64,000 nucleotides of DNA. Origin: Termitidicoccus mucosus. GTDB lineage: Bacteria > Verrucomicrobiota > Verrucomicrobiia > Opitutales > Opitutaceae. Shown one piece after another: positions 1 through 64,000 of the stretch; position 1 is the stretch's first letter, and each line of letters begins with the position of its first letter. A program made the translations under genes and the position numbers. The notes below the pieces were generated by a model, which ran no database searches, was not told where the DNA came from, and was given only the letters and a program-made list of their open reading frames with translations. The DNA lies in contig NZ_CP109796.1 in assembly GCF_038725785.1 (NCBI RefSeq), positions 2,046,001-2,110,000 on the forward strand, read 5' to 3'.

Positions 1-1
1 C

Positions 2-196
2 GACGACGCGCTGGCCGCCGCCGAGAAAGCCCATGCATTGCGCCCCGACGACCTTTTTATCAACACCACGCTTTCCCGCGTGTGGATGGAAAAAGGCGAC
101 AAGGCCGCCGCCGAAAAATTCGCGGCGCAGGCCCGCATTCTGGACTGGAAAGACCAGCTCAAAAACCCGGATGCACAAGCCAAAGGCATCGGCTGA
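2..196 (+). CDS. C-terminal fragment of a TPR-like protein
   Basis: The window opens inside a reading frame that encodes 64 residues and ends with TGA at 194-196; the 5' part is outside the window. The visible residues are Ala/Leu-rich helical pairs (ALRPDDLFINTTLSRV followed by EKGDKAAAEKFAAQARIL), which fits the A/B helix spacing of a tetratricopeptide repeat and a capping helix. The role is unknown; TPR proteins usually act as protein-binding scaffolds. Other frames in this stretch are proline- or arginine-rich and look non-coding. Confidence 0.55.
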   Translation, partial: DDALAAAEKAHALRPDDLFINTTLSRVWMEKGDKAAAEKFAAQARILDWKDQLKNPDAQAKGIG

Positions 197-259
197 CTCC
201 ATGCCTGTCACCCCGCACCGCCGTCCCTCGAAACATGCTGGAAACTAGCAACTTGGGGA

Positions 260-336
260 TGGTGGACGCTATTGGACTCGAACCAACGACCCCGTGCGTG
301 TGAAGCACGTGCTCTAACCAACTGAGCTAAGCGTCC
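260..336 (-). tRNA. tRNA-Val (anticodon CAC)
   Basis: Read on the minus strand, a full cloverleaf can be drawn: acceptor arm GGACGCT/AGCGTCC, D-arm GCTCAGTTGGTTAGAGC, anticodon stem CGTGC/GCACG enclosing loop TTCACAC, and T-arm with TTCGAGT. The anticodon is CAC, which reads GUG valine codons. The 3' CCA is encoded (positions 260-262 on the plus strand read TGG). Confidence 0.95.
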
Positions 337-383
337 AAAACCAACAAGGTCCGCCACCGTGCCAGCTCGCGAGAGGAAATCAA

Positions 384-1151
384 TCAGTTTTTTCGTCCCC
401 GCCTAGCCTTGCCTGCTTCCGGCGATGATGCACTCCCGCCAGCCGTCACGCCTTCCATCGGCTTCGCCGCCCGCCCGTCCCGCACCCGCGTCACACGCTT
501 GGGGCTGCGTTGCTTTTCCGCCGCACCGCCGTTGAGCGCGCTGCATATCCCGCAGGTGTGCCCGTCGCAGCCTCGCGCCGTGCAATGCTCGCGGCCGTAA
601 TAAATAATCCGCAGGTGCAGCGCGTTCCAGTGCTCGCGCGGAAACACCGCCTTCAAGTCCCGCTCCGTCTGCACCACGTTGCGCCCGTCGCTCAGCCGCC
701 AGCGCGCCGCCAGCCGGTGGATGTGCGTATCCACCGGAAAGGCCGGCTCACCCCAGGCTTGCGACATCACGACCGACGCCGTCTTGTGCCCGACGCCGGG
801 CAACGCCTCCAGCTCCTCAAACGTCCGCGGCACCTGCCCGCCGTGGCGCTCCACGATCAGCCGCGACAACTCCGAAATCGCCCGCGCCTTCTGCGGCGAC
901 AAGCCGCACGGGCGGATGATGCCCTGGATTTTCGCCACCGGCGCGGCGGCCATCGCGGCGGGGTTGCCGGCCAGCGCAAACAATTCCGGCGTCACTTCGT
1001 TCACGCGCTTGTCCGTGCATTGCGCCGACAGCACCACCGCCACCAGCAACGTGTAGGCGTCCCTGTGGTCGAGCGGAATCGGAGGATTCGGATAAAGCTC
1101 GGCAAGCCTCTGGTCAACAAACGCCGCGCGCGCGGCCTTGGTCTTGAACAT
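384..1151 (-). CDS. nth: Endonuclease III (DNA glycosylase/AP lyase)
   Basis: The product is a 255-residue base-excision repair enzyme that removes oxidised pyrimidines and nicks abasic sites. The helix-hairpin-helix [12 protein letters not shown] carries the catalytic lysine, and the catalytic aspartate follows in [16 protein letters not shown] is the usual N-terminal family motif. A C-terminal cluster of four cysteines (CTARGC, HTC, GIC) should hold the 4Fe-4S cluster, but its spacing is C-x4-C-x4-C-x2-C rather than the Escherichia coli C-x6-C-x2-C-x5-C. A basic low-complexity tail of about 40 residues follows. The ATG at 1149-1151 ([11 protein letters not shown]) gives the normal family N-terminus; longer upstream starts would add arginine-rich sequence lying antisense to gcvP. 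It is divergent from gcvP. Confidence 0.92.
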
Positions 1152-1290
1152 GACGCCAGACACAAACACGCCGCCCCGGAGCCGCGAGCGCAAAAAATGC
1201 GCGCCGCCGTCGTTCAAGGCGGACACGGCGGCTTTTGGCCCCTTTCCCATTGCGCCGGTCAAACCCAGCCGCCTACGCTTGCGCGCAATC

Positions 1291-4434
<3,144 letters not shown>

Positions 4435-4435
4435 G

Positions 4436-4477
4436 GCAGGCGCGCGCCATCCCCGCCGCCGGCAAGATGGCGCCTGC
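4436..4477. terminator. Hairpin between convergent gcvP and pirin genes
   Basis: An inner stem CGCCATC (4445-4451) with GATGGCG (4466-4472) is extended by GCAGGCG pairing with CGCCTGC across a small bulge. It sits between the stop codons of two convergent genes, a position suited to a bidirectional terminator or REP-like element. There is no T-tract, so intrinsic termination is uncertain. Confidence 0.35.
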
Positions 4478-4507
4478 GCCGCGCTCGTTTGCCCTCTGCG
4501 GGGGAGT

Positions 4508-5533
4508 TTACGTTCCTGTCGGAGACAGCCGGCCGAATCGTCCGCTGCGCACATCGAGGATGGCCTGGCGAATTTCCTCCTCGGTGTTCATCACAAACGG
4601 ACCATGCCCGTAAACCGGTTCGTCGATGGGCTCCCCTGCGAGCACGACAAAATCGGCGTCAATCTGCGCGGTCAGCGTGATGACGCCGCCCTCGCGCGTA
4701 AACACCGCCAGCTCCGCCTGCCCAGCGTGCTCCTTTTCCGCCCCGCCAAACACGAGGCGTCCGTTGCGCACGAAGATCGCGGCCGTCTGGCCCTCGGGTA
4801 TCTCCAGCCTGGCCGAGGCGCCCGCGCGCAGATGACCGTCCCAGAGATTGATGGGCGTGAATGTCTTCGCCGGGCCGCGCGTGCCGCCGGCCTCGCCCGC
4901 GATGACGCGCAGCGTGCCCGCTCCGCCCGCCAGCGGCACCGTCGGAATGTCGGCGGCGGTGATCGCCTGATAGCGCGGGCGGCCCATCTTGTCCTTGGCC
5001 GGCAGGTTGACCCAAAGCTGGACCACCTCAAAGACACCGCCCTTGCGCGTGAATTCCTCCGCATGCATCTCCTCGTGCATGACGCCCGACGCCGCCGTCA
5101 TCCACTGCACGTCGCCGGGGCCGATGACGCCTCCGCCGCCGCTTGAATCACGATGCGCCACGCTGCCCTGATAGCCGAGCGTGACCGTCTCAAACCCGCG
5201 ATGCGGATGCTCGCCGACCCCGCGCCGCTTGTTGTTGGCGGGAAACAAGGCCGGCCCCGCATAATCCATCAGCAAAAACGGACTCAACTCGTCCTGCCCC
5301 AGCCCCTCGTAGTCAAAGACGGAACGCACCGGAAACCCGTCGCCGACCCAATGCGCGTCGAATCCGCGATGCACGCGCACGAGCCGCTTCGCGCCAAGGG
5401 CGCCCGGTCCGCGCAGCGAAATGTCCGCGAAATTTTCGTCGGACGGGATTGCGCTTCCCGTCAGGACTCCGTGCGTCCCCTCGGCGATGCGGACCTCGTC
5501 CGCCGGTGATGGTTGCGTTGTGGATGATTTCAT
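4508..5533 (-). CDS. Pirin family protein
   Basis: The product is a 341-residue bicupin of the pirin/YhhW family, whose members include metal-dependent quercetin dioxygenases and stress-linked proteins. The N-terminal cupin has the metal-ligand motif HPHRGFETVT and further ligands in GVMHEEMH; GDVQWMTAASG is a strong pirin signature. The C-terminal cupin contains INLWDGHL and an EPVYGHGPFVMN segment near the end. The ATG at 5531-5533 is the first good start. The gene diverges from a LysR regulator only 73 bp away, the classic layout for a LysR-controlled target. The substrate is not evident from sequence. Confidence 0.92.
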   Translation of the reverse strand: MKSSTTQPSPADEVRIAEGTHGVLTGSAIPSDENFADISLRGPGALGAKRLVRVHRGFDAHWVGDGFPVRSVFDYEGLGQDELSPFLLMDYAGPALFPANNKRRGVGEHPHRGFETVTLGYQGSVAHRDSSGGGGVIGPGDVQWMTAASGVMHEEMHAEEFTRKGGVFEVVQLWVNLPAKDKMGRPRYQAITAADIPTVPLAGGAGTLRVIAGEAGGTRGPAKTFTPINLWDGHLRAGASARLEIPEGQTAAIFVRNGRLVFGGAEKEHAGQAELAVFTREGGVITLTAQIDADFVVLAGEPIDEPVYGHGPFVMNTEEEIRQAILDVRSGRFGRLSPTGT

Positions 5534-5606
5534 GGTGACGCAACCCTACCACCGCCGCGCTCCGAGCGATAATGCGACGGCAAGCTTGCGGTTATGCGTA
5601 AAACGC

Positions 5607-6635
5607 ATGACATTTTGCCACGTGAACACCGACCACCTGCGCGCCTTTTCCCTCATCGTCGAACTCGGCAGCCTGAACCGCGCCGCGCAGCAGCTTCGCG
5701 TCTCCCAATCCACGCTCACCCGGCAGATGCAGGCGCTCGAACAGGAACTCGGCGGCCGTCTGCTCGAACGCACTCCCGGCGGCGTCGCGCCCACCGCCGC
5801 CGGCCACGCCCTGCTCGACGGCGCGCGCCCCGTGCTGGAACGACTCGATGCCGTGCTGCAAAACGTGCGCGGCCTCGTCCGCGGCAAAAGCACCACGCTC
5901 GCCGTCGGCTATCTCGGCTCCGCCGGCGATTTTATCAATCCCGCGCTGGCCGCCCTGCGCGCTTCCCATCCCGAAGTAAAGGTCAAGCTTCACGACCTCT
6001 CCCCCGGCGAACAAATCACCGCGCTCCGCCGCGCCGAGATCGATTTTGCGCTCATCGGGCAGGCCGGGGCGTTTTTGTCGCACGAATTTCACACCCGCAA
6101 ACTCGCCGCGCTTCCCGTCGTCGTCGCGCTTTCCGCCACGCACCCGCTCGCGAGGCAGGACACGCTCGCGATGGCCGACCTGCGCCGCGAACTCTTCGTC
6201 GGCGCCAGCGATCGCGACATGCCCGGTTATGACCGCTGGGTGGCGCGGCTCTGTCGCGGCGCGAAATTCGCTCCCAAGTTTCTCGACGGCGCCGACAGCC
6301 TCGCGCAAAGCATGTCGCTGCTCCTCACCGAGGAGGCCGTCGCGCTGCACCCCGCCTATCTCGCCGATGCGAGGTTTCCCGGCGTGGTGTTCCGCCCGCT
6401 GCGCGACAAAAACGCCCAATGGGACATGTATGTCGCCTGGCAGCGCGGCCGCGCCCCCGCGCCCTTGCTGGCGTTTCTCGATTCCCTCACCCAAAGCGTC
6501 GCCGAGTGCGCCATCCGGAATGGCGACGCCCCTGCCATCGGATGGACGAAGCACCCCTTTGACGAAATTCCACCCCTGTCAGAGTCCTCCCATTTGGCGA
6601 AACGGCCTCCGCTCAAAGCAACGCCTTCAAAATAA
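5607..6635 (+). CDS. LysR-type transcriptional regulator, divergent from pirin
   Basis: A winged helix-turn-helix occupies the first 60 residues (LRAFSLIVELGSLNRAAQQL then VSQSTLTRQMQALEQELGG), followed by a periplasmic-binding-protein-like effector domain (LAVGYLGSAGDFINPALAAL onwards). This is the standard LysR layout; the C-terminus is slightly longer than usual. An in-frame GTG at 5622 (VNTDHLRAF) would give the more typical LysR N-terminus and may be the real start; no clear Shine-Dalgarno decides between them. It probably regulates the divergent pirin gene and itself from the shared 73-bp gap. The inducer is unknown. Confidence 0.9.
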   Translation: MTFCHVNTDHLRAFSLIVELGSLNRAAQQLRVSQSTLTRQMQALEQELGGRLLERTPGGVAPTAAGHALLDGARPVLERLDAVLQNVRGLVRGKSTTLAVGYLGSAGDFINPALAALRASHPEVKVKLHDLSPGEQITALRRAEIDFALIGQAGAFLSHEFHTRKLAALPVVVALSATHPLARQDTLAMADLRRELFVGASDRDMPGYDRWVARLCRGAKFAPKFLDGADSLAQSMSLLLTEEAVALHPAYLADARFPGVVFRPLRDKNAQWDMYVAWQRGRAPAPLLAFLDSLTQSVAECAIRNGDAPAIGWTKHPFDEIPPLSESSHLAKRPPLKATPSK

Positions 6636-6694
6636 TTTTCTTAAAAACAGTTGACGAACGCCCGCCGCGCTCTACTCGTATTCCCCTGCGCCAC

Positions 6695-6770
<76 letters not shown>

Positions 6771-6776
6771 TTTTAC

Positions 6777-6810
6777 AAAAAGCGTCCGGTTCCAACACCG
6801 GGCGCTTTTT
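6777..6810 (+). terminator. Rho-independent terminator of tRNA-Gly
   Basis: A stem of AAAAAGCG and CCGG pairs with CCGG and CGCTTTTT around a short loop, ends in a T-run, and begins only 7 bases after the tRNA CCA end. Confidence 0.8.
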
Positions 6811-6887
6811 CGTGCCCGCGCGCAGGTCGCGCCTCCACGTTGCGCCTCGTTTGACAAACACAGCCGTTGGGCTCATTCAATCGTATC

Positions 6888-7430
6888 ATGATCGAAATCA
6901 TTTGCGGCACCAACCGACCGGGAAGCAACACGCGCAAAGTCGCGTCCCAAATCGAGGCGATCTATCACGCCCAAGGCACGCCGGCCTCGCTGCTCGACCT
7001 CGCCGAGCTGCCGCCCGCCATCTTCGACCCTGCCTCCTACGCCGAAAAGCCGGCGGCGTTCGGCCGTTTCCGCGACCGCGTGCTGGCGGCGGACGGGCTC
7101 GTCATCGTTACCCCCGAATACAACGGCGGCGCGCCCGGCGTGCTGAAATACTTCATCGACATGCTCCCCTTCCCCGAAAGCCTCGCCCGCAAGCCCCTCG
7201 CCTTCGTCGGCGTCGCCGCGGGCGCGTGGGGCGCGCTCCGGCCGGTCGAACACCTTCTCCAGATCGCCGTCAACCTCAACGCCCACGTCTATCCCGGACG
7301 CGTCCTCATTCCCGGCATCTTTCAGGCGCTCGATGAATCCGGCCGCCTGAAGAACGCCGATCTTGTCAAACGCCTCGAGGAGCAGGCGCGCGGCTTCGCG
7401 GAGTTCGCGGCGCGCCACGGCCGGGGCTAA
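6888..7430 (+). CDS. NAD(P)H-dependent FMN reductase family protein
   Basis: The product is a 180-residue flavodoxin-like protein. The N-terminal strand and phosphate loop IICGTNRPGSNTRKV binds FMN phosphate, and the signature TPEYNGGAPGVLKYFID (about residues 73-89) matches the TPEYN motif of the SsuE/ChrR/azoreductase-like NADPH-dependent FMN reductases. ATG at 6888 puts the beta-1 strand at residue 2; a TTG at 6867 would add seven unneeded residues. It probably reduces FMN, quinones or similar acceptors in the cytoplasm. It lies 20 bp upstream of the AMP nucleosidase gene and is likely co-transcribed with it. Confidence 0.88.
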   Translation: MIEIICGTNRPGSNTRKVASQIEAIYHAQGTPASLLDLAELPPAIFDPASYAEKPAAFGRFRDRVLAADGLVIVTPEYNGGAPGVLKYFIDMLPFPESLARKPLAFVGVAAGAWGALRPVEHLLQIAVNLNAHVYPGRVLIPGIFQALDESGRLKNADLVKRLEEQARGFAEFAARHGRG

Positions 7431-7449
7431 GCCCGCCGGTATCAATATA

Positions 7450-8220
7450 ATGGATACCAAGAAGGAAATCGTCGAGAACTGGCTGCCGCGCTACACCGGC
7501 GTGCCGCTGGACGAGTTTGGGAAATACATTCTGCTCACCAATTTCAACCGCTATGTCGAGCTCTTCGCCCGCTGGCATGGCTGCGAGGTGCGCGGGCGCG
7601 ACAAGGCCATGACGAGCGCCTCCGCCGACGGCATCACCATCATCAACTTCGGCATGGGCAGCGCCACTGCGGCGACCGTCATGGACCTGCTCAGCGCCAT
7701 CCACCCGCGCGCGGTGCTGTTTCTCGGCAAATGCGGCGGCATCAAGCACCGCGCCGGCATCGGCGAGCTCATCCTGCCCATCGCGGCCATCCGCGGCGAA
7801 GGCACCGGCAACGACTACCTCCCGCCCGAGGTTCCCGCGCTGCCGGCTTTCGCGCTGCAAAAGGCGATCTCCACCACCATCCGCGACCATGGGCAGGATT
7901 ACTGGACCGGCACGGTTTACACGACCAACCGCCGCGTCTGGGAGCACGACGAGCAATTCAAGAAATACCTGCAAAACGTCCGCGTAATGGCCGTGGACAT
8001 GGAAACGGCGACGATCTTCGTGACCGGTTTCGCCAATGAAATCCCCACCGGCGCGCTGCTCCTCGTGAGCGACCAGCCGATGACCCCCGACGGCGTGAAA
8101 ACCGCGGAAAGCGACCAGAAAGTCGATGCCCGGTTTGTCGAAAACCACCTGCGCATCGGCATCGAATCGCTGAAACAACTCATCAACAACGGACTGACGG
8201 TCAAACACCTGCGGTTCTGA
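7450..8220 (+). CDS. amn: AMP nucleosidase (short form)
   Basis: The product is a 256-residue phosphorylase/nucleosidase-fold enzyme predicted to hydrolyse AMP to adenine and ribose 5-phosphate. The N-terminus KEIVENWLPRYTGVPLDEFG matches the short AMP nucleosidases common in Bacteroidetes and Verrucomicrobia. LFLGKCGGIK is the glycine-rich phosphate/ribose-binding loop, AVDMETATIF carries the catalytic-site Met-Glu pair, and LLLVSDQPMTPDGVKT is the family C-terminal motif. It lacks the N-terminal regulatory domain of the 480-residue E. coli Amn. It sits 20 bp after the flavin reductase gene and 29 bp before an ABC permease gene. Confidence 0.88.
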   Translation: MDTKKEIVENWLPRYTGVPLDEFGKYILLTNFNRYVELFARWHGCEVRGRDKAMTSASADGITIINFGMGSATAATVMDLLSAIHPRAVLFLGKCGGIKHRAGIGELILPIAAIRGEGTGNDYLPPEVPALPAFALQKAISTTIRDHGQDYWTGTVYTTNRRVWEHDEQFKKYLQNVRVMAVDMETATIFVTGFANEIPTGALLLVSDQPMTPDGVKTAESDQKVDARFVENHLRIGIESLKQLINNGLTVKHLRF

Positions 8221-8249
8221 CCGTCATCCGCCGCCGCCCGCCACGCGCC

Positions 8250-9944
8250 ATGTCACGCACTTTCGCCCGCATCGTTTTCGCGCTCACCGCCGCCTTTTTC
8301 GCGGCGTTTTTTCTCTGGCCGATCCTGCAAATCCTGAAAGGCGGCTTCATCGACGCCGACGGCCGGCTCACCTTCGAATACCTGCGCGTCATCCTCGCAA
8401 ACCCCATCCACCGCGACACGCTGGCCAACTCCTTCCTCATCGCCTGCGCCACCACCGCGCTCTCGTTCCTCATCGCGCTGCCGCTCGCGTTTGTGTCGGA
8501 CCGCTTTCTGTTTCCCGGCAAAAACCTGCTCGGCTCGCTCGTCCTCATCCCGATGATCCTGCCGCCCTTTGTCGGGGCCATCGGCATCAAGCAAATTTTC
8601 GGCCAGTACGGCGCGCTCAACGCCCTGCTCATCCGCGCGGGACTTTTTCCCGAGGGCTGGACGTTCGACTGGTTCGCCGCCGCGCCCTTCGCCGGCATCG
8701 CCCTCGTGCAGGCGCTCTCGCTCTATCCCATCATCTACCTCAACGCCGTCGCCGCGCTCGCCAACATCGACCCCGCGATGGAGGAGGCCGCGCAAAACCT
8801 CGGCTGCACCGGCGCGCGCCGCTTCTTCAAGATCACGCTGCCGCTCATCAAGCCGGGCCTTTTCGCCGGCGGCACGATCGTGTTCATCTGGTCGTTCACC
8901 GAGCTCGGCGTGCCGCTCGTCTTCGACTACGCGCGCGTCACCTCGGTGCAGATTTTTTATGGGTTGAAAGACATCGGCGGCAATCCCGCGCCCTACGCGC
9001 TCGTCGCCATCATGCTCGCGTGCACCGTCGTGCTCTACGCGCTGGGCAAGGGCATCTTCGGGCGCGGCGCGCACGCCATGATGGCCAGGGCCACCAGTTC
9101 CGGCGGCGCGCGTCCGCTGCCGCCCGCGCGGCGCTGGCTCTGCACCGCGCTCTTCGCCGGCGTGACGCTTTTTGCCGTGCTCCCGCACATCGGCGTGATT
9201 CTCGTCGCGTTTTCCAGCGACTGGTATGCGAGCGTGCTGCCCTCGGGATTCACGCTCGAAAACTTCCGCGTCGCCCTCGGGCACGACCTCACCGTCCCGG
9301 CCATCGCCAACAGCCTCAAGTTCGCCGGCATTTCCACGCTCGCCGACATCGTGCTGGGCGTGGCCATCGCCTACGTGGTCGTGCGCACCCGGATCGCCGG
9401 GCGCCAGGTGCTCGACTTTCTCGCCATGCTGCCGCTCGCCGTGCCCGGCCTCGTGCTCGCGTTCGGCTACCTCGCGATGAGCCAGGAGGGGAAGTTTTTC
9501 GCGTTTCTCAATCCGGTCGAAAACCCGACCGTGCTCCTCATCATCGCCTATTCCGTGCGGCGTCTCCCCTATGTCGTGCGCGCCGCCGCCGCCGGATTCC
9601 AGCAGACCAGCGTCACGCTCGAGGAGGCCGCGCAAAACCTCGGCGCGCCGCCGCTCAAGGCCACCTGCAAGGTCACGCTTCCCCTGATCTCGGCCAACCT
9701 CATCGCGGGCGGGCTGCTCGCGTTTGCCTTTGCGATGCTCGAGGTGAGCGACTCGCTCATCCTCGCGCAGAAGCAGGCGTATTATCCCATCACGAAGGCC
9801 ATCCTCGAACTCTTCCAGCTCCTCGGCGACGGCAAGTTCATCGCCAGCGCGCTCGGCGTGTGGGCGATGGCGTTTCTCGCCGTCATCATCGTGAGCCTCG
9901 GCGTGTTGATGGGCAAAAAACTCGGCGCGATTTTCCGCGTGTGA
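8250..9944 (+). CDS. Two-domain ABC transporter permease (iron(III)/FbpB-like)
   Basis: The product is a 564-residue membrane protein with two homologous six-helix permease halves. Each half has the EAA coupling loop that contacts the ATPase: EEAAQNLGCTGARRFFKITL in the first and EEAAQNLGAPPLKATCKVTL in the second. This fused layout is typical of Fe3+ (FbpB/SfuB), thiamine (ThiP) and 2-aminoethylphosphonate importers; the first is the most common annotation. No substrate-binding protein or ATPase gene lies next to it in the window, so the substrate cannot be settled. The start ATG follows amn by 29 bp. Confidence 0.88.
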   Translation: MSRTFARIVFALTAAFFAAFFLWPILQILKGGFIDADGRLTFEYLRVILANPIHRDTLANSFLIACATTALSFLIALPLAFVSDRFLFPGKNLLGSLVLIPMILPPFVGAIGIKQIFGQYGALNALLIRAGLFPEGWTFDWFAAAPFAGIALVQALSLYPIIYLNAVAALANIDPAMEEAAQNLGCTGARRFFKITLPLIKPGLFAGGTIVFIWSFTELGVPLVFDYARVTSVQIFYGLKDIGGNPAPYALVAIMLACTVVLYALGKGIFGRGAHAMMARATSSGGARPLPPARRWLCTALFAGVTLFAVLPHIGVILVAFSSDWYASVLPSGFTLENFRVALGHDLTVPAIANSLKFAGISTLADIVLGVAIAYVVVRTRIAGRQVLDFLAMLPLAVPGLVLAFGYLAMSQEGKFFAFLNPVENPTVLLIIAYSVRRLPYVVRAAAAGFQQTSVTLEEAAQNLGAPPLKATCKVTLPLISANLIAGGLLAFAFAMLEVSDSLILAQKQAYYPITKAILELFQLLGDGKFIASALGVWAMAFLAVIIVSLGVLMGKKLGAIFRV

Positions 9945-10028
9945 ACGGCGCGGGCGAGGACGCCGCCGTTCCGCAGGAGTTTTTTATGCTTTCAACCTGG
10001 TTAATTCAGCCAATATTTCAGCTTAACA

Positions 10029-10868
10029 ATGCCGCTGCTGTTCCTCGTTTCGCTCGTCTGGGCCTTTTCGTTCGGACTCATCAAAGGCCGGCTCGCCGGT
10101 CTTGACCCGACCGCGCTCGGCGTCGTGCGCATCGCGTTGTCCGCGGTGGTTTTTCTCCCGGTGCTGCGGCTGCGCAACATCCCCGGTTTTGCGATTCCCC
10201 GGTTGATGGCCATCGGCGCGGTCGAGTTTGGGATCATGTATCTCGCCTACATGGCGGCGTTCCGCCATCTCGCGGCGCACGAGGTCGCGCTCTTCACGAT
10301 TTTCACCCCGCTTTGGCTCGCGCTGTTCGAGGCCGCCGCCGCGCGGCGGTTTGCGCCCCGCCTCGCCGCGGCCGTGCTGCTCGCCGTCGCGGGCGCCGCG
10401 GTGGTGTGCTGGCAGGGATTTTCCACGCCAGGGCTGCTGGCCGGATTCGTGCTCGTGCAGGTGTCGAATGTCGCCTTTGCCGCCGGGCAATTCTGGTATC
10501 GCCGCATCCGCGTCGCGCTGCCGCGCGCGGCGGACACCGATGTGTTCGGCCTGCTCTACCTCGGCGCGCTCGCGGTCACCGCCGCGGCCTCGATGTTCAC
10601 GACCGACTGGGGCGCGTTTCGCCCGACGCCCGCGCAATGGCTCACGCTGGTTTACCTGGGCACCGTCGCATCGGGCCTCTGTTTTTTCTGGTGGAACCTC
10701 GGCGCGACGCGCGTGAAGCTCGGCACACTGGCCGTTTTCAACAACGCCAAGATTCCGCTCGGCGTCGCCGTGTCGCTCCTGTTTTTCGGCGAGTCCGCCC
10801 ACCTGCCGCGCCTCCTCATCGGCGGCGCGCTGTTGCTGCTGGCCATCATGGTCGCGGAAAGAAAATGA
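10029..10868 (+). CDS. EamA/DMT-superfamily transporter
   Basis: The product is a 279-residue membrane protein with about ten hydrophobic helices in two EamA repeats, as in drug/metabolite transporter family exporters of amino acids and other metabolites. The first helix begins directly at the N-terminus (LLFLVSLVWAFSFGLIKG), and the second half has the conserved VYLGTVASGLCFFWWNLG and the re-entrant FNNAKIPLGVAVSLLFFGE segment. The protein ends with VAERK, leaving a short basic cytoplasmic tail. A repeat element starts at its stop codon and separates it from convergent hisS. The substrate is unknown. Confidence 0.87.
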   Translation: MPLLFLVSLVWAFSFGLIKGRLAGLDPTALGVVRIALSAVVFLPVLRLRNIPGFAIPRLMAIGAVEFGIMYLAYMAAFRHLAAHEVALFTIFTPLWLALFEAAAARRFAPRLAAAVLLAVAGAAVVCWQGFSTPGLLAGFVLVQVSNVAFAAGQFWYRRIRVALPRAADTDVFGLLYLGALAVTAAASMFTTDWGAFRPTPAQWLTLVYLGTVASGLCFFWWNLGATRVKLGTLAVFNNAKIPLGVAVSLLFFGESAHLPRLLIGGALLLLAIMVAERK

Positions 10869-10973
10869 GGGGGAATTTTGGATTTTCGATTGGACGCTGC
10901 CGCGCCGGATTCGCGAATGGAGCGACAGCTCCCTCAATCGTAAATCGTAATTCGTAAATCGTAATTTTCCCTC
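10868..10973. repeat. Heptamer-arm repeat element between eamA-like gene and hisS
   Basis: The right arm (10933-10973) holds four copies of the heptamer TCGTAAW; the left arm (10868-10893) is a degenerate inverse that includes GATTTTCGATT, as in the gcvP element. The spacer has GC-rich dyads (GCTGCCGCGCC; GGAGCGACAGCTCC). The element fills the gap between two convergent stop codons exactly. Confidence 0.75.
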
Positions 10974-12288
10974 ACTCGCCCGAGAAAAAATTCTTCACGT
11001 GCGCGAGCACCTCGGCGCGCGGCACTTCCTGCTCGGTGCGCGTGGTGAGGTCGCGGATTTTCACGACTCCCTTGGCCAATTCGTCGCCGCCGTAGATCAA
11101 GGCCAGCTTCGCGCCGGACTCGGCGGCGGCCTTGAATTGTTTTCCGAAGGCCGTGTCCTTCATCGGGTATTCGACCCGGAAACCCGCCGCGCGCAACGCA
11201 TGGATATCCCCAAACGCCGCCAGCCGCTCCCGCGGGCCGCCGATCACCGCGCAGATGTCCGGCGCCTGCACAAACGCGGGCATCAGGCCGCGCTGCTCGA
11301 GCAGCAGCGCGAATGTCATGTCGCCGATGGCGAAGCCGACCGCCGGCATGTCGGCGTAGCCGAGCTTGCCCACGAGATTGTTGTAGCGACCGCCGCCGGC
11401 GAGGGCGCGCAGTTCGCCCTTGCGGTCAAACGCCTCGAACACAAAGCCGGTGTAATAGGCCAGCCCGCGCACGACGCCGAGGTCAACGCTCACGTAGTCG
11501 CCCAGCCCCATCGCTTCGAGATTACCCAGCAGCGCGCGCCAGTCGGCAAGGCGGGCGGCGAGGTTCTCGTTGTCCAGACCGGCAAGCGCGCCCTCGAGCG
11601 CGGCCAGGGTTTTGATTTGGAGAAAGGCCAGGACCTTCTCCTTGATTGAGGGATCGAGCGGCGCGCCGAATTGTTCGCCGTAGGGCTTGAATGCGTCGTC
11701 GCCGATTTTTTCATACTTGTCGACGGCGGTGAGGATGGCGCGCGCGCGCGGCTCGTCGAGGCCGAGGGCCTCCAGGTAGTAGAACCAGAGGTTGCGGTCG
11801 CTCAGGCGGATGAAAAAATCCTCGGCGGTGAGGCCGAACGCACAAAGGCATTGCGCGAGCAGCGCGATGAGTTCGGTTTCCGCCTCGATGCCGGGCTCGC
11901 CGAAGATGTCGGCATTGAACTGGAAAAAACAGCGCCCGCGCCCCTTTTGCATGCGCTCATAGCGATAGAACTCGCCGATGCTGAACCACTTGATCGGACG
12001 CTTGAGCGCCGCGGCCTTGTCGCCGACGAGGCGGCAGACGGTGGGCGTCATCTCGGGCCGCAGCGCGACCTCGCGCCCGCCCTTGTCGGTAAAACTGAAA
12101 AGCTGCGCCTCGATCTCGTCGCCGGATTTGGCCTTGTAGAGCGCGAGCGGCTCGAGCACGGGCGCGTCGTATTCGGAAAACCCAAACACATGCGCGGTCT
12201 GCCGCCAGAGGCGAAAAATGTGGTTCCGGCGCGCAAGGGCGTCGGGATAAAACTCACGGAAGCCGGGCAGTGTCTGGAACGTGGACAT
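10972..12288 (-). CDS. hisS: Histidyl-tRNA synthetase
   Basis: The product is a 438-residue class II aminoacyl-tRNA synthetase charging tRNA-His. Motif 2 is visible as FYRYERMQKGRGRCFFQFN, the histidine-specific LAYYTGFVFEAF motif follows in the catalytic domain, and motif 3 is GFAIGDMTFALLLEQR. The anticodon-binding domain runs from about residue 335 to the end (DICAVIGG onwards). Length and order match the family. The start ATG at 12286-12288 gives MSTFQTLPGFREFYPD, the usual motif 1 region. It converges with the EamA transporter gene. Confidence 0.96.
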   Translation of the reverse strand: MSTFQTLPGFREFYPDALARRNHIFRLWRQTAHVFGFSEYDAPVLEPLALYKAKSGDEIEAQLFSFTDKGGREVALRPEMTPTVCRLVGDKAAALKRPIKWFSIGEFYRYERMQKGRGRCFFQFNADIFGEPGIEAETELIALLAQCLCAFGLTAEDFFIRLSDRNLWFYYLEALGLDEPRARAILTAVDKYEKIGDDAFKPYGEQFGAPLDPSIKEKVLAFLQIKTLAALEGALAGLDNENLAARLADWRALLGNLEAMGLGDYVSVDLGVVRGLAYYTGFVFEAFDRKGELRALAGGGRYNNLVGKLGYADMPAVGFAIGDMTFALLLEQRGLMPAFVQAPDICAVIGGPRERLAAFGDIHALRAAGFRVEYPMKDTAFGKQFKAAAESGAKLALIYGGDELAKGVVKIRDLTTRTEQEVPRAEVLAHVKNFFSGE

Positions 12289-12598
12289 ACGAACCGACTA
12301 CCGTGTGAATTGCCCGGCTTCAGGGCGAACAAAAATTTGCGGCAAGCGCCAAGGGCACCAAGGGTGATGTCGGCAAAATTGCAAAGCAAGTCAGCGGAAC
12401 CGCGCCAACACGCCGTAGCGCATCCTTGCCCGCCGTCGAAGACGAAGGGCGCGGAGCGTCGCTGGTTTTTCCAAAAAACTAAATGCCACGCTTCGCGCGA
12501 AATCTGTTCGGCGGCAGGCAGGGGTGCTGCGCTGCGATACATGGGCCGTTCCATCCCATTGACGCCGCGCGCGCCTTCGTGTTTGGTCTGCCGCAATC
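12289..12598. other. Non-coding gap between divergent hisS and ettA
   Basis: These 310 bp lie between two divergent start codons and should contain both promoters. There is a short imperfect 9-mer repeat near 12350 (GCCAAGGGCACCAAGGG). No tRNA, convincing small ORF or hairpin with a T-tract was seen. Confidence 0.5.
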
Positions 12599-14305
<1,707 letters not shown>

Positions 14306-14363
14306 GTCCGGAAAAACACCCAGGCAACGCCCGCAAAAAATCTTCTTACGAAAAAATCCAGCC

Positions 14364-15137
14364 ATGACCCGGCCCGACCTCGCACCGTTCCGCCCCTTCA
14401 TCATCGAACTCGCCCGCCGCAGCGGCGAGTTCATCCGCCCGCACTTCGCGAGCGCGGACCTCGCCGTTGAAATCAAATCCGACGACACGCCCGTCACGGC
14501 CGCCGACCGCGGCGCGGAGGAATTGATGCGCGCGATGATCGCAAAAAAATTCCCCGGCCACGGCATCGTGGGCGAGGAGTTCGGCAACGAAAACACCGGC
14601 GCCGAGTGGGTGTGGGTGCTCGACCCCATCGACGGCACCAAGGCATTTGTCACCGGCGTGCCGCTTTGGGGCACGCTCATCGCGCTCAAGCACAACGGAC
14701 GCCCCGTGCTCGGCGCGATTCACCAACCCGTGCTCGGCCAGCTCATGATCGGCGACGCTGTCACGACCACACTCAATGAACGCCCCGTGCGCGTGCGCGA
14801 AACCGCGCGCATCGAGGACGCGACCCTGCTCACCAGCGATCCGCTCAACCCGGCGAAATACCAGAACGGCCCGGCGCACGACGCGCTCGCGGCCCGCGCG
14901 CGGCTCGTGCGCACATGGGGCGATTGCTACGGCTACCTCCTTCTCGCGGGTGGCTGGGCCGACGTGATGCTCGACCCGATCATGAACCCTTGGGACATTC
15001 AGGCGCTCATCCCCATCGTGCAAGGCGCGGGCGGCATCATCACCGACTGGCAGGGGCGCGATCCGGTCAATGCCGACTCCATCGTCGCGGCCGGCCCAGC
15101 GCTGCACCCGCAAGTCATCGCCGCGCTGAATCCGTAA
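14364..15137 (+). CDS. hisN: Inositol monophosphatase family enzyme, likely histidinol-phosphatase
   Basis: The product is a 257-residue Mg2+-dependent phosphatase. Metal-binding motifs are GEEFG (about residues 72-76), LDPIDGTKAFV (first DPIDGT box) and the C-terminal WDIQALIPIVQGAGG. TKAF, rather than the TxNF of inositol phosphatases, and the strong match over SDDTPVTAADRGAEELMR suggest the HisN histidinol-phosphatase subgroup, which catalyses the penultimate histidine-synthesis step. An inositol or 3'-phosphoadenosine phosphatase role is not excluded. The ATG follows a purine-poor leader 58 bp after ettA. Confidence 0.85.
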   Translation: MTRPDLAPFRPFIIELARRSGEFIRPHFASADLAVEIKSDDTPVTAADRGAEELMRAMIAKKFPGHGIVGEEFGNENTGAEWVWVLDPIDGTKAFVTGVPLWGTLIALKHNGRPVLGAIHQPVLGQLMIGDAVTTTLNERPVRVRETARIEDATLLTSDPLNPAKYQNGPAHDALAARARLVRTWGDCYGYLLLAGGWADVMLDPIMNPWDIQALIPIVQGAGGIITDWQGRDPVNADSIVAAGPALHPQVIAALNP

Positions 15138-15170
15138 GACTGAAGCCCTCGCGCGACGGACGCGATGCGC

Positions 15171-16274
15171 TCACCGCTTCGCCGCGGCCCGCGTCAGGCG
15201 GTCGTTGATCGCGAGGGCGAGGGCGGAACGCCCGGGGGCGAGCGCGACGTGCAGGCGTTTGCGGCGCGGCGACGGAACATCGAGCGCGCGCAACTTCGCG
15301 AAAAGATTGCGCGCGGCTTCATCGAGCCCGCCCGCCTCGGAGAGCCAGAAAACATTGTCGGGCGCGGCGCGGCGCGGGCGGCGGAGCAACAGGGCGGCCT
15401 CGTCGCGCGGCAGCGCCAGCGCCTGCGCCAAGGTCAGGCTTTTGTGCAAAGTGAGGGGAAGACGCGGACTGTAGTGTTTCGTCAACATGCCGGGCGCGAT
15501 CGCGGCGGGAGAGGCAGAGGCCGGCATGGCGCCTGTCGCGCCTGGTTTGCAACCTAATGGGTTACAAACCGGTCCGTCGGCAGCAACGCCGGCGCCGGTG
15601 TTTTTCCGCGCGGGCGAACGGACGCGCACGCCCAGCACGCGCCCGATGTCGGCGGCGGAAATCGCGCCCGGGCGCAGGATCGCCGGACGGCGCGGGTCGC
15701 GGATATCGAGGATGGTTGATTCGAGCCCGATCGACGCCGGTCCGCCGTCGAGAATGTGGCGGATTTTCGTCCCGAGCCCGTCGAGCACATGCGCGGGCGA
15801 TGTGGGGCTGACGTAGCCAAACGGATTCGCGCTCGGCGCGGCGAGCGGCAGGCCGCACAGCTTGAGCAGCGCCCGGAACACCCGGTGCGCCGGCATGCGG
15901 ATGGCCACGCTCGGCAATCCCGAGGTCACGATGCCGGGCACGACGGCCTTTTTCGGCAGCACCAGCGTGAGCGGCCCCGGCCAGAACGCGCGCGCGAGTG
16001 GACCGACGGCGGCGTTGCGATGCGCGAGCGCGTCGAGCTGCGCGAGGCGATGGATGTGCACGATGAGCGGGTCGTTGGAAGGGCGGCCCTTGGCTTGAAA
16101 AATCGCCTCGCAGGCGCGCGGCGAAAGCGCATTGGCGGCGAGCCCGTAAACCGTCTCGGTGGGCACCGCCACGAGTTCGCCTCGTTGCAAGGCACGCGCC
16201 AGGCGGACAAGATTGGCCGGCGTGCCGCGGAAGACGCGCGCGTGCATCCGGGTTTTCGGCGAAGAGGCGGGCAT
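15171..16274 (-). CDS. sua5: Sua5/YwlC-type threonylcarbamoyl-AMP synthase
   Basis: The enzyme makes threonylcarbamoyl-AMP from threonine, bicarbonate and ATP for the t6A37 modification of ANN-decoding tRNAs. The YrdC domain fills residues 10-210: VPTETVYGLAANA, the basic KGRPSNDPLIVH motif, and LAAPSANPFGYVSPTSPAHV. A C-terminal Sua5 domain begins after a linker and contains LTKHYSPRLPL. The linker carries CNPLGCKP, encoded by a palindrome that also occurs in gcvP. The chosen start (MPASSPKTRMHARVF, ATG at 16272-16274) is 367 residues; ATG at 16241-16243 area (MHARVF) would also fit the family. Confidence 0.92.
   Translation of the reverse strand: MPASSPKTRMHARVFRGTPANLVRLARALQRGELVAVPTETVYGLAANALSPRACEAIFQAKGRPSNDPLIVHIHRLAQLDALAHRNAAVGPLARAFWPGPLTLVLPKKAVVPGIVTSGLPSVAIRMPAHRVFRALLKLCGLPLAAPSANPFGYVSPTSPAHVLDGLGTKIRHILDGGPASIGLESTILDIRDPRRPAILRPGAISAADIGRVLGVRVRSPARKNTGAGVAADGPVCNPLGCKPGATGAMPASASPAAIAPGMLTKHYSPRLPLTLHKSLTLAQALALPRDEAALLLRRPRRAAPDNVFWLSEAGGLDEAARNLFAKLRALDVPSPRRKRLHVALAPGRSALALAINDRLTRAAAKR
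15544..15570 (-). repeat. Palindromic element inside sua5 (encodes NPLGCKP)
   Basis: Read on the minus strand it is GGTTTGTAACC, loop CATTA, then GGTTGCAAACC: an 11-bp stem with one mismatch. It matches 23 of 24 bases of the element at 3687-3710 in gcvP and is translated in the same frame. It falls in the interdomain linker between the YrdC and Sua5 domains. Confidence 0.8.
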
Positions 16275-16302
16275 TGACGGATTGCTCAACGGAGCGAACG
16301 CG

Positions 16303-16330
16303 AAAAAGGCCGGAGCCAAACTCCGGCCTT
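16303..16330 (-). terminator. Rho-independent terminator after rpsR
   Basis: On the minus strand a perfect 10-bp stem AAGGCCGGAG/CTCCGGCCTT with a 5-base loop is followed by further Ts. It lies between rpsR and sua5, both on the minus strand, so sua5 is probably transcribed mainly from its own promoter. Confidence 0.8.
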
Positions 16331-16379
16331 CACGAGAAAAAGATGTGTTATGCAAAAAACGCGACCAGAGCCCGGGGGC

Positions 16380-16589
16380 TTACTGGGCCAGCAGCAGGTT
16401 GCGCGAGGTCTTGATGGTGCGCGTGACGGCGCGCTGCTGCTTCGCGGTGAGGTGCGTGTATTTGCGCGGAAGGATCTTGCCCGTGTCGGTCACGAAACGG
16501 TTCATCAATTGCGGAGCCGTGAAGGGAAATTTCTCCGGCGTGAGACTCTGCTGCTTTTGCTCGGGCTGCTGTTCGGTGGTGGTGCTCAT
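16380..16589 (-). CDS. rpsR: 30S ribosomal protein bS18
   Basis: The product is a 69-residue small-subunit protein. The C-terminal two thirds (TGKILPRKYTHLTAKQQRAV, then RTIKTSRNLLL) matches the conserved bS18 RNA-binding core. The first 20 residues are a Gln/Glu-rich extension typical of variable S18 N-termini. It stands alone rather than in an rpsF-ssb-rpsR-rplI cluster, with its own promoter-like sequence upstream and a clear terminator downstream. Confidence 0.92.
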   Translation of the reverse strand: MSTTTEQQPEQKQQSLTPEKFPFTAPQLMNRFVTDTGKILPRKYTHLTAKQQRAVTRTIKTSRNLLLAQ

Positions 16590-16605
16590 TTAGAAAAAGG
16601 GTTGA

Positions 16606-16634
16606 ACTAGAATGAGTGTCCCGCCCCTTGTCAA
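16606..16634 (-). promoter_or_regulatory. Candidate sigma70-type promoter of rpsR
   Basis: On the minus strand TTGACA (16629-16634) is followed after 17 bp by TCTAGT (16606-16611), 17 bp upstream of the rpsR start codon. The -35 box is perfect; the -10 box is moderate. Confidence 0.45.
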
Positions 16635-16670
16635 CAGGGGATTGTGAACCGCTTTTCGGTAAACCCTGCC

Positions 16671-16699
16671 TTGACAAGCCGGCATATTTGCGCATTTGT
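16671..16699 (+). promoter_or_regulatory. Candidate promoter of the ilvB leader
   Basis: A consensus TTGACA (16671-16676) lies about 45 bp upstream of the leader-peptide ATG. At 17-bp spacing the -10 hexamer would be ATTTGT, which is weak. Confidence 0.35.
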
Positions 16700-16718
16700 G
16701 CCGCTTCCTAACTTATCA

Positions 16719-16823
16719 ATGAACCTCTCCGGCACCAACGCCCTCGGCTCGCTTCTCGGCCTCGTTCTCGTGGTCGTAGCCGTCGTAGTAGTCGTTCCCG
16801 CCGGACGCGCAGAGGGTCGTTGA
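16719..16823 (+). CDS. Leu/Val-rich leader peptide of the ilvB attenuator
   Basis: A 34-codon ORF (ATG 16719, TGA 16821-16823) encodes a peptide whose centre is LLGLVLVVVAVVVVVP. Runs of valine and leucine codons in a tiny ORF just ahead of an acetolactate synthase gene match the logic of the enterobacterial ivbL and ilvL leader peptides. Slow translation of these codons when charged Val/Leu tRNA is scarce would favour the antiterminator described in the next entry. The 3' end of the ORF overlaps the antiterminator left arm. Confidence 0.85.
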   Translation: MNLSGTNALGSLLGLVLVVVAVVVVVPAGRAEGR

Positions 16824-16875
16824 TAACAACCAATTTTGCCCCCTCTGGCGTCCATCGCCGGAGGGGGCTTTTTTT
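16803..16875 (+). promoter_or_regulatory. Transcription attenuator of ilvB (terminator and antiterminator)
   Basis: Terminator: GCCCCCTC at 16838-16845 plus GGCG pairs with CGCC and GAGGGGGC at 16861-16868 around loop TCCAT, a 13-bp stem with one wobble, followed by seven Ts (16869-16875). Antiterminator: GGACGC (16803-16808) and CAGAGGG (16810-16816) pair with CCCTCTG (16841-16847) and GCGTCC (16848-16853), 13 pairs with one bulged G. The two structures share 16841-16853 and are mutually exclusive. The antiterminator left arm lies at the end of the leader ORF, so ribosome position would decide between them. Confidence 0.85.
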
Positions 16876-16968
16876 GTGCCCCGGTTTTCGGCGACAGACG
16901 ACAGGGCGGGTTCCTCTCCCAACCAGTCCGATCCATACAACCACACCAACGTCCAACCGAAACACACC

Positions 16969-18705
16969 ATGAAACACACCGGAGCATCCCTCCTCGCCCG
17001 CCTGCTCGAACGCCAGTCCATCCGTCATCTGCCCGGCATTCCCGGCGGCGCGATCCTGCCTTTCTATGACGCGCTCCACGCGCATCCGACCATCCACCAC
17101 ATCCTCGCCCGCCACGAACAGGGCGCGGGGTTCATCGCCCAAGGCATGGCGCGCGTCACCGGACGCGCCGCCGCCTGCGTCGCCACCTCCGGTCCCGGCG
17201 CGACCAACCTCCTCACCGCCATCGCCGACGCCCGCCTCGATTCCATCCCGCTCGTCGCCCTCACCGGCCAGGTGCCCCAATCCCTCATCGGCACCGACGC
17301 GTTCCAGGAGGTCGATACCTACGGTCTCACTGTGCCGATCACCAAGCACAATTTCCTCGTCCGCGACGTCGCCGAGCTTCCCGAGATCGTTCCCCTCGCC
17401 TTCCAGCTCGCCGAGTCCGGCCGGCCCGGCCCGGTCGTCATCGACCTGCCCAAGGACGTGCAAACCGCCACGTTGGACATTGACGACGCCGATCTCCCGC
17501 CGCCCGGCCGCGCCGCCCCGCTGCCGCCCTGCGACGACGCGTCCATCCACGAACTCGCCCGCCGGCTCGCCCGCTCCGAACGCCCGGTGATTTACCTCGG
17601 CGGCGGCATCATCACCGCCGGTGCCTCCGAACCCGCGCTCGCGCTCGCCCGCCGCCTCGACGCGCCCGTCGTCTGCACGCTCAACGCCCTCGGCGCCGCC
17701 CCCACCGGCGACCCGCACTACATGGGCATGCTCGGCATGCACGCCACCCTCGGCGTCAATCTCATGCTCGACGAGGCCGACCTGCTCCTCGCCATCGGCG
17801 CGCGCTTCGACGACCGTGCCACCGGCAAGGCCGCCGAGTTCTGCCCCCGCGCCACCATCGCGCACATCGACATCGACCGCGCCGAGATCGGCAAAATCAA
17901 AAACACCTTCCTCGGCCTCACCGGCGACGCCGCCGACATCCTGCGCCGCCTGCTCGCCGTGCTCGCTGCGGATGATTCCGGACTCGCCATCAATTCCGCC
18001 AGGAGCGCGGCGCGCCGTGCCTGGCTCGCGCGCGCGCAAGGGCTCCGCGACGCGCACCCGCTCCGTCATCCGCCGCGCGAGAGCGAGCCTCTCCACCCCG
18101 TCAACCTCTGCCGCGCCCTCGCCGGCGCCCTGCCCTCCGATACCATCGTCACCACCGATGTCGGCCAGCACCAGATGTGGGTCGCGCAAGCCTGGCCCTT
18201 CCGCCGTCCGCGCACCTTCCTTACCTCCGGCGGACTCGGCACGATGGGTTTCGGGCTTCCCGCCGCCATCGGCGCGGCGCTCGCCGCGCCCGGCCGCCGC
18301 GTCGCCTGCGTGAGCGGCGACGGCTCGCTGCTCATGAACATCCAGGAACTGGCCACGCTCGCCGACCTCGATCTCCCGGTCGCCGTGCTCGTTTTCAACA
18401 ACGCGCACCTCGGCCTCGTGCGCCAGCAGCAGGAGCTTTTCTTCGGCCGGCGTTACTCCGCCTCGCGCTTCGACACGGTGCCCGACTTTGCCGCCGTCGC
18501 CCGCGCCTTCGGGCTGCGCGGCCACCGCATCGGGCCGGATACCGCCGATCCGCTGGCGGAAATCGACGCCGCGCTCGCCGCGCCCGGCCCGTGCGTGATC
18601 GACATCGCGATTCCCGCCGAGGCCAACGTCCTCCCGATGGTTCCCCCCGGCGCCGCCAATCGCGAAATGATCGAGCAGACCGAGGCCGCGGCCTGCGTGG
18701 CGTGA
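16969..18705 (+). CDS. ilvB: Acetolactate synthase large subunit (attenuated copy)
   Basis: The product is a 578-residue ThDP enzyme condensing pyruvate (or pyruvate and 2-oxobutyrate) into acetohydroxy acids, the first common step of valine/leucine/isoleucine synthesis. The catalytic glutamate lies in [22 protein letters not shown] and TGQVPQSLIGTDAFQE are family motifs; the ThDP motif begins GDGSLLMNIQELATL and ends near FNNAHLGLVRQQQ. The sequence style, including the short N-terminus MKHTGASLLARLLE, is close to E. coli IlvB. ATG at 16969 is 93 bp after the attenuator T-run, and ilvN follows by 54 bp, so both subunits are under leader control. Confidence 0.94.
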   Translation: MKHTGASLLARLLERQSIRHLPGIPGGAILPFYDALHAHPTIHHILARHEQGAGFIAQGMARVTGRAAACVATSGPGATNLLTAIADARLDSIPLVALTGQVPQSLIGTDAFQEVDTYGLTVPITKHNFLVRDVAELPEIVPLAFQLAESGRPGPVVIDLPKDVQTATLDIDDADLPPPGRAAPLPPCDDASIHELARRLARSERPVIYLGGGIITAGASEPALALARRLDAPVVCTLNALGAAPTGDPHYMGMLGMHATLGVNLMLDEADLLLAIGARFDDRATGKAAEFCPRATIAHIDIDRAEIGKIKNTFLGLTGDAADILRRLLAVLAADDSGLAINSARSAARRAWLARAQGLRDAHPLRHPPRESEPLHPVNLCRALAGALPSDTIVTTDVGQHQMWVAQAWPFRRPRTFLTSGGLGTMGFGLPAAIGAALAAPGRRVACVSGDGSLLMNIQELATLADLDLPVAVLVFNNAHLGLVRQQQELFFGRRYSASRFDTVPDFAAVARAFGLRGHRIGPDTADPLAEIDAALAAPGPCVIDIAIPAEANVLPMVPPGAANREMIEQTEAAACVA

Positions 18706-18759
18706 GCCCTCCGTTCAAGCCGTTCCTTTTTCACTCATTTTCCAATCCACAACCAAATC

Positions 18760-19146
18760 ATGAATCCAACCAGACCCTCCGCCGCCGCCAGCACCGGCAC
18801 TATGGAACGCGGGCGGCCCGCCCGCACTGAAGCGGACAAGCTGTCCGCGCTCCATACCGCTCCCGATCCTGGCGCCACTGCCATCCTTGAACTTCGCGTG
18901 CGCAATCATCCCGGCGTCATGTCGCACATCACGGGACTTTTCGCGCGCCGCGCGTTCAACCTCGAGGCGATTCTCTGCGCGCCCATCGGCGACGGCAGGG
19001 AAAGCCGCATGCTGCTGCTCGTCGCCGACACGCCGCGACTCGAACAAATCGAGCGTCAGGCCGCCAAGCTCCACGACGTGCTGGCGGTCCGCCACCGGAC
19101 CGACCTGGAGCCGGCCGTTTTCGCAATTCCGTCCGGCGCGGAATGA
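18760..19146 (+). CDS. ilvN: Acetolactate synthase small (regulatory) subunit
   Basis: The product is a 128-residue ACT-domain subunit that activates IlvB and mediates valine feedback. ILELRVRNHPGVMSHITGLF then RRAFNLEAILC is nearly the E. coli IlvN sequence, with the effector-binding NHPGV loop intact. The conserved domain starts at about residue 41. The first 40 residues are an extension without counterpart in IlvN, and residues 14-32 are encoded by a palindromic element. ATG at 18803 inside that element, or the first ATG at 18760, could be the start; the first is chosen because it is 54 bp after ilvB. Confidence 0.92.
   Translation: MNPTRPSAAASTGTMERGRPARTEADKLSALHTAPDPGATAILELRVRNHPGVMSHITGLFARRAFNLEAILCAPIGDGRESRMLLLVADTPRLEQIERQAAKLHDVLAVRHRTDLEPAVFAIPSGAE
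18801..18856 (+). repeat. Cloverleaf-like palindromic element in the 5' end of ilvN
   Basis: An outer 12-bp stem (18801-18812 with 18845-18856, one mismatch) encloses two perfect hairpins: GCGGGCGG/CCGCCCGC and GCGGACA/TGTCCGC. It is translated in frame as part of the ilvN N-terminal extension. The outer arm GGAGCGCGG resembles the hairpin just downstream of ilvN. Confidence 0.7.
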
Positions 19147-19162
19147 GCTCCATGCAAAGGAG

Positions 19163-19182
19163 CGCGGGCATTCCTGCCCGCG
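19163..19182 (+). repeat. REP-like hairpin after ilvN
   Basis: A perfect 8-bp stem CGCGGGCA/TGCCCGCG with loop TTCC starts 17 bp after the ilvN stop codon. There is no T-tract. It may mark the 3' end of the ilvBN message or stabilise it. Confidence 0.55.
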
Positions 19183-19187
19183 AGAGG

Positions 19188-19310
19188 AAATCTCAAATTC
19201 CGAAATCCCAAATCCCAAAAAAATTCCAATAATCAAAAGGCCAAAATCCCAAAGAGGGCGCTCCCGCGCCGGTGATTCTTTGGAATTTGGGATTTCGGAA
19301 TTTGGGATTT
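19188..19310. repeat. Word-like repeat element between ilvN and the convergent second ilvB
   Basis: The arms at 19188-19213 and 19285-19310 are inverted copies over 26 bp with one mismatch, built of alternating AAATCCC and AAATTCCG units of 7-8 bases. The spacer contains another CAAAATCCCAAAG segment and a GC-rich patch. The element lies between two convergent genes. Confidence 0.8.
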
Positions 19311-19326
19311 CCCCGCCGCGCGGGGC

Positions 19327-21135
19327 TTACGACAGGATCATTTCCTTCACTGATTTCCCGGCGGGAATCATCGGGAGCACGTGCTCGCTGTGCGGGACGA
19401 CCACGTCGAGAAGATACGGGCCATCGTGGTCAAGCATCTCCTGAATGGCTTCGCGCAACTCGGCCTTCTTGATCACGCGGCGGCCTTTCACGCCAAAACC
19501 CGCGGCGATTTGCGCGAAGTCAGGATAGAGACCGGGGATGTTGTGAGGTCCCCCGATGTTGTCGGCGTCGCCCAGGATGGTCTGGCCGCGCACGCTTTGA
19601 TAAAAACGATCCTCCCACTGCGTCACCATGCCGAGGTGCTGGTTGTTCAGGATCATGGCCTTCGCGGCAATGTTTTCTATCTTCGCCATGGCGAGCTCCT
19701 GAATGTTCATCATGAACGAGCCGTCGCCGTCGATGTCGATGACCTGGCGGTCGGGACAGGCGACTTTCGCGCCGAGCGCGGCGGGATAACCAAAGCCCAT
19801 CGCGCCAAGGCCGAGCGAACTGATGAGGCGGCGCGGCTCGTCAAAGGTGTAGAATTGCGCGGCCCACATCTGGTGCTGGCCGACGCCGGTTGCGATGATG
19901 GCCTCGCCCTTGGTGAGTTCGTAGAGCGCGTGGATGGCCTCCTGCGGAAGGATGTGCTGGCTTTCGCCGTAACTGAAGGGGTGCTGCTTTTTCCACTCGG
20001 CGATGCGCGGGAGCCAGTCGCCGGTGTCTGGGGCGGTGAACTTTTTCGCGACGATGAGCTTGTTCAGGCGCGCGAGGGCGTCCTTGAGGTCGGCGCAGAC
20101 GGGATAATGGACGCGTTTGTTTTTGTTGTGCTCGGCGGCGTCGATGTCGAGGTGGACGATTTGCGCGTGCGGCGCGAAGCGGTTGGTGTCGCCGGTGATG
20201 CGGTCGTCGAAACGCGCGCCGAAGGCGAGAAGCAGGTCGGATTCATCGACGGCCCAGTTGCCGGCGGCGGAGCCGTGCATGCCGAACCAGCGCATGGAGA
20301 GCGGATGATTTTCGGGGAACGCGCCCACGCCCATGAGCGTGGTGGCGACGGGAATGCCGGTCTTTTCGGCAAAGGCGCGGAGTTCCTTGTGCGCCTCGGC
20401 GGAGATGACGCCGCCGCCGACGTAGAGCACGGGTTTGCGCGCGGCGGAGACGAGCGAGAGGATGTGCTGGAGCTGCCCGTCGGTGGCGGTCTGCCGGAGG
20501 CTGATGAGCGGGTTGCGGAACGACGTGGCGGCGGGAAACACCGGCGTGACGGCGGCCTGCTGCACGTCCTTCGGGATGTCGATGACGACCGGGCCGGGGC
20601 GTCCGCTACGCGCGAGGTGAAACGCCTCTTTGAAGACGCGCGGCAGGTCGGCGGCGTCGAGCACGAGGTAGGAGTGCTTCACGATGGGCAGCGTCATGCC
20701 GAAGAAATCGGTCTCCTGAAACGCGCTCTTGCCGATGTATTTCGAATACACCTGCCCGGTGATGGCGACGAGCGGGATGGAATCCATGAACGCGTCGGCG
20801 ATGGCGGAGACCAGGTTGGTCGCGCCGGGGCCGCTGGTGGCCATGCACACGCCGACCTTGCCGGAGGCGCGCGCGTAGCCCTCGGCGGCGAACGCGCCGC
20901 CCTGCTCATGGCGCGGGAGGACGACGCGGATGTCTTTCGTGCGGGCGAGCGCCTGGTGCAGTTCGAGCGAGGCGCCGCCGGGATAGGCGAAAATGACATC
21001 GACGTTCTCCCTGACAAGGCACTCCACGACACAATCGGCGCCGTTCATCTGGCGGGCGGGACGGGTGGCGGGCTTGGCGGATTTCGCGGCGGCTTTCGCT
21101 TCGGCGGCGGCGGAACGTCTGGCGGTCTTTTTCAT
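19327..21135 (-). CDS. ilvB: Acetolactate synthase large subunit (second copy)
   Basis: The product is a 602-residue ThDP enzyme of the same family as the copy at 16969, but clearly a different lineage. The catalytic glutamate is in [26 protein letters not shown] and [16 protein letters not shown] follow; the ThDP motif runs from [15 protein letters not shown] to [13 protein letters not shown] Lys/Ala-rich N-terminal tail of about 30 residues precedes the conserved MNGADCVVE segment. The start ATG at 21133-21135 avoids a longer, arginine-rich extension. It follows leuD on the same strand after a repeat-filled gap of about 160 bp. No small-subunit gene is next to it, so it may share IlvN or use one elsewhere. 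Confidence 0.93.
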
Positions 21136-21218
21136 GGGTGGAATTGCTCGCTGAAAAGGTTCAGACAATGCGTTTGCCCGCGGGCGAGGCAAGCGCGGAA
21201 AGGGCCGCTGCGCGGCCA

Positions 21219-21293
21219 GTTTAAGTTTGAAGTTTAAGTTTAGGGACAGGCAGCCGGCCTGTTTCCTTAAACTTAAACTTTTAACCTAAACTT
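21219..21293. repeat. Repeat element between leuD and the second ilvB
   Basis: The arms are made of AAGTTT units: the left arm (21219-21251) and right arm (21257-21293) are imperfect inverses, and the centre is a GC-rich dyad ACAGGC/GCCTGT. The element ends 4 bp from the leuD stop codon and may attenuate read-through into ilvB. Confidence 0.7.
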
Positions 21294-21297
21294 CGCT

Positions 21298-21906
21298 TCA
21301 AGCCGCCAAGTAGGGCAGCTTTTCGCGGAGGGCGAGGACGGCCTCGCGGCCTTCCATGAGCTCGCCGATGGCGTCCCAGCGGCCGTGCACCAGCGCATCG
21401 CGGGCGCTTTCGCGTTGCGTAACGGGAATCTTCTGGTCGCCGAAGCGGACTTCGAGTTTTTCCACGTCCACCGTGATTTCGAGTTGCGGGTTGGCGGCGA
21501 TGGCGGCGGCGACCTTGGCGATGTCCTCGCGTTTCGCGTTCACGCAGGGAATGCCGAGCGTGGTGCTGTTGCCGAAGAAAATCTCGGCGAAGTTTTCCGC
21601 GATGACGGCGCGGAAGCCCGCCTTGTGGATGGCCTGCGGGGCGTGCTCGCGCGAGCTGCCGCAGCCGAAGTTCGCGCCGGAGAGGAGAATCGTCGCGCCC
21701 TTGTGCTCGGGGCGGTCAATCGGGTGCGCCGGGACGACGGGTTTTCCGTCGGGCGTGTGGCGCACGTCGAAGAAAAGGTATTCGCCGAGTCCGTCGAAGG
21801 TGACGCACTTCATGAAGCGGGCCGGGATGATGCGGTCGGTGTCGATGTCGTTGCCGGGGACGTAAACGCCGCGGCCGGCGATCTGGGTGATTTTTGCGAG
21901 AGCCAT
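21298..21906 (-). CDS. leuD: 3-isopropylmalate dehydratase small subunit
   Basis: The product is a 202-residue swivel-domain subunit that partners LeuC to isomerise 2- to 3-isopropylmalate in leucine synthesis. GNDIDTDRIIPARFM and the substrate-binding loop GANFGCGSSREHAPQAI are diagnostic; NFAEIFFGNSTTLGIPCV follows as expected. Length is normal. The ATG is 59 bp after the leuC stop, so the two subunits are surely co-transcribed. Confidence 0.96.
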   Translation of the reverse strand: MALAKITQIAGRGVYVPGNDIDTDRIIPARFMKCVTFDGLGEYLFFDVRHTPDGKPVVPAHPIDRPEHKGATILLSGANFGCGSSREHAPQAIHKAGFRAVIAENFAEIFFGNSTTLGIPCVNAKREDIAKVAAAIAANPQLEITVDVEKLEVRFGDQKIPVTQRESARDALVHGRWDAIGELMEGREAVLALREKLPYLAA

Positions 21907-21965
21907 GATGATAAATGAATAATTGGGTGAAACGTGACGGGTTGCGCGGAATGCGCGGCGGGGCC

Positions 21966-23381
21966 TTAGTTTTTGACCGCGAATATTTCGCGCACGTCGC
22001 TGACTTTGCCGGTGATGGCGGCGGCGGCGACCATGAGCGGGCTCATCAATATCGTCCGGCCCGTGATGCTACCCTGGCGGCCCTTGAAGTTGCGGTTCGA
22101 GGAACTGGCACAGATCTGGTCGCCGACGAGTTTGTCGGGGTTCATCGCGAGGCACATCGAGCAGCCCGCGCCGCGCCATTCGAAGCCGGCCTCGGTGAGG
22201 ACCTTGTCGATGCCGAGCGATTCGCAGATTTTGCCGACGCCCTGCGAGCCGGGCACGGCGATGGCTTTCACGCCGGGCGCGACTTTTTTGCCCTTCACGA
22301 ACTTCGCCACCTCCTGGAAATCGGAGAGGCGTCCGTTGGTGCAGGAGCCGAGGAAGGCGACGTTGATGGCGGTGCCCTTGATGGGCGCGCCGGGCTGGAG
22401 TTTCATGTAGGCGAGCGCCTCCTCGATGGAGGCTTTCTCGTCGGACGCCGCGGCCTTCGCGGGATCGGGAATGTTTTCGTTGATGGAAATGCCCTGGCCG
22501 GGATTGATGCCCCACGTGACGGTCGGGGCGATGTCGGCGGCGTTGATGACCACGACGTCGTCGTAGTGGCAGCCGGGGTCGGAGGCGAAGGATTTCCAGC
22601 GGGCGACGGCGGCGTCCCACGCGGCGCCCTTGGGCGCGTAGGGGCGGCCTTCGAGATACTTGAAGGTGGTCTCGTCGGGATTGACGTAGCCGACGCGCGC
22701 GCCGCCCTCGATGGACATGTTGCACACGGTCATGCGCTCCTCCATGGTGAAGGCGTCGAAGGTCGTGCCGGCGTACTCGTAGGCGTAGCCGGTGCCGCCG
22801 TTGACGCCGAGCGTGCGGATGATGTGCAGGATGACGTCCTTGGCGTAAACGCCGGGGCAGAGCTTGCCGTTGACCTCGATGCGGCGGACCTTGAGCGGCG
22901 AGAGCGCCATGGTCTGCGTGGCGAGGATGTCGCGGATCTGCGTGGTGCCGATGCCGAAGGCGACCGCGCCGAACGCGCCGTGCGTCGAGGTATGCGAGTC
23001 GCCGCAGGCGATGGTGGTGCCGGGCTGCGTGATGCCCTGCTCGGGGCCGACGATGTGCACGATGCCCTGCTTGCCGGTCGCGCGGTCGAAGAAGGTGATG
23101 CCGTTCGCTGCGCAATTCTTGCGGAGCTCGTCCATCATGGCCTGCGCGAGCGGGTCGGCATAGGGCTCGACGAGCTGGTCGGTGGGCACGATGTGGTCAA
23201 CCGTCGCGAAGGTGCGATGCGGCATGAGCACTGGGAGTTTCAAGTCGCGCAGCATGCCGAAGGCCTGCGGGCTCGTCACCTCGTGGATGAGGTGCGTGCC
23301 GATGAGCAGTTGAGTCTGGCCGTTGGCCAGCTGGCGGACGGTGTGGGCGTCCCAGACTTTTTGGAATAATGATTTTGGCAT
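21966..23381 (-). CDS. leuC: 3-isopropylmalate dehydratase large subunit
   Basis: The product is a 471-residue aconitase-superfamily subunit. [20 protein letters not shown] is the first signature, and the 4Fe-4S cysteines are in [11 protein letters not shown] and in GCSMCLAMN. It isomerises 2-isopropylmalate to 3-isopropylmalate with LeuD. The chosen ATG (23379-23381) gives [15 protein letters not shown], the standard N-terminus. It lies 38 bp after the upstream methyltransferase gene and 59 bp before leuD in a minus-strand cluster. Confidence 0.96.
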
Positions 23382-23419
23382 AATCGTGATTGAGAGGCTT
23401 GTGGGTTTGAAGTTGCTCG

Positions 23420-24109
23420 TCATTCGTCCGCGCCGATCGGCGGCGGCCCGGGGGCCTTCCAGCCCGCGTAAACCGAAAAGCGGAACGAGTGGAAAAACTC
23501 GCCGACATGGACGAAGCCGCACTCCCGCAGCCACGCGAGCTGGTCGGCTACCGTGGCGCAGCGGTCGTTTTTCATGCGTTCGCGCGACGCCGCGATTTCC
23601 GCCTCGGAACTGCCGAGCCGCCGCGCGGTGTCGTAGTGGAGAAACGAATACAACGACTGCTGCCACCCGTCCGGCGCGAGCACCTGCTCGGCGTTGACGA
23701 AGAGGCCGCCCGGCGCGAGCGCGGCATGGACGCGGGCGAAAAGGGCGCGCTTGTCCGCGTCCTCCAGATGGTGGATCGCCAGCGCCGACATGACGACGTC
23801 GAACTCGCCCGGCGGCGGCGCGTCGCGAAAATCGGAGACCACGAAACGCGGCGCGGGCGCGAAATCCGCGAAGCGTTTCCGCGCCTGCGCCAGCATCGCC
23901 TCGGAGCCGTCCTGGAGCGTCAGCCCACCCGGGCGCACGCGCGCCGTCACCTGGGCCGAGACGATGCCCGTGCCCGCGCCGAGATCGAGCATGCTCGGAT
24001 GCGCGGGCGCGGTGCGCGCCACGAGCTCCGCCACGGTGCCGTAGAAGGCATCGAAGCAAGGCACGAGGCGGCGGCGGCCCTCGTCGTAGGTGTTGGCATC
24101 CCAAGGCAT
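23420..24109 (-). CDS. Class I SAM-dependent methyltransferase
   Basis: The product is a 229-residue Rossmann-fold methyltransferase. Motif I is [15 protein letters not shown], the acidic strand-2 end is [12 protein letters not shown], and [17 protein letters not shown] matches motif IV. The C-terminus includes [16 protein letters not shown], the usual GF motif. The substrate is not evident. It is the first gene of the minus-strand cluster with leuC-leuD-ilvB, 38 bp upstream of leuC, and diverges from a LysR gene. Confidence 0.88.
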
Positions 24110-24192
24110 GGCGCGGACAGGTCGATAGTTAAAAGCGGGGTGAGCTTACCATAAAGTTGCCTTAACAAAAAATACTCATTTAGTCGCGATTG

Positions 24193-25113
24193 ATGCCGAA
24201 CAAGTATCAGTTCCCCTACGAACTGCGCCACCTCGTTTATTTTCTGGAGGTGGCCAACCAGCTTCATTTCCGCCGCGCCGCCGAGTCGCTGTCCGTCGCG
24301 CAGCCCGCGCTCAGCCGCCAGATTGCGCAGCTCGAAAAGGCCCTCGGTGCCCCGCTTTTTCTCCGCACAAAGCGCCGCGTCGAGCTCACGCCCGCCGGGC
24401 GGGCCTTTGCCCGCCGCATCGAGCCGGTGCTGCGCTCGCTCGCCATCGCGGGCGGCGAACTCGGCGCGCTCATCCGCGGCGAGTCGGGCCACGTGCGCAT
24501 CGCGTTCACCGGGCTGGCCATGGCAACCGTGCTGCCCGGCATCGTGCGCGAGTTCGGGCGGCGCTACCCGGGCATCCGACTGGAGTTGAACGAGTCGCCG
24601 ACCTCCGCCCAGCTCGCCGCGCTCCATGCCGGCGAGCTCGGCTGCGGTTTTTTCCACCCCGACGCCACCGCGCCCGCCGGCCTGCGCACGCACATGCTGC
24701 TGCGCGAGCGCAACGGCATCCTGCTCCCCGCCGGCCATCCCCTCGCGCGCCGCGCCATGCTCAAGCTCCGCGACCTGGCCGACACGCCGCTGGTGCTTTT
24801 CCCGCGCAGCAACAACCCCGGTTTCTACGACCGCGTGCTCGCCGCGTGCGCGCGGGGCGGGATGACGCCGCGCATCGCCGAGGAGATCTGGCCGCGCGTC
24901 AACAGCATCGGCCTCGTGCGCGCGGGCGTGGGCGCGACCTTCATCACGCCGTCCGAGGCGCGCGACTTGCCGGCCGACGTGGTGTTTCGCCCGCTCACCG
25001 GCCACGCGCCGGAAAGCCGTCTCGTTCTCGGCTGGAAACCCGCGCCCGCGCCGGACGCGGCGCTGGCGGCGTTTTTGTCCGTGGCGACGGGCGGCGCGCA
25101 AGTCAAGGCATGA
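24193..25113 (+). CDS. LysR-type transcriptional regulator at the head of the leu cluster
   Basis: The product is a 306-residue LysR protein. The N-terminal winged helix-turn-helix (FLEVANQLHFRRAAESLSVA then QPALSRQIAQLEKALG) is followed by a full substrate-binding domain (VRIAFTGLAM to the end). The first ATG at 24193 follows an in-frame TTG and gives MPNKYQFPYELRHLVYF. The 83-bp gap to the divergent methyltransferase-leuCD cluster is AT-rich with ATAAAGTTGCCTTAAC-like dyads, a likely binding region. Whether it controls leucine genes, as LeuO-type regulators can, is inference from position only. Confidence 0.9.
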   Translation: MPNKYQFPYELRHLVYFLEVANQLHFRRAAESLSVAQPALSRQIAQLEKALGAPLFLRTKRRVELTPAGRAFARRIEPVLRSLAIAGGELGALIRGESGHVRIAFTGLAMATVLPGIVREFGRRYPGIRLELNESPTSAQLAALHAGELGCGFFHPDATAPAGLRTHMLLRERNGILLPAGHPLARRAMLKLRDLADTPLVLFPRSNNPGFYDRVLAACARGGMTPRIAEEIWPRVNSIGLVRAGVGATFITPSEARDLPADVVFRPLTGHAPESRLVLGWKPAPAPDAALAAFLSVATGGAQVKA

Positions 25114-25219
25114 CCGGATGACGAAGGGGAAAACGCGCCGCCGGCGTGCTAAATAGAACTAACAAGAAAAATTAAACCCATTATTGACATTAGGACTCAT
25201 TAGCTTCTATCTGAAAAGC

Positions 25220-25960
25220 ATGTTCTCAAAACAAAGAAAAATAATTATCGGGATTACAGCCGCCCTGCTGGCCGTGGTTGTCATTATGGTGGGAGGTGTT
25301 CTTACCAAATCAAAAGAGCCTGTTCGCGATGGGATTGCCAAGGGCACAGAACGCAAAACGGAGCAGATTCAACATGAATCAGAACAGGCTCTCACGGTAA
25401 CAACCGTAAACCAATCGGCTGTCCATCTCTCAAACATCACAGGGGTGAAAATGCACGCGCCGGTATCGCCGCTGACTGACGTGGATTTTTTGATGACGTA
25501 TTTGAAAGAAAACTACCCCGATCTGCCTGAAAAACAATATGACGCAATCGGCCGGTTCTACACCATGATGGTCAAGGAAAGGCTGATGCTGGAGGCGAGC
25601 ATGGCCGTTGTCACAAAAAACGAAGCTGGTGACTCTGTGATTGAGATTGAACCCTACGCAAAGCAGGGCGCATCTATGCGCAATGCGTCTGTGGACGTCG
25701 TATTGCAGCTTGCCAATATAGCGAAAGACAGCCCCGAAGCTTCTGAGATCAGCGGGATAATTAAAAAGGGCAATTCGGGTTGGGGTGCGGACAAGCAAAT
25801 CATGGTCGTGCGTCACTATCCCGAAAACAACCGTTACAGTATCGAACATACCCGGATATTTGCACCAACTGAAATTGGGTCGGGAAGTTCCACATTACGG
25901 AGCGAGTTTCCAGAAGGTAGGCTCAGCGACTATACCTACATCATTTCTCAACTCAACTAA
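25220..25960 (+). CDS. Hypothetical protein with N-terminal membrane anchor
   Basis: The product is 246 residues and not recognised. Residues 3-30 read as a short basic start followed by one hydrophobic helix (IIIGITAALLAVVVIMVGG), after which the chain is hydrophilic, so a membrane-anchored extracytoplasmic protein is likely. A helical segment rich in Met/Glu (VDFLMTYLKENYPDL onwards) follows. Base composition is clearly more AT-rich than the flanking genes. ATG at 25220 is preferred to an upstream TTG at 25184. It is followed 20 bp later by a second AT-rich gene, suggesting a two-gene acquired unit. Confidence 0.75.
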   Translation: MFSKQRKIIIGITAALLAVVVIMVGGVLTKSKEPVRDGIAKGTERKTEQIQHESEQALTVTTVNQSAVHLSNITGVKMHAPVSPLTDVDFLMTYLKENYPDLPEKQYDAIGRFYTMMVKERLMLEASMAVVTKNEAGDSVIEIEPYAKQGASMRNASVDVVLQLANIAKDSPEASEISGIIKKGNSGWGADKQIMVVRHYPENNRYSIEHTRIFAPTEIGSGSSTLRSEFPEGRLSDYTYIISQLN

Positions 25961-25980
25961 CCCCTGTCCCTTTCTACTGT

Positions 25981-26802
25981 ATGAAAACCCTTACTAATGC
26001 AATTTTTGCTGCTGCCGTCGTATTCATATATTCTTTTGCACAGGCCCAGACAATAACGGTTCAACCTGAAATCTCTGTTAATTTAGCAAATGAAATGGGA
26101 AAGGAAATATGCAACAGCTTTCCACAATGGAACACGCATCCAGTGCTTTATAATTTCCTTGATAATCACGTTCCGCGCACGGCAACCTTCACCGGATTCA
26201 ATTCATCCACTGGTCTGCCAACAGGACCCGGCACATCCGGCTCAGTAATTCAGAATTATACTCTCACCCGTGGCACTGACGGCAATTTTGGGTTTCAGGC
26301 TGGCAGCAGTTTTCTATCCATTAACGGATCGCAAGGCTGGTCAGAAAGCACCTCAATGAATTATGGAGTGTCAATAACTTGGTCATCTTATGTCAATACG
26401 GCTGGCGAAGTCATGTGGAGCATGGATGTATCTGTAAACGGGACAACAAATCACACCGATTTTGGAGCGGGGCCTGGCAGCATACCTTTGCTTGCAGAAT
26501 GGTTAACCCCATACCAATACGACATCAGCAATGACGGACCTCCTCCCAACCCGTGGGGTTTTTCAGATAATGAACCCAATGATAATGACATGGGCACATT
26601 AGTCATAACAGACGCCTATAATTTCCATGGATTATTTACGGCTGCATGTGCTGACGGAGAACTTGAAAAATTCTTTAAGAATGTTGACAAGGAAGGTAAC
26701 ATATCTGGAACAAAGATAAAAAATGATGTAAGTTATAGAGACTTTAAACTTGTAAAAGCTATAGATTGGAATGACTGCTTATACTTTATCAAGTATCCAT
26801 AA
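25981..26802 (+). CDS. Secreted hypothetical protein
   Basis: The product is 273 residues and not recognised. A Sec signal peptide is clear: MKTLTNAIFAAAVVFIYSFA with a likely cut after AQA (about residue 22). The mature part is Gly/Ser/Asn-rich in the middle (FGFQAGSSFLSINGSQGWSE) and has two cysteines near the C-terminus plus one near the N-terminus. AT-rich composition and codon use match the preceding gene and differ from the surrounding chromosome. The pair is probably co-transcribed; neither has a transposase or phage gene next to it. Confidence 0.75.
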   Translation: MKTLTNAIFAAAVVFIYSFAQAQTITVQPEISVNLANEMGKEICNSFPQWNTHPVLYNFLDNHVPRTATFTGFNSSTGLPTGPGTSGSVIQNYTLTRGTDGNFGFQAGSSFLSINGSQGWSESTSMNYGVSITWSSYVNTAGEVMWSMDVSVNGTTNHTDFGAGPGSIPLLAEWLTPYQYDISNDGPPPNPWGFSDNEPNDNDMGTLVITDAYNFHGLFTAACADGELEKFFKNVDKEGNISGTKIKNDVSYRDFKLVKAIDWNDCLYFIKYP

Positions 26803-26932
26803 CGCAGTGTAATCGCTGCATAGCAAGTTGCGCGTCGGCTCAAATCGTGGTAAAGTTCATAGTTTGACGAAAGCGCCACGGCACCGGCGGTGTAGAGCAA
26901 GTGGGGCCCAATATAGTAAAAGCGTCCCCGCC

Positions 26933-29638
26933 TCACACGAACTTCCGCCGGCTGATCACCAGTTCCTGACGGCGCGCGTCGGCCAGCAGCCAGAGCGCGC
27001 CCGCGCCGGACGCGCTTCCAGCGGGCGAGCCCCCCTGCCCCGCCAGCGCGGTGAAATCCGCCGCGCGAAAAACCCGCAGCGCGTCGCGCACCGGCGCGGC
27101 AAGGTTTGCCGCCGCTTCGCCCGCGAGTTCGTCGAAACAATCGCGTGGGCGGCCTCCGCCGTTTTGCAAACCTTCGCCCGCCAAGGCGGCTAGGTCGATT
27201 TCGTTGCCCTCGCGTCCGGGGAAAAGCGCGAAGTAGAGCATGTTCATCTCCACCAGCTCGCCAAAAAAATGCGTGCCCAACGAGATGTCCGGCGTGAGGT
27301 GCTCGCTCATGACCGCCAGCTCGCAGAGCACGGCGAAGTGGTTGATTTCGGAAAACCGCACCGGCACGCCGAGCCCCGGCGTCGTCGTGCCCCAGCGTCC
27401 GGGGCCGATGAGCATGGCCGCGCCGTCGCGCGCGGCGAGGGCGCGGTTGACATCGCCGATGGCGCGCGCGACCGCATGGCGGTTTTGTTCGTTGAGCGTG
27501 GAGTAGATTTCCGGGCGCACGTGCGCGATCCAGTCAACCGCATGCACGCGGCTGTGCCCGACCACCGCGCTTTTTGCGCGCAGAAAAACCTCCCCGGGCG
27601 CAGGCCGGGCGGGCGGCACGTCGGGATTGTGCGTGCCCTGCACTTGCAACGGACGGCACTGGAGCAGATGCAGCCAGTGCCGCAACTCGCGCGTGGCCGG
27701 ATCGCGCTCGAAGTTCACCGCAAACTCAATGTCCACCGGCCGCGCGTAGGCTTTCTCCAGCGCCTGCAGCACCGCGCGCAAGTCCGCGACCAGCCCCTCC
27801 CGCGACGCGTCCGAAAGCAGCGGCTCGAAGGTGAGGAAACGCGCCTCGCGCCCGGTGCGTTCGTAGACCTCGTCGTCGCGCGTCGTGAGCAGCTCGACCG
27901 GTATGCCGGCCTCGCGCGCATCGTCCAGCAGCGTGCGGAACTCGCGCAACGCGGGGCGGTTTGCGGCGAGGTCGATCACATCGACGCGGCGCTGCGAATG
28001 GCGGAAAATATCGTCCGCGCCCGACTCAGGCCGGCGCAGCGGGGCGTTGAGCGCGACCACGCGCGTGTAGTCGTCGTCCACGCGCTCCACCGCTCGCGTG
28101 CCCAGCCCGTAAACCAGCCGCACCACGCCCGCCGCCGGGTCGATGGCCGGATGCCACGCGAAGGGATTGTAGGAAAAACCCACGCCCGCCAGATGCGGAT
28201 AAAAGCATCCGCCCTGCATCGAACCGGTCACGCGCATCACCAGCAGCGCCATCTGTTCGTCGCGTTCGAGCAGCCCGTGACGCGCCCGGTAGCTCAACGC
28301 CTCGCGGCTCATCGCGCTCGCATAGACCGTGCGCACCGCGTCGAGAAACGCCTCCAGCCGCTCCTCGCGCGTGCCTTGGTTGGCGCAAAAAACGCTCTCG
28401 TATTTCCCGGCGAACGCGCGCCCGTAATTGTCCTCCAGCAACGACGACGAGCGCACGATGATGGGATACTGCCCGAAGTGATCGAGCACGTTGGCAAACT
28501 GCCGGACGATGTAATCCGGAAACCCGCCCGCGCGCACCCGCGCCTGCGCCTCGTCCACGCCGTCGAGAAACGTCCGCTGCGCGCGCTGACGCTCGCGCAG
28601 CGGCCAGAGACCGTTGCGCACGAGAAACGTATAGAACACGTCCGCCCCCACGTAAAACGAGTCGTGCTCCTCCAGCTTCGCCGCCACCTCCGGGCAATCC
28701 CGCGCGACGATGGCGCGCGCCAGCAGCATGCCGACGGTCTTGCCGCCGATGAGCCCCGTGCCGACGAGACGCCGCCGGATGGGCAGCAGGGTTTTGAGCG
28801 AAAAGCACGACTGCACGAGCGGCATGATGGCCTCGTCGCGCGAGATCATCATGCGCACAAACTGCGTCCAGATCTCCGGCCGCTCATCGTCGCCGGCGCG
28901 GGTCGCGGCCTCCTCGGCGCGCCGCCACAATTCCGCGCCATGCACCTCCGCATCCGCCGCCCAGTCCGGCCCGGCGTGCGCGATGGCGCGCGTGATTTCC
29001 GCGCTGCCGCGCACGATGTCGAACGCGCCTCCCGCCCCGCCCTCGCCCCAGGCGTGCAGCAGGCGCAGTCCGGGCGGTCGGCGGAACTGCGTCTTGAGCG
29101 GCCGCATGTAGAGGCGTCCCTCGTCGCCGAACACATCGAGAAACAACTGCGTGGTCGCGATGACCGGCTCGGTCGCGTCGCGCGAATGCCGCCCGCGCAG
29201 CAGCCCGAAATAGGCGATCGTCTCCAGCTCGAACAAATACGGGCAGGTGAGCATGAAGAAGTTGCCCAGCATCGCGTCGGAATACCAGTCCGTGGCCAGG
29301 TCGCTCAGGCAGTCGAACACGTAATAGGCCGCGAGCCCCACCGCGCCGATCCTCCCGCGTATCCGGTTAATGAATACCTCGAACCCGTCCTCCGGCCTCA
29401 GGACGACGGTTTCGCACGGGAAATCCTCCGGCAGCAGCCGCCCGTGCCGCGCGAAGCGGAAATAGATGAGCCGCCGTCCGTCGCGCGCCGCCGCCGCCGC
29501 AAACGGGGTGACAAACGACTGGTATTGCGCGATGGAGTCCACGTGCCAGACGATGTTGTCCCCCGCAAGAATGCCGCCCACCGCACGGTCAAACGCAGGC
29601 AGCCCCGACGTGTCGGGCGGTGTGTTCTGTTTCGGCAT
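26933..29638 (-). CDS. PEP/pyruvate-binding domain protein (PPDK/PEP-synthase-like)
   Basis: The product is a 901-residue protein. Its middle and C-terminal part resembles the ATP-grasp nucleotide-binding region of PEP synthase and pyruvate phosphate dikinase: IGGKTVGMLLARAIV (about residue 290) and IIVRSSSLLEDNYGRAFAGK with YESVFCANQG. The swivelling phosphohistidine domain and PEP TIM barrel of those enzymes are not recognisable, so it is not a complete PEP synthase. The first 200 residues (FDRAVGGILAGDNIVWHVDS) resemble a RecA/KaiC-like fold without a clear Walker A. The chosen ATG (29636-29638) follows a long antisense-looking extension. Function is unknown; a phosphotransfer or signalling role is possible. 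Confidence 0.82.
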   Translation of the reverse strand: MPKQNTPPDTSGLPAFDRAVGGILAGDNIVWHVDSIAQYQSFVTPFAAAAARDGRRLIYFRFARHGRLLPEDFPCETVVLRPEDGFEVFINRIRGRIGAVGLAAYYVFDCLSDLATDWYSDAMLGNFFMLTCPYLFELETIAYFGLLRGRHSRDATEPVIATTQLFLDVFGDEGRLYMRPLKTQFRRPPGLRLLHAWGEGGAGGAFDIVRGSAEITRAIAHAGPDWAADAEVHGAELWRRAEEAATRAGDDERPEIWTQFVRMMISRDEAIMPLVQSCFSLKTLLPIRRRLVGTGLIGGKTVGMLLARAIVARDCPEVAAKLEEHDSFYVGADVFYTFLVRNGLWPLRERQRAQRTFLDGVDEAQARVRAGGFPDYIVRQFANVLDHFGQYPIIVRSSSLLEDNYGRAFAGKYESVFCANQGTREERLEAFLDAVRTVYASAMSREALSYRARHGLLERDEQMALLVMRVTGSMQGGCFYPHLAGVGFSYNPFAWHPAIDPAAGVVRLVYGLGTRAVERVDDDYTRVVALNAPLRRPESGADDIFRHSQRRVDVIDLAANRPALREFRTLLDDAREAGIPVELLTTRDDEVYERTGREARFLTFEPLLSDASREGLVADLRAVLQALEKAYARPVDIEFAVNFERDPATRELRHWLHLLQCRPLQVQGTHNPDVPPARPAPGEVFLRAKSAVVGHSRVHAVDWIAHVRPEIYSTLNEQNRHAVARAIGDVNRALAARDGAAMLIGPGRWGTTTPGLGVPVRFSEINHFAVLCELAVMSEHLTPDISLGTHFFGELVEMNMLYFALFPGREGNEIDLAALAGEGLQNGGGRPRDCFDELAGEAAANLAAPVRDALRVFRAADFTALAGQGGSPAGSASGAGALWLLADARRQELVISRRKFV

Positions 29639-29709
29639 GGCGGAAAGGCTGCCGCCCGCCCGGGCCGGAGTCAGGCGGAAAGTTTCCGGCAAGAGCGCGC
29701 CGCCGGAAT

Positions 29710-29809
29710 CTTTCTCTTTATTCTTTATCTTTCTCTTTCTCCCCTTCCCTGCCGTCCCCAGAAAAGTCCGCCGGGACGGAAGGAGGAAAGATAAAGAATA
29801 AAGAGAAAG
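29710..29809. repeat. Perfect 24-bp inverted repeat element between divergent genes
   Basis: Arms 29710-29733 and 29786-29809 are exact inverses over 24 bp, built of CTTTCTCTTTATTCTTTAT-like 6-7-mers. The 52-bp spacer contains a second dyad (CCGTCCC/GGGACGG and CCTTCC/GGAAGG). It lies in the 308-bp gap between the start codons of the PEP/pyruvate-binding gene and the carboxypeptidase gene, so it may be part of their 5' leaders. Nothing else was recognised in the gap. Confidence 0.85.
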
Positions 29810-29946
29810 AGGAAAGAGGGTGTGCCGAAATATGACATCGCGTCTGCAACTGAAACGCCCCCGTCCCCGGGCAAAATCGCCGAAGATTGCGATTCCCCCA
29901 AACGGCTTCTTCCCTTTCGCTTCACCTTTTCCATTTTCCACGTCAC

Positions 29947-30999
29947 ATGTCCGACTCCTCCGCCCATCGTTTTCCCTTCCTCCTGGCGATTCTCACGCTG
30001 TTCGCAGGCGTGGTCGTTTTCCCCTCGAAAGCCGCCGCGCAGTCGCGGACGAAAACCACCCGCGCGCCCGCCGTCGTCCCCTCCACCTACAAGGGGGCCA
30101 TCGTGGTGAACGCCGCCAGCGGCGAAGTGCTTTTCGAGGACAACGCCGACTTCGTCTCCCCTCCGGCCAGCGTCACCAAGCTGATGACCTTCCTCATCGT
30201 GCATGACGCCATCAAGGCCGGCCGCATCAACCACGACACCCTCGTCACCGTCACGGCCGAGGACGCGCGCATCGGCGGCACGCAGGTCTGGCTCAAGCAG
30301 GGCGAGGTGTTCACCGTGGACGAGTTGCTCTACGCACTCATGATCCAGTCGGCCAATGACTGCGCGCACGCCCTCGCCCACGCCGCCGCCGCGGGCCGCG
30401 AGGAATTTGTCGCGCTCATGAACGCCCGCGCCCAATCGCTCGGCATGAAAAACACCACCTTCCGCACGCCGCACGGCCTGCCGCCCTCCAGCCGCCGCGA
30501 CGCCGACGGCGATCTCACCACCCCGCGCGACCTCGCCTTGCTCAGCCTCGCGCTCATCCGTGAAACCGACGTCCTCAAATACACCTCCGTCCGCCTGCGC
30601 GAATTCGGCGCGCGCACCCGCCCCGAACCCGTCATGATGAAAAACCACAACAACCTCCTTCCCAAGGTCGCAGGCGTGGACGGCCTCAAGACCGGCTTCA
30701 CGCAGAACGCCGGCTTCTGCCTCGCCGCCACCGCGCAGCGCAACGGCAACCGCCTCATCGTCGTCACCATGGGTAGCCCCGACTCGAAATCGCGCGACCT
30801 GAAAATCGCCAACCTGTTCGAGCACTATTTTGCAAAACTCCCCGCCTCGCCCATCTCCGCCGCGCCCGTGACATCGGCGACTCCCGCTTCGCCCTCGCAA
30901 CCCGCCCGCACGCCGCCGCCCGCGCCCGAGAAACCCGCCGCCCCACCGCCGCAAAATGCGGGCACCCTGAATCCCGACGGGCCGGACATCCGTTTCTAG
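29947..30999 (+). CDS. D-alanyl-D-alanine carboxypeptidase (penicillin-binding protein 5/6 family)
   Basis: The product is a 350-residue peptidoglycan-trimming serine peptidase acting in the periplasm. A signal peptide (about residues 1-31, ending AAAQ) is followed by the three active-site motifs: SVTK (SxxK with the nucleophile), SAND (SxN) and KTG in GLKTGFTQNAGFCL. The expected order and spacing are intact. The C-terminal 50 residues are Pro/Ala-rich and lack the amphipathic anchor helix of E. coli DacA. The ATG at 29947 gives a normal signal sequence. It is upstream of efp by 87 bp, with a promoter-like sequence in between. Confidence 0.93.
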   Translation: MSDSSAHRFPFLLAILTLFAGVVVFPSKAAAQSRTKTTRAPAVVPSTYKGAIVVNAASGEVLFEDNADFVSPPASVTKLMTFLIVHDAIKAGRINHDTLVTVTAEDARIGGTQVWLKQGEVFTVDELLYALMIQSANDCAHALAHAAAAGREEFVALMNARAQSLGMKNTTFRTPHGLPPSSRRDADGDLTTPRDLALLSLALIRETDVLKYTSVRLREFGARTRPEPVMMKNHNNLLPKVAGVDGLKTGFTQNAGFCLAATAQRNGNRLIVVTMGSPDSKSRDLKIANLFEHYFAKLPASPISAAPVTSATPASPSQPARTPPPAPEKPAAPPPQNAGTLNPDGPDIRF

Positions 31000-31015
31000 A
31001 AAGGCACGGCCTGCC

Positions 31016-31044
31016 TTGACACACCCACGCGCCGCCCTTTAATC
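31016..31044 (+). promoter_or_regulatory. Candidate sigma70-type promoter of efp
   Basis: TTGACA (31016-31021) is followed after 17 bp by TTAATC (31039-31044), 42 bp upstream of the efp start codon. Confidence 0.5.
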
Positions 31045-31086
31045 AACCACCCTTTACACAACTCAAAACCGTCAAGTCACACGCCC

Positions 31087-31644
31087 ATGCCCGCCGCCAA
31101 CGACATTCGCAAAGGCCAAGTCATCAAGTTCAATAACGAGCCGCACCTCGTCATGGAAACCCAGCACCGCACGCCGGGCAACCTCCGAGCCTTCGTCCAG
31201 ATCAAGATGCGCAACCTCCGCTACGGCAAGGCGCTCGACCAGCGTTTCGCGTCCACCGACACCATCGAGGTGCTCCCCACCGACAAGCGCACGCTCGAGT
31301 TCAGCTACGCCGACCGCGGCACCTACGCGTTCATCGACCCCGAGACATTTGACCAGATCGAGCTCAGCGAGCAGCAACTCGGCGACGCCAAGAACTACCT
31401 CGCGCCCGGCGGCAAGGTTGACATCCTCTTCGTGGACGGCAATCCGCTCAACGTCGAACTCCCCTCCGCCGTCGCGCTCAAGATCGCCGAAAGCGCCGAT
31501 GGCATCAAGGGCGACACCGCCAGCAATGTCCAGAAACCCGCCACGCTCGAAACCGGGCTCGTCGTGCAGGTCCCGCTCTTCATCAAGGAAGGCGAAGTCA
31601 TCCGCGTGAGCACCGCCGACGGCACCTATCTCGGCCGCAACTGA
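31087..31644 (+). CDS. efp: Translation elongation factor P
   Basis: The product is a 185-residue three-domain factor that rescues ribosomes stalled at polyproline. Domain I has the IRKGQVIKFNNEPHLVME start, and the C-terminal signature KPATLETGLVVQVPLFI with GEVIRVSTADGTYLGR is complete. The tip of the domain I loop reads QHRTPGNLRAF, so the residue aligned with the modified Lys34 of E. coli or Arg32 of Thermus is Asn32. Lysylation by EpmA or rhamnosylation by EarP at that position is therefore not expected. It is preceded by its own promoter candidate. Confidence 0.96.
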   Translation: MPAANDIRKGQVIKFNNEPHLVMETQHRTPGNLRAFVQIKMRNLRYGKALDQRFASTDTIEVLPTDKRTLEFSYADRGTYAFIDPETFDQIELSEQQLGDAKNYLAPGGKVDILFVDGNPLNVELPSAVALKIAESADGIKGDTASNVQKPATLETGLVVQVPLFIKEGEVIRVSTADGTYLGRN

Positions 31645-31693
31645 GCTTGTTGGCCAAAATTTTTTCGATCGAAGTCCGCGCCGCCGCGTGAGC

Positions 31694-31722
31694 GACTGGG
31701 AGCGCCGGCATCTTGCCGGCGC
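31694..31722 (+). repeat. REP-like palindrome between efp and integrase
   Basis: A perfect 9-bp stem GCGCCGGCA/TGCCGGCGC (31702-31710, 31714-31722) with loop TCT is preceded by GACTGGGA. The 16-mer GACTGGGAGCGCCGGC recurs at 34695-34710, next to another hairpin, indicating a dispersed family. Confidence 0.65.
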
Positions 31723-31793
31723 GAATCGGACGAATCCCCGAGGGAAACCGGAGATTTCATGAATAGGTTGCCACGTGAGGGCGGCAACCATCG

Positions 31794-33059
31794 ATGAAAC
31801 AAAAAAAATCCGCATTCACCATCAAGCCGTTCAAGAACCGCAACGGCGTGATTTCATTCCGCGTCGCCGGCTGGTTGCTCGGCGAGCGCATCCGTAAAAA
31901 CTTTAAGACCCGCGAGGATGCCATTGCAGAGCGCGCCGCGCTCGAACTGCGCGTGCTCCAGTCGCAATCCAACCTTCGCGGCGCGAGCACGTTTTTGACC
32001 GAGGCGCAGTTGCGCGAGGCCGAGGCCGCGTTTCTCCGGCTGGAGAAGGCGCGGCGTCCGCTCACCTTCTACCTCGACTACGCGCTGGCCAATTACCGCG
32101 AGCCCGAGGCCGCGCTGAAAATCGCCGATGCCATCGAAACCTACATGAAGGCGCGCAAGGAGGACGTGCAACAGGCGTTGATAGGCAAACGGCAGTTGCG
32201 GAACATCCGGCTGGAGCTGACGGAGTTCCAGCGGCATTTTCCGACGCAGACGCTTGCGGAGGCGGGCACGGAGGCGTTGCACGCCTACATCCGGCGCGAC
32301 AGTGGCTCGCTGAAGACGCAGAACAACCGGCGCGGCGTGCTGTGCGCGTTTTTCAACCACGCGGTGCGCAAGGAATGGGTGGGCGGCAACCCGGTGGCGA
32401 AAATCCCGCGCAACCGCATCGAGCACAATCGCGGCAGCGCCGAGGCGCTGACGGCGGAGCGCGCCGCGCAACTCATGGCGCACGTGGAGAGTGTCCACGG
32501 CGGGGCATTCGTGCCGTTTTTCGCGTTGTGCCTGTTCGCCGGCATCCGGCCCGAGGGGGAGATTTCCAAGCTGCCCGCCGCCGACGTGCGGCTGGAAAAC
32601 GCCGCCATCACCATCGAGCCGTGGGTTTCCAAGGTGAACATGCGCCGGCTCATCACCATCCAGCCGAATCTTGCCGCGTGGCTCAAAGCCTATCCGCTGG
32701 ACGAATACCCCGTTATTCCGCCCAAGGATAAAATGAAGAGCATCGCCAAAAAGCTCACGCGCATCCGCCAAAAATTCGGCGTCGGGCACGACGTGCTGCG
32801 GCACACGTTTATTTCGATGCACGTGGGAAAATTCCGTTCGATGGGCGACACGGCGTTGCAGGCGGGCAATTCGGAGAGCATCATCCGCCGCCATTACCTG
32901 AACGTGACCACCACGCAGGAGGCCGAGGCCTTCTTCGGGATTGCGCCGAAGAGGTCTCCGGCAGTGAAAACAGCGGCGACTGCGGAGGAGGCCGGCGCAT
33001 CGCAGAGCACCGATATCACCGCAGCCGACGCGGGCGCGCCGCACCGCCTCGCGGCATAG
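31794..33059 (+). CDS. Tyrosine recombinase / phage-type integrase
   Basis: The product is a 421-residue site-specific recombinase. An N-terminal basic arm-binding region (TIKPFKNRNGVISFRVAGWL) and a SAM-like core-binding domain (about residues 100-200) precede the catalytic domain. Active-site residues visible are Arg in FAGIRPEGE, the His/Arg pair in VLRHTF, and the nucleophilic Tyr in RRHYLNVTT. The second histidine of the usual LGHxS motif is replaced (AGNSESI), as in other integrases of this verrucomicrobial group. A low-complexity Ala/Thr tail follows. An excisionase-like gene lies downstream, but no phage structural genes are seen. Confidence 0.85.
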   Translation: MKQKKSAFTIKPFKNRNGVISFRVAGWLLGERIRKNFKTREDAIAERAALELRVLQSQSNLRGASTFLTEAQLREAEAAFLRLEKARRPLTFYLDYALANYREPEAALKIADAIETYMKARKEDVQQALIGKRQLRNIRLELTEFQRHFPTQTLAEAGTEALHAYIRRDSGSLKTQNNRRGVLCAFFNHAVRKEWVGGNPVAKIPRNRIEHNRGSAEALTAERAAQLMAHVESVHGGAFVPFFALCLFAGIRPEGEISKLPAADVRLENAAITIEPWVSKVNMRRLITIQPNLAAWLKAYPLDEYPVIPPKDKMKSIAKKLTRIRQKFGVGHDVLRHTFISMHVGKFRSMGDTALQAGNSESIIRRHYLNVTTTQEAEAFFGIAPKRSPAVKTAATAEEAGASQSTDITAADAGAPHRLAA

Positions 33060-33205
33060 CAGGCCGTCTCCCGAATCCATGCGCCTCCACCGCGCGGCGC
33101 GGGCGACCACCGCAAAGGCCGCTCGCGCCGCGCCTGCCGGCCTTTGCGCGCCCATGCGGGGAATCATCGCGGATACCCCGCCCGCGTTGACCGCGCAACA
33201 GCGAC

Positions 33206-33499
33206 ATGAAAACCATGCGAAACACCACACACACCATTGCCGCGCCCGCCATCACAGGCGCCGCCACTGCAAACAACACCGGCGCTCCCGCCGGTGTTCA
33301 ACAGCCGCTCACCGACATCAACGGCCTGCGCCTGAGCGAGATTTTCCCCAAGGGGCGCGAGCCGTCCATCCGCACGCTGCGCGCGGGGACGCAGGAGCGC
33401 CGCATCCCGCACCACCGCCTCGGGCACTTTGTGTATTACGATCTCACGGAAGTCGAGGCGCACATCCGTGTAAAATTGTTCGTGCCGCCGCGCAACTGA
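33206..33499 (+). CDS. Small DNA-binding, excisionase-like protein
   Basis: The product is 97 residues. After a 35-residue low-complexity N-terminus, the sequence LSEIFPKGREPSIRTLRAGT through RRIPHHRLGHFVYYDLTEVE has the shape of a MerR/AlpA-like winged helix-turn-helix (recognition helix followed by a hairpin wing ending in FVYYDL). Such small proteins commonly sit beside integrases and steer excision. It starts 147 bp after the integrase. ATG at 33215 is an alternative start. Specific function is inferred from fold and position only. Confidence 0.65.
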   Translation: MKTMRNTTHTIAAPAITGAATANNTGAPAGVQQPLTDINGLRLSEIFPKGREPSIRTLRAGTQERRIPHHRLGHFVYYDLTEVEAHIRVKLFVPPRN

Positions 33500-33600
33500 C
33501 GCGCGCGCGATGGGTCGCGACGCGAATTTCCCACATGTGGGAAATTTCCCCTCGTCCACCCAAAGGCGCGCCGGCATTTATAGTGTTTTCGTTTAACATT

Positions 33601-33669
33601 GGCGCGGCAGCGCCGGTAGGGCGAAGCCTCCGGCTGAGCCGCGGATCGGCGGGGACGCCTCGCCCTGCC
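33601..33669. repeat. REP-like multi-hairpin element
   Basis: The hairpin GGCGCGGCAGCGCC (33601-33614), identical to that in the gcvP insertion spacer, is followed by an outer stem GGTAGGGCGA/TCGCCCTGCC (33615-33624, 33660-33669, one mismatch) enclosing further GC-rich dyads such as GGCTGAGCC. Confidence 0.65.
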
Positions 33670-33728
33670 ATTTGGGCCAAGGTTGAGAGAAATTACTATA
33701 TAATGCCGCCTGCCACAAAAACCGCCCG

Positions 33729-33763
33729 CAGGCCCTGCATCACGCAGGGCCTGTTTTGTTTTT
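33729..33763 (+). terminator. Rho-independent terminator
   Basis: A perfect 10-bp stem CAGGCCCTGC/GCAGGGCCTG with loop ATCAC is followed by TTTTGTTTTT. It lies about 230 bp after the excisionase-like gene and could end the integrase-excisionase transcript. Confidence 0.75.
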
Positions 33764-34144
33764 CGAGATGAAACTCCGCCACGAGCAGGTTCTTGGTGTG
33801 CCACGAGCGGCGGCTTGTCGCCGCTTTTGATGGAGGTTTCGAGGGCGACCGCCCGCCGCAGGCCGCATGGCGGGCCATAATCCATTTTTGCCAATCAAAT
33901 GAGTGCGGCGGACGCCGTCCGGGCTCTCCCAAATCCGCGCCCTGCGCCGCCGCCTGCCATCTGGCGATGCCTGCCCGGCGGTGAAAATGGCTTGCATGGA
34001 CCACGGGTCTTAGTTATTTTTACCTAGTTTTTTATTTTTTTCCGCTATTTTCCCCGTTCGCCTCCGCTGTCATGTCTTCGCCTGCCGTTATAATGTTTTT
34101 TCCCTGTGCAGCCCATGCCTGCCGGGGCGGTGCCGCGGGCGGAA

Positions 34145-34213
34145 TTAACCACGGATTACACGAATTATCACGAATAAGAGAAAGATTTGGGCATACCTGT
34201 AATCCGTGGTTAA
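34145..34213. repeat. Inverted word-like repeat (TTAACCACGGATTACA arms)
   Basis: TTAACCACGGATTACA (34145-34160) is inverted at 34198-34213. The interior includes CACGAATTATCACGAATAAG, a degenerate continuation of the repeat. Confidence 0.8.
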
Positions 34214-34803
34214 ATTTAATGGTTCGGTTTTTATGGCCACAAAGAGGCGCTCTACGAGGCGGAGCCGAGTGGTCTGACAAAGGCACAAGATTGAGTGATT
34301 TCTTGTGCTTCTTGTGCCTCTTTGCGGCTATTTTATTGGTTCGGATTTTATTTCACCACGGAGACACGGAGGACACGGAGTGCGGAGGGAGTTTTTTAAT
34401 CAAAATCTCTTTCCTTCCTTCGTGGTCTCCTTGGGTAAATTTTTCGTTTAGATCATTCAAATTAGCGAGGAACCGTTTTTATAAACCGGCATCCGGTTCG
34501 CTTCGGCTAAAAACCTCTGCCGCCGGAGTCGAAAAAATTCGTAATTGCTTGAAAATAAGCTTGCATACGAAATACGAAATTTGTAAAAAGCTTCCAGCCT
34601 TCCAGCCTTCCAAGCCCTAATAACGTTTTTCAGGGACGTATTGTGTCCCGATGAAACAGCCCGGACATCCCCATGCGCCCGCTGCCGCGCCAGTGACTGG
34701 GAGCGCCGGCGGCCTGACGCGAGGTCAGGCCCTACAAGACGCTTTGTGCCCTTTGTGCCTTTGTGGTGGGAAAAAACCGAACCATTAAATTTAACCACGG
34801 ATT
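34201..34803. repeat. Segment bounded by a perfect 32-bp inverted repeat
   Basis: The 32 bases at 34201-34232 are exactly inverted at 34772-34803 (right copy begins AAAAACCGAACCATTAAA). The 539-bp interior has no recognisable gene and is itself made of repeat pieces. The outline recalls a non-autonomous element, but no target-site duplication was identified. Confidence 0.75.
34695..34730. repeat. REP-like hairpin, second copy of the GACTGGGAGCGCCGGC family
   Basis: The 16-mer at 34695-34710 matches 31694-31709; it is followed by GGCCTGAC, loop, GGTCAGGCC, a different hairpin from the one at 31702. Confidence 0.55.
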
Positions 34804-34881
34804 TCACGGATGAACACGGATAAAACCAGCGATTTTCCAAGTCTTTCTCTTATCCGTGTATTCCGTGTAATCCGTGGTTAA
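34791..34881. repeat. Inverted word-like repeat upstream of the giant gene
   Basis: Arms at 34791-34823 and 34850-34881 are inverse copies made of CACGGATTTCACGGAT-type 9-10-mers. This pair and the one at 34145 share their outer TTAACCACGGATT sequence. Confidence 0.8.
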
Positions 34882-34946
34882 AAAACCGAACCCTTTATTT
34901 GGACAGAATGAACAGAATGGAAAGGAATGAAGAAAAAGGAAAAACC

Positions 34947-37900
34947 ATGAACCTCAGAACCATTCAGCACCACCGCCGCGCCGCCGCCGCATTCGCTTTC
35001 CACCGCCACGCCGCCGCCGCCACCGCCGCCGCATTCGTTTTCCTGCTGCTGGCGGGCGGCGCCCGCGCGCAAAATTCCTCGTGGTCGGGCAGCGGCGCCG
35101 GCGACTGGGGCGACGCGGCCAACTGGAACCCCGCCGGCGCGCCCAACGCGCCCGGCGCCAACGTCACGGTCGTCAGCACCGGGCTGGTGGGGGACCGCAC
35201 CGTCACCGTCAACGTCACCGCCACCCTCGGCTCGCTGACGGTCAACGGCACGGACGCCGCCTACCACACGACGACGTTTGCCCCCGACGGCGCGGGCTCG
35301 CTCAACTTCTTCTCCACCGGCGGCCCTTCGCTGATTAACTTCCACGGGTCGAACCGCGTGATCATCAACAGCATCGTAAACCTCGGCAACGACCTGCGAA
35401 TCACCGCCGTGCAGGACACCGCCTCCTACCTTTCCACGCTCACCCTCGCCGGCGCGGTCAATCTCGGCGCCGGCACGCTCAGCATCGTCGGCGTCGAGCC
35501 TAATTCCACCGTCACCATCAGCGGCTCGGTCTCCGGCACGGGCGGCATTGCCAAGTCGGGCGCCGGCCTGTTTTACCTGACCAACATCAACAACACCTTC
35601 ACCGGCGGGCTGGCGCTCACCGGCGGCACGATGGCGGCGACGGTGCGCAACGCGGCGGCGGCGGGCATCGTCATCGGCGCGGTCTCGGCGGACAACAACA
35701 ACCTCGGCGCGGGCGATGTCACCGTCGGCGGCGGCGCGGTGCTGAACATCAACTCCAGCGGCGCGGGCGCCGGCCAGTTTGTCGGGTTGCAAGCCGGCGC
35801 GCTGACGGTGGCGGACGGCGGCCTGGTGCGGCTCACGGAAAATGATTACCGCAACCAGTTCGCCTTCCGCATGACCGGCGGCACCCTCGCCGGCGGCGGC
35901 GCGACCTCCGGCACGCTGCTGCTCGAACGCGCGGATTTCAACTACGCCGGCGGCGTCATCACCGGCGCGCCCGACCTCGTGTTCAGCACCGGCGCCGCCG
36001 CCAGCGCCAACAACAGCATCAGCGTCACCCTGAACGGCGCGGCGATGGACGGCTACCTCGGCACCGTGCAAAAAACGGGCCACAACGCCCTGGCCTTCAC
36101 CGACAGCGGCACCTTCCGGGCCGGCGAACTCATCATCACCAGCGGCAGCGGCACGATCAGCCTCGGGCAGGCGACGCTCGACCTGCTCGCCGGCCTGACC
36201 TACAGCGGCACCAATGCGCCGTTCACCAACCTGCTGACGGTGACCAACCTCACCCAGCTTGGGTTAACCAACCAGCTCGGCGCCAGCGCGCTGAACCTCA
36301 ATGCCAATGCCGTCAGCAATATCTATTTGAACGGCCACGACCAGACCTTTGCCGCCATCAACCTCGCCGGCGACGCGCGGCTGGGCTTGTGGTTCAACGG
36401 CAGCACCCCGGCGACGCTGACCATCGGCGGCCTCGCGGCATCGGCGGCGGCGGCCAATTCGCTGGGGCAAAATTATCTCTCCATTTATAATTGGACGGGC
36501 AATCCCGCTTCCCATCCCGGCGACGGCCTCATTGCCGCCAACGGCAATATCGTCAAATCCACCGGCGGCGCCGACCTCTCCAAAATCTGGTTCCGCGGCT
36601 ACGCGCCCGGCGCGGTGGACATCGGCGGCGGCGTCCTTGCGCCGTCTGATTTCCTGACCACCACGCTGATAAATCCGGGCAACTGGTTTGATTTCGCCAC
36701 TTGGGATGTCGATGTTCCCAATGGCGCGGGCAGCAAGGTGATTATTGATGCCAATGCCGTGGTGTCAGGTAGATTCAACAACCTGCAAGGTCAGACTGTG
36801 ACCATCGGGCATTTGCAAAGCAACAGGGCGACTGGCGGGCTTCATCCTTCGTTATTCGTCCGCATCCAAAACGGCACACTGGTTTTTGACAGCGGTGTCA
36901 GCGGCACGGGCAGTTTTGGCCGGGCGGCGTCCATCATCAGCGGCCCGGGTTCGGTGATATTCGACTCAGGGGCGGTTTTGAACAACGACTTGGTCATCAA
37001 TACAACGGGTGCCGCCATGCAGCAATATCAGTATCGCAGCGCTGGCGTCATTTTTGGTGGCTTGAACAGTGCCGCCAACGTTGAAGTGAACGGTAGCGGC
37101 ATGGCCCTGGTTGACGCTCCGCTTTTCACCGGCACCATCAACGTCAATAGCACATTGGGTATTGGTACGGGGAGTGGCACTTCAACGTTCACTCATAACG
37201 GCGTGGTGGTCATGAACCAAGGTTCCGTGCTTACGAACCATGGCTACGGCGGTGCAGATACCGCCACGTTCAACGGGCGTTTTGCCATCGCGGGTGATTT
37301 CTCAATGTCCAGTGTTTATGTGAATAATGCCGGCGATGTGGCGTTGGATGCCGACCGGAGGGTCAATGTTCTTGCCTATTATACAGGCGCTACCAGTGGT
37401 TTTCTCGAAGGAACGAACCTGGTCGGCAGCGGTGGATTGATGGTAAACACCAACACCAGCCATTTTTACATGCACAGCGGCAGCAATCTGTTTTCCGGCG
37501 GCCTCGTCAAGACTGGCCTCGGGTCGATCACTGCCAGCCTGCACAGCGACCTCGTCATCGGCGAACTTGCCCCCGGCAACAATTACCTCGGCTCCGGCAG
37601 CATCACCATTGACGGGGGCTTCGTGCAAGTGAACAACAACGGCCACGCCATCCATGTGCGCGGCCTGCTGACCAACAACTCCACCTTCATCGGCGGCTTC
37701 GCCAGCAGCGGCGCTGGCGCCACCACGTTCAGCGGCACGGTGAGGGCGGAAAACGGTTCTTCCCTGACTTTTAATGGCGGCGCGCTGACCATCACCGAGG
37801 ATGCCGTATGGACGGCTGGCATCAATGGGATGGCCTTGTCCGCCAACCGTGATGTCACCATCAACACGCCGTTCCAGGTCGGTTACGTCAATCTCGGCGT

Positions 37901-40900
37901 CAGTCCCGACACGGGCATCACGCAGACCATTTCCTCCACCATGGCCGGCGGCATCACCGGCCTCGGCACCGTGGCCAAGAGCGGCGCGGGGACCACCAGA
38001 CTGAACACCATCGCCAACATGGACATACTGTCGGTGGGCAACGGCGTCTTTGAAATCACCGGGGACAACTTCATCCGCCCGCGCTTGGGCCCCGATCAGC
38101 CGACGCTGATCATGAGCGGCGGCCTGCTGCAACTCGACACCGGCACCAACCGTTTCCACAACCTCAGAATGGAGGGCAACGCGGGCTTCCTGCTGCTGAA
38201 CCATTCCGCGCTGTGGTTCAACGGCGACGGCACCGGCGGCACCTGGTCGGGCACCGCCTTCCAACTCAGCCTCGCCAACGACAGCGGCGTGTGGACGAAA
38301 AGCGACGGCGTGACGGATTATTACGACACCTTTGTGTATTTCACCAGCACCATGGCTTTCGGCGGAGGCAACGCCTGGCGGCTGGGCAATATCGCGTTCA
38401 CCGGTTACGAGCAGGGCGCGACGTTTGGGCAAACCTCCATCAGCGGCACCAATGTATACTTCCTCGCCCCCACCGGCGACCCGCTCAGCGAGTGGGCCGG
38501 CGCGCGCGGCACCGGCGTGGACACCGACCGCTTGTGGAGCAACGGCGGCAACTGGATTAACGGCGTGCCAAACGCGGTTGGCAGAATCGCCGCCGTCCGT
38601 GACCTGGACGGTTTGTTGAACAACAACACCATCGTCGTGGACGCGAACGCGACCATCGGGAAGTTATACTTGGAGAGCGCGGGCGCGCAAATCTTCACCA
38701 TCGGCAACGGCGGCGGCTTGCTGACCTTCAACAACAGCGGCAGCCACGCGCTGCTGTCCAACCAGGGCCTCCACACCGGCACCCTCAGCGCCAGCCTGAA
38801 ACTGGACAGTGATTTGGAGATCAGGCAAAACAGCGCGAATTTGTTGTATTTGACCAGCCATGTCACCGGCAGCGGCGGGATTATATACAACACCTCGGGC
38901 ACCACGGTGCTTGGCACCGCCAATGCGTCCGGCACCAGCACCAGTGATTTTACCGGCGGGTTCCTGCTGGTCGGCAGCACGGCGGCCAGTATTGATGGCG
39001 CGGGCGTCGGCGCGGGCCAGCGGGCTATCTGGCTGGGGGCCAACGGCAGTGTGTTTGGCAGCGGCTCTTACAATGGCACGGACGCCGCCGGCAGCATCCA
39101 GTCGCTGACCATCGGCGACGGCACGCCGGGCATGTGGTATGCCATCGCGCCCGGCGATGCCAATGGGGACAGGACGAGTGTCATAGACGCTTCCCTTCGC
39201 ATTGCCGGTAATCTTTTCGTGGGCCGTCGCGACGTCGGTGGCGGGAGTGTCCCCACCGTGACTTTTCAAAGTTCCGCCCCCGGCTATGTCGCGCCCGGGC
39301 AATGGAGCCTTGCGGGATATTCAGTCAATGGTGTCTCAACCACTTCAACCATTAATTTTAACCAAGACTTGGAAGGCCCCGGCGGATTGGTTTTGGCCAG
39401 CGGCATCCTCACGGTCGCGCTTAATGGTGACAATAGCTTTGCCGGCGGTGTGACCGTGTGGGCTCAGCCAACACTTAATATCGGCAGCGACACCGCGCTG
39501 GGCACCGGCACGCTGACTGTTTATGGCGGCGTAGTGGCCGCGGCGGGTGGCGCGCGCAGCATCAAAAACGAGGTCGCCATCAACGGCGGCTTCACTGTCT
39601 CCGGCACGCTGACGCTGGCGCACAGCGGCACCTCCACCACCGCGCTGGGCGGCAACGGCTACATCACTATTGGCAACTTGCTGGTCCTCGCCGCCAGCAA
39701 CACCCTCAGCGGCACCGGCCGCCTGGGGTTGATTGGCGGCGGGACCATGCGGCTGGAGGGCGCGAACACTTATACGGGGAATACCTCGATTGGAAATGGC
39801 AGTGGAAATAATAGTGATCAATGGAGGTTCAACTTGCAGGTGGCCGACGACCGCGCGATTGGCAGCGGGACGCTGATATTCAATGGCAACGCCCGAACCG
39901 CAACACTGGCGAGCCACGGCGGGCCAATCACCATTCGCAACGCTGTGCAGTTTGCCAATTACAATATGGGACTGGACGGCAGCGCGGGCCTGCTGACCCT
40001 CGATCCCGCCGCCGGTGCGACGCTGTATATGAATACAACCATCACCGTCGCCGGCACCGCCGCGTTTGGCGGGAACCTGAGCCTCAGCGGCACGTATGGG
40101 ATTACCAAGACGGGCGCGGGGACGCTGATATTGAACAGCGGCAACAGCAGCTACACCGGCACGACGTCTCTCTTTCAGGGCACCTTGGTGGCAAACGCCG
40201 GCGGCGGCAACATCACGCTCGGCAAATACGTCGCGGGGGAAAGTTATCTCGGCGCGGGTGATTTTACCTTTGGCAGCAATTATTCTGTCCGCGTGTTGGA
40301 ACTCATTTCCACCGGCAGTGTGGTTTTCGCCGATAATCTGGGGCTGGTTGGCAATGACGCGGTGAACACCGCCAGCATTAACGTCACCGAGCAATCCGGC
40401 GCCGTCAGCGGCAACAGCGTCGTCGCCTACCTGAACCCCGACGTGAGCAGCACCATCAGCGGCAACGCCACCGGCTACCTCCGCACGCCGGGCGACTTGG
40501 TTAAAAACGGCGGCGGCAACGTGACCCTCACCGGCGGCAACCTCGTCGCCGGCGGCACCTTCCGCGTGCAAAGCGGGACGCTGACGCTCGGCGGCGGCAA
40601 CATCACCACGGCGAACCTGCAAGTGGAGGGCGGCGTGCTCGGCCTGGACGCGAACACGACGCTGAACAACCTCGGCCGGTTGACGCTCGGCGGCGGCACC
40701 CTGGCGCTGAACGGCCACACGCTGACCTCGACGCTGCTGAACGTGACCGGCACGACGACGGTGGACTTCACCGGCGGCCTCGGCACGCTGGTGCTGGCCA
40801 ACATCACCGGCGACTGGGCGGGCGGCTTCCTAAACGTGACCAACTGGGACGGCAACCCGACGGTGGGCGGCGGCGTCACGCAGTTCCGCTTCACCCAGAA

Positions 40901-43900
40901 CGCGGGCCAGACCTTCACCTCGGCGCAGTTGCGCGGCATCAAGTTTGCCAATAAAAACTCCGCCATCGCCTACGTGGCCGGCGCGCGCGTCGTCCGCCTG
41001 GTGACCGACCAGTATGAACTGGTCCCGCTGGGCGTCGGCGCGGAGTGGGACGGCGGCGCCGGCAACGTCCTCTGGGAGACCGCGGCGGGGGCGAACTGGG
41101 AGCCCGACGGCACGCCGAACGGCCCCGGCCTGGTGGCGGTGTTTCGCAACCTCGACCCGGCCCTGAACGGCAAGACAATCAATGCGACCGGGGTCGTCCA
41201 GCTCGGCGGCCTCGTGTTCGACAGCTCGGCGGCGAACTACAGTTTCACAGGCGCCGAATTTCAGTTGGTAAACGACACCCTCTACGCCGCCAACCCGGTG
41301 TATATCCAGATGTCGGATGCCAACTCCGTGCAAATCGGCAACGTCCTGAAGCTGCACAGCGACCTGACGATCGGGCACTACGGCACGGGCACGCTGACCT
41401 TCGACGCCCAAATCACCGATGAGGGCCGCTCGCTCGCCATCACCAAGGACGGCCCCGGCAAGGTGGTGTTCAACACCAACAACGCCTTCACCGACGGCTT
41501 CACCCTGCTGGACGGCACGGTGGTGGCGAACAACGACCTCGCCCTCGGCACGGGGCGGGTGAACCTCAACGGCGGCACGCTCGACAGCGGCGCCAGCAAC
41601 CGCAACCTCGCCAACGCCTTCACCCTCAACGGCACGGTCGCGACCACCGGCAGCGCGCTGACGCTCAGCAGCGCCGCCGGCAACACCCTCATCGGCGCCA
41701 GCCGGCTGGTGAACAGCAACCGCGTCACCATCAGCGGCACGCTCGGCGGCGCCGGCTCCCTGGCGAAAAGCGGCGCCGGCACGCTGCTGCTCGCCGCCGC
41801 CAACACCTACACCGGCACGACCACCCTCAGCAGCGGCACCTTGCTGGGCGGCACGGCGAACATCATCGCCACCAGCGCCGCCCTGGTGAACAACAGCGTC
41901 TTCGCCCTCGGCGGCTTTGACCAGCTCGTCAACAACCTCACCGGCAGCGGCACGACCCTCCTCGGCGCGAACACGCTGACGGTGCGCGAGAGCGCGGACA
42001 CCACCTACGCCGGCCTCCTCGCCGGCGCCGGCCACCTCGTGAAAACCGGCGGCGCCGCGCTCACGCTCAGCGGCAGCAACACCTACACCGGCACGACCTT
42101 CATCCGCGGCGGCGTCCTCGTCGCCGGCAGCACCGTCGGCGCCAATGCCAACGCCGCCGCCGCCGTCAACCGCAGCGCGCTGGTCATGTTCGACAACCCC
42201 GCCGCCGGCGGCACCCTGGCCACCAGCGGCACCCTGGCCGCCCGCGAGCAAGTCGCCGCCGGCGCCGCCGGCCACCTCGCCAGCACCGCCGGCGCCGGCA
42301 CGCTGACCGTCACCGCCACCGACCGGACGCAAGCCGCCGGCGGCGCGGTGTTTGTGGGCGCGGGCGGCACTTACAGCCTCAGCGGCAACATCAGCTTCGT
42401 GAACAACCTCGCCGCCGCCGGCGGCGCCATCCACTTCGACGGCGCCGGCGCGCTGAACCTCGGCGGCGGCGATGTCCTGTTCGCCTCCAACACCGCCACC
42501 AGCACCACCGCCGGCGGCGGCGCGATCAGCAGTTCGATGCTGACCCTCGGCGGCAGCGCCGGCACGCTGGCGTTCACCGGCAACACCGCCGGCATCGGCG
42601 GCGCGATCTACGCGGGGAGCCGAATCAACGTCACCGCCACCACGGCGGGCAACCTCGCCATCACCGGCAACCGCGCCACCGCCGGCAACCGCGCCGGGCA
42701 GGGCGGCGCGTTCTACGCGGGCGGCGGCATCACGCTGAACAACAGCGTCACCGGCACGCTGGTCATCAGCAGCAACACCGGCGCCGGCCACGGCGGCGCG
42801 TTCTTCGTGCAGAACGGCGGCATCACCGTCGGCGGCAGCTACGGCGGCATTTTGATTTCCTCCAACCGGACGACGGTCGACTACGGCGGCGCGTTTCTCA
42901 CCATGAGCGGCGCCATCGTGCTGGACAGCCAGGTCGCCGGCGCGCTGGTCATCAGCGACAACACCGGCGACTACGGCGGCGCGTTCTTTGCGCTGGGCGA
43001 CGGCATCACCCTCGGCGGCAGCTATGGGGCAATCGCCATCACCTCGAACACCGCCGGCGCCGGCGACGGCGCCGGCGGCGCGTTCTTCACGGGGAACCAA
43101 ATCAACGTCACCGCCACCACGGCGGGCGATCTCGCCATCACCGGCAACCGCGCCAACACTCAGGGCGGCGCGTTCTACGCGGCGACGGGCATCACGCTGA
43201 ACAACAGCGTCACCGGCACGCTGGCCATCAGCAACAACACCGCCGGCAGCCGCGGCGGCGCGTTTTACGCGGGCGGTGGCGCCATCACCCTCGGCGGCCG
43301 CTACGGCGGCATCCTGTTCGCCTCCAACAGGGCCAGCGGCGCCGGCGGCGCGCTTTACAGCGCCGGCGCCGTGACCCTCAGCGCGACGGCGGCGGGCGCG
43401 CTGGCGTTCACGAACAACACCGCCGGCAACGGCGCCGGCGGCGCGGTTTACTCCGGCTCCGCCATCACCGTCGGCGGCAGTTACGGCGGCATTCTCATCG
43501 CCTCCAACACCGCCGCCGCCAGCGGCACCGGCGGCGCGTTTTACGCCAGCAGCGGCATCACGCTGGACACCGTGACCGCCGGCACGCTGGCCATCGGCGG
43601 CAACTACGCCGGTAACAGCGGCGGCGCGTTTTACAGCGACAGCGGCGCCATCACCCTCGGCGGCCGCCACGGCGGCGACCTGCTCATCAACTCCAACACC
43701 GCCGCCGGCAGCGGCACCGTCAGCGGCGGCGGCGCGTTTTACAGCGGCGGCGCCGTGACCGTCAGCGCGACGGTGGCCGGCACGCTGGCCATCAGCGGCA
43801 ACTACGCCGGTTACAGCGGCGGCGCGTTTTACAGCGGCGGCGTCGGCGGCATCACCCTCGGCGGCCGCTACGGGGCGATTAGCGTGGTGTCCAATACCGC

Positions 43901-46900
43901 CGGTATCAACGGCAGCGCGTTTTATGCGGGCAACGGCAACATCACGATAAACACCGTGACCGCCGGCGCGCTGGCCGTCAGCGGCAACCACGCCGATGGT
44001 TACGGCGGCGCGCTCTACGCGATCAGCGGCAGCATCACCCTCAGCGGCAGCTACGGGGCCATCGCCATCACCGCGAACACCACCGGCGCCGGCGCCTTCG
44101 GCGGCGGCGCGTTCTACGGCTACAACGGCATCACGATAAACACCGTGACCGCCGGCACGCTGGCCATCGGCGGCAACTACACCGGCGGCAACTACGCCGG
44201 CGGCGTCGGCGGCGCGTTCTACGCGGGCAGCGGCGGCATCACCCTCGGCGGCACCCACGGGGCAATCGCCATCACCTCGAACACCGCCAGTGGCGGCATC
44301 GGCGCCGGCGGCGCGTTCTATGCGAGCACCGGCAACATCACGCTGGACACCGTGACCGCCGGCACGCTGGCCATCAGCGGCAACTACGCCGGCAGCAGCG
44401 GCGGCGCGGTTTATACGGGCAACAACGGCGGCATCACCCTCGGCGGCAGCTACGGCGGCGACCTGCTCATCACCTCGAACACCGCCCGCGCCGGCACCGG
44501 CGGCGCGTTTTACAGCGGCAGCGGCATCACGATAAACACCGTGACCGCCGGCACGCTGGCCATCAGTGGCAACTACGCCAGCAGCGCCGGCGGCGCGTTC
44601 GCCGCGGGCAGCGGCAGCATCACCCTCGGCGGCAGCTACGGGGCCATCAGCGTGGTGTCCAACACGGCGGCGAACGTCCCCAGCGGCGACGGCGGCGCGT
44701 TTTACAGCGCCGGCGCCGTCACCCTCGGCGGCACCAGCGGCGGCATCCTGTTCGCCTCCAACAGGGCGGGCGACGACGGCGGCGCGCTTTACGGCGGCGG
44801 CGGCGTCACCCTCAGCGCGACCAGCGGCGGCGCCTACGCCTTCGTCGGCAACACCGCCAACGACAACGGCGGCGCGATTTACAGCGGCGGCAACTTCAGG
44901 CTGAACCTCGCCTCCGGCACGCTGACGGCGACGGGCAACACCGCGAACGGCGGCGGCGGCGGCTTCCTCTACGTCAACAGCGGCAGCGCGCTCTTCGACC
45001 TCGCCGCCGGCGCGGTCGCGCAAATCGGCGACGCCGGCTCGTGGCTCGCCAACAGCGACCAAATCCTCACCGGCAACAACGTCAGCCTCGTCAAGACCGG
45101 CGCCGGCGCGCTCGACCTCTGGGCCGGCAACACCATCGGCGGCAACATCCTGCACCACGGCGGCACCCTCGCCATCAGCGGCAGCGGCCTCGTCCGGTCC
45201 GCCACCAACGGCGTCCTCAGCGGAACCTACACGCAATCCGCCGGCGCCGTCCTCGCCATCGACGCCGCCGCCCATGCCGACGCCGATGCCTACCTCTTCG
45301 CCCGCAGCGCCACCCTCGCCGGCGCGCTCGCCGTCGCCAACTTCACCGGCAGCGACAACGGCGCGGGCCGGGCCAGCCAGATCCTAAGCAACAGCCAGCT
45401 CGTCATCCACACCACCGCCGCCGTCAGCGGCACCTTCGACACCCTCAGCGGCGTCGCCGCCAGTGGCCCGCGCAACTACCTTTACACCGGCGGCTACATC
45501 ACCGGCGGCACCGATTACTGGGTCGGCACCATCCTCTCGTGGTATGCCTCGGCGACCCACTCGCACGGCGTGTTTGACCTCGCCAGCGGCACCTTCGAAG
45601 TGGACGCCCTGTCCGCCCTGCACGGCGCGGCGGGCGTCGGCCTGGTCAACCAAACCGCCGACCCCGCCCAAAACTGGGACGGCCAGTCCCTGACCAAGCT
45701 CGGCACCGGCACCCTCATCCTCAGCGCGACCAACACCTACACCGGCACCACCACCGTCAACGGCGGCGTCCTCGCCATCACCGGCTGGACGGGCAGCAAC
45801 GCGCGCGGCATCATCAACAGCGGCACGGTCAATGTCAGCGGCAGCGGCGTGTGGAGCGCAACGAACTTCACTATCGGCACGGTCGGCCAGAGCGGCACCG
45901 GCGTGCTCTTGGTGCAAGACACCGGCTCGGTGGCGGCGGCCGAAAATTTGGCCGTCACCGGCACCGCCGCGCTGACCGTCAGCGGCAGCGGCGGCGTCAG
46001 CATCGGGGCAGCCTTGCTGGTCGGCGACGGGGCTGACGCTGTGGTCACCGTCGGCGGCGCCGGCAGCCTGCTGGCGGCCAACGGTCTCTTTACCGACGGC
46101 GGGGTGAGCGGCACCTTCGCCCTGAACGTGGCCGGCAGCGGCAGCGTCCGGCTCGGCGCGGTCCAGGTCTATAACTACGGCAACTTCACCATCACCGTCA
46201 GCGACACGGCGCGGCTCGTCACGGACTGGAACGCCAGTTTGCTCGCTTACGGCGGCACCACCGCCCTCGCGGTCGGCGGCAGCGGGCGCGTCACCATCGG
46301 CGGGTATTTGGAGATGATGGCTGACGCTGGCGCTGGCGAGGTCGTCACCGGCTCGGTCGGCGGCGCGGGCGTGCTGGAGGTCGGCGCCAACTTCGACCTG
46401 TTAGGCGCGGCGCTGACGGTCAGCGACACCGGTTTGGTCAGCGTTGGCGACACCATGACGGTGCGCGGCACGGCGGCGCTGGGCATCAGCGGCAGCGGCC
46501 TGGTGACGGCGGGCGGCACGTATTCGCAGGAAACCGACAGCACGCTGACGCTCACCCTCACCGGCACGCTCAACTCGCGCGGCGCCTTCATCACCGCCAC
46601 GGCGGCGCAACTCGACGGCACGCTGGCGGTGAGCAACGCGGCGAACATGAGCGGCACCTACGCGACGGCCAGCGCGGTGGCGAACAGCGCGTTGCAGTAT
46701 CTGGTGACCGCCACCGGCGGCACCATCAGCGGCACATTTGCGACCATCACGGTGAACGGCACGGCCAACAACGCCATCAACGCCGCACTGCCCGATTATT
46801 TGCACGGCGGCGCGTTCAAAACCGCCAGCGGCACCAGCTACGTGCTGGGCGTTGGCCTGCGCTGGCTGGCCGACGCGGCGAACGGCAACGGCGCCTTCAC

Positions 46901-49900
46901 CATCGGCAGCGGCTCCAGTTTCAACGTGGACATCGCGCTGAGCGACACGCTGGGCGCGGCGAGTTATGACAACGGCTGGGACGGCAAATCGTTGACCAAA
47001 CTCGGCACCGGCACGCTGACGCTGAGCGCAAACAACAATTACAGCGGCACGACGACGGTCAACGGCGGCGTGTTGAACGTGACCGGCTGGACGGGCAGCA
47101 CAGCGCGAGTTGTCATCGGCGCGAACGCCACCGACAGCGGCACGGTCAACGTCAGCGGCTACCTCGGCTCGCTCGGCAATCTCACCGTTGGCGGCACCGG
47201 CGCGGGCGTGCTGAATGTCGCGGCGGGCGGCACGGCCGGCGCCGGTTTCAATGTTAACCTCGGTGAGCAAACCGGCGCCAGCGGCACGGTCAGCGTCAGC
47301 GGCGGCGGCCTGTTGCTCGCCGGCCAATACCTCAACGTCGGCGACCAAGGCGCCGGCTGGTTGAACATCGCGGCGGGCGGCACCGTTGCCGGCAACTATG
47401 ATGTCATCGCCATGGGCTACGACGGCGCCGGCGTTGCCGAGGTCGCGGGCGTCTGGACCAACACCGTGTTCCAAGTCGGTGACTACGGCAGCGGCACGCT
47501 CGCCATCACCGGCGGCGGCAAAGTGCTCACCGCCACTTGGGGCGGCATCAATACCGACGCCGCCAGCCCGCGCGCCAGCACGGTCACCATCAGCGGCAGC
47601 GGCTGGTGGGATTTGGGCGGCGACTTCCGCATCGGCGGCTACGAAGGCAGCGGCACGCTGACGCTCACGAACAGCGGCAGCCTGACCACCGCCGGCAACG
47701 CGACCTTCGGCGTTTACCAAGACGCCGCCTTTGTCACCGTTGGTGGCACGGCATTGTTCGCCGCCGCCGGTGACATCATCAACGGCAGCGACAGCACCGC
47801 GTCGCTGACCGTCAGCGGCAGCGGCCTCGTGACGGCGGGTGGCGTGTATTCGCAAAACGCGGTCTCCACGCTGACGCTCGACGCCTCCGGCAACGGCGTG
47901 ATCGCGCGCGGCACCAACGACGCCTTTGTTTACGCGAACACCGCGACGGTCGGCGGCACGCTGGCGGTGAACGGCGCGGCGAGCATCAGCGGCACCCACG
48001 CGACGGCCAGCGCGGTGGCGAACAGCGCGCTGCAATATCTGGTGACCGCGACGGGCGGCGTGATCAGCGGCACATTTGCGACCATCACGGTGAACGGCAC
48101 GGCCAACAACGCCATCAACGCCGCACTGCCCGATTATTTGCACGGCGGCGCGTTCAAAACCGCCAGCGGCACCAGCTACGTGCTGGGCGTCGGCCTGCGC
48201 TGGCTGGCGGACGCGGCGAACGGCGGCGGCGCCTTCACCATCGGCAGCGGCAGCAGTTTCAACGTGGACATCGCGCTGAGCGACACGCTGGGCGCGGGCA
48301 GTTATGACAACGGCTGGGACGGCAAATCGCTCACCAAACTCGGCACCGGCACGCTGACGCTGAGCGCGAGCAACACCTACACCGGCACGACCGCCGTCAG
48401 CGGCGGCGTGCTCGACATCACCGGCTGGACGGGGAGCAACGCGGCGGGCATTGTGGACGGCGGCACGGTCAACGTCAGCGGCGTGTGGAGAGCGACGGAC
48501 CGCATCACCGTCCGCAACACCGGCGTGCTGAACGTCGCCGCCGGCGGCACCGCCAGCGCCAACGGCGGCAGTTACGGATTCTATGTTCAAAGCGGCGGCA
48601 CCGTCAGCGTGGGCGGCGTCCTGCTGGGCAACCACTTCGTCAACCAGTCCGTCGTCACCATCAGCGGCACCGGCCTGGTTGATGTCACCAACTTTGAAAT
48701 GTCAGCCAACAACGGCTTGACCACCGTCAGCGGCAGCGGCCTGCTGGACGCCAACTACCTCCACATCGGCTACTACAGCGGCGGCAATCTGCTGGCCGTC
48801 ACCGACAGCGGCAGCGTCCGCGCCGGCAGCAGTGGCTTGCTCATCGGTTCCAACAATTACGGCGTCAACAACCGCGTCACCGTCGGCGACAGCGGGCGGG
48901 TTGATTCCGACAGCATTATTTTGGTTGGTGACGGGGGCAATGGCGCGCTCATCGCCGGCGGCCTCGGCACGGTGTCGGCGGGCGGCAACATCACCGTTGG
49001 CAACAGCACGACCGGCAGCGGCAGTGTCACCATCAGCGGCACCGCGCTGGTCACCACCGCGAGCAATTTCATCCTCGGCAGCGGCGGCGCCGGCGCGCTG
49101 GCCGTCACCGACAGCGGGACGGTGACGGCGGGCGGCACCTATTCGCAAAACGCGGCCTCGACGCTGACGGTGGGCATCACCGACAGCACGCGGACGAGCG
49201 CTTACATTGTCGCACAAAACGCGACCTTGAGCGGGACCTTGAACGTGACCGGCGCGGTGCTGAACGTGACGGCGACCAGCGTCTCGCAAGTGCTGGCCGG
49301 CGGGACGACCCTGCTCCTGCGCACGACCGGCGGCATCGCGGGCGATTTTTCAACGAAGACCGGCGCGGCGCTGGACAACGACGGCCGGGACTTCATCGTC
49401 AGCGGCGCGTTCAAGACGGCGGACGGGCGGGACTATGTGCTGGGCCGGACACTGGCGTGGTTCAGCGGCAGCGAGACCGGACAGGGCGACTTCACGCTGG
49501 GCGCGGGTGAAACGTTCACGGTTGACGCGACCTTGAGCGACACCAACAGCTTTGTCACCTACGCCTCCGGCTGGGACGGCAGGACACTGACGGTGACTTC
49601 CTCCAATGCCGGCACATTGATTGTCACCTCGTCGAACAACTTCAGCGGCGGGGCGAGCGTAAACAGCGGCACGCTGCGGTTGCAAAACCTGCACGGCACG
49701 GGCAGCGGCGCCGTCAGCGCCGGCGCCGCCGGCGTGCTGGATTTGAGCGGCACCGGTTCCTACGCCAACAACACGGGCGGCGGCGGCACGGCTGTCATCA
49801 GCGGCAGCGTGGCCGTCACCGGCAGCAACTCGATTGCCGGCTGGCTGGTCACCGGCAATGGCTTGGTGACCTCGCAAACCAACCTCGGCAACGGGGTGGT

Positions 49901-52900
49901 GACGATTGACGACGGCAACCTCACGGTCAGCGCGGCGAACTGGGCCTTCACCAACAGACTGACCGGCGACGGCACGCTGACTGCGGATCTGACCGGCGGC
50001 GGCACCTTCGCCTTCGCGCAAAGCGCGACGCACGCGACGGCCTTCAGCGGCGCGGTGGACATGGAGAGCGGTTTCTTCCGGCTGGACAACATCAGCGCCG
50101 GCATCGTCACGAACACGCCGGCGAGCGGCACCGGCGTCATGCGCGACGCCACGCTCATCCTCGGCGCGAGCGGCAGCACACTCATCGACAGCGGCACCTA
50201 TTACCTCGGCGGCCTGACCTTCGACGGCGGCGTCCTGAAAGTGAACATGATCGACGCCACGCGGCCCATGGGCGCGCTGACCATCGGCGACCTGTCCGCG
50301 CCCGGCACGGGCAAGCTCACGCTCGACAACGCCACCATCGTCAACGGCGGCGCCCCGACCTTCTCCGGCGCGGATTTCTTCTGGCATGACAGCGGCACGC
50401 TCTACAGCGCGATTGTGCGCGCCACCGGGAGCGTGACCGACGTGGGCGCGCAGATGGACCTCTACGACTTCAGCGGCAGCCCCATCAGCGACGCGACGGA
50501 GAAACAAATCAACGAGAACGGCGGCGTCAGCGGCACCGCCACCTATGACTACGGCGCGCAGGTCGTGAAGGATGCGACGAGCGGCACGGGCCTTTTCCTC
50601 GCCTACATGCTGCGCGAGCTTCACGCGAACAGCGGCACCTCCGTCATGCTGGACAACGCCGGCACGCAGGACACCGCCAACACGCTGACCGCGAAGCTGA
50701 CCGGCCCCGGCGGCTTCGTGATGAGCGGCACCGGCAGGTATTACATCGGGGCCGCCGACAGCGACTACACCGGCACGACCAGCGTCATCAGCGGCACCCT
50801 CGCCCTCTACTCCAACAACGCCCTGGGCCAAACGTCCCATGCGTCCCTTGCGTCCCCTGCGTCCCTTGACCTGAACGGCAAAACCCAAACCGTCGGCGCG
50901 CTCAGCGGCGCCGCGGGCAGCACGCTGCTCTTCAACAGCGGCACGCTCACCATCAGCGGCACGAGCGCGGCGGGCGCGCCGCAAAACAGCGTGAGCAACG
51001 GCGCGCTCAGCGGCAGCGGCGCGCTCATCGTGCAAAGCAACACGCTGACCGTCAGCGGCAGCAACGGCGGCCTCGCCGCCAGCGTGACCGTGAACGGCGC
51101 GGCCACCGTCATCGCGAACCACGTCTCCGCCCTCGGCAACACCGGCACGCTCGCCGTCGAATCCGCCGGCTCGGTCCGCTTCGCCGGCTCAACCGGCACG
51201 CTCTCCAAACAAATCGCCGGCGCGGGCCTCGTCACCGCGACGAACGCCTCCAACGTCATCCTCGGCGGCACCAACACGAGCTTCAGCGGCACGTGGCAAA
51301 TCGCCGCCGACAGCGCGCTGAAAGCCACCGGCAGCGCGAGCCTCGGCGCGGGCAAAGTGGCCGACAGCGGCACGCTCGTCCTCGGAGCGCCGTCGTCCGC
51401 GCCGTCGCAGGATTGGACGCTCAACCCCGCGAACCTCATCACCGGCGCCGGCGCGCTCGTGAAGGAGGACGCGAACACGATCACCATCTCCCACAGCAAC
51501 GCCTACACCGGCAACACGCTCGTCAACGCCGGCACGCTCGCCCTGACCGCGCAAAACGCCATCGGCACCGGCACCGCGACCATAACCAGCGTGCTCGACC
51601 TCGCCTTCACCGGCACGTTTGCGAACGCCACCGCCGGCACCGGCACCGCGCGCGCGGGCGCGACAGCCATCGCGATCACCGGCAACAACGCGCAGTTCGC
51701 CGGCCTTTGGGACATCGCCGCCGCCGCCAGCGCGACGATGACCGCCCAGCAAAACCTCGGCGCGAGCGGCGCCACCGGCGCGAAAGTCAACATCGCCAGC
51801 GGCGGCAACCTCGCGCTCACCGGCATGGGCGGCGGCGATTACACCTTCAACCAGGCCTTGACCGGCGCTGGCAATTTGCTGGTGAACAACAGCGGCACGC
51901 TGAATTTCGGCAACGCGATGGGCACGGCCTTCACCGGCACCGTGGCGTTGCGGAACAACCGGTTCGCCTTGAGCAGTGGCAGCAACACACTGCCGCTGGC
52001 CAACGCGACGCTCAACATCGACACGGACAACAAAACCACCGTCGGCAGCGGCACGCAAAATGTCGGCAACCTCGCGCTGAGCGCGGGCACGCTGGCGTTC
52101 AACATTGCCGGCAGCGGCACGGCGGCGGAAGGCGTCATCAAGACCGGCGCCGTCAGCGGCAACGGCACGGTGATTCAAGTGAACCTGGCCAACCTCGGCT
52201 CGAACAGCCTCCTGCCCTTGTTGCAACAGGACGAAGGCAAAAGCATCCTGCTGGTGGACGGCACGACGGGCGGCGGCAGCTTGAATTTCGTTGACCAAAA
52301 CGGCAGCGCGCTCGGCAGCGGCGTCAGCCAGAACATTGTCCAGAGCGGCAACGCCGTCGCCACCGGCACCTACAATTTCAGCGGCAGCTTCGCCAGCGGC
52401 GACATCACGCTGGGCTACGTGCTGACCGCGCTGGACTTGAACGCCGGTTACACGACCTTGCTCAGCAGCGACACCGCCTCGCCGCCGCAAGGCAACGAAT
52501 TCCACGCCCTCATCAGCGGCAGCGGCAACCTGGAACTGGCCGCGACGAACACCATCACGCTGAACAACGTGAACACCTACACCGGCACGACCTTCATCAC
52601 CGGCGGCGCCGTGGTGCTTGGCACCAACAGCGCCTTGGGCAGCACGTCCCTGCTGTCCCTTGCGTCCTTAACGTCCCTTGATTTAAATGGCAAAACCCAA
52701 ACCATCGGCGCCCTCAGCGGCAGCGCGGGCAGCACGCTGCTCTTCAACAGCGGCACGCTCACCATCAGCGGCACGAGCGCGGCAGGCGCGGCGCAAAACA
52801 GCGTGAGCAACGGCGCGCTGAGCGGGACCGGCGCGCTCATCGTGCAAAGCAACACGCTGACCATCACCAACGCCAACACCGCCCTCACCGCGAGCACGAC

Positions 52901-55900
52901 GATCAACAACGCTGCAACGGTGATCGCGAACAACATCGCCAGTCTCGGCACCGGCGCGATTACCGACGACGGCGCGCTCATCTTCAACGCCGCGACCGGC
53001 ACGAACACCAACGCCATCTCCGGCGCGGGCCTCGTCACCGCGACCAACGCCGCGAACGTCATCCTCGGCGGCACCAACAGCGGCTTCAGCGGCACATGGG
53101 CCATCGCCGCCGACAGCGCGCTGAAAGCCATCTCGGCCAACTCGCTCGGCAGCGGGCTGGTCAGCGACAACGGCAAGCTGACGCTGGGCGGCGCGGTGGA
53201 TTACGCGGTGTCCAACACCATCACCGGCAGCGGCAATGTGTTGAAGGAAGACACCAACACCGTCATCCTCAGCGGCTCGAACACCTACAGCGGCACGACG
53301 ACCGTTGACGGCGGCGCGCTGAACATCACCGGCTGGACTGGCAGCACGGCGCGAGTCGTCATCGGCGGCAGCGCGGGCACGAGCGGCACGGTCAGCGTCA
53401 GCGGGTATCTCAACGCGACGGGTGACAACAATTACACCGGCATCGTCGTCGGCAGCAACGGCGCGGGCGTGTTGAACGTCACCGGCACCGTCAGCGGCAG
53501 CATCAACGGCGGCGGCAGTTGGTCGGTGGTCGCGGGTTACACGAACGGCAGCGGCGTCATCAATGTCAGCGACAGCGGCTATCTGTTCAGTGCCACGCAA
53601 ATGATCGCCGGTTACTACGGCGCGGGCGCGGTCAACCTCACCGACAGCGGCAGCCTCCGCGTCGGTTCCGACTTCTGGATTAGCTACGTCAGCAGCGGCA
53701 GCGGCGTGGTCAGCGTCGGCGACAACGCGCTGCTGGAGGTCGGCGGGCGGCTCGTGGTCGGCTATGCCGGCACCCAAAACGCGAAGTTGAACATCACCGA
53801 CAGCGGCACGGTTCATGCCGCCGGCAATGTCACCGTCGGCGGCTCGCACAGCATGTACGGCTACACCACCGGCACGGTGACGGTCAGCGGCAGCGGCGTG
53901 CTGGCGACCGACGCCAGCGTCTATCTCGGCGGCGGCGACCCGCCCATCAGCGGCGCGAGCGGCAAAGGCACGCTGACCGTCGCCGGCAGCGGCCTCGTCA
54001 CCGCCGCCGGCACCTATTCGCAAAACGCGCAAAGCACGCTGACGCTCGACGCGGCGGGACGCGGCTTGAACGACGCCTTTGTTTACGCGAACTCGGCGAC
54101 GGTCGGCGGGACGCTGGCGGTGACCAACGCGGCCAACATCAGCGGCACCTACGCGACGGCCAGCGCGGTGGCGAACAGCGCGCTGCACTATTTGGTGACG
54201 GCGACGGGCGGCGTGATCAGCGGCACCTTTGCGACCATCACGGTCAACGGCACGGCCAACAACGCCATCAACGCCGCGCTGCCGGATTACCTGCACGGCG
54301 GCGCGTTCAAGACCGCCAGCGGCACCAGCTACGTGCTGGGCGTCGGCCTGCGCTGGCTGGCGGACGCGGCGAACGGCGGCGGCGCCTTCACCATCGGCAG
54401 CGGCAGCAGTTTCAACGTGGACATCGCGCTGAGCGACACGCTGGGCGCGGGCAGTTATGACAACGGCTGGGACGGCAAATCGCTCACCAAACTCGGCGCC
54501 GGCACGCTGACGCTGAGCGCGAGCAACAACTACAGCGGCACCACCAGCGTCCTCGGCGGCGAATTGCTGGTCACCACCAGCGGCAGCGCGGCGGGCATTT
54601 ACAACAGCGCGGCGGGTCTCATTAACGGCGGCACGGCAATGGTCAGCGGCAGCGGCGTGTGGAGCGTGGCATCCCACCTGTCGGTCGGCGCCATCGGCGG
54701 CGGCCACGGCGTCTTCACCGCCACGGACAGCGCCGTCATCCTCAGCGGCAGCCAGTTCAATGTGGCCGGTGAGTCCACCGGCACCGCCACCGCCGTCATC
54801 AGCGGCAGCGCCCGCGTGACCGCCGGTTACTTGAACATGGAAACCGGCGAAAGCGGCCACAGCGCGCTGACGGTGAAGGACAGCGGCAGTCTCGCCACGG
54901 ACAGCCTGTCCACCTACGCCGTGCTCTACGCTTGGGAGAACAGCGAGGCCGCGCTGACGGTGACCGACCGGGGCGTCGTGAGTTTTGCCAGCGGCCTCAC
55001 CATGTTTGCGGAAAACAGCGGCACGACCGCGCTCAACCTCAGCGGCAGCGGGCGGGTGACCGTCGCGGGCGAATTGTTTGCGGCCTCTTACGACGGCAAC
55101 TCACAACTCGGCATCAACCTCAGCGACAGCGGCCGGCTCGCGGTGGGCGGCGACCTGACCCTGGCCGCCGACCCCGGCAACACGCTGGCGCTCAACATCA
55201 GCGGCAGCGGCCTCGTCACCGTCAGCGGCGCTTACGCGCAAAACGAGAACTCCGCGCTGACCGTCAGCGCCAGCGGCGGCGGCATCGTGCGCGGGACGAA
55301 CGACGCCTTCATCTACGCGAAATCGGCGACCATCGGCGGCACGCTGTCAGTGACCAACGCGGGCGAGTTCAGCGGCACCTATGTGACCGCCAGTTCAGTG
55401 ACTAACAGCGCCTTGCAATACTTGGTTACGGCGACGAACGGCGCCATCAGCGGCACGTTTGCGACCATCACGGTGAACGGCACCAACAACAACGCCATCA
55501 ACGCCGCGCTGCCGGATTACCTGCACGGCGGCGCGTTCAAGACCGCCAGCGGCACCAGCTACGTGCTGGGCGTCGGCCTGCGCTGGCTGGCGGACGCGGC
55601 GAACGGCGGCGGCGCGTTCACCATCGGCAGCGGCTCCAGTTTCACCGTGGACATCGCGCTGAGCGACACCATGGGCGCGGCGAGTTATGGCAACGGCTGG
55701 GACGGCAGGACGCTGACCAAGGCCGGCGAGGGCACGCTGCTCATCACCGGCAGCAACCACTACACCGGCAACACGCTCGTCAACGCCGGCACGCTGCGCC
55801 TCACCGCGCAAAACGCCATCGGCACCGGCACGGCCAGCGTGACCGGCGTGCTCGGCCTCGCCTTCACCGGCACGTTTGCGAACGCCACCGCCGGCACCGG

Positions 55901-58900
55901 CACCGCGCGCGCGGGCGCGACAGCCATCGCGATCACCGGCAGCAACGCGCAGTTCGCCGGCCTCTGGGACATCGCCGCCGCCGCCAGCGCGACGATGACC
56001 GCCCAGCAAAACCTCGGCGCGAGCGGCGCCACCGGCGCGAAAGTGAACATCGCCAGCGGCGGCACCCTCGCGCTCGCCGGCATGGGCGGCGATTACGAGT
56101 TCAACCAAGCCTTGACCGGCGCGGGCAATTTGCTGGTCAACAACACCGGCACCTTCGGCCTCGGCAATGCGACCGGCGCCAATTTCGCCGGCAGCGTCAT
56201 CCTGCAAAACAACCGGTTCGCGCTCGGCGGCACCAACACGCTGGCGCTGGGCAACGCCACGCTGACCGTCAGCGACGGCAATCACACGGCGGTCGGCAGC
56301 GGCACGCAGAACATCGGCAACCTGAGTTTGCAAACCGGCACCATCCGTTTCACCTTGGATGCCAGCGGCACGGCGGCGGCGGGCATCGTCAACACCGCGA
56401 CGCTGACCTTCAGCGGCAGCACGCATCTCATCGTTGACACCGGCTCGTTCAACACCGCGCTGCCGTTGCTCCAACAGGACGAAGGCAAGACGCTGCGACT
56501 CATCAACAGCACCGCGCTGGCCGGCACGGCGGGGCAGGTGGGCAGCCAGTATTTGCGCGACGCAAACGGCAACCAACTGACCAGCAGCAGCACCAGGTCC
56601 ATCGTGCAAAGCAGCGCGACCACCGCGCTGGGCACCTACGACTTTGGCGCGAACGTCAGCGGCAGCGGCCTGTGGCTGGCATACGAACTGCAAACCCTGA
56701 ACCTGCTCGCCGGCCGGACGACGGAGCTGACCAACGACACCGCCTTCATCACCGGCGGCGCGGAACTGCACGCCGCAGTGAGCGGCAGCGGCCACCTGCA
56801 AATCAGCGCGAGCGCCGCCATCACCCTGAACGGCGCCAACACTTACACCGGCAGCACCGCCGTCAGCAGCGGCACGCTGATCCTGGGCGCGAACAACGCC
56901 CTCGGCCAAACGTCCATGCTGTCCACCACGTCCACCGCGTCCGCCGATTTGAACGGCAAAACCCAAACCGTCGGCGCGCTGGCGAACAGCGGCACGCTGG
57001 ACTTCCACAGCGGCACGCTGACCCTCAGCGGCACCGCGCAAAGCAGCACCGCCGGCGGCGTGCTGGCCGGCAGCGGCGCGCTGATTGTGCAAAGCAACAC
57101 GCTGACCGTCACCGGCACGAACGGCACGCTGCTCGTCAGCGCCAGCATCAGCGGCAGCGCGACCGTGGTGGTGACCGACGTGCTCGGCCTCGGCCGCGGC
57201 GCGATCACCGACAGCGGCGCGCTGGCCTTCGACGGCGCGACCGGCATCAACGCCAACACCATCAGCGGCGCGGGCCTCGTCAGCGCGACCAACGGGGCGA
57301 ACGTGGTTTTGGGCGGCAGCAACAGCGCCTTCACCGGCACGTGGGCGATTGCCAACAACAGCGCCTTCAAAGCCACCGGCAGCGCCAGCCTCGGTGACGG
57401 CAAAGTGAATGACAGCGGCACGCTGAAACTGGGAGGAATTACGAATTACGAATTACAAATTACGAATGTGATCAGCGGCGCGGGCGTGGTGGTGAAAGAA
57501 GACGCCAACACCGTCACGATCAGCCACGCCAACAACCACACCGGCGGCAGCGTCATCAACGCGGGCACGCTGAAGTTGACGAATCTGCAAGGCACCGGCA
57601 CGGGCAACGTGGTGAACAACGCCGGCCTCGACTTAAACGGCGCCGGCAGCTACGCGAACAACATCAGCGGCACGACCACGGCGGTCAACGCCATCACCGC
57701 CAGCGGGGTCGGCATCAGCGGCACCAACACCGCCTTCACCGGCACGTGGAACGTCACCGGCAGCGGCACGATGACCGCGCAAAATAATTTGGGCGCCAGC
57801 GGCACGGCGAAAGTGAACATCGCCAGCGGCGGCGACCTGTCGCTCGTCGGCATGGGCGGCGATTACGAGTTCAACCAAGCCTTGACCGGCGCGGGCAATT
57901 TGCTGGTCAACAACACCGGCACCTTCGGCCTCGGCGCGGCGACCGGCACGGCCTTCACCGGCACCGTGGCGTTGCAGAACAACCAGTTTGCCTTGAGCGG
58001 CGGCAACACGCTGGCGCTGGCCAACGCGACGCTGAAACCCGACGCGAACAATTACACGGCGGTCGGCAGCGGCACGCAAACGGTCGGCAACCTGACGCTG
58101 AGTGCCGGCACGCTGGGCTTCACCATCGCCAGCAGCGGCACGGCGGCGGAAGGCGTCATCAAGACCGGCACCGTCAGCGGCAACGGCACGGTGATTCAAG
58201 TGAACCTGGCCAACCTCGGCTCGAACAGCCTCCTGCCCTTGTTGCAACAGGACGAAGGCAAAAGCATCCTGCTGGTGGACGGCACGACGGGCGGCGGCAG
58301 CTTGAATTTCGTTGACCAGGCCGGCAGCGCGCTCGGCAGCGGCGTCAGCCAGAACATTGTGCAGAGCGGCAGCACCGTCGCCACCGGCACCTACAATTTC
58401 AGCGGCAGCTTCGCCACCGGCGACATCACGCTGGGCTACGTGCTGACCGCGCTGAACCTGAACAGCGGCTTCACGACGCTGCTCAACGGCGACGTGACCG
58501 CCCCCGCGCTCGGCAACGAGTTCCACGCGAGCATCAGCGGCGCGGGCAACCTGCAACTCGCCGCGACCAGCACCATCACGCTGAACCGCACGAACACCTA
58601 CACCGGCACGACCTTCATCACCGGCGGCGCCGTGGTGCTTGGCACCAACAGCGCCTTGGGCAGCACGTCCCTGCTGTCCCTTGCGTCCCTCGCGTCCCTT
58701 GACCTCAACGGCAAAACCCAAACCGTCGGCACCCTCAGCGGCAGCGCGGGCAGCACGCTGCTCTTCAACAGCGGCACGCTGGCCGTGAGCAACGGCGGCG
58801 CCAGCAGCGGCACGCTCAGCGGCGCGGGCGCGCTGAACGTCAGCGGCAACAATCTGGTCATTACCAACGCGAACACCGCGCTGACGGTGAGCACCAGCAT

Positions 58901-61900
58901 CGCCACCACCGCGACGGCGACCTTGCAAAACGTGGCGGGTCTCGGCACTGGAAACATCACCGACAGCGGCGTCCTCGCCTTCGACGCCGCGACCGGCACC
59001 AACGCCAACACCATCAGCGGCACGGGCGTGGTCAGTGCGACCAACGCGGCCAATGTCATTCTCGGCGGCAGCAACAGCGCCTTCACCGGCACGTGGGCGA
59101 TTGCCAACAACAGCGCCTTCAAAGCGGTCAGCGCCGACAGTCTGGGCGACGGCAAAGTCGCCGGCAGCGGCACGCTGAAACTGGGCGGCGCGGCCAACTA
59201 CGCGCTGAACACGACCAACTCCATCAGCGGCGCGGGCGTGGTGGTGAAAGAAGACGCCAACACCGTCACGATTGGCCACGCCAACACCTACACCGGCAAC
59301 ACGCTCATCAACGCGGGCACGCTGAAGTTGACGAACCTGCAAGGCATCGGCACGGGCAACGTGGTGAACAACGCCGGCCTCGACTTAAACGGCGCCGGCA
59401 GCTACGCGAACAACATCAGCGGCACGACCACGGCGGTCAACGCCATCACCGCCAGCGGGGTCAGCATCAGCGGCACCAACAGCGCCTTCACCGGCACATG
59501 GAACGTCACCGGCAGCGGCACGATGACCGCGCAAAATAATTTGGGCGCCAGCGGCACGACGAAAGTGAACATCGCCAGCGGCGGCGACCTGTCGCTCGTC
59601 GGCATGGGCGGCGATTACGAGTTCAACCAAGCCTTGACCGGCGCGGGCAACCTGCTGATGCAAAACACCGGCACCTTTGGCCTCGGCGCGGCGACCGGCA
59701 GTGCGTTCACCGGCACATTGCAGTTGAAGAGCAACACCTTCACCCTCAGCGGCTCGAATTTGCAAAACGCCACGCTGAACGTGGACGCGAATAACAAAAC
59801 CACCGTCGCCACCGGCACGCAAACGGTCGGCAACCTCGCGCTGAGCGCGGGCACGCTGGCGTTCAACATCGCCAGCAGCGGCACGGCGGCGGAAGGCGTC
59901 ATCAAGACTGGCGCCGTCAGCGGCACCAGCACCATCATCCAGGTGAACCTGGCCAGCTTCGGCACCAACTCCCTGCCGCTCTTGCAGCAGGACGAGGGCA
60001 AAGCCATTTTGCTGGTGGACGGCGCGACCGGCAGCGGCAGCTTGAATTTCGTTGACCAAAACGGCAGCGCGCTCGGCAGCGGCGTCAGCCAGAACATTGT
60101 GCAGAGCGGCAACACCGTCGCCACCGGCACCTACAATTTCAGCGGCAGCTTCGCCACCGGCGACATCACGCTGGGCTACGTGCTGACCGCGCTGAACCTG
60201 AACGCCGGTTACACGACCTTGCTCAGCAGCGACACCGCCTCGCCGCCGCAAGGCAACGAATTCCACGCCCTCATCAGCGGCAACGGCAACCTGCAACTCG
60301 CCGCGACCAGCACCATCACGCTGAACAACGTGAACACCTACACCGGCACGACCTTCATCACCGGCGGCGCCGTGGTGCTTGGCACCAACAGCGCCTTGGG
60401 CAGCACGTCCCTTGCGTCCCTTGCGTCCCCCGCGTCCCTTGACCTGAACGGCAAAACCCAAACCGTCGGCGCCCTCAGCGGCAGCGCGGGCAGCACGCTG
60501 CTCTTCAACAGCGGCACGCTGGCCGTGAGCAACGGCGGCACCAGCAGCGGCACGCTCAGCGGCGCGGGCGCGCTGAACGTCACCGGCAACAATCTGGTCA
60601 TCACCAACGCCAACACCGCGCTGACCGCGACCGGCAGCGTCGCCACTTCCGCGACGCTGACGCTGAACCAAGCCAACAGCTTCGGCACTGGAAACATCAC
60701 CGACAGCGGCGTCCTCGCCTTCGACGCCGCGACCGGCACGAACCAGAACACCATTAGCGGCGCGGGCACCGTCAGCGCGACCAACGCCGCGAACGTGGTT
60801 TTGGGCGGCAACGCCAGCGGCTTCACCGGCACGTGGGCGATTGCCAACAACAGCGCCTTCAAAGCGGTCAGCGCCGACAGTCTGGGCGACGGCAAAGTCG
60901 CCGGCAGCGGCACGCTGAAACTGGGCGGCGCGGGCAGTTACGCGCTGAACACGACCAACACCATCAGCGGCGCGGGCGTCGTGGTGAAAGAAGACGCCAA
61001 CACCGTCACGATTGGCCACGCGAATAACTACACCGGCAACACCTACGTCAACAGCGGCTCGCTGCGACTGACCGCGACCAACGCCATCGGCAGCGGCACG
61101 GCCAGCGTGACCGGCGTGCTCGACCTGGGGCTGACAGGCAATTACGCGAACAACACCATTGGCAGCGGCACGGCGAAAGTCAGCGGCAACGTGAACCTCA
61201 CCGGCAGCAACACGGTGGCCAACTGGCAGGTGACCGGCAGCGGCACGGTCGGCGCGCAAACCAATTTGGGCGCGGGCAAGGTTAACCTCGCGGGCGGCAA
61301 ACTCACCGTCAGCGCGGCGAACTGGAATTTCACCAATGAAGTGTGGGGCAGCGGCACCTTGGTCGCGGACTTGAGCGGCACGTTCTCCTTCGCGCAATCC
61401 GCGACCAGCGCCAATGCGTTCAACGGCGCGGTGGATGTGCAACGCGGCTTCTTCCAACTCGACCACGTGGCGGCGGGAGTGAACAACAGCGCGACCAGCG
61501 GCACCGGCATCATGAAAAACGCGACGCTGACGCTCGGCGCGAGCGGCAGCACACTCATCGGCAGCGGCACCTATTACCTCGGCGGCCTGGCCTTCGACGG
61601 CGGCGTGCTGCAACTCAACATGACCGACGCCACGCGGCCCGTGGGCACGCTGACCGTCGGCGACCTGTCCGCGCCCGGCGGCAGCGTGGTTCAGCTTGAC
61701 AAAGGCACCTTCGTGAGCGGCAGCGTCCCGAACGGCACCGACTTCTTCCACCACGACACCGGCGCGATTTATCAGGCGTTGGTCACCGCCACCGGCAGCG
61801 TCAGCGATGCGGGGCAGTTGCTCGCCTTGCAGGATTTTAATGGCAACTCCATCGGCAACCCGAACTTGACGGGCATTCAGGAAAACGGCGGCATCAGCGG

Positions 61901-64000
61901 CACGGCGACCTACGACTACGCCGGGCAAATCGTGAGCACCGGCGGCACGAAAGGCTTGTATTTGAGCTTCGGCTTGGTCGAGTTGAAGGCGAACACCGGC
62001 ACCAACGTGACCGTCAGCAATGCGGGCACGCAAGACACCGCCAACACGCTGACCGCGAAGCTGACCGGCAGCGGCGGCTTCATCATGAGCGGCACCGGCA
62101 ACTATTTCGTCGGCGGCGCGGCCAGCGACTACACCGGCACGACCAGCGTGGTCAGCGGCACGGTGAGCTTGAACAGCAACAATGGCTTCGGCCAAACGTC
62201 CATGCTGTCCATCACGTCCACCACCGGCGTGAATGTGAACGGCAAAACGCAAACCGTCGGCGCGCTGGCGAACAGCGGCCAGCTCAGCATCGGCGGCGGC
62301 ACACTGACCATCAGCGGCACCAACCGCGCCGGCGCGGCGGTCAGCAGCACCAGCGACGGCGTCTTGAGCGGCAGCGGCGCACTGGTGGTGCAAAGCAGCA
62401 CGCTGACCATCACCAACGCCAACACCGCCCTCACCGCCAGCGCCAGCATCAACAACGCGGCAACGGTGATCGCGAACAACGTCGCCAGCCTCGGCACCGG
62501 CGCGATTGCCGACGACGGCGCGCTCATCTTCAACGCCGCGAGCGGCACGAACCTGAACGCCATCTCCGGCACCGGCCTCGTCACCGCGGCCAACGCCTCC
62601 AGCGTCGTCCTCGGCGGCAGCAACAGCGCCTTCAGCGGCACGTGGGCGATTGCCAACAACAGCGCCTTGATCGCCATCAGCGAGAATAGTCTCGGCGCCG
62701 GCAAAGTCGCCGACAGCGGCACGCTGGTGCTCTCCGGCACTGAAAACTGGACCCTGAAAACTGAAAACTCAATCAGCGGCGCGGGCACCCTGGTCAAGAC
62801 CGGCAGCAACACCGTCACCATTTCCCACAGCAACGCCTACACCGGCAACACGCTCGTCAACGCCGGCACGCTCTCGCTCGCCGCGCAAAACGCCATCGGC
62901 ACCGGCACCGCGGCTATAACCGGCGTGCTCGACCTCGCGCTCACCGGCACTTTTGCGAACAACACCATGGGCACGGGCACCGCGCAACTCAGCGGCGCGG
63001 GCGTGGCCGTCACCGGCACGAACAACAGCTTCACCGGAGCGTGGAACGTGACCGGCAGCGGCACGATGACCAGCCAGCAAAACCTCGGCGCAAGCGGCAC
63101 GGCGCGAGTCGCCATCGCCAGCGGCGGCAACCTTGCGCTCGTCGGCATGGGCGGCGATTACGAATTCAACCAGCAGCTCACCGGCGCGGGCAACCTGCTC
63201 GCCGGCAACTCCGGCACTTTCGGTTTCGGCACGGCGACAGGCACGGCCTTCACCGGCACGGTGCAACTGCAAAACAACACCTTCACCCTGGGCGGCGGCA
63301 ACCTCGTCAACGCGACGCTCAACATCGACACGAACAACAAGACGACCGTCGCCACCGGCACGCAGCAAGTCGGCAACCTGACGCTCAGCAGCGGCACCAT
63401 CGCCTTCACCTTGGACGCGAGCGGCACGGCGGCGGAGGGCGTCATCAATACCGGCACGCTCGCGCTGAGCGGCTCGACGGTGGTGATGGTGGACACGGGC
63501 AGCTTCAACCAAACCCTCCCGCTCTTGCAGCAGGACGAGCAACGCGACATCCAGCTCATCGCCTCGGCCACGCACACCGGCGCGACCCAGGTCAGCGGCA
63601 GCAACCTCGTTGACCAAACCGGCGCGCAACTCACCAACGCCACGCAGCGCGACATCGTGCAAAACAGCGCGACCACCGCGAGTGGCACCTACAACTTTGC
63701 CGCGACGGTGAGCGGCAGCGGCCTGTGGCTGGGCTACGACCTGGTCGCGTTGGAACTGCTCGCCGGCCAGACCACGGTGCTCAACGGCGACCTGGCCAAC
63801 CCGCTTGGCGCGGATGAATTGCACGCGCTCATCAGCGGCGCCGGCAGCCTGCAAATCAGCGCAAGCAGCGCGATCACGCTCAACAACGCCGGCAACACTT
63901 ACACCGGCACGACCCTCGTGACCAGCGGCACCCTCGTTTCCGGTGCGAACAACGCATTGGGCCACACCTCATGGCTCGCGATCTCAAGCACCGCCGCCTA
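34947..64000 (+). CDS. Giant beta-strand-repeat surface protein (autotransporter-type passenger), 3' end beyond window
   Basis: One frame runs from ATG 34947 to the window edge, over 9,680 codons, with no stop. AAGGA at 34936-34940 is a well-placed ribosome-binding site. A signal peptide (residues 1-41, hydrophobic AAAFVFLLLAGG, cut after ARA) leads into NSSWSGSGAGDWGDAANW, a typical opening of verrucomicrobial autotransporter-associated beta-strand proteins. Hundreds of short Gly/Ser/Thr/Asn-rich strands follow, many of the PATR type (KTGAGTLxLxxxNTYTGTT). A Pmp-like block covers about residues 2475-3338, and long duplicated modules fill the second half. The fold should be a very long beta-helix acting outside the cell in adhesion or as a surface layer. 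The anchor (autotransporter barrel, PEP-CTERM or other) is not visible because the C-terminus is outside the window. No adjacent secretion gene is seen. Confidence 0.88.
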   Translation, partial: MNLRTIQHHRRAAAAFAFHRHAAAATAAAFVFLLLAGGARAQNSSWSGSGAGDWGDAANWNPAGAPNAPGANVTVVSTGLVGDRTVTVNVTATLGSLTVNGTDAAYHTTTFAPDGAGSLNFFSTGGPSLINFHGSNRVIINSIVNLGNDLRITAVQDTASYLSTLTLAGAVNLGAGTLSIVGVEPNSTVTISGSVSGTGGIAKSGAGLFYLTNINNTFTGGLALTGGTMAATVRNAAAAGIVIGAVSADNNNLGAGDVTVGGGAVLNINSSGAGAGQFVGLQAGALTVADGGLVRLTENDYRNQFAFRMTGGTLAGGGATSGTLLLERADFNYAGGVITGAPDLVFSTGAAASANNSISVTLNGAAMDGYLGTVQKTGHNALAFTDSGTFRAGELIITSGSGTISLGQATLDLLAGLTYSGTNAPFTNLLTVTNLTQLGLTNQLGASALNLNANAVSNIYLNGHDQTFAAINLAGDARLGLWFNGSTPATLTIGGLAASAAAANSLGQNYLSIYNWTGNPASHPGDGLIAANGNIVKSTGGADLSKIWFRGYAPGAVDIGGGVLAPSDFLTTTLINPGNWFDFATWDVDVPNGAGSKVIIDANAVVSGRFNNLQGQTVTIGHLQSNRATGGLHPSLFVRIQNGTLVFDSGVSGTGSFGRAASIISGPGSVIFDSGAVLNNDLVINTTGAAMQQYQYRSAGVIFGGLNSAANVEVNGSGMALVDAPLFTGTINVNSTLGIGTGSGTSTFTHNGVVVMNQGSVLTNHGYGGADTATFNGRFAIAGDFSMSSVYVNNAGDVALDADRRVNVLAYYTGATSGFLEGTNLVGSGGLMVNTNTSHFYMHSGSNLFSGGLVKTGLGSITASLHSDLVIGELAPGNNYLGSGSITIDGGFVQVNNNGHAIHVRGLLTNNSTFIGGFASSGAGATTFSGTVRAENGSSLTFNGGALTITEDAVWTAGINGMALSANRDVTINTPFQVGYVNLGVSPDTGITQTISSTMAGGITGLGTVAKSGAGTTRLNTIANMDILSVGNGVFEITGDNFIRPRLGPDQPTLIMSGGLLQLDTGTNRFHNLRMEGNAGFLLLNHSALWFNGDGTGGTWSGTAFQLSLANDSGVWTKSDGVTDYYDTFVYFTSTMAFGGGNAWRLGNIAFTGYEQGATFGQTSISGTNVYFLAPTGDPLSEWAGARGTGVDTDRLWSNGGNWINGVPNAVGRIAAVRDLDGLLNNNTIVVDANATIGKLYLESAGAQIFTIGNGGGLLTFNNSGSHALLSNQGLHTGTLSASLKLDSDLEIRQNSANLLYLTSHVTGSGGIIYNTSGTTVLGTANASGTSTSDFTGGFLLVGSTAASIDGAGVGAGQRAIWLGANGSVFGSGSYNGTDAAGSIQSLTIGDGTPGMWYAIAPGDANGDRTSVIDASLRIAGNLFVGRRDVGGGSVPTVTFQSSAPGYVAPGQWSLAGYSVNGVSTTSTINFNQDLEGPGGLVLASGILTVALNGDNSFAGGVTVWAQPTLNIGSDTALGTGTLTVYGGVVAAAGGARSIKNEVAINGGFTVSGTLTLAHSGTSTTALGGNGYITIGNLLVLAASNTLSGTGRLGLIGGGTMRLEGANTYTGNTSIGNGSGNNSDQWRFNLQVADDRAIGSGTLIFNGNARTATLASHGGPITIRNAVQFANYNMGLDGSAGLLTLDPAAGATLYMNTTITVAGTAAFGGNLSLSGTYGITKTGAGTLILNSGNSSYTGTTSLFQGTLVANAGGGNITLGKYVAGESYLGAGDFTFGSNYSVRVLELISTGSVVFADNLGLVGNDAVNTASINVTEQSGAVSGNSVVAYLNPDVSSTISGNATGYLRTPGDLVKNGGGNVTLTGGNLVAGGTFRVQSGTLTLGGGNITTANLQVEGGVLGLDANTTLNNLGRLTLGGGTLALNGHTLTSTLLNVTGTTTVDFTGGLGTLVLANITGDWAGGFLNVTNWDGNPTVGGGVTQFRFTQNAGQTFTSAQLRGIKFANKNSAIAYVAGARVVRLVTDQYELVPLGVGAEWDGGAGNVLWETAAGANWEPDGTPNGPGLVAVFRNLDPALNGKTINATGVVQLGGLVFDSSAANYSFTGAEFQLVNDTLYAANPVYIQMSDANSVQIGNVLKLHSDLTIGHYGTGTLTFDAQITDEGRSLAITKDGPGKVVFNTNNAFTDGFTLLDGTVVANNDLALGTGRVNLNGGTLDSGASNRNLANAFTLNGTVATTGSALTLSSAAGNTLIGASRLVNSNRVTISGTLGGAGSLAKSGAGTLLLAAANTYTGTTTLSSGTLLGGTANIIATSAALVNNSVFALGGFDQLVNNLTGSGTTLLGANTLTVRESADTTYAGLLAGAGHLVKTGGAALTLSGSNTYTGTTFIRGGVLVAGSTVGANANAAAAVNRSALVMFDNPAAGGTLATSGTLAAREQVAAGAAGHLASTAGAGTLTVTATDRTQAAGGAVFVGAGGTYSLSGNISFVNNLAAAGGAIHFDGAGALNLGGGDVLFASNTATSTTAGGGAISSSMLTLGGSAGTLAFTGNTAGIGGAIYAGSRINVTATTAGNLAITGNRATAGNRAGQGGAFYAGGGITLNNSVTGTLVISSNTGAGHGGAFFVQNGGITVGGSYGGILISSNRTTVDYGGAFLTMSGAIVLDSQVAGALVISDNTGDYGGAFFALGDGITLGGSYGAIAITSNTAGAGDGAGGAFFTGNQINVTATTAGDLAITGNRANTQGGAFYAATGITLNNSVTGTLAISNNTAGSRGGAFYAGGGAITLGGRYGGILFASNRASGAGGALYSAGAVTLSATAAGALAFTNNTAGNGAGGAVYSGSAITVGGSYGGILIASNTAAASGTGGAFYASSGITLDTVTAGTLAIGGNYAGNSGGAFYSDSGAITLGGRHGGDLLINSNTAAGSGTVSGGGAFYSGGAVTVSATVAGTLAISGNYAGYSGGAFYSGGVGGITLGGRYGAISVVSNTAGINGSAFYAGNGNITINTVTAGALAVSGNHADGYGGALYAISGSITLSGSYGAIAITANTTGAGAFGGGAFYGYNGITINTVTAGTLAIGGNYTGGNYAGGVGGAFYAGSGGITLGGTHGAIAITSNTASGGIGAGGAFYASTGNITLDTVTAGTLAISGNYAGSSGGAVYTGNNGGITLGGSYGGDLLITSNTARAGTGGAFYSGSGITINTVTAGTLAISGNYASSAGGAFAAGSGSITLGGSYGAISVVSNTAANVPSGDGGAFYSAGAVTLGGTSGGILFASNRAGDDGGALYGGGGVTLSATSGGAYAFVGNTANDNGGAIYSGGNFRLNLASGTLTATGNTANGGGGGFLYVNSGSALFDLAAGAVAQIGDAGSWLANSDQILTGNNVSLVKTGAGALDLWAGNTIGGNILHHGGTLAISGSGLVRSATNGVLSGTYTQSAGAVLAIDAAAHADADAYLFARSATLAGALAVANFTGSDNGAGRASQILSNSQLVIHTTAAVSGTFDTLSGVAASGPRNYLYTGGYITGGTDYWVGTILSWYASATHSHGVFDLASGTFEVDALSALHGAAGVGLVNQTADPAQNWDGQSLTKLGTGTLILSATNTYTGTTTVNGGVLAITGWTGSNARGIINSGTVNVSGSGVWSATNFTIGTVGQSGTGVLLVQDTGSVAAAENLAVTGTAALTVSGSGGVSIGAALLVGDGADAVVTVGGAGSLLAANGLFTDGGVSGTFALNVAGSGSVRLGAVQVYNYGNFTITVSDTARLVTDWNASLLAYGGTTALAVGGSGRVTIGGYLEMMADAGAGEVVTGSVGGAGVLEVGANFDLLGAALTVSDTGLVSVGDTMTVRGTAALGISGSGLVTAGGTYSQETDSTLTLTLTGTLNSRGAFITATAAQLDGTLAVSNAANMSGTYATASAVANSALQYLVTATGGTISGTFATITVNGTANNAINAALPDYLHGGAFKTASGTSYVLGVGLRWLADAANGNGAFTIGSGSSFNVDIALSDTLGAASYDNGWDGKSLTKLGTGTLTLSANNNYSGTTTVNGGVLNVTGWTGSTARVVIGANATDSGTVNVSGYLGSLGNLTVGGTGAGVLNVAAGGTAGAGFNVNLGEQTGASGTVSVSGGGLLLAGQYLNVGDQGAGWLNIAAGGTVAGNYDVIAMGYDGAGVAEVAGVWTNTVFQVGDYGSGTLAITGGGKVLTATWGGINTDAASPRASTVTISGSGWWDLGGDFRIGGYEGSGTLTLTNSGSLTTAGNATFGVYQDAAFVTVGGTALFAAAGDIINGSDSTASLTVSGSGLVTAGGVYSQNAVSTLTLDASGNGVIARGTNDAFVYANTATVGGTLAVNGAASISGTHATASAVANSALQYLVTATGGVISGTFATITVNGTANNAINAALPDYLHGGAFKTASGTSYVLGVGLRWLADAANGGGAFTIGSGSSFNVDIALSDTLGAGSYDNGWDGKSLTKLGTGTLTLSASNTYTGTTAVSGGVLDITGWTGSNAAGIVDGGTVNVSGVWRATDRITVRNTGVLNVAAGGTASANGGSYGFYVQSGGTVSVGGVLLGNHFVNQSVVTISGTGLVDVTNFEMSANNGLTTVSGSGLLDANYLHIGYYSGGNLLAVTDSGSVRAGSSGLLIGSNNYGVNNRVTVGDSGRVDSDSIILVGDGGNGALIAGGLGTVSAGGNITVGNSTTGSGSVTISGTALVTTASNFILGSGGAGALAVTDSGTVTAGGTYSQNAASTLTVGITDSTRTSAYIVAQNATLSGTLNVTGAVLNVTATSVSQVLAGGTTLLLRTTGGIAGDFSTKTGAALDNDGRDFIVSGAFKTADGRDYVLGRTLAWFSGSETGQGDFTLGAGETFTVDATLSDTNSFVTYASGWDGRTLTVTSSNAGTLIVTSSNNFSGGASVNSGTLRLQNLHGTGSGAVSAGAAGVLDLSGTGSYANNTGGGGTAVISGSVAVTGSNSIAGWLVTGNGLVTSQTNLGNGVVTIDDGNLTVSAANWAFTNRLTGDGTLTADLTGGGTFAFAQSATHATAFSGAVDMESGFFRLDNISAGIVTNTPASGTGVMRDATLILGASGSTLIDSGTYYLGGLTFDGGVLKVNMIDATRPMGALTIGDLSAPGTGKLTLDNATIVNGGAPTFSGADFFWHDSGTLYSAIVRATGSVTDVGAQMDLYDFSGSPISDATEKQINENGGVSGTATYDYGAQVVKDATSGTGLFLAYMLRELHANSGTSVMLDNAGTQDTANTLTAKLTGPGGFVMSGTGRYYIGAADSDYTGTTSVISGTLALYSNNALGQTSHASLASPASLDLNGKTQTVGALSGAAGSTLLFNSGTLTISGTSAAGAPQNSVSNGALSGSGALIVQSNTLTVSGSNGGLAASVTVNGAATVIANHVSALGNTGTLAVESAGSVRFAGSTGTLSKQIAGAGLVTATNASNVILGGTNTSFSGTWQIAADSALKATGSASLGAGKVADSGTLVLGAPSSAPSQDWTLNPANLITGAGALVKEDANTITISHSNAYTGNTLVNAGTLALTAQNAIGTGTATITSVLDLAFTGTFANATAGTGTARAGATAIAITGNNAQFAGLWDIAAAASATMTAQQNLGASGATGAKVNIASGGNLALTGMGGGDYTFNQALTGAGNLLVNNSGTLNFGNAMGTAFTGTVALRNNRFALSSGSNTLPLANATLNIDTDNKTTVGSGTQNVGNLALSAGTLAFNIAGSGTAAEGVIKTGAVSGNGTVIQVNLANLGSNSLLPLLQQDEGKSILLVDGTTGGGSLNFVDQNGSALGSGVSQNIVQSGNAVATGTYNFSGSFASGDITLGYVLTALDLNAGYTTLLSSDTASPPQGNEFHALISGSGNLELAATNTITLNNVNTYTGTTFITGGAVVLGTNSALGSTSLLSLASLTSLDLNGKTQTIGALSGSAGSTLLFNSGTLTISGTSAAGAAQNSVSNGALSGTGALIVQSNTLTITNANTALTASTTINNAATVIANNIASLGTGAITDDGALIFNAATGTNTNAISGAGLVTATNAANVILGGTNSGFSGTWAIAADSALKAISANSLGSGLVSDNGKLTLGGAVDYAVSNTITGSGNVLKEDTNTVILSGSNTYSGTTTVDGGALNITGWTGSTARVVIGGSAGTSGTVSVSGYLNATGDNNYTGIVVGSNGAGVLNVTGTVSGSINGGGSWSVVAGYTNGSGVINVSDSGYLFSATQMIAGYYGAGAVNLTDSGSLRVGSDFWISYVSSGSGVVSVGDNALLEVGGRLVVGYAGTQNAKLNITDSGTVHAAGNVTVGGSHSMYGYTTGTVTVSGSGVLATDASVYLGGGDPPISGASGKGTLTVAGSGLVTAAGTYSQNAQSTLTLDAAGRGLNDAFVYANSATVGGTLAVTNAANISGTYATASAVANSALHYLVTATGGVISGTFATITVNGTANNAINAALPDYLHGGAFKTASGTSYVLGVGLRWLADAANGGGAFTIGSGSSFNVDIALSDTLGAGSYDNGWDGKSLTKLGAGTLTLSASNNYSGTTSVLGGELLVTTSGSAAGIYNSAAGLINGGTAMVSGSGVWSVASHLSVGAIGGGHGVFTATDSAVILSGSQFNVAGESTGTATAVISGSARVTAGYLNMETGESGHSALTVKDSGSLATDSLSTYAVLYAWENSEAALTVTDRGVVSFASGLTMFAENSGTTALNLSGSGRVTVAGELFAASYDGNSQLGINLSDSGRLAVGGDLTLAADPGNTLALNISGSGLVTVSGAYAQNENSALTVSASGGGIVRGTNDAFIYAKSATIGGTLSVTNAGEFSGTYVTASSVTNSALQYLVTATNGAISGTFATITVNGTNNNAINAALPDYLHGGAFKTASGTSYVLGVGLRWLADAANGGGAFTIGSGSSFTVDIALSDTMGAASYGNGWDGRTLTKAGEGTLLITGSNHYTGNTLVNAGTLRLTAQNAIGTGTASVTGVLGLAFTGTFANATAGTGTARAGATAIAITGSNAQFAGLWDIAAAASATMTAQQNLGASGATGAKVNIASGGTLALAGMGGDYEFNQALTGAGNLLVNNTGTFGLGNATGANFAGSVILQNNRFALGGTNTLALGNATLTVSDGNHTAVGSGTQNIGNLSLQTGTIRFTLDASGTAAAGIVNTATLTFSGSTHLIVDTGSFNTALPLLQQDEGKTLRLINSTALAGTAGQVGSQYLRDANGNQLTSSSTRSIVQSSATTALGTYDFGANVSGSGLWLAYELQTLNLLAGRTTELTNDTAFITGGAELHAAVSGSGHLQISASAAITLNGANTYTGSTAVSSGTLILGANNALGQTSMLSTTSTASADLNGKTQTVGALANSGTLDFHSGTLTLSGTAQSSTAGGVLAGSGALIVQSNTLTVTGTNGTLLVSASISGSATVVVTDVLGLGRGAITDSGALAFDGATGINANTISGAGLVSATNGANVVLGGSNSAFTGTWAIANNSAFKATGSASLGDGKVNDSGTLKLGGITNYELQITNVISGAGVVVKEDANTVTISHANNHTGGSVINAGTLKLTNLQGTGTGNVVNNAGLDLNGAGSYANNISGTTTAVNAITASGVGISGTNTAFTGTWNVTGSGTMTAQNNLGASGTAKVNIASGGDLSLVGMGGDYEFNQALTGAGNLLVNNTGTFGLGAATGTAFTGTVALQNNQFALSGGNTLALANATLKPDANNYTAVGSGTQTVGNLTLSAGTLGFTIASSGTAAEGVIKTGTVSGNGTVIQVNLANLGSNSLLPLLQQDEGKSILLVDGTTGGGSLNFVDQAGSALGSGVSQNIVQSGSTVATGTYNFSGSFATGDITLGYVLTALNLNSGFTTLLNGDVTAPALGNEFHASISGAGNLQLAATSTITLNRTNTYTGTTFITGGAVVLGTNSALGSTSLLSLASLASLDLNGKTQTVGTLSGSAGSTLLFNSGTLAVSNGGASSGTLSGAGALNVSGNNLVITNANTALTVSTSIATTATATLQNVAGLGTGNITDSGVLAFDAATGTNANTISGTGVVSATNAANVILGGSNSAFTGTWAIANNSAFKAVSADSLGDGKVAGSGTLKLGGAANYALNTTNSISGAGVVVKEDANTVTIGHANTYTGNTLINAGTLKLTNLQGIGTGNVVNNAGLDLNGAGSYANNISGTTTAVNAITASGVSISGTNSAFTGTWNVTGSGTMTAQNNLGASGTTKVNIASGGDLSLVGMGGDYEFNQALTGAGNLLMQNTGTFGLGAATGSAFTGTLQLKSNTFTLSGSNLQNATLNVDANNKTTVATGTQTVGNLALSAGTLAFNIASSGTAAEGVIKTGAVSGTSTIIQVNLASFGTNSLPLLQQDEGKAILLVDGATGSGSLNFVDQNGSALGSGVSQNIVQSGNTVATGTYNFSGSFATGDITLGYVLTALNLNAGYTTLLSSDTASPPQGNEFHALISGNGNLQLAATSTITLNNVNTYTGTTFITGGAVVLGTNSALGSTSLASLASPASLDLNGKTQTVGALSGSAGSTLLFNSGTLAVSNGGTSSGTLSGAGALNVTGNNLVITNANTALTATGSVATSATLTLNQANSFGTGNITDSGVLAFDAATGTNQNTISGAGTVSATNAANVVLGGNASGFTGTWAIANNSAFKAVSADSLGDGKVAGSGTLKLGGAGSYALNTTNTISGAGVVVKEDANTVTIGHANNYTGNTYVNSGSLRLTATNAIGSGTASVTGVLDLGLTGNYANNTIGSGTAKVSGNVNLTGSNTVANWQVTGSGTVGAQTNLGAGKVNLAGGKLTVSAANWNFTNEVWGSGTLVADLSGTFSFAQSATSANAFNGAVDVQRGFFQLDHVAAGVNNSATSGTGIMKNATLTLGASGSTLIGSGTYYLGGLAFDGGVLQLNMTDATRPVGTLTVGDLSAPGGSVVQLDKGTFVSGSVPNGTDFFHHDTGAIYQALVTATGSVSDAGQLLALQDFNGNSIGNPNLTGIQENGGISGTATYDYAGQIVSTGGTKGLYLSFGLVELKANTGTNVTVSNAGTQDTANTLTAKLTGSGGFIMSGTGNYFVGGAASDYTGTTSVVSGTVSLNSNNGFGQTSMLSITSTTGVNVNGKTQTVGALANSGQLSIGGGTLTISGTNRAGAAVSSTSDGVLSGSGALVVQSSTLTITNANTALTASASINNAATVIANNVASLGTGAIADDGALIFNAASGTNLNAISGTGLVTAANASSVVLGGSNSAFSGTWAIANNSALIAISENSLGAGKVADSGTLVLSGTENWTLKTENSISGAGTLVKTGSNTVTISHSNAYTGNTLVNAGTLSLAAQNAIGTGTAAITGVLDLALTGTFANNTMGTGTAQLSGAGVAVTGTNNSFTGAWNVTGSGTMTSQQNLGASGTARVAIASGGNLALVGMGGDYEFNQQLTGAGNLLAGNSGTFGFGTATGTAFTGTVQLQNNTFTLGGGNLVNATLNIDTNNKTTVATGTQQVGNLTLSSGTIAFTLDASGTAAEGVINTGTLALSGSTVVMVDTGSFNQTLPLLQQDEQRDIQLIASATHTGATQVSGSNLVDQTGAQLTNATQRDIVQNSATTASGTYNFAATVSGSGLWLGYDLVALELLAGQTTVLNGDLANPLGADELHALISGAGSLQISASSAITLNNAGNTYTGTTLVTSGTLVSGANNALGHTSWLAISSTAA
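42370..44960 (+). repeat. Pmp-like GGA[FIL]/[FI]xxN repeat block in the giant protein
   Basis: About two dozen units of roughly 33-36 residues alternate GGAFYAGSGGITLGGSYG-type and SGTLAISGNYAG-type strands. Each has a GGA[F/I/L/V] motif and an [F/I]xxN motif (FTGN, FASN, ISGN, ITSN), the defining tetrapeptides of chlamydial polymorphic membrane proteins. The DNA of neighbouring units is very similar. Confidence 0.75.
46651..47073 (+). repeat. Long internal repeat A, copy 1
   Basis: Encodes ASAVANSALQYLVTATGG through LPDYLHGGAFKTASGTSY, LRWLADAANG and GWDGKSLTKLGTGTLTLS. The unit is nearly identical to copies starting near 47986, 54136 and 55372. Confidence 0.85.
47986..48412 (+). repeat. 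Long internal repeat A, copy 2
   Basis: Same module as 46651-47073, with only scattered base changes and GGG in place of GNG after LADAAN. Confidence 0.85.
54136..54560 (+). repeat. Long internal repeat A, copy 3
   Basis: Same module, almost identical to copy 2 over the HGGAFKTASGTSYVLG to GWDGKSLTKLG stretch, although about 6 kb away. Confidence 0.85.
55372..55745 (+). repeat. Long internal repeat A, copy 4
   Basis: Same module with more changes at both ends (GYGNGWDGRTLTKAGEGTL-like finish), pointing to an older or recombined copy. Confidence 0.8.
57437..57467 (+). repeat. Translated heptamer array (AATTACG) in the giant gene
   Basis: Four and a half copies of AATTACG, one with a base change, encode ITNYELQITN. 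The equivalent position of the next tandem unit (near 59180) encodes AANYALNTTN from non-repetitive DNA, so the array replaces normal coding sequence with no change of length or frame. Confidence 0.8.
60404..60441 (+). repeat. Translated 9-mer array (GTCCCTTGC type)
   Basis: Four tandem 9-mers encode TSLASLASPASL just before DLNGKTQTVGAL. Comparable arrays lie at 50832-50868, 52644-52680, 56910-56945, 58664-58701 and 62196-62222, always at the same place in the module; two of them use GTCCATGCT/GTCCACCAC variants. Confidence 0.75.
62739..62770 (+). repeat. Translated heptamer array (TGAAAAC) in the giant gene
   Basis: ACTGAAAACTGG, a three-base interruption, then CTGAAAACTGAAAACTC encode TENWTLKTENS directly before ISGAG, the same module position as the AATTACG array at 57437. 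Confidence 0.7.

Follow-up and report, generated by a model that had tools for sequence, protein, structure and literature searches.

How does a bacterial genome come to hold palindromes of one architecture whose repeated word changes from copy to copy? The question is raised by a 64,000-nucleotide stretch of the Termitidicoccus mucosus genome (the window, G000:C1:2046001-2110000; the genome, G000, comprises 7.92 Mb in two contigs), in which a first-pass annotation had described heptamer arms around a short spacer at six sites. Reading of all six confirmed the inverted-repeat architecture, and five of them are clear inverted pairs. The focal copy (10868-10973) possesses the architecture as well, but its arms carry different words and it is the poorest of the six sites; no same-word partner was scored there, and its inverted score of 8 lies below threshold. 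On folding five of the sites (3585 left out) as single-stranded DNA, four gave z values of -6.5 to -9.8, while the focal site gave -2.5. The features of the window are listed below, with the evidence in brackets.

1138..4434, + strand: gcvP (glycine dehydrogenase) frame, hosting two in-frame elements (open frame; Pfam GDC-P 1.4e-181; NCBIfam TIGR00461 over cut-off)
2633-2764, + strand: element 1, a GATTTTC inverted pair (direct reading)
2633..2664, + strand: left heptamer arm of element 1, GATTTTC/GATTCTC (TRF; pairing)
2667..2680, + strand: inner hairpin of element 1, GGAGC-CGCC-GCTCC (sequence; stem table)
2692..2705, + strand: inner hairpin of element 1, GGCGC-GGCA-GCGCC (sequence)
2739..2764, + strand: right heptamer arm of element 1, inverted (TRF; pairing)
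3585-3795, + strand: element 2, a GCGGAAT inverted pair (direct reading)
3585..3616, + strand: left arm of element 2, AATGCGG (TRF; pairing)
3760..3795, + strand: right arm of element 2, CCGCATT (TRF; pairing)
10029-10868, + strand: EamA gene, convergent with hisS (Pfam EamA)
10874..10891, + strand: focal left arm AATTTTG-GATTTTC-GATT, GATTTTC-type (element gallery)
10892..10935, + strand: focal 44-nt spacer with two GC hairpins, GACGCTGCCGCGCC (4/5 pairs) and GGAGCGACAGCTCC (5/5 pairs)
10936..10966, + strand: focal right arm, other words AATCGTA/AATTCGT (TRF; pairing)
10972..12288, - strand: hisS, its stop adjoining the focal element (Pfam tRNA-synt_His)
19188..19311, + strand: AAATCCC element, 3' of the TPP-enzyme gene (TRF; pairing; fold)
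19327-21192, - strand: TPP-enzyme gene, putatively of the acetolactate-synthase type (by reading)
21218..21292, + strand: AAGTTTA element (6/7-nt mix), 5' of the TPP-enzyme gene (fold)
29709..29819, + strand: TCTTTC-type element of 6/7-nt units (TRF; fold)
57436..57467, + strand: lone GAATTAC array, lacking an inverted partner and lying within a very long open frame (TRF; pairing)

Elements similar to the TCTTTC type occur at L061, L068, L115 and L121. At the Rfam gathering thresholds the window gave two matches, both to tRNA, and a plasmid search with element 1 as the query gave no match.

The + strand frame across 57436 is open for 9725 codons, and the GAATTAC (57436) and CTGAAAA (62754) arrays apparently occupy an equivalent spot of its repeat unit; a similar long frame at L121 (8885) has GAATTAC at the corresponding place. 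Separately, positions 34793-34879 hold an imperfect inverted repeat (AACCACGGATTTCACGGATGAACACGGATAA ... TTATCCGTGTATTCCGTGTAATCCGTGGTT) of irregular 8-10-nt units, recognised by eye, which embodies the same idea as the heptamer elements at a different period.

Recurrence in the genome and inverted pairing

Recurrence was assessed in an 864-kb sample of G000, made up of the window and 40 evenly spaced 20-kb stretches picked blind to repeats; removal of four all-G/C arrays before counting left 52 period-7 arrays. At a score of 12, a same-word inverted partner within 260 bp was found for 23/52 arrays, as against a direct same-word partner for 1/52 and an inverted partner for 0/52 in the random-flank null. 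At the looser score of 10, the same 52 arrays gave 25 inverted and 6 direct partners, and the null again gave 0. The 29/52 arrays devoid of a same-word inverted partner at score 12 count against the dispersed-element reading set out below.

Short two-copy repeats are common by chance, and the elements might accordingly be taken for an artefact of coincidence or composition. The probability of this is nevertheless practically negligible, given the contrast of 23/52 with the null and the absence of inverted pairs from all shuffled samples. At the threshold of the shuffle test, the window itself has seven period-7 arrays and two inverted pairs, compared with one array and no inverted pair in one dinucleotide shuffle of it. 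Furthermore, GATTTTCGATTTTCGATT (at most one mismatch) occurs 61 times forward and 79 times reverse in G000, where the reversed pattern has 0 matches; in the family sample, it is present in 32/61 genomes and the reversed control in 1/61 (0 in 60/61). Coincidence as the source of the pairing is thus ruled out by the shuffles and the random-flank null. The architecture extends beyond the window, being seen genome-wide, family-wide and in other phyla; its absence elsewhere, named in the first-pass annotation as a refuting outcome, was not what the scans gave. The observation that the word differs each time holds within the window; elsewhere in the genome, however, words recur, and several are one substitution apart.

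Spacer hairpins and arms as separate modules

The outer stem of the elements comprises about 2-5 tandem heptamers per arm, and in this genus the spacer usually contains a pair of GC hairpins. In a gallery of 25 distinct GATTTTC/GATTTAC elements from G000, the common arm is AATTTTC-GATTTTC-GATTCTC-GATTTTC-GATTG, and the two usual hairpins have the stem GGAGC (A) or GGCGC (C), mostly with GGNA loops on one strand. The spacer is 43-44 nt long in 15/25 elements and 41 nt in one more. Both end hairpins are fully paired in 16/25, namely 12 A/C heterodimers (11/12 with a 43-44 nt spacer) and four C/C homodimers (4/4 with longer spacers of 65-124 nt); the stem table behind these counts reads both spacer ends only, and element 1 of the window, with its second hairpin deeper, was counted as not intact.

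The 864 kb contain 12 hairpins of the pattern GGMGCGG[CAT]AGCKCC whose stems match, spread over nine places, and a low-threshold period-7 array lies within 70 bp of 10/12 (7/9 places), as against 3.2% of the sample. L121, one of the seven array-linked places, has no clear arms, and the two places away from arrays are L120 and window position 33601. The dyad GGCGCGGCAGCGCC, reported earlier as common to 2692 and 33601, is indeed present at both, but at 33601 it is a lone hairpin with no heptamer array within 70 bp.

The hairpin doublet is kept in G004, which belongs to another genus, with a C stem of CGCGC..GCGCG in 10/14 elements as against GGCGC..GCGCC in 9/12 elements of G001, a genome of the same genus as G000, and in 15/25 of G000 itself, which is a compensatory change on both sides of the pair. 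With elements oriented so that A lies on the left, and with the cross-genome pattern limiting the gap to 20-50 nt, all five pairs are standard in 45/51 A hairpins and 40/51 C hairpins.

An identical hairpin pair is found with four arm words, i.e., GATTTTC, GATTTAC (L110), GAATTAC (L119) and GCGGAAT (L003). Once GAATGAC is placed between GAATTAC and GCGGAAT, each word differs from the next by a single substitution, except at the last step, and mixed arrays exist; arrays facing another word occur in the focal element and at L062 4404-4492 and L061 6326-6449. A simple transposon with conserved arms was rejected, as the word changes while the spacer persists. The proposal that architecture and not sequence is conserved is borne out across words, arms and spacer being independent modules, but does not extend to the spacer, which is often conserved in length and design. 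Such a common design looks like that of a dispersed element family and not like purely local generation. We consider the chances about even that the elements are dispersed REPIN-like palindromes in which slippage and copying between the arms maintain the likeness of the heptamer arms.

Location of the elements and host proteins

Gene placement, made by a GC3-based ORF heuristic and not from annotation, placed 17 of 29 rows inside ORFs, while five of the others are convergent, four codirectional and two divergent, and one lies at an edge; after removal of three double fetches, 14/26 distinct copies are in-ORF. The frame is open for at least 50 aa on both sides in 13/14 of these, L125 being too near the stretch end. 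A 7-nt repeat encodes the same peptide in every frame of its strand, and a word free of stops accordingly leaves all three frames open.

Profile searches identified GcvP (two elements), UvrA, a PurL-type protein, PrfC, ValS and Mpl as hosts over the curated cut-off. Matches below that cut-off are to Mfd, whose truncated locus holds two elements, to a Snf2-type helicase with another two, and to a sortase-target-like protein. RsmA/KsgA (over the cut-off) and two more UvrA places hold one-sided or mixed-word arrays, and the L062 protein matched no family in NCBIfam. The in-frame peptide of element 1 ends ...NRESKIENP within a GcvP loop. For some other copies (two at L013, and those at L110 and L119), a predicted stop or start lies 1-11 bp away on each side. 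Tolerated positions thus comprise the ends of genes and, for in-frame insertions, variable loops of proteins.

The gene-end copies and the strong folds would also suit hairpins that existed beforehand (terminators, attenuators) and were selected for a role in RNA, for which a heptamer stem is convenient and dispersal incidental. A terminator inside an ORF would be harmful, however, and more than half of the distinct copies lie inside predicted ORFs, nearly all with the frame open on both sides, which leaves this explanation very unlikely.

The same sites in other species

Presence and absence of the elements differ between species. At GcvP site 1 (19 loci aligned), G000 has the GATTTTC pair, G001 AAATCCC arrays, G004 a CCGCAAT array and G002 none; at site 2, G000 has the GCGGAAT pair, G001 no array but a heptamer-like stretch, CAAATGCGGA, at the junction, and G002 none. 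At the UvrA site (8 loci), G001 carries the same word in the same place, G002 a loop devoid of an array, G007 an intermediate loop, and G003, G005, G006 and G008 a short loop. Some copies are inherited and not new, as at this site, which G000 and G001 have in common; this counts against the dispersed-element reading. At the PrfC site, G001 has a long loop of related sequence with no clear array, the loop is short in G003, G004, G006 and G007 and intermediate in G005 and G008, and no G002 orthologue was found among the matches listed.

Between genes, the 19188 AAATCCC site is degenerate in G002 and has an array of opposite orientation in G001 (by eye). On the 5' side of the TPP-enzyme gene, where G000 has AAGTTTA, no heptamer array was seen in G001 or G002. 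In G001 (L155), a different palindrome, CCTTAGACATGTTG...CAACATGTCTATAGG, takes the place of the AAGTTTA element. The gap 5' of this gene may be a hairpin hot spot. The sequence after hisS is alike in G001 and G002 (in G002 an ORF, then EamA) and in both unlike G000; the focal element is therefore situated at a gene-content difference, which may be a gain or a loss in G000. The relatives compared belong to other species or genera, and among them neither a transposition event nor a strain-level occupied/empty pair was seen. In the comparison with MITEs, the flanks were accordingly read for palindromy, and they gave no clean empty site at strain level.

Distribution across genomes, phyla and phages

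A strict pattern for inverted GATTTTC, run once over a collection of 84,980 species genomes, returned 12 stretches, all from MAGs (Opitutaceae, Nitrospira, Acidobacteria, Bacteroidales, Planctomycetaceae, Phycisphaeraceae and one unnamed bacterium). Inverted heptamer pairs are thus present in four or more further phyla, as well as in a phage contig, and the genomes matched by the GATTTTC scan also carry other inverted words. One GATTTTC element of G001 (C494) has the same sequence as an element of an Opitutaceae MAG (L098). G005 and G073 have GATTTTC arms around other spacers, and the spacers examined outside G000, G001 and G004 are devoid of the GC hairpin pair; one element family therefore cannot explain all phyla.

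The sampling bears on the pairing counts. Loci L001-L030 and L205-L224 were collected via GATTTTC matches and L098-L109 via the inverted GATTTTC pattern, the contigs of G040, G041 and G043 were taken for their GAATTAC-like matches (all biased samples), G039 is known solely from pattern-selected loci, and the single inverted pair of G042 comes from such a locus; G005, G006, G007, G022, G042 (C1-C4), G038 (C1-C2) and a Trichormus plasmid were picked blind to repeats. In the partly biased samples, inverted partners were found for 31/46 arrays in G040, 19/26 in G043, 13/14 in G038, 6/6 in G039, 2/13 in G041 and 2/4 in G042; in the less biased ones, for 3/6 in G007, 2/4 in G006, 3/13 in G005 (with 4 direct), 0/5 in G022 and 3/9 in the plasmid. 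The inverted bias is thus absent in some samples, namely G022, G005 and G041. Beyond GATTTTC, the word overlap between phyla is suggestive only: the 43 words of the Opitutaceae family and the 50 others have six in common, of which one is the selection word and some are G/C-rich.

Viral scans yielded no contig with inverted GATTTTC, one with inverted GCGGAAT and four with inverted GAATTAC, compared with none for the reversed-word control and two for direct GAATTAC, small numbers in which the direct/inverted contrast is weak. L202 (IMGVR_UViG_3300020045_012626), a 9.9-kb phage contig that appears Mu-like on reading of its ORFs, contains 12 period-7 GAATTAC arrays, some inside frames. One GAATTAC pair of the phage contig L202/L225 is situated in frame within a protein which, by the same reading, is putatively gp16-like. 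The pair is absent from relatives at 67% and 63% identity (L226 and L227), and the loci of six relatives scanned, among 80 matches listed, had no period-7 array.

Arm likeness, flank palindromy and possible local generation

Among elements in which each arm reaches 18 nt or more (n=20), arm mismatch was 0.057 within elements and 0.078 between shuffled elements (P 0.003); the two arms co-vary, a likeness that descent from symmetrical ancestors would also give. The inner unit order is identical on both sides in L211, L215, L218 and L222, but not in, for example, L012 and L003. The palindrome extends at least 6 bp into the host flank in 7/94 rows (null mean 2.4, P 0.0055; three double fetches among the rows), reaching 11 bp at L211; G000 alone contributes 4/39 rows (P 0.0125), G043 0/10 and the phage contigs 0/9. 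Some cases of such palindromy fit cross-hairpin copying or, alternatively, insertion into a hairpin already present. At L211 (1798-1935), both flanks read GCG CGG TGA toward the element, and the palindrome may extend into the ends of two putative convergent genes.

Arm co-variation and flank palindromy are among the observations expected of local generation, in which slippage makes the arrays and one arm is copied in inverted orientation when the template switches at a fork or break, with no mobile unit involved. The long linkers of all four homodimers, the stretch kept by G001 at the empty GcvP site 2 and the location of the focal element, where gene content differs from G001/G002, can be added in its favour. 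We nevertheless judge local generation rather unlikely: the 43-44 nt two-hairpin spacer at unrelated loci cannot derive from local sequence, 87/94 rows lack flank palindromy of at least 6 bp (among them all those of G043 and the phage contigs), and the same word in distant phyla is not predicted by local slippage. Template switching, put forward in the first-pass annotation as a common generating mechanism, is retained as a minor contributor for the arm likeness and the seven palindromic flanks, but not as the main process given the shared spacer.

Proposed dispersal and the search for a mobilising enzyme

With the anatomy described above, one strand of an element can form either a single long hairpin or a clover of three stems. 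Under the dispersed REPIN-like reading, the foldback strand would be inserted as a unit, most plausibly by an ssDNA-acting activity, as proposed for REPINs. We infer dispersal because many copies with one spacer design occupy unrelated sites and relatives have element-free sites. The change of word, in part observed, would arise as arrays mutate and 7-nt slippage then homogenises them; copying across the hairpin would keep the two arms alike, so that the word drifts while the architecture stays. The period of 7 is not accounted for by this reading.

No mobilising gene could be tied to the elements in G000. Within about 1.5 kb of its seven Y1-transposase (Y1_Tnp) matches there are neither period-7 arrays nor any of the ten words looked for, and one GC hairpin near them (at L096) is unlike those of the elements; proximity to a resident Y1 transposase was accordingly rejected (0/7 near elements). 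Across 61 family genomes, Y1 and array counts are weakly correlated (rho 0.29, P 0.02, not size-corrected), the median Y1 count being 5 in genomes with arrays and 3 in those without (P 0.06). G073 has 54 array matches and one Y1 match, and the draft G051 has four array matches and no Y1 match.

That weak positive correlation, together with an inverted hairpin doublet that is dispersed, often of two types and capable of a foldback or clover, as in the REP/REPIN descriptions available (PMC3116915, PMC3733652), would accord with true REPINs moved by a resident RAYT/Y1 transposase, the heptamers representing the REP tail. In contrast to REP/REPIN sequences, however, the hairpin foot has no GTAG/CGTC tag and abuts the arm end GATTG / CAATC (by eye), no adjoining RAYT/Y1 gene was found, the outer arms are heptamer arrays, and many copies are intragenic. 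Among four REPIN features compared, the hairpin doublet is present and three (the tag, a repeat-flanked RAYT gene and extragenic location) do not apply; that the elements are true REPINs of this kind is distinctly unlikely.

Relation to known systems and significance

The nearest known systems are the Xanthomonas heptamer pairs, REPINs and Rickettsia palindromic elements (RPEs). Dispersed heptamers are described for Xanthomonas (GGGAATC) and Nostoc (GGGGA(C/T)T), with close inverted GGGAATC pairs numbering 70 cases in Xcc and 75 in Xac, often near gene ends (Rehm et al., 2015, PMC4692102, in the portion available). Inverted heptamer pairs as such are thus already in print, and the present elements resemble them in having tandem heptamers in close inverted pairs, often near gene ends. 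The same portion reads the G-rich word as a G-quadruplex and reports under-representation in coding regions, whereas none of GATTTTC, GAATTAC, GCGGAAT and AAGTGAC contains a GGG run, AAATCCC contains one on a single strand, and most words are devoid of GGG; the spacer design, the word series and the in-frame enzyme insertions have no counterpart in that description. RPEs, palindromes of about 150 bp, similarly occur in frame in unrelated protein genes according to the portion available of a review (PMC10969869), which does not mention heptamer arms; the likeness is one of description and not of sequence comparison. The elements work like a REPIN or an RPE, yet lack three of the four features compared for REPINs.

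TAACTGA repeats of Beggiatoaceae, cyanobacteria and Bacteroidetes (PMC4679880, as far as available) are likewise genome-wide heptamers across distant lineages, for which horizontal spread is suspected; unlike the present elements, they use one word, with 169 direct sets and one inverted in the main genome. The accessible portions of a prokaryote-wide account of tandem heptamers (PMC6344855) and of a report on triplex repeats (PMC4666352) do not describe inverted pairing and do not mention heptamers, respectively. No literature was found on such elements in Opitutaceae or on heptamer-armed REPIN-like elements, the search covering few subscription papers.

A wider proposal, which is possible though doubtful, is that the bacterial heptamer excess largely represents the arms of one cross-phylum palindromic class, in which period 7 and inversion are conserved while the word drifts, spread and maintained by an activity handling 7-nt-periodic foldback DNA, with some copies repeatedly fixed as in-frame loops of core enzymes. 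Similar palindromes in distant bacteria provide a handle on why seven-letter repeats are common in bacterial genomes. Furthermore, the inverted pairing, modular spacer, near-identical words and in-frame hosts make it testable what moves the elements, what fixes the period of 7 and how some 30-70 additional residues are accommodated in core enzymes.
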